A DNA stretch of 16,981 bases from Lachnospiraceae bacterium (GTDB taxonomy: Bacteria; Bacillota_A; Clostridia; Lachnospirales; Lachnospiraceae): the NCBI GenBank assembly GCA_024684065.1, contig JAIKXO010000140.1, positions 1 to 16,981 on the forward strand. The letters run 5' to 3'. Under the pieces are notes generated by a model, which was not told the origin of the DNA, did no database searches, and worked only from the letters and a program-made list of their open reading frames with translations. This document shows, one piece after another, positions 1 to 16,981 of this stretch (positions within the stretch are counted from its first letter, which is position 1; every line of letters starts with the position of its first letter). Made by a program: the position numbers and the translations under genes.

Positions 1-20
1 TGGATATGGCTGGATTTAAC

Positions 21-111
21 AAAAAATACCACCCTATCCCTATTGCTTACATATAACCTGATATCTGGTTATATTCGCTCACAACAAGTAATTGAGTGGT
101 AGTATTTTTTT
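21..111. terminator. A/T-flanked long inverted repeat, candidate (bidirectional) terminator
   Basis: The left arm AAAAAATACCAC (21-32) can pair with GTGGTAGTATTTTTT (96-110), with a three-base bulge caused by an extra TAC/GTA. Between them sits the 51-74 palindrome. On the minus strand the structure ends in a T6 run (26-21); on the plus strand it ends in a T7 run (105-111). It would follow the response regulator gene by about 145 bases, so a terminator role is plausible in either direction. The long loop is atypical of a classical Rho-independent terminator, and a small mobile-element remnant with terminal inverted repeats is an alternative. Confidence 0.4.
51..74. repeat. 24-bp near-perfect palindrome
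   Basis: Half-sites ATATAACC (51-58) and GGTTATAT (67-74) flank the core TGATATCT. The only mismatched pair is T59/T66. The half-site TGGTTATATT recurs at 160-169. It could be a protein binding site or the apical hairpin of the 21-111 structure. Confidence 0.5.
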
Positions 112-254
112 CCGTATTTCTCTTAACATGTGGTTTTTCAGCCTTAAGTATCGGCTGTTTGGTTATATTTCGTTAATACAACTCTACGCTATAGGCTTAT
201 CTTAATTCTCCGGAAGCCCATAAATACTAAGTTCAATGCACTCCTGTATTCTTA

Positions 255-929
255 TCACGCTTCGAATTTATACCCCATCCCCCATATGGTCTTTATGCAG
301 TCGCCTTTTTCGCCGATCTTGCTCCTCAGCTTCTTTACGTGGGTGTCGATGGTCCTTGCATCTCCGAAATAATCGTAATTCCATACATTGTTGAGTATCT
401 TTTCTCGGGAGAGCGCGATGTTCTGGTTTTCCATGAAATAGGCCAAAAGCTCGAATTCCTTGTAGCTCAGTTCGATCTTTTTTCCGTCGACTATCACCTG
501 ATGGGCCGCCTTGTCAAGGATGATCCCCGCGGCTTCTATCTTTTCCTCGGATTCAAGCGCATTGCTCCTTCTTAAGATGGCGTTCACCCTGGCGACCAGG
601 ATCTTCGGGGAGAACGGCTTGGAAATATACTCGTCCACACCGTATTCGAAGCCCTGAAGCTCGTCGTGTTCATCCCCCTTTGCGGTAAGCATTATGATCG
701 GAACCTTCGAGGTCTCGCGGACCTCCTTTACCACCTCAAAGCCGTCAACGTTAGGCATCATGACATCAAGAATAAGGAGGGAAATGTCCTTGTCCTCGTA
801 AAAAATATCCAGAGCCTCAGCCCCGTCCGCGGCTTCCAGCACCTCATATCCTTCCCTTGTAAGGAAATCCTTTACAAGCTTCCTCATCCTGCTCTCATCA
901 TCTACTACAAGCACTTTTATCCTGTCCAT
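255..929 (-). CDS. OmpR/PhoB-family response regulator
   Basis: A 224-residue two-component transcription regulator, the usual length for the family. The receiver domain (about 1-120) has acidic residues D10 and D11, the phospho-acceptor D55 in LLILDVMMP, T82 in MLTAKG, Y101 and K104 in YISKPF, so it should be phosphorylatable. The C-terminal winged-helix domain (about 130-223) carries the Trans_reg_C pattern, including SYKEFELLAYF and RTIDTHVKKLRSKIG. The ATG is preceded by AAAGGAGCAGG, a good ribosome-binding site. No histidine kinase lies on either side within the window: downstream is non-coding to position 1, upstream is an unrelated membrane protein. It is therefore an orphan here, unless its kinase lies past the window edge. 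An inverted repeat over its likely promoter suggests autoregulation. The regulon cannot be read from the sequence. Confidence 0.95.
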   Translation of the reverse strand: MDRIKVLVVDDESRMRKLVKDFLTREGYEVLEAADGAEALDIFYEDKDISLLILDVMMPNVDGFEVVKEVRETSKVPIIMLTAKGDEHDELQGFEYGVDEYISKPFSPKILVARVNAILRRSNALESEEKIEAAGIILDKAAHQVIVDGKKIELSYKEFELLAYFMENQNIALSREKILNNVWNYDYFGDARTIDTHVKKLRSKIGEKGDCIKTIWGMGYKFEA

Positions 930-970
930 AACCTGCTCCTTTATCTGTCCCTTTTTATATGGAAAACTGA

Positions 971-1013
971 TTTATACTCATTAATGAAATGGCTTGCAGT
1001 TTCGTTAATGAGT
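971..1013 (-). promoter_or_regulatory. Candidate promoter of the response regulator, overlapped by a 14-bp inverted repeat
   Basis: Arms ACTCATTAATGAAA (976-989) and TTTCGTTAATGAGT (1000-1013) are inverted with one mismatch and a 10-base spacer. On the minus strand, CTGCAA (999-994) and TATAAA (976-971) are 17 bases apart and could be -35 and -10 boxes. The -35 then lies in the spacer and the -10 touches one arm, as expected for an operator. The -35 match is weak (3/6). There is no T-run, so a terminator is unlikely. Confidence 0.45.
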
Positions 1014-1015
1014 AC

Positions 1016-1065
1016 GCGCCGGACGCGTGCCGCAAAGCGGCTGATTTCCTTACGCGGCCGGTCGC
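1016..1065. other. GC-rich nested stem-loop between genes
   Basis: An outer imperfect stem pairs GCGCCGGACGCGT (1016-1028) with ACGCGGCCGGTCGC (1052-1065). An inner perfect hairpin is GCCGC-AAA-GCGGC (1029-1041). It starts 13 bases after the stop codon of the upstream gene on the minus strand and lacks a T-run. It may slow RNA decay or act as a weak terminator; its sequence does not match the repeat family elsewhere in the window. Confidence 0.4.
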
Positions 1066-1077
1066 ATCATGTTATAC

Positions 1078-1629
1078 TCAATAGATATCGAGCTCCTCTT
1101 CCCTTTCCCGCACCTTTGCTTCCCTCTCCGACAGCTCCTGCTCCCAGGCGGCATATTCATTCGTGATGGCCGTCCTGTAATTTATTATATTCGGAACGTC
1201 GGATTTTAAGGCTATCACGAACATCGCTATGATCATCACCACAAGCACCGCGATCACCGTAAGTGAGTTTTTATATTCCTTTTTATAGGTCTTCCTCTTC
1301 TTTTCCAGCTTCTTTTTCTCCGGCTCACTGTTCTTTTTTATGGCATCCGAATATGATACGATCACGGGGATATCATTAATAAGCTCATCCGGGATCTGCG
1401 AAGACCGGTAAAGATAATCCCTGAGTGTTCTCAGATATTCCTGCCCTACGGGAGTCACCAGGGTATTATTCTGGATCATGCGGTTATATACGGCTAACAC
1501 CGCCTGCGGGTTGTCTTCCTTCATTTTTGAGGATATGAAATTGATACGCCCTATCTCCTCTCTGGCAATGTCAGCATCCTCTTCCGTCTGGAAAAGATAC
1601 CCTTCCACGCTTCTTCCTATACCTGCCAT
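1078..1629 (-). CDS. Unrecognised single-pass membrane protein with C-terminal coiled coil
   Basis: I do not recognise this 183-residue protein. The soluble N-terminal part (about 1-98) is helical in appearance and rich in charged residues. A Lys-rich segment (99-120) is followed by one hydrophobic span (about 122-141, SLTVIAVLVVMIIAMFVIAL). The last 40 residues are heptad-like and Glu/Arg-rich, probably a coiled coil. The positive charges before the span suggest a cytoplasmic N-terminus and an external C-terminus. The frame stays open upstream to 1701, but those 24 codons run through a hairpin repeat. The ATG at 1629 has a strong site (AGGAGAGG) just upstream, so I start there. There is no clear promoter of its own between the tRNA and this start, so read-through from the tRNA promoter is possible. 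Neighbouring kinase and response regulator genes hint at a signalling or envelope role, but nothing specific supports it. Confidence 0.8.
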   Translation of the reverse strand: MAGIGRSVEGYLFQTEEDADIAREEIGRINFISSKMKEDNPQAVLAVYNRMIQNNTLVTPVGQEYLRTLRDYLYRSSQIPDELINDIPVIVSYSDAIKKNSEPEKKKLEKKRKTYKKEYKNSLTVIAVLVVMIIAMFVIALKSDVPNIINYRTAITNEYAAWEQELSEREAKVREREEELDIY

Positions 1630-1669
1630 ATCCTCTCCTATGCCATACGGCAAATCAAAGTATTGAAAT

Positions 1670-1751
1670 GATTCGGTCTGCAGAGCAGACCGAATCGGCA
1701 CGAACCAAGGTTCGTGCCTAAGCGCACGATTTGCTTCGCAAATCGGCGCAG
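1670..1751 (-). repeat. Modular palindromic intergenic element, copy A
   Basis: A complete copy in minus orientation. Read on the minus strand: module 1, GCGCCGATTTGC-GAA-GCAAATCGTGCGC (1749-1722); module 2, GGCACGAACC-TT-GGTTCGTGCC (1718-1697); module 3, GATTCGGTCTG-CTCTG-CAGACCGAATC (1696-1670). It starts 20 bases after the tRNA-Ala and ends 40 bases before the next start codon. Translating it gives spurious peptides in several frames. Confidence 0.85.
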
Positions 1752-1771
1752 TTTTGTCTGAAATACAAAAA

Positions 1772-1844
1772 TGGAGCTAATCAGACTCGAACTGACGACC
1801 TCTTGCATGCCATGCAAGCGTTCTCCCAACTGAACTATAGCCCC
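1772..1844 (-). tRNA. tRNA-Ala (anticodon GGC)
   Basis: A 73-base cloverleaf. The acceptor stem is GGGGCTA with TAGCTCC (one G-U pair) and the discriminator is A. The D arm is GTTC-AGTTGGGA-GAAC. The anticodon arm is CTTGC-ATGGCAT-GCAAG, giving anticodon GGC. The T arm is GTCAG-TTCGAGT-CTGAT. The 3' CCA is not encoded; five T residues follow directly. It lies between the kinase gene and repeat copy A. Confidence 0.95.
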
Positions 1845-1886
1845 ATTTTAAGGCGGGTTAAAAACCCTCTTCAATTACTATTCATG

Positions 1887-1915
1887 ATTTTACAACAAAA
1901 CAACAAATAAAACAA
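1887..1915 (-). promoter_or_regulatory. Candidate promoter for tRNA-Ala
   Basis: On the minus strand TTGTTT (1915-1910) and TAAAAT (1892-1887) are separated by 17 bases. The start would be near 1880, about 36 bases before the mature tRNA end. A small GGGTT-TTT-AACCC hairpin (1867-1855) lies in the leader and may instead belong to the end of the kinase transcript. Confidence 0.45.
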
Positions 1916-1926
1916 GCCCGAAAACG

Positions 1927-4197
1927 TCAATAATAAAGCTTGAAATCCAAAAGATTGATATTAGGATTATATGAATAGTCATCATCCGGCATACGAAGGA
2001 CAATAACAAGCTTCTCACAGTAATTTATATCGATATCAAATTCCGTGGGCTTCGAATTCTTCCTTATCTTTATACTCTTCACCAGCTCGTCATCAGCATA
2101 AAATTCAACCTCATAAGCCTTTCCGACTCTCTCGATATATTTATCTTCAAAGGCCACCATGCCGGTCATCCTTTTAAACTGGCCGATCATATTACTGACG
2201 GTGATCTTCGTAACATAATCAGACATAACCGTCAACGCCATGCCTTTCTTATATGTCTTGCCGTTTGACTGCATTTTCCAGTTCTGCGTATAGCTGTAAA
2301 AATTCCCGTATTCATCATACCAGCTATACGATCTTGAAAAGTCATTGTTCATCATACAAAGGTATGCGCCCTCAACATCCGTGGGGTTATAGTCAAACAG
2401 ATAAACCGCTTCCTTAAGCCTCTTTTTTACCTCTGAATGTTTCTCTTTTATTTCAGCATTATCCGGATAAGCGCTTTCCGCTTCGGAAAGCAAAGCCTCT
2501 GCTTCTCTGATATGCCCAAGGTAAATAAGGTTGTCAACCTGCGAAATAATCTCTGAAACCGGAGGAAGGGTCGGAACAGGGGTCGGCACCATTGTCGGTG
2601 CAGGGCTTGGGGTCCTGGTCGGAGCTGGCCTGGGTGTCTTGGTCGGTGCAGGTTCCGGTGCCTCCGTCGGGGCAGGTTCGGGCGTCTCTGTCGGCGCAGG
2701 TTCCGGCGCTTCTGTCGGTGCAGGCTTCGGCGCCTCTGTCGGCGCAGGCTCCGGTGTCTCTGTCGGTGCAGGTTCCGGCGCCTCTGTCGGTGCAGGTTCG
2801 GGCGCCTCTGTCGGCGCAGGTTCCGGTGTCTCTGTCGGTGCAGGTTCCGGCGCCTCTGTCGGTGCAGGTTCGGGCGCCTCTGTCGGTGCAGGTTCGGGCG
2901 CCTCTGTCGGCGCAGGTTCGGGCGCCTCTGTCGGCGCAGGCCCGGATATCCCGGCAGGCGTTTCCTTATCCTCCCCGTCTTTTCCAGGGATAAGAACGAT
3001 CATTAAGATGATCGCACAAAGAGCCGCAGCTATCCCTATAAGAACCTTTTTAGAAGGCATCTTAAAGCTTATTTTTCCGCCAAAAAGCTCTACGGATCCG
3101 GATCCCTGCGTAAAATCAGGAGTGCCGCCCCGCTCTCCGAAACGCCCTGAGACCTCTCTTTTCATCTCCGGCTCCGAAGCGGGAATACCCGCACTGCTCC
3201 CGGCCTCCGGCTTTACTGAGGCTCCGGCAGCCCTTCTTACCGCCATGGTCTTATTAAGGGGATCATCCTCTTCGTTATAGGATGTTTTCCCCTCAGTGAT
3301 ATTCATAAGAGCCTGCTTCATTTCCGAAGCGCTTTTATATCTCTTTGAAGGCTCATATTCCGTTGCCTTCAATATTATCCCTGACAAAACCTCTGAAGAA
3401 TTAGCAGGCGGCAGAAGCTTTTCTCCGTCGAGCCTCTTCCTCACGGCTGCCATTCTTTCATTCGGGCTCAGCTGCCCTTTCTGTGTCAAAAACGGAAGAA
3501 GGTTATTATTCAGCAGGCGGTAAAGGACAAGTCCGAGGGAATAAAGATCTACGGTCCGGTCATAATCTCCTCCCTTTTCCACCTCCGGAGCCATGTAATT
3601 AAAGGTTCCCTTTTGAGAGAGCCCGCCCGTAACGTTTCCAAGCTTTCTTGCGATTCCGAAGTCGCCGAGCTTGAAATCCCCGAACTGGTTGACAAAGATG
3701 TTTTCAGGCTTGATATCGCGGTGGATCACATCCCGCTTTTCACACAGCTCAAGAGCCGAGCACATATCCGTCCCTAGCTTTATGATCTCCTCTTCGGAAA
3801 GCGTCCTGCCGCTAATATAGCTGTTGAAGGGCGTAAGGAGCTCCATACGGATATATATGGTCCATTTTAACCCGTCCTTTTCCTCAATGACCTTATAATC
3901 CTCAACGCTGACAATGTTCTGCACGCCCTTGAAGGAATCCATCAGCTGTATCTCGCTGACAAAATCGTTGACCACGCCCTCAAGATATTTCCTGGTATCA
4001 TCCTCGGTAAAGCCTTCGGCCCTGAGAGAATCAAGCTCAGATTCGTTCTGCGGGATGGTTATGACCTTTATGGCCGCCTTCGTTTCGATGGAATGTTCAA
4101 TCCTTACCGCCTCATATACGGCTCCGTATGATCCCTGTCCAAGCTTCTTTACCGCCTTCCACTCAGGCCAGGCGCTGAAAATGATCTCGTCTTCCAT
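1927..4197 (-). CDS. Membrane receptor-like Ser/Thr protein kinase with Pro/Thr repeat stalk and NPCBM-like ectodomain
   Basis: A 756-residue protein. The cytoplasmic kinase domain (about 10-300) has a complete active site: glycine loop GQGSYGAVYEA (20-30), K44 in AAIKV, Glu in SEIQL (about 82), catalytic D161 in HRDIKPEN, DFG (179-181) and APE (203-205). After a linker with no clear domain comes one membrane span (about 384-404). Then follow 15 octads of the APTEAPEP type (421-540), a short helical TPR-like segment (about 550-592) and a beta-rich C-terminal domain (about 600-756). The pattern GKTYKKGMAL, MTGMVAFEDKY, VEFYADDELV and a final FKLYY resembles the NPCBM putative carbohydrate-binding module. 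No PASTA repeats are present, unlike typical PrkC/StkP. It probably senses a glycan or wall fragment outside and phosphorylates proteins inside. The kinase call is firm; the ectodomain call is by pattern only. The ribosome-binding site is weak (AAGAGAT). No cognate phosphatase lies nearby. Confidence 0.93.
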   Translation of the reverse strand: MEDEIIFSAWPEWKAVKKLGQGSYGAVYEAVRIEHSIETKAAIKVITIPQNESELDSLRAEGFTEDDTRKYLEGVVNDFVSEIQLMDSFKGVQNIVSVEDYKVIEEKDGLKWTIYIRMELLTPFNSYISGRTLSEEEIIKLGTDMCSALELCEKRDVIHRDIKPENIFVNQFGDFKLGDFGIARKLGNVTGGLSQKGTFNYMAPEVEKGGDYDRTVDLYSLGLVLYRLLNNNLLPFLTQKGQLSPNERMAAVRKRLDGEKLLPPANSSEVLSGIILKATEYEPSKRYKSASEMKQALMNITEGKTSYNEEDDPLNKTMAVRRAAGASVKPEAGSSAGIPASEPEMKREVSGRFGERGGTPDFTQGSGSVELFGGKISFKMPSKKVLIGIAAALCAIILMIVLIPGKDGEDKETPAGISGPAPTEAPEPAPTEAPEPAPTEAPEPAPTEAPEPAPTETPEPAPTEAPEPAPTEAPEPAPTETPEPAPTEAPKPAPTEAPEPAPTETPEPAPTEAPEPAPTKTPRPAPTRTPSPAPTMVPTPVPTLPPVSEIISQVDNLIYLGHIREAEALLSEAESAYPDNAEIKEKHSEVKKRLKEAVYLFDYNPTDVEGAYLCMMNNDFSRSYSWYDEYGNFYSYTQNWKMQSNGKTYKKGMALTVMSDYVTKITVSNMIGQFKRMTGMVAFEDKYIERVGKAYEVEFYADDELVKSIKIRKNSKPTEFDIDINYCEKLVIVLRMPDDDYSYNPNINLLDFKLYY
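2578..2937 (-). repeat. 15 x 24-bp tandem repeat inside the kinase gene
   Basis: Fifteen in-frame copies of a 24-base unit encode octads (mostly APTEAPEP, with APTETPEP and APTEAPKP variants). Copies degenerate towards the C-terminal end (APTKTPRP, APTRTPSP, APTMVPTP). The array encodes a stiff, extended extracellular stalk. The near-identical units are prone to copy-number change without a frameshift. The opposite strand is open throughout, giving false reading frames. Confidence 0.95.
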
Positions 4198-4293
4198 AAT
4201 GATCTCTTTTCTATAATTTAAAATTCTTAATTCGTTCCCTGTAATAATTCAAACTTCATAATAACAGATTTTTATATCGAATTCCAGTCAAAC

Positions 4294-4325
4294 GCACATA
4301 AGCAGAAAAGCGGCGGATTATGTGC
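4294..4325. other. 8-bp stem-loop between feoB and the kinase gene
   Basis: GCACATAA (4294-4301) pairs with TTATGTGC (4318-4325) around a 16-base loop. Only a short T3 follows on either strand, so it is at best a weak terminator of the iron transporter cluster. The rest of 4198-4340 is A/T-rich leader of the kinase gene with no clear promoter that I can defend. Confidence 0.35.
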
Positions 4326-4340
4326 TTTGATCATCGTTCC

Positions 4341-4462
4341 CCTTATATCCCGTTTACAATAAGATCACGACTGCGCCGATTTGCGAAGCAAATCGTGCGT
4401 TTAGGCATAAACATCAGTTTATGCCGATCCGATCTTTGATCGGATCATTACCTTATATCCCG
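4341..4462. repeat. 12-bp direct repeats flanking palindromic element B
   Basis: CCTTATATCCCG occurs exactly at 4341-4352 and at 4451-4462. The second copy is the end of feoB, including its TAA stop codon. The 98 bases between hold repeat copy B plus an 18-base lead-in. This resembles a target duplication made when the element inserted, or a recombination scar. Confidence 0.75.
4371..4449 (+). repeat. Modular palindromic intergenic element, copy B
   Basis: A complete copy in plus orientation. Module 1: GCGCCGATTTGC-GAA-GCAAATCGTGCG (4373-4399). Module 2: GGCATAAAC-ATCA-GTTTATGCC (4404-4425). Module 3: GATCCGATC-TTT-GATCGGATC (4426-4446), then ATT. Module 3 begins six bases after the feoB stop codon when read on the minus strand, but no T-run follows it. 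Confidence 0.85.
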
Positions 4463-6876
4463 AGCATCATTCCGAAAAGTCTTATTATAAACGCCGCGAT
4501 CCATGCGACCAGGCACTGGAAGACCACCATTCTTACGGCCGCCTTCCTTCCCGCTTCACGTCCTACTGCCGCCACCGCGGCGACACATGGCGTATAGAGC
4601 AGGCAATAAACAAGAAATACAACCGCGGTCAGGCCTGTGAGATCCGCCTTCAGTCCTTCAGAGCCGCCGTAAAGCACCGTGAGCATGGATACGACGCTTT
4701 CCTTGGCAAGAAACCCTGAAATAAGCGAGGTCACCATCTTCCAGCTTCCAAAGCCGAGAGGCGCAAACACAGGAGCTACGAGCCCTGCCATAAGCGCCAG
4801 TATGCTTTTCTCCGAATCCGTCGTCATGTTGAAGTAGGGATCGAAATTCTGAAGGAACCATACCACTATCGTTCCCAGGAAGATAACAGTAAAAGCCCTC
4901 TGTATGAAATCCTTTGCCTTGTCCCACATGAGCATCATAACGTTTTTTGCTCCCGGCAGCCTGTAATTCGGAAGCTCCATTACAAAGGGAACAGCCTCGC
5001 CTTTATATACGGTGTTCTTCCCAATAAGAGCCACAAGAACCGCAAAGAGTATCCCGGTAAAATACAGTGACACCATTATTATTGCTCCCTTTCCCGGGAA
5101 AAAAGCCGCGGCAAAAAAAGCATAGATCGGCATTTTCGCGCTGCAGCTCATAAAAGGGATTAGAAGCTGGGTCATCTTTCTGTCCCTGTCGGACGGAAGC
5201 GTCCTTGTGGACATAACTGCCGGCACGCTGCAGCCGAAACCCACGAGCATCGGAACAATGCTTCTTCCCGAAAGCCCCAGTCTCCTTAAGAGCTTATCCA
5301 TAAAGAACGCCACCCTCGCCATGTAACCGCTGTCTTCAAGCATGGAGAGGAAAAAATACAGTGTCACTATTATCGGAACGAAGCTTAAAACCGAACCGAC
5401 CCCCGTAAATATCGCATTTATTATAAGTGAGTGTATCGGAGCCGCCACTCCCCATCCGGTAAGTATTGCGTCCGCCCTGACAGTCACCGCCGAAATAAGG
5501 CTTTCCAACAGTCCCTGCAGAAAAGCCCCGATGACGTTAAAGGTCAGATAGAACACCAGCGACATTATCACGATAAAGGCAGGGATAGCCGTCCATTTGC
5601 CTGTAAGAAACTCATCAAGCTTCCTGCTTCTTAAATGCTCCCTGCTCTCCTTTGGCTTTATGACCGTCTGGCGGCAAATACGATGGATGAATGTAAAACG
5701 CATATCAGCCATGGAGGCCGCCCTGTCAAGCCCCCTCTCGTGCTCCATCTGGGAAACGATATGCTCGAGCGCGTCTTCATCGTTCTTATGAAGGTCAAGC
5801 GCCTTCTTTACAAGGACATCCCCCTCGATCATCTTGCTTGCGGCAAACCTCACGGGTATACCCGCTTTCTCGGAATGATCCTCGATAAGGCTCATGACCG
5901 CATGTATCGCCCGGTGGACAGCTCCGCCATGATCCTCCTTATCGCAATAGTCCTTAAGTCCCGGCTTCTCGTCATATTTTGCGATATGAATGACATGGTC
6001 TATAAGCTCCTCGATCCCCTGGTTCTTTGCCGCGGATATTGGAACTACCGGAACCTGTATAAGCTGTTCTAAAAGATTAATCTTTACGGCCCCTCCGTTC
6101 CCGGCCATCTCGTCCATCATGTTAAGCGCGATGACCATCGGGATATCAAGCTCCAGAAGCTGCATAGTCAGATAAAGATTTCTTTCTATGTTTGTCGCGT
6201 CAACTATATTGATGATCGCCGAAGGTTTCTCTTCAAGGACGAATCTCCTTGATATAACCTCCTCGCTTGTATACGGAGACAGTGAATAGATTCCCGGAAG
6301 ATCCACTACCTCGGTATCGGGATAGCCCTTTATGGAACCGCTCTTTCTGTCCACGGTGACCCCGGGAAAATTTCCCACATGCTGGTTGGCTCCCGTCAGC
6401 TGGTTGAAAAGAGTCGTTTTTCCGCAGTTCTGATTCCCGACAAGGCCAAAGATAAGCTTTCCCTGCCTGACTTTTTTTCCGCTATGCTCTTTCTTATAAT
6501 CATGAGTGTCGGAAGTCTCTCCGATAAGCGGATGCGGGATATCTTTTACCGTCTTTCTTCCGGTGTTCTCTTCCTGCACCTGACGGTTTTCCCCGCCTGA
6601 AGTGGCTCCTTCCTCCGGGGTTTCTTCGGCCCCCTTTGAAGGATGCACATATTCTATACTCTCTATCTCTATGTTTTGAGCATCCGCAAGGCGGATCGTC
6701 AGCTCATACCCTGAAACCATCAGCTCCATAGGATCTCCCATCGGAGCATATTTTATCAGGGATACTTCATTTCCCGGTATAAGACCCATATCGAGAAAAT
6801 GCTGCCTGAGCGCGCCGCTTCCCCCTACGCTTATTATTTTTGCGGTTTTTCCGATCTCCAGTTCACGAAGGTTCAA
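4453..6876 (-). CDS. feoB: FeoA-FeoB fusion ferrous iron transporter
   Basis: An 807-residue GTP-dependent Fe(II) uptake protein of the cytoplasmic membrane. A FeoA SH3-like domain (about 1-80, starting LNLRELEIGKTAKI) is joined by a hydrophilic linker (about 80-140) to a FeoB G domain. Its motifs are G1 GNQNCGKTT (about 147-155), G3 DLPG (192-195), G4 NMMD (252-255) and G5 SAA (281-283). Next come the helical GDI-like region and a polytopic membrane part with the conserved core GRSIVPMLVGFGCSVPAVMS. I place the start at TTG 6876, one base after the upstream stop codon, because GGGAG lies 8 bases before it and the protein then begins as FeoA proteins usually do. An in-frame TTG at 6891 is an alternative but has no ribosome-binding site. 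No in-frame ATG exists before the FeoA core. Translation is probably coupled to the transglutaminase-like gene. Iron control is expected, but I see no Fur box at the gene. Confidence 0.95.
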   Translation of the reverse strand: MNLRELEIGKTAKIISVGGSGALRQHFLDMGLIPGNEVSLIKYAPMGDPMELMVSGYELTIRLADAQNIEIESIEYVHPSKGAEETPEEGATSGGENRQVQEENTGRKTVKDIPHPLIGETSDTHDYKKEHSGKKVRQGKLIFGLVGNQNCGKTTLFNQLTGANQHVGNFPGVTVDRKSGSIKGYPDTEVVDLPGIYSLSPYTSEEVISRRFVLEEKPSAIINIVDATNIERNLYLTMQLLELDIPMVIALNMMDEMAGNGGAVKINLLEQLIQVPVVPISAAKNQGIEELIDHVIHIAKYDEKPGLKDYCDKEDHGGAVHRAIHAVMSLIEDHSEKAGIPVRFAASKMIEGDVLVKKALDLHKNDEDALEHIVSQMEHERGLDRAASMADMRFTFIHRICRQTVIKPKESREHLRSRKLDEFLTGKWTAIPAFIVIMSLVFYLTFNVIGAFLQGLLESLISAVTVRADAILTGWGVAAPIHSLIINAIFTGVGSVLSFVPIIVTLYFFLSMLEDSGYMARVAFFMDKLLRRLGLSGRSIVPMLVGFGCSVPAVMSTRTLPSDRDRKMTQLLIPFMSCSAKMPIYAFFAAAFFPGKGAIIMVSLYFTGILFAVLVALIGKNTVYKGEAVPFVMELPNYRLPGAKNVMMLMWDKAKDFIQRAFTVIFLGTIVVWFLQNFDPYFNMTTDSEKSILALMAGLVAPVFAPLGFGSWKMVTSLISGFLAKESVVSMLTVLYGGSEGLKADLTGLTAVVFLVYCLLYTPCVAAVAAVGREAGRKAAVRMVVFQCLVAWIAAFIIRLFGMMLGI

Positions 6877-6877
6877 G

Positions 6878-9076
6878 CTACCATCTCCCAACCCATAATA
6901 ATATTCTGTATTTTAAGCCGTATGACCGCGCAAGCGCGGACAACTCACTGTTATTTCTCTCAAACAGTATCTCCGTCACATCCGGCTTATTTCCGTATAT
7001 AAAGGCCTCGTATGCTCCGATAAAGGCAAGATATTCATCTGCAACGGATTTCCTCAGCCGATCTGTATATTCCTCAAGCGTTTCGCCCTCTGATATATTA
7101 TAGCCAAGTATCCTTAAGATGAACATATTTCTCTTAAACATCGTCCTTATTCTTTTATCCTTTGTGAGCCGCCTGTACCAGAGCCTCTTTAAAAACCTGT
7201 CAGCCGCAAACAGAAGTATGGCGGCGCCTGCCGCAAAGGCTAAGGGAACTGCAATATATTTCCATTCAACGATAAGCTCTTCCTGCTCTTCTTCTTTATT
7301 TTCCGTGATCTCCGGAATTCTGTCCGCATCATCCGAAACAGATGTCTCTGAGCTTTCCTGCGGCCTTATCTCCCCGGATGTCTTAAAACTGTCCGCTGTC
7401 TTAAAGCCCGGAGTAGGCTCATAGGGAATAAAACCGACCCCGTCTATATAGCACTCCGGCCATGAATGTGAATTGTTTCCGGTGATAAAGGCCTTCCCCT
7501 TCTTGGATGAAACCCTGAAGCCCTGAACATATCTTGAAGGTATCCCCTGGGACCTCGCTAAAAGCACAAAAGCCGTTGTATAGTATACACAATATCCCTC
7601 CTGTTTATCAAATATCAGATAATCAAGGAACTCAGAGGGAGTATCGATTTCTTCCGGCAGGTCTCCGGGAGCCGCATTATATTTCATCGAAGCCAGTAAT
7701 TTTTCTATCCTTTCCAGCTTTTCGGCATCATCTGACGCTCCTTTCATAAGTTCTTCCATAAATCGTCCGAGCCTGTCCGAAACAGGCGTTTCCTTCAGAT
7801 AAATTTCCTTTATCCTTTTCCTGTATGAGAGCAGGTCTTCATATGAAACCCCTTCTGATCCGTTCAGTTCATATCTTTTAAGCATCTCCGGCCAGAGCGT
7901 GGGATCCTCATCGTGCGCGCCTCTCAGGAAATCGAGAAAATCCGGGTGATCGCGGTTTAATCTGTAATACTGTATCCTGTATTCATTGTTATAGCCTTTC
8001 TGCTCTTCAAACAGAATATCCCCTCCCTCAAACACTATGGGAACACTTTTACCGTCTGAAGAGATTGAGGCGATCTTTCCCGGCGTGAAAACATGTCCGG
8101 ATTTCATGTTCATAAACCTCAGGTCAATACTTGTTCTCTTAAAATAATCATAAAATGAATTCCCGAAATACCGGGAAAGCGCATAACCCGTTTCCAGAGA
8201 ATCCAGAAAAGCGTCTTTCCCATCGTTTTCAAAGGTCTTTTCCCATTCCCTTCCGTTAAATGTATCGAAGGTCTTTCCGGTAATGTATACAACCGGAGCG
8301 GAGCTTCTGCTGAATTCCGCTTCCATGAGCTTTTTGTCATTCTCCCTGAGATCCCTTCCCACCCCGGAGTTCTCTGAAAAGCCCGCAAAAGCATCCCCGT
8401 AGCCATAAGGAGAGCCGAAGGAAAAGAGATCCGAAATCCTGTCAAAGCCCTCTAAAGCTGCATCGCGGATGCTTTTTACAAAGCCCCATCCATAGGGCTC
8501 ATCTGATACGGGAAAAACCAGAACCAGGATAAAAAACAGGAGATAAAAAGGCGACAGGAAAACCAGATACCTTTTATGATCCGCTGACTGTGACTTATTT
8601 ACGGAATATCGGACTTCTTCCGTCAGACAGCATAGAACAAATAAAAGAACCAGAGATACTGCTGTTTTGTCCGGAGGCAGCTTCACGATCATTGAAATAA
8701 TAAGCGATACAGAGAGCATAATTGCGGCAAACAGTCTTGATGCCCTGAAACCGGTCATGATCTTTCCGAGAAAAAAGCAGACAACCACCCCTGCAAGCAG
8801 CAGAAAAACATGGACATTTTCCGAAAGAAATGAAAAAAGAATGTCCGAAGGACAGATAACGGCACAGGCTGCGATGGCGGAACCAAGCACCGCCGATACC
8901 ATCATCCTGCCCTTTGATTTTATATGGACAACAGTCAGGCAGAAAAGGACCGCAAGTATTGTCAGCATGCCTGCCGTAAAAGGAGAAAATCCCGTTTCAT
9001 AATACTTATTGCTCCAGAGCACGGGGATAAGGCAGAAAGGAATAAGATAAACGGCATCATAAAGAACACCTGCCAT
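6878..9076 (-). CDS. Membrane transglutaminase-like protein (TgpA-like, with DUF4129-type tail)
   Basis: A 732-residue membrane protein. About six or seven hydrophobic spans fill the first 190 residues. A large external region holds a transglutaminase-core domain (about 430-560) with Cys496 in EGYCVYYTTAF and His537 in NNSHSWPECYI. The third position is E553 in IPYEPTPGF, where the family normally has Asp. A final span (about 606-627) leads to a cytoplasmic helical tail resembling DUF4129. The MoxR-DUF58-transglutaminase gene order is widely conserved; the exact substrate is unknown, but a cell-envelope function is usually assumed. I start at ATG 9076, preceded 7 bases away by AAGGAGG, rather than the TTG one codon earlier. 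The ATG shares one base with the upstream TGA (TGATG), so translation is coupled. The gene ends one base before the preferred feoB start. Confidence 0.9.
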   Translation of the reverse strand: MAGVLYDAVYLIPFCLIPVLWSNKYYETGFSPFTAGMLTILAVLFCLTVVHIKSKGRMMVSAVLGSAIAACAVICPSDILFSFLSENVHVFLLLAGVVVCFFLGKIMTGFRASRLFAAIMLSVSLIISMIVKLPPDKTAVSLVLLFVLCCLTEEVRYSVNKSQSADHKRYLVFLSPFYLLFFILVLVFPVSDEPYGWGFVKSIRDAALEGFDRISDLFSFGSPYGYGDAFAGFSENSGVGRDLRENDKKLMEAEFSRSSAPVVYITGKTFDTFNGREWEKTFENDGKDAFLDSLETGYALSRYFGNSFYDYFKRTSIDLRFMNMKSGHVFTPGKIASISSDGKSVPIVFEGGDILFEEQKGYNNEYRIQYYRLNRDHPDFLDFLRGAHDEDPTLWPEMLKRYELNGSEGVSYEDLLSYRKRIKEIYLKETPVSDRLGRFMEELMKGASDDAEKLERIEKLLASMKYNAAPGDLPEEIDTPSEFLDYLIFDKQEGYCVYYTTAFVLLARSQGIPSRYVQGFRVSSKKGKAFITGNNSHSWPECYIDGVGFIPYEPTPGFKTADSFKTSGEIRPQESSETSVSDDADRIPEITENKEEEQEELIVEWKYIAVPLAFAAGAAILLFAADRFLKRLWYRRLTKDKRIRTMFKRNMFILRILGYNISEGETLEEYTDRLRKSVADEYLAFIGAYEAFIYGNKPDVTEILFERNNSELSALARSYGLKYRILLWVGRW

Positions 9077-10245
9077 CAAAGCACCTCCTTAAGATCCGCG
9101 TCCGGAGGTATTACGAAAAGCTGACAACGGGGAAGTATCCTTCCGGTCTCAAAGGACGCAGCGTTCTCTTTGTCTTTTATGATATAAACGATGCTCATGC
9201 AGTTGTTTTCCGAAAGAAGCGCTGCCAGCTCCTTAGCAGCCATACTCCAGTCAAAAAGCACCATGATCACCAGTCTGCTTTCGAATAATGACGTAGTCTC
9301 CCTGAGGCCTGTAAACAGTTTATCCTGTCCGTTCTCCTCTGAAAAGTGATGGGATGATATGTTCCTGTAAAAGCCGTCAAAGCTTCCCATATCGCTTACC
9401 GGATAATCCGACAGTCCTCCCTGATAAGAATAGACCCTGACCGGTGTATTGTTTCGGACATAGTACATGGCGGCCGCGATAACTGTCTCAAGGATCTTGT
9501 TTTCCAAAGGGAGATAATCCCCCGGCTCACTTTCGGGCCTTTCGGAATCCATTATTATCCCGATGCCCTGTTTCTCCTCCCCGACAGTCGTTCTTACAAA
9601 GAGCCTGCCCTGTTTCGCGCTTGCTTTCCAATGTATGCTTCTTATATCGTCTCCGGGAATATACTCCCTTACCACTGCATCGAAAGCCATTGGATTAATA
9701 TTAGAATCCTTCGGAAAATCAAGCATTGCCTCGATCGACTTTATACTGTCAAGCTGGATGATCTGTGGAAGGACCGTAACCCTGAATGGCTCCGGATTAT
9801 GATAGGTAAATCTGAAGATATTGAGAAAATCCCTGATCTCAACGCTCTTGACGCCGACCTCATATTCCCCCCTGTACCTGCAAAGGAGCGTGGTCTCCTT
9901 TTTTATTCCCGAACGGGGAAGGAGCTCATATTCGGTTCCCTCATCTATGCCCTCTATAGCTGAAAAAGAGCTGTAAAAAAGGATCCTTATCCCCGAGTAT
10001 GCAAAAAAATCTTCATTTTGAAGGGTAATATAAAAATCAGAAACATTTTGGGCGACAAGATTTTTAGAACCGGGCTTCTGGTATATTTTGAAACGCAGGT
10101 AAATAAGAAACAGGTAGACAAGAGACATAACGGGGACGAGCGTCGCCGCGGCAAACATACCGTAGCTCGCCGCTCCGCCGTAAAAAGAGATGCCGACTAA
10201 GGACAGTATCCATAAAATGATCAGGATGATTCTGTTTCTTAACAT
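9076..10245 (-). CDS. DUF58 domain protein
   Basis: A 389-residue protein with two N-terminal hydrophobic segments (about 5-23 and 27-50), then a beta-rich region and the DUF58 signature at about 193-219 (REYIPGDDIRSIHWKASAK followed by RLFVRTT). The C-terminal part (from about 226, GIGIIMDSE) resembles a von Willebrand A-like fold, as in related proteins. It acts with MoxR ATPases, probably as a membrane-anchored client or adaptor. The ATG at 10245 is preceded by GGAG 7 bases away, lying inside the final codons of the moxR gene, three bases beyond its stop. Its own stop overlaps the next start by one base. The operon position supports the assignment; the biochemical role is not established. 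Confidence 0.9.
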   Translation of the reverse strand: MLRNRIILIILWILSLVGISFYGGAASYGMFAAATLVPVMSLVYLFLIYLRFKIYQKPGSKNLVAQNVSDFYITLQNEDFFAYSGIRILFYSSFSAIEGIDEGTEYELLPRSGIKKETTLLCRYRGEYEVGVKSVEIRDFLNIFRFTYHNPEPFRVTVLPQIIQLDSIKSIEAMLDFPKDSNINPMAFDAVVREYIPGDDIRSIHWKASAKQGRLFVRTTVGEEKQGIGIIMDSERPESEPGDYLPLENKILETVIAAAMYYVRNNTPVRVYSYQGGLSDYPVSDMGSFDGFYRNISSHHFSEENGQDKLFTGLRETTSLFESRLVIMVLFDWSMAAKELAALLSENNCMSIVYIIKDKENAASFETGRILPRCQLFVIPPDADLKEVL

Positions 10246-10248
10246 AGA

Positions 10249-11217
10249 TCACTCCATCGGAACCTTTACCTTAAGTACTAACGACCTGATAATTGAATCT
10301 ATGTCTTCTTTTCTTATCTTTGCCTCCGGGGTAAGAGACAGCCTGTGATGCAGGACAAAAACCGCTGTTGCTTTGATATCATCGGGTTTCACGAAATCCC
10401 TGCCATGAATAAATGCCCTCGCCTGCGATGCCGCGAGAAGAGACAGAAGCGCCCTCGGGGAAGCGCCGAGCACAAACCGATTCTCGTTTCTTGTAAGCTC
10501 AACGATCTCCCTCGCATATGCGATCATGCTGTCGTTGAGCACTGTTTTCTTAGTCTCCTCCCTTATCCTCAGAATGTCTTTTGTACCGCAGATACTTTTC
10601 AGGGTCTCCGGTGTCTTACCCTCAAAGAAATTCCTCGCAAGCCTCAGTTCTTCCTTTTCCTCCGGATATCCTATTGAAAGGCGCATCATGAACCGGTCAA
10701 GCGCTGCCTCCGGAAGCGGAAAAGTACCGACAAACTCCACGGGATTCTGGGTTGCGATCACCATGAAGGGTTCAGGAAGCATAAAACGGTTCCCGTCAAC
10801 CGTAACGCTTCCTTCCGCCATAGCTTCCAAAAGTGCGGACTGGGTCTTAGGGGACGTTCTGTTTATCTCATCCGCAAGAATGATCTGACGCATTATGGCT
10901 CCTTCTCTGTATTCAAATTCGGAGTTTTTCATATTAAAAACATAACATCCGGTAACATCCCCGGGAAGTGTATCCGGGGTGAACTGTATGCGTCCGAAGG
11001 AAAGATCCAGAGACCCGGCGAGCACCTTTGCAAGCGTTGTCTTCCCAACGCCCGGAACATCCTCCAGCAGGACATGTCCTCCGGCAAGAAGGCATATCAG
11101 AACGTTCTCTACCACTTCCTCCTTACCGATAAAATATTCATTGATCTGATTTCTTAATTCTCCTATCATATGCCGATCCATTCTTTTCTGCGCCGATTTC
11201 TTTGCCCATTTTATCAT
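10249..11217 (-). CDS. MoxR-family AAA+ ATPase
   Basis: Up to 322 residues. The AAA+ core shows Walker A PGVGKTTL (55-62), Walker B ILADE (113-117) followed by INRTSPKTQSALLEAM, sensor 1 in ATQNPVEFVGTFPLPEAALD (N158) and a sensor 2 arginine in LGASPRALLSL. The protein is a cytoplasmic chaperone-like ATPase, expected to remodel its DUF58 partner encoded next. The start is uncertain. ATG 11217 is the first in frame but has no ribosome-binding site, and codons 7-17 lie in bases resembling a degraded copy of the intergenic repeat. ATG 11181 or 11166 would give the compact N-terminus typical of the family. A possible promoter lies at 11271-11243. Confidence 0.93.
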   Translation of the reverse strand: MIKWAKKSAQKRMDRHMIGELRNQINEYFIGKEEVVENVLICLLAGGHVLLEDVPGVGKTTLAKVLAGSLDLSFGRIQFTPDTLPGDVTGCYVFNMKNSEFEYREGAIMRQIILADEINRTSPKTQSALLEAMAEGSVTVDGNRFMLPEPFMVIATQNPVEFVGTFPLPEAALDRFMMRLSIGYPEEKEELRLARNFFEGKTPETLKSICGTKDILRIREETKKTVLNDSMIAYAREIVELTRNENRFVLGASPRALLSLLAASQARAFIHGRDFVKPDDIKATAVFVLHHRLSLTPEAKIRKEDIDSIIRSLVLKVKVPME

Positions 11218-11242
11218 GGCGGGATTTAATACTCAACCAGGA

Positions 11243-11271
11243 AGTATACGTCATCTCCTGTTACGATTAAA
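11243..11271 (-). promoter_or_regulatory. Candidate promoter of the moxR-DUF58-transglutaminase-feoAB cluster
   Basis: On the minus strand TATACT (11248-11243) is a good -10 box, and TTTAAT (11271-11266) lies 17 bases upstream as a weak -35 (3/6). Transcription would start near 11236. It lies after the terminator of the upstream operon, where a promoter is needed. Bases 11272-11350 show nothing else that I can name. Confidence 0.35.
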
Positions 11272-11350
11272 CTGGTAAAAGGTGTGCTTTACTAAAACGG
11301 GTACGCCGCAATGAAGACCGGCTATACCGATAATAGTTTTTACACTCAGT

Positions 11351-11389
11351 AAAAAAGATCCCTGCCGCTTCATGCGTCCGGGATCTTTT
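11351..11389 (-). terminator. Rho-independent terminator of the arabinofuranosidase operon
   Basis: On the minus strand AAAAGATCCC (11389-11380) pairs with GGGATCTTTT (11362-11353 side), with an inner GC-rich loop, and ends in T6 (11356-11351). It lies about 240 bases after the arabinofuranosidase stop codon, with the repeat cluster between. The A-tract on the other side would also allow termination on the plus strand. Confidence 0.8.
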
Positions 11390-11394
11390 AAACT

Positions 11395-11628
11395 GTGCCG
11401 ATCCGATCTTTGATCGGATCATTTACTGACTGCGCCGATTTGCGGAGGTGCGCCGATTTGCGGAGGTGCGCCGATTTGCGAAGCAAATCGTGCGCTTAGG
11501 CATAAACTTTAGTTTATGCCGATTCGGTTCGTTTTTACGAACCGAATCATTTCCATGTGAATCGTGCGCTTTGGCACGAACTTTAGTTCGTGCCGATTCG
11601 GTTCGTTTTTACGAACCGAATCATTTCC
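11395..11628 (+). repeat. Modular palindromic intergenic element, compound copy C
   Basis: Three copies are nested in plus orientation. C0 is only a module 2 end plus module 3 (GATCCGATC-TTT-GATCGGATC, 11400-11420). C1 has an expanded module 1 (11431-11498), module 2 GGCATAAAC-TTTA-GTTTATGCC (11499-11520) and module 3 GATTCGGTTCGT-TTTT-ACGAACCGAATC (11521-11548). C2 has a truncated module 1 (11560-11571), module 2 GGCACGAAC-TTTA-GTTCGTGCC (11573-11594) and the same module 3 (11595-11622). Each module 3 is followed by ATTT. The cluster ends three bases from the arabinofuranosidase stop codon. Confidence 0.9.
11431..11484 (+). repeat. 18-bp tandem duplication in module 1
   Basis: TGCGCCGATTTGCGGAGG occurs at 11431-11448 and 11449-11466. 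A third, intact module 1 begins at 11467. Each truncated unit stops where the right arm of the hairpin should begin. Confidence 0.85.
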
Positions 11629-11631
11629 TAT

Positions 11632-14093
<2,462 letters not shown>

Positions 14094-14114
14094 TTTCATT
14101 TCCTTCTTTCTGAT

Positions 14115-14135
14115 CGGTCCTGGGATCAAGGACCG
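14115..14135. other. Stem-loop between the two permease genes
   Basis: CGGTCC (14115-14120) pairs with GGACCG (14130-14135) around nine bases. It begins three bases after the stop codon of the first permease on the minus strand and ends before the next ribosome-binding site. Confidence 0.45.
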
Positions 14136-14138
14136 CGT

Positions 14139-15068
14139 TTATGCCTCTTTTTTGCCGACAGGATCGGTGATAGACAACTGAATTATATTTATAATAAGCA
14201 CTCCGGCAAGCAGGGTTATTCCTGCCGCAGAAGCAAGCCCGAAATTGTTCCTGTTAAAGCCCTGTGAATAGATATAGCTCACGATGGTGGCGCCTATATC
14301 GCCGGGAGTCCTTGCACTGTTAAACAGGGTAAAGGCTTCCGCGAACATGGAAAAGCCCCCGTAGATCGAGATGGTAAGAACATAGATGATCGTAGGCTTA
14401 ACTCCCGGAATAGTGATGTTAGTGAATCTCTGCCAGGCATTGGCACCGTCGATCGTTGCGGCCTCGTACAGATCCCGGGATACGGTCTGCAGGGCGGACA
14501 GATAATAGACTATGTTGACACCTAGCCACTTCCACACACAGAAAACGACAAGAACGATCCAGGTCGTGACTCGTTTTTCAAGCCATCCCTGGGGAGCTAT
14601 CCCGAAAATGCCGATGAACGAATTCATAAGCGCCGCAGGATTGGATGAGAAAGCATATTTAAAGAAAAGGCCTGCCATCACTACACTCGTAAGCGCGGGA
14701 ATAAACAATGCGCTTTTAAATATCTCGCTCCTTACCACAAAAACCGAATCTAAAAGCACCGCCAGCAATAATGGCAATGGCACGAGGATAAGGCAGGTAA
14801 AGAAGGTATAGATTGCCGAGTTCTGGACAGCCATTTTAAAATAATCGTCCCACAAAAGCTTATAATTCGCAAAACCCGCAAATTTCGGAGGGGCGAAACC
14901 GGTCTGCTGGCACAGGCTCGTCCAAAAGGTGGATGTGATCGGGTATATGAAAAAAACAAGGAAGTAAATGACGAAAGGAGCCGTGAATATATACGGCGCC
15001 ACCTTTATCATACGGATCTTCCCGGTCTTCTTCGAATCCATGCTGTTATTTTTCATTTGCTTCGACAT
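14139..15068 (-). CDS. Sugar ABC transporter permease, MalF/AraP type
   Basis: A 309-residue permease with about six spans and a basic cytoplasmic N-terminus. The EAA-loop is YEAATIDGANAWQRF followed by ITIPGVKP, a close match to the family consensus. It pairs with the MalG-type protein to form the membrane channel, fed by the lipoprotein encoded upstream. I start at ATG 15068, where AGAGGA lies 5 bases upstream, rather than the first in-frame codon at 15104, which has no ribosome-binding site. The 117-base gap to the binding-protein gene holds a stem-loop that probably lowers permease expression relative to the binding protein. Confidence 0.93.
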   Translation of the reverse strand: MSKQMKNNSMDSKKTGKIRMIKVAPYIFTAPFVIYFLVFFIYPITSTFWTSLCQQTGFAPPKFAGFANYKLLWDDYFKMAVQNSAIYTFFTCLILVPLPLLLAVLLDSVFVVRSEIFKSALFIPALTSVVMAGLFFKYAFSSNPAALMNSFIGIFGIAPQGWLEKRVTTWIVLVVFCVWKWLGVNIVYYLSALQTVSRDLYEAATIDGANAWQRFTNITIPGVKPTIIYVLTISIYGGFSMFAEAFTLFNSARTPGDIGATIVSYIYSQGFNRNNFGLASAAGITLLAGVLIINIIQLSITDPVGKKEA

Positions 15069-15123
15069 AATAATCCTCTTCTTTTCCGGGCGGAAATCAA
15101 ACATAACGCGTTTTATAAATATA

Positions 15124-15150
15124 CGGGAACGGTCTTTACAACCGTCCCCG
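15124..15150 (-). other. Stem-loop after the binding-protein gene
   Basis: In the minus-strand RNA, CGGGGACGGT pairs with ACCGTTCCCG (one G-U pair) around a 7-base loop, 36 bases after the stop codon. An A/T-rich but not T-only tail follows. This is the usual place for a partial terminator or 3' stability element that favours the binding protein over the permeases. Confidence 0.6.
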
Positions 15151-15185
15151 CATCTTTACATTACTTTATCATATGCAAGCTGATC

Positions 15186-16544
15186 TTACTGCATTGCACG
15201 AAGCTCGTCAGCGGCCTGCTTTAAAGCTTCCTCAGGAGTCTGGCTCTTCTCATGGAGAACATTGAACATAACTGACTTCTGTACACGGGTAAGAGCTTCA
15301 GGATACAGAGGGTTGGAGGTTGACAGCTGAGAAATTGCATCAGCCGTAGCATCCATTACGTCATAGATCTCGGGTCCGAAGTAATCGGTGAAGCGGTTGG
15401 GAGCCGTCATTGCAGGATCATCATAGATGTCCTTGCGGATAGGATCGAAGCCGAGCTCGGTCCAGGTCCTGATAGCGCCGTCCTTTGAGATCTTTGCAAA
15501 GTATAAGAAATCCTTGGCAAGCTGAACGTCCTTAGCCTGGTTCGTGATAGAAGTTCCTGTTCCGCCAAGACCTGCGGAATTAACGCCGCCCTTGGACCAG
15601 ACGGGAAGGGTTCTTACAGACATCTTACCGTTAAGGTCAGGCATGTAATCCGTGAAGCGGTTCAGATACCAGAGGGGAACGCCGATGCAGGCAACATTGC
15701 CTTCGTTCATGTAAGCATACCACTCTTCACTGTGGCAGAAGCCGCCGGGCATTTCAACGAAAATGTCATCATTGATGCCGTCAAGCAGCCACTGAAGAAC
15801 ATCGATATTGTCCTGGCTGTCAAGGGTAACCTCTCCGGTCTTGGGATCAAAGAAATCTCCGCCAAGCTCGGTGATCAGAGGATAATATGTCCAATGCTCG
15901 GTGGTCTCACAAGCCATGATGTACTTTCCGGTCTTCTCACGGATAACCTTGCCGGCTTCCTTGAAGTCGTCCCAGGTCTCGATCGAGTTGATGTCTACGC
16001 CGGCTTCCTCGAAGATCTCCTTATTATACATAAGGCAGGTAGCGCCTACGTGATAGTCAACACCGTAGTAATTGCCATGGTTTGCATAGTTGTCAAAACG
16101 GCCCATGATAAGGTTCTCTTTATCAGGCTCTACTATGTCATTAAGGGGAACAAGGGGAATGCTTTCCTCATCACCCGTAATGAAGTTAGCGTACATTGAG
16201 ATCTCGATATCAGCTATATCGGGAGCGCCTGTCCCCGTCTGAAGGGAGATCATCAGGTTATTGTGGATGTCGTCATATCCAAGGGTCTCAGCCTTGAAAT
16301 CGATCTGACGGTCAGGATATGTCTCATTCCATCTTGCCGCCGCGTCTTCCATGAATTTCTGATGAGCCGCCTGGAATGTCCAGAAAGTAAGCTCCTGTGC
16401 GCCTTCCGGTGCCGCATCAGCCGTCTCTTCCGCCGGTGCCGCATCGTTGCCTCCTGCCGGTGCAGGTGCAGCTACTCCTGCGCATGCCGCAAGAGAAAAT
16501 GCGGTACATGCCGCGAGAAGGATTGCGATCATTTTCTTTTTCAT
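15186..16544 (-). CDS. Extracellular sugar-binding lipoprotein of an ABC importer
   Basis: A 452-residue family 1 solute-binding protein. A lipoprotein signal peptide (MKKKMIAILLAACTAFSLAA) ends in lipobox SLAAC with the acylated Cys at 21. An Ala/Pro-rich linker (about 22-50) tethers the mature domain, which starts QELTFWTFQAAHQKFMED, as in other sugar-binding proteins. The ATG has a perfect AGGAGG about 7 bases upstream. It captures the substrate outside the membrane and delivers it to the two permeases encoded next. Its operon with a GH51 enzyme suggests arabino-oligosaccharides, but the ligand cannot be proven from the sequence. The promoter is at 16661-16633. Confidence 0.95.
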   Translation of the reverse strand: MKKKMIAILLAACTAFSLAACAGVAAPAPAGGNDAAPAEETADAAPEGAQELTFWTFQAAHQKFMEDAAARWNETYPDRQIDFKAETLGYDDIHNNLMISLQTGTGAPDIADIEISMYANFITGDEESIPLVPLNDIVEPDKENLIMGRFDNYANHGNYYGVDYHVGATCLMYNKEIFEEAGVDINSIETWDDFKEAGKVIREKTGKYIMACETTEHWTYYPLITELGGDFFDPKTGEVTLDSQDNIDVLQWLLDGINDDIFVEMPGGFCHSEEWYAYMNEGNVACIGVPLWYLNRFTDYMPDLNGKMSVRTLPVWSKGGVNSAGLGGTGTSITNQAKDVQLAKDFLYFAKISKDGAIRTWTELGFDPIRKDIYDDPAMTAPNRFTDYFGPEIYDVMDATADAISQLSTSNPLYPEALTRVQKSVMFNVLHEKSQTPEEALKQAADELRAMQ

Positions 16545-16590
16545 TCTAATTCCTCCTAACTAAAATTTTTACGATGCAACCTGAGGGATA

Positions 16591-16608
16591 TTGTATATAT
16601 TGTATATA
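16591..16608. promoter_or_regulatory. Tandem TTGTATATA repeats in the operon leader
   Basis: Two exact TTGTATATA copies lie head to tail (16591-16599, 16600-16608), about 19-36 bases after the expected transcription start. The position would suit a repressor site acting as a roadblock, but it may be simple A/T-rich sequence. Confidence 0.35.
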
Positions 16609-16632
16609 TATTACCCCTCCCTCTTTCGTTTT

Positions 16633-16661
16633 ATGATAAATGTATACAGAGGATATGTCAA
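16633..16661 (-). promoter_or_regulatory. Sigma-A promoter of the arabinoside operon
   Basis: On the minus strand TTGACA (16661-16656) is a perfect -35. TATCAT (16638-16633) is the -10, with a 17-base spacer. Transcription should start near 16626, giving a leader of about 80 bases before the lipoprotein start. The spacer holds the palindrome TGTATACA (16641-16648), a possible operator. Bases 16662-16744 are A/T-rich with nothing else recognised. Confidence 0.8.
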
Positions 16662-16744
16662 TATTAATTTGCAAAAAATCTAATTAATTTGGAGTTTTCT
16701 TTTTTACTTCGCTTGATTTCTAAGTAAATTGGTGTTAAAATAAT

Positions 16745-16981
16745 TTACGCAGTAATTTGATTTTGATTATTCCAAAGCAAAGAAAAGATGCCCTTGCGGA
16801 AGCCGTAACCCCGTGCCTGCGCAGCCTGAATACAGTCTTTATCATGAATGCGGTCACAGGGTTTCTCCATGTATTCTGCCCTGCGGTATCTGTCCGGCGG
16901 GACGTTATCCCCGCTTTTTACATACTTACGAACTGCGCCGATTTGCGAAACTGCGCCGATTTCGGAGCAAATCGTGCGCTT
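16745..16981 (-). CDS. Unrecognised small or broken reading frame, open at the window edge
   Basis: The frame runs from the window edge to TAA at 16745 (78 codons). The last 61 codons have a coding look and higher GC than the A/T-rich DNA after them; the first 17 or so lie in repeat copy D. An internal ATG at 16870 would give a 41-residue peptide beginning MEKPCDRIHDKDC and containing ARGYGFRKGIFSLLW, but its ribosome-binding site is poor. I recognise no family. It may be the end of a gene starting outside the window, a very small gene, or a remnant cut by the repeat. Confidence 0.35.
   Translation of the reverse strand, partial: KRTICSEIGAVSQIGAVRKYVKSGDNVPPDRYRRAEYMEKPCDRIHDKDCIQAAQARGYGFRKGIFSLLWNNQNQITA
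16933..16981 (+). repeat. Modular palindromic intergenic element, copy D (cut by window edge)
   Basis: A partial module 1 (CTGCGCCGATTTGCGAAA, 16933-16950) is followed after 18 bases by a second, fuller module 1 (16951-16981) ending GCAAATCGTGCGCTT. Modules 2 and 3 would lie outside the window. The 18-base spacing of the duplicated unit matches copy C. Confidence 0.8.

Follow-up and report, generated by a model that had tools for sequence, protein, structure and literature searches.

Three-hairpin repeats in the 16,981-nucleotide stretch analysed here (the window, from a Lachnospiraceae bacterium) probably belong to a family of non-autonomous mobile elements, short DNA repeats of about 87 bp, recognised by their hairpins and lying with fixed polarity just upstream of ribosome-binding sites; we give this reading a probability of about 0.58. 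The elements have a fixed-order anatomy with a bulged T, conserved unpaired ends and near-perfect Watson-Crick stems whose arms change together, and they are abundant in few genomes. They are mostly intergenic, turn their first hairpin (M1) towards the start codon and Shine-Dalgarno sequence of the next gene, occupy sites that are not common to species and show no detectable target-site duplication. From these features we infer a mover, the DNA strand that it reads and the rule by which it lands.

An earlier note on this DNA had described the same element at four loci with a fixed module order. All four carry it, one on the minus strand and the others on the plus strand, and the window variants in which both arms of a module change together are present as listed there. 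Scores below refer to R1, a covariance model built from 67 copies (alignment A1) that were drawn from the window and the three carrier genomes, so that part of its matches arise by construction.

1664–1751, minus strand: complete element (101.9 bits, copy also in the training set; read from the sequence), with M3 at 1670–1696, M2 at 1697–1718, a TAA linker at 1719–1721 and M1 as an outer GCGC stem at 1722–1749 with the bulged base at 1726.
4371–4452, plus strand: complete element (84.6 bits, in the training set), with M2 at 4404–4425, M3 at 4426–4446 and the end ATTACC.
11393–11426, plus strand: short unit without the M1 stem and M2, read from the sequence as CTGTGCC, M3 (GATCCGATC-TTT-GATCGGATC) and ATTTAC.
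About 11431–11465, plus strand: the M1 left arm (TGCGCCGATTTGCGGAGG, 18 bases) twice over, from a repeat search.
11466–11554, plus strand: complete element (98.7 bits, in the training set; fold z-scores −9.8 and −10.2), with M1 as GCGC 11468–11471, CGATTTGC 11472–11479, loop GAA, GCAAATCG 11483–11490, bulged T 11491 and GCGC 11492–11495, followed by TTA, M2 at 11499–11520, M3 at 11521–11548 and ATTTCC at 11549–11554.
About 11559–11628, plus strand: element minus the M1 left arm (59.7 bits for 11564–11628), with M2 (GGCACGAAC/GTTCGTGCC) at 11573–11594, M3 at 11595–11622 and then ATTTCC.
16933–16981, plus strand: element start with one extra M1 arm, truncated by the window end (22.6 bits for 16951–16981; repeat search).

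The stretch 11395–11628 is a composite of a short unit, two M1-arm iterations, one complete unit and one unit lacking the M1 left arm. Adjacent pairs of hairpins of at least 8 bp are confined to the known element places in the window and were absent from five simple base shuffles of it; the window elements are not due to chance. The window genes, on the minus strand, encode a response regulator, a Ser/Thr kinase, FeoB, a transglutaminase, a DUF58 protein, a MoxR-type ATPase, an alpha-L-arabinofuranosidase and ABC transporter parts, and those adjoining elements are unrelated to one another. The feoB stop codon (4453–4455, gene on the minus strand) directly follows the element at 4371–4452, and the arabinofuranosidase stop at 11632 comes right after that at 11559–11628.

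Several other features of the window were recorded. A tRNA gene (1772–1844, minus strand) lies directly upstream of the element at 1664–1751; a tRNA was also the sole match in the window to Rfam 15 at the gathering score, and a search up to E 0.5 over the window and loci L183 and L197 gave nothing at the three-hairpin elements. A 24-base tandem repeat at 2546–2998 encodes a TEAPEPAP-type linker in the Ser/Thr kinase. An inverted repeat around AAAAAAGATCCC..CGGGATCTTTTAA at 11347–11395, perhaps a terminator, immediately precedes the short unit at 11393–11426. Such short forms also occur in two of the carriers, RUI362 (G001) and UBA3814 (G005), and short units of CTGCGCC, M3 and ATTTCC were noted at L182, L272, L287, L203 and L205 as well as here.

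The family unit comprises three hairpins in the fixed order M1-M2-M3, laid out as CT, M1 (a GCGC-footed hairpin with a bulged T), TTA, M2 (a 9-bp hairpin), M3 (a 9–12-bp hairpin) and ATTTCC, so that the consensus on the M1-to-M3 strand reads CT GCGC(8 bp, short loop)T GCGC TTA GG(..9 bp..)CC GAT(..9–12 bp..)ATC ATTTCC. The M1 core is a single 12-bp stem, GCGC-CGATTTGC-GAA-GCAAATCG-T-GCGC, with the bulged T in its foot. A script parsed 179 copies (139 from RUI362, 33 from UBA3814, four from the third carrier RGIG3564, or G004, and three from the window), leaving out four of 183 candidates for an atypical end. In these copies the bulged T was kept in 177, TTA in 165, CT in 153 and ATTTCC in 147, and Watson-Crick pairs filled 5223 of 5370 stem cells on the M1-to-M3 strand (G.T 74, A.C 37, other 36), the Watson-Crick and bulged-T counts being biased towards expectation by a parser that accepts only well-paired stems and a single unpaired base in M1. 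At least one bulge-less copy (L209:6589-6675) belongs to A1 but escaped the parser. Three copies folded on both strands gave z-scores of −9.6 to −10.6. A coding function was rejected, as unit lengths run from 79 to 92 with no three-base rule.

The search for further genomic copies by covariance model that the earlier note had proposed was productive: R1 matched at least 120 copies in RUI362 (120 candidates scored, 120 matched), 76 in UBA3814 and eight in RGIG3564, all three of them Lachnospiraceae. In 20 RUI362 contigs taken by number regardless of matches (202 kb), R1 gave ten matches at E ≤ 1e-5, and by extrapolation the whole genome would hold about 180 copies. The 34 other genomes of the carriers' genus yielded none, so that carriers make up three of 37. 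Under tighter filters, with 11 candidates taken per genome, RUI362 was the sole positive among 397 family and 391 class genomes, sets that are samples and may lack some carriers. Scanning genomes, one per species, for the M1 core with its loop left free returned 110 stretches; among the 80 listed, most from Lachnospiraceae came from RUI362. When up to three mismatches were allowed, the M1 pattern matched 98 times in that genome, against none for a reversed control pattern, a count that takes both strands together and includes some copies twice since M1 is nearly palindromic.

The three-hairpin unit was seen in none of 16 loci outside Lachnospiraceae with M1-pattern matches that were checked by eye, including L001, the only one searched with R1. 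BLAST of one copy against phages and plasmids gave no match, and 21 viral stretches with an 18-base sub-pattern, searched together with L001, gave one weak R1 match (E 0.04) that was taken as chance. Stretches of AC2029 and RUG11997 (L215–L220) gave only two weak R1 matches (E 0.009 and 0.065). Near relatives of the window by FeoB (78–79%) are in G075, G157 and G194; no element was found at E 0.001 in the eight genomes of G075's genus, and six near genomes gave only one weak match (E 0.138, G075). Because the sequence after feoB differs in the three relatives' loci compared, these offer no unoccupied counterpart to the window's own element sites.

These searches also brought up other repeats. 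Tandem CATGATTTGCTTGATTTGC repeats surround the M1-like match of L001, an IMG/VR contig. Lachnospiraceae bacterium AC2029 (L008, L010) carries a different multi-hairpin intergenic repeat with the same CGATTTGC/GCAAATCG palindrome, after which come other hairpins and AAGCACCGT. An unrelated repeat, GACACTTGCACCCGATTTGC..GTGCGTT..TGCAGTGCAGGTG, occurs in three Anaerolineae/Chloroflexi loci (L003, L006, L031). Intergenic regions of UBA3814 (L209, L306, L295) hold a further hairpin family, whose arms resemble CTTATTCGATATTTGC..GCAAATATCGAATTGG but vary (CGACATTTGC..GCAAATGTCG in L295); in L209 it lies between remnants of three-hairpin elements.

Standard pairs fill 97.6% of 2138 cells in the 67 copies of A1, and sliding the structure lowers pairing to 21–41%. 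The covariation sought in the earlier note exceeds shuffles in four of five measures, among them both-side change in 21 of 32 pairs (11.5 in shuffles) and 233 cells altered on both sides (53.7 in shuffles), values that none of 500 shuffles reached; further pair types did not exceed the shuffles (38 versus 36.0, with 98/500 as high). RUI362 shows M1 variants with both arms altered: CGATCTGC/GCAGATCG, CGACTTGC/GCAAGTCG, CGATTCGC/GCGAATCG, CAATTTGC/GCAAATTG and CGGTTTGC/GCAAACCG. The 85 best R1 matches have Watson-Crick pairs in 2619 of 2704 cells, with G.T exceeding A.C by 51 to 15 on the M1-to-M3 strand.

The earlier note had taken paired substitutions to imply selection for base pairing. The co-change beyond shuffles stands, but the inference was too strong: passages of PMC8794818, and likewise of PMC8604942, describe replication template switching as able to make hairpin arms alike and to flip their loops, and since both arms can change at once in this way, paired changes alone are no proof of pairing selection. 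The elements might accordingly be passive palindromes, old copies from duplication or recombination whose arms are kept complementary by template switching, with no mover and no function. Loops in both senses are as expected from this process, in M1 (TTT 21, AAA 10) and in some M3 hairpins (GCTTGC 8, GCAAGC 5), and the short units would fit a deletion between the GCCGAT words that stand before the M1 stem and before M3. M2 loops, however, keep a single sense (TTCA 62 to 0, CT 58 to 1, CTTG 14 to 0 and TTTA 14 to 0), and the closest pairs of copies (30 pairs, 96–98% identity) differ mainly on one side, with 0.63 one-sided against 0.10 two-sided differences per pair. The account also leaves polarity and dispersal unexplained; we regard it as improbable. 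In 39 independent pairs of at least 93% identity there were 32 one-sided and 12 two-sided differences, while distant pairs (63–71% identity) show 7.5–8.3 two-sided against 1.7–2.6 one-sided differences; mismatches thus appear to be private and transient.

The intergenic enrichment that the earlier note asked about was seen. Grouped by position, the 179 parsed copies make 156 arrays (133 with one copy, 23 with two), 134 of which lie outside script-called ORFs and 22 inside, in sequence with a non-coding fraction of about 10%. What the earlier note did not mention is a polarity towards the Shine-Dalgarno sequence of the next gene. In the 89 arrays between co-directional genes, M1 faces the downstream start in 80 and the reverse holds in nine (P = 2e-15), although the ORFs were called by a simple script and some starts are wrong as a result. 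M1 lies 10–20 nt from the start codon, next to the Shine-Dalgarno sequence, in 46 of the 80 M1-facing arrays; 20 of the 80 lie close to the start but away from the stop, six the reverse, 34 near both and 20 otherwise placed. The other arrays are at a locus edge (15), between divergent genes (16) or between convergent genes (14), and in the 16 divergent pairs a start falls within 25 nt of the M1 side in six and of the M3 side in none. Ahead of M1, the consensus of 114 non-tandem flanks is TCC-N4-CT (T 56, C 52 and C 74 at −9 to −7; C 92 and T 88 at −2 and −1), in which TCC is the complement of a Shine-Dalgarno sequence. This TCC precedes 38 of 47 start-proximal copies against 12 of 32 far from a start, and being weaker in the latter it may be no more than the neighbour's Shine-Dalgarno sequence. 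Within arrays, the junctions read ATTTCC, one to five bases, CTGCGCC.

Both strands fold equally well in the three copies folded, so selection on structure only would not pick an orientation, and the bias reflects either directed insertion or a strand that matters. A rival reading is a cis-acting mRNA element whose hairpins, between cistrons or in a 5′ leader ahead of the ribosome-binding site, would modulate how the downstream gene's RNA decays, is processed or is translated, as the polarity, the M1-to-start distance, the strong folding and the co-changing arms could suggest. Selection on the mRNA strand, however, predicts more G.U than A.C, and the reverse was seen on that strand (37 to 74 in the parsed copies, 15 to 51 in the best R1 matches). 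Few wobble pairs occur, and their bias is towards the strand opposite the neighbouring mRNA, which argues against selection on mRNA and fits a strand-specific reading at the DNA level. The asymmetry is modest and partly due to shared ancestry (P = 6e-4 for 74 to 37, uncorrected for ancestry, with 14 of the 74 cells at one position). The genes beside the window elements are unrelated, the family occurs in three of 37 genus genomes with no Rfam match, and orthologous gene starts are rarely occupied together, as set out below; regulation in cis is an unlikely explanation.

In line with the presence-or-absence comparison that the earlier note had called for, orthologous sites differ between genomes. 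Across 125 orthologous gene pairs from carrier-genome stretches and the window, an element lies upstream in at least one genome in 26 and in both in one, against the 1.4 shared sites that occupancies of 17 and 10 in 125 would predict; the 25 of 26 sites occupied in one genome only reflect gain or loss, which this comparison does not separate. A stricter parser, which missed a copy, gave no shared sites among 20. Where the sequences are readable, one genome has stop codon, element and intact Shine-Dalgarno sequence and the other an element-less gap, as seen base by base for RUI362 L274 versus UBA3814 L293 and RUI362 L259 versus UBA3814 L291. Among relatives at other loci, the nearest to a copy lies in the same genome for 138 of 139 copies in RUI362, 29 of 33 in UBA3814 and none of four in RGIG3564, the three window copies having no own-genome copies to match. 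The best dispersed pair of copies is 98.8% identical.

By eye, the consensus ends GGAAAT and GGCGCAG are not complementary, so there are no terminal inverted repeats, and the ends CT-GCGCC and ATTTCC lack a GTAG or CGTC tetranucleotide. Target-site duplication was not detected in 53 isolated copies, either by suffix match (2.51 versus 2.46 permuted, 142/500 as high) or by longest common word (4.23 versus 4.15, 71/300 as high). The linked RAYT/Y1 transposase that the earlier note had suggested did not appear: PF01797 was found in none of the three carriers, whose drafts may be incomplete, while one of seven searched records (AC2029) and five of 14 controls were positive. A REP/BIME-type family moved by a RAYT, to which many intergenic hairpin copies, tandem arrays and the lack of target duplication might point, is very improbable given this result, the untagged ends and a direct three-hairpin unit in place of an inverted REP pair.

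Other candidate enzymes gave no clear mover. A PF04986 (Y2, IS91-type) transposase occurs once in RUI362 (C209), on a locus with no element, and was absent from RGIG3564, UBA3814 and seven non-carriers, absences that are weak evidence because none of 14 controls was positive. An IS110-type enzyme (PF02371) is present in 15 of 37 genus genomes, with one match in each of the three carriers and in 12 of 34 non-carriers; it may be the mover, but it is not carrier-specific, and no element lies on the single carrier locus searched, L316. Partial modules number 76 (58 lone M1 and 18 lone M3, including contig-end cuts, the doubtful L168 and some units missed by the parser), and no autonomous copy enclosing a gene was seen among them.

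For the mobile repeats that we favour, a trans-acting enzyme or complex would read the hairpins and the bulge on a single DNA strand and insert new copies at the upstream side of a Shine-Dalgarno-like sequence. That sequence would stay with its gene, so insertions would be fairly harmless. ATTTCC, the right end, is similar to the CTCC/TTTCC stretch ahead of M1; an inserted copy could therefore offer the next landing place, and head-to-tail arrays would result. If mobility is limited to well-paired copies, mismatches would remain private to ageing ones. As a tentative and rather doubtful extension, the landing site could be the Shine-Dalgarno sequence itself, used by an undescribed mover other than a Y1/RAYT enzyme that reads three hairpins strand-specifically, leaves translation signals intact and has its landing site re-created by the far end of each copy. 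Within this extension, copying might even start at the M1 end and pass through RNA, since more partial copies retain M1, on the gene side, than the far end; part of the regions examined had been chosen by an M1 pattern, some lie at contig ends, and gene-side deletions would hurt the Shine-Dalgarno sequence.

Small palindromic repeats are common and few of their movers have been identified. Because this family is dense, directional and turning over between related species, comparing strains should make it possible to find its mover and events of gain. If landing at Shine-Dalgarno sequences were true, it would be a natural instance of intergenic targeting that does little damage, keeps one orientation and recurs well over a hundred times within one genome. 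The family also provides a test case for pairing selection versus template-switch repair of hairpins.

In its general behaviour the family works like REP or BOX elements but lacks defining features of each. ERIC, RU and other MITE-like repeats are non-autonomous intergenic repeats, and those accounts of them that we drew on also place them inside operons; the present family differs in its three separate hairpins and in having neither terminal inverted repeats nor detected target duplication, which likewise sets it apart from classical MITEs with a DDE transposase. REP/BIME elements are not known to show target duplication, and none was detected here either. In the partial accounts used, they and REPINs with a RAYT resemble the family in being short, intergenic palindromes of high copy number that form arrays and spread within lineages, whereas here three different hairpins stand in direct order over about 87 bp, with an orientation linked to where the next gene begins. 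Passages of PMC3733652 define REP and REPIN by a GTAG or CGTC tetranucleotide at the hairpin foot; this tag is missing, and no Y1 transposase was found in the three carriers.

BOX of S. pneumoniae, with its boxA, boxB and boxC modules, is treated with RUP and SPRITE in passages of PMC3049150 and consists of modular intergenic hairpins in about a hundred copies with a variable number of modules. The likeness by description in modular units, copy number and variable modules does not extend to the terminal inverted repeats and the target duplications on insertion described for BOX in the same source, neither of which was seen here. A 2008 survey of 40 genomes reported multi-copy intergenic stem-loop families, such as Clop-1 of C. 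perfringens and Clot-1 of C. tetani (PMC2267715); these are similar by description, and the parts of the survey used name no Lachnospiraceae. No description of the three-hairpin family was found in open-licence literature, and these small, apparently mobile repeats seem not to have been described before. HUH mobile elements are cleaved strand-specifically and transpose as single-stranded DNA by an HUH enzyme; an indirect likeness to them may lie in the conserved bulge, the lack of target duplication and the strand bias of the wobble pairs.
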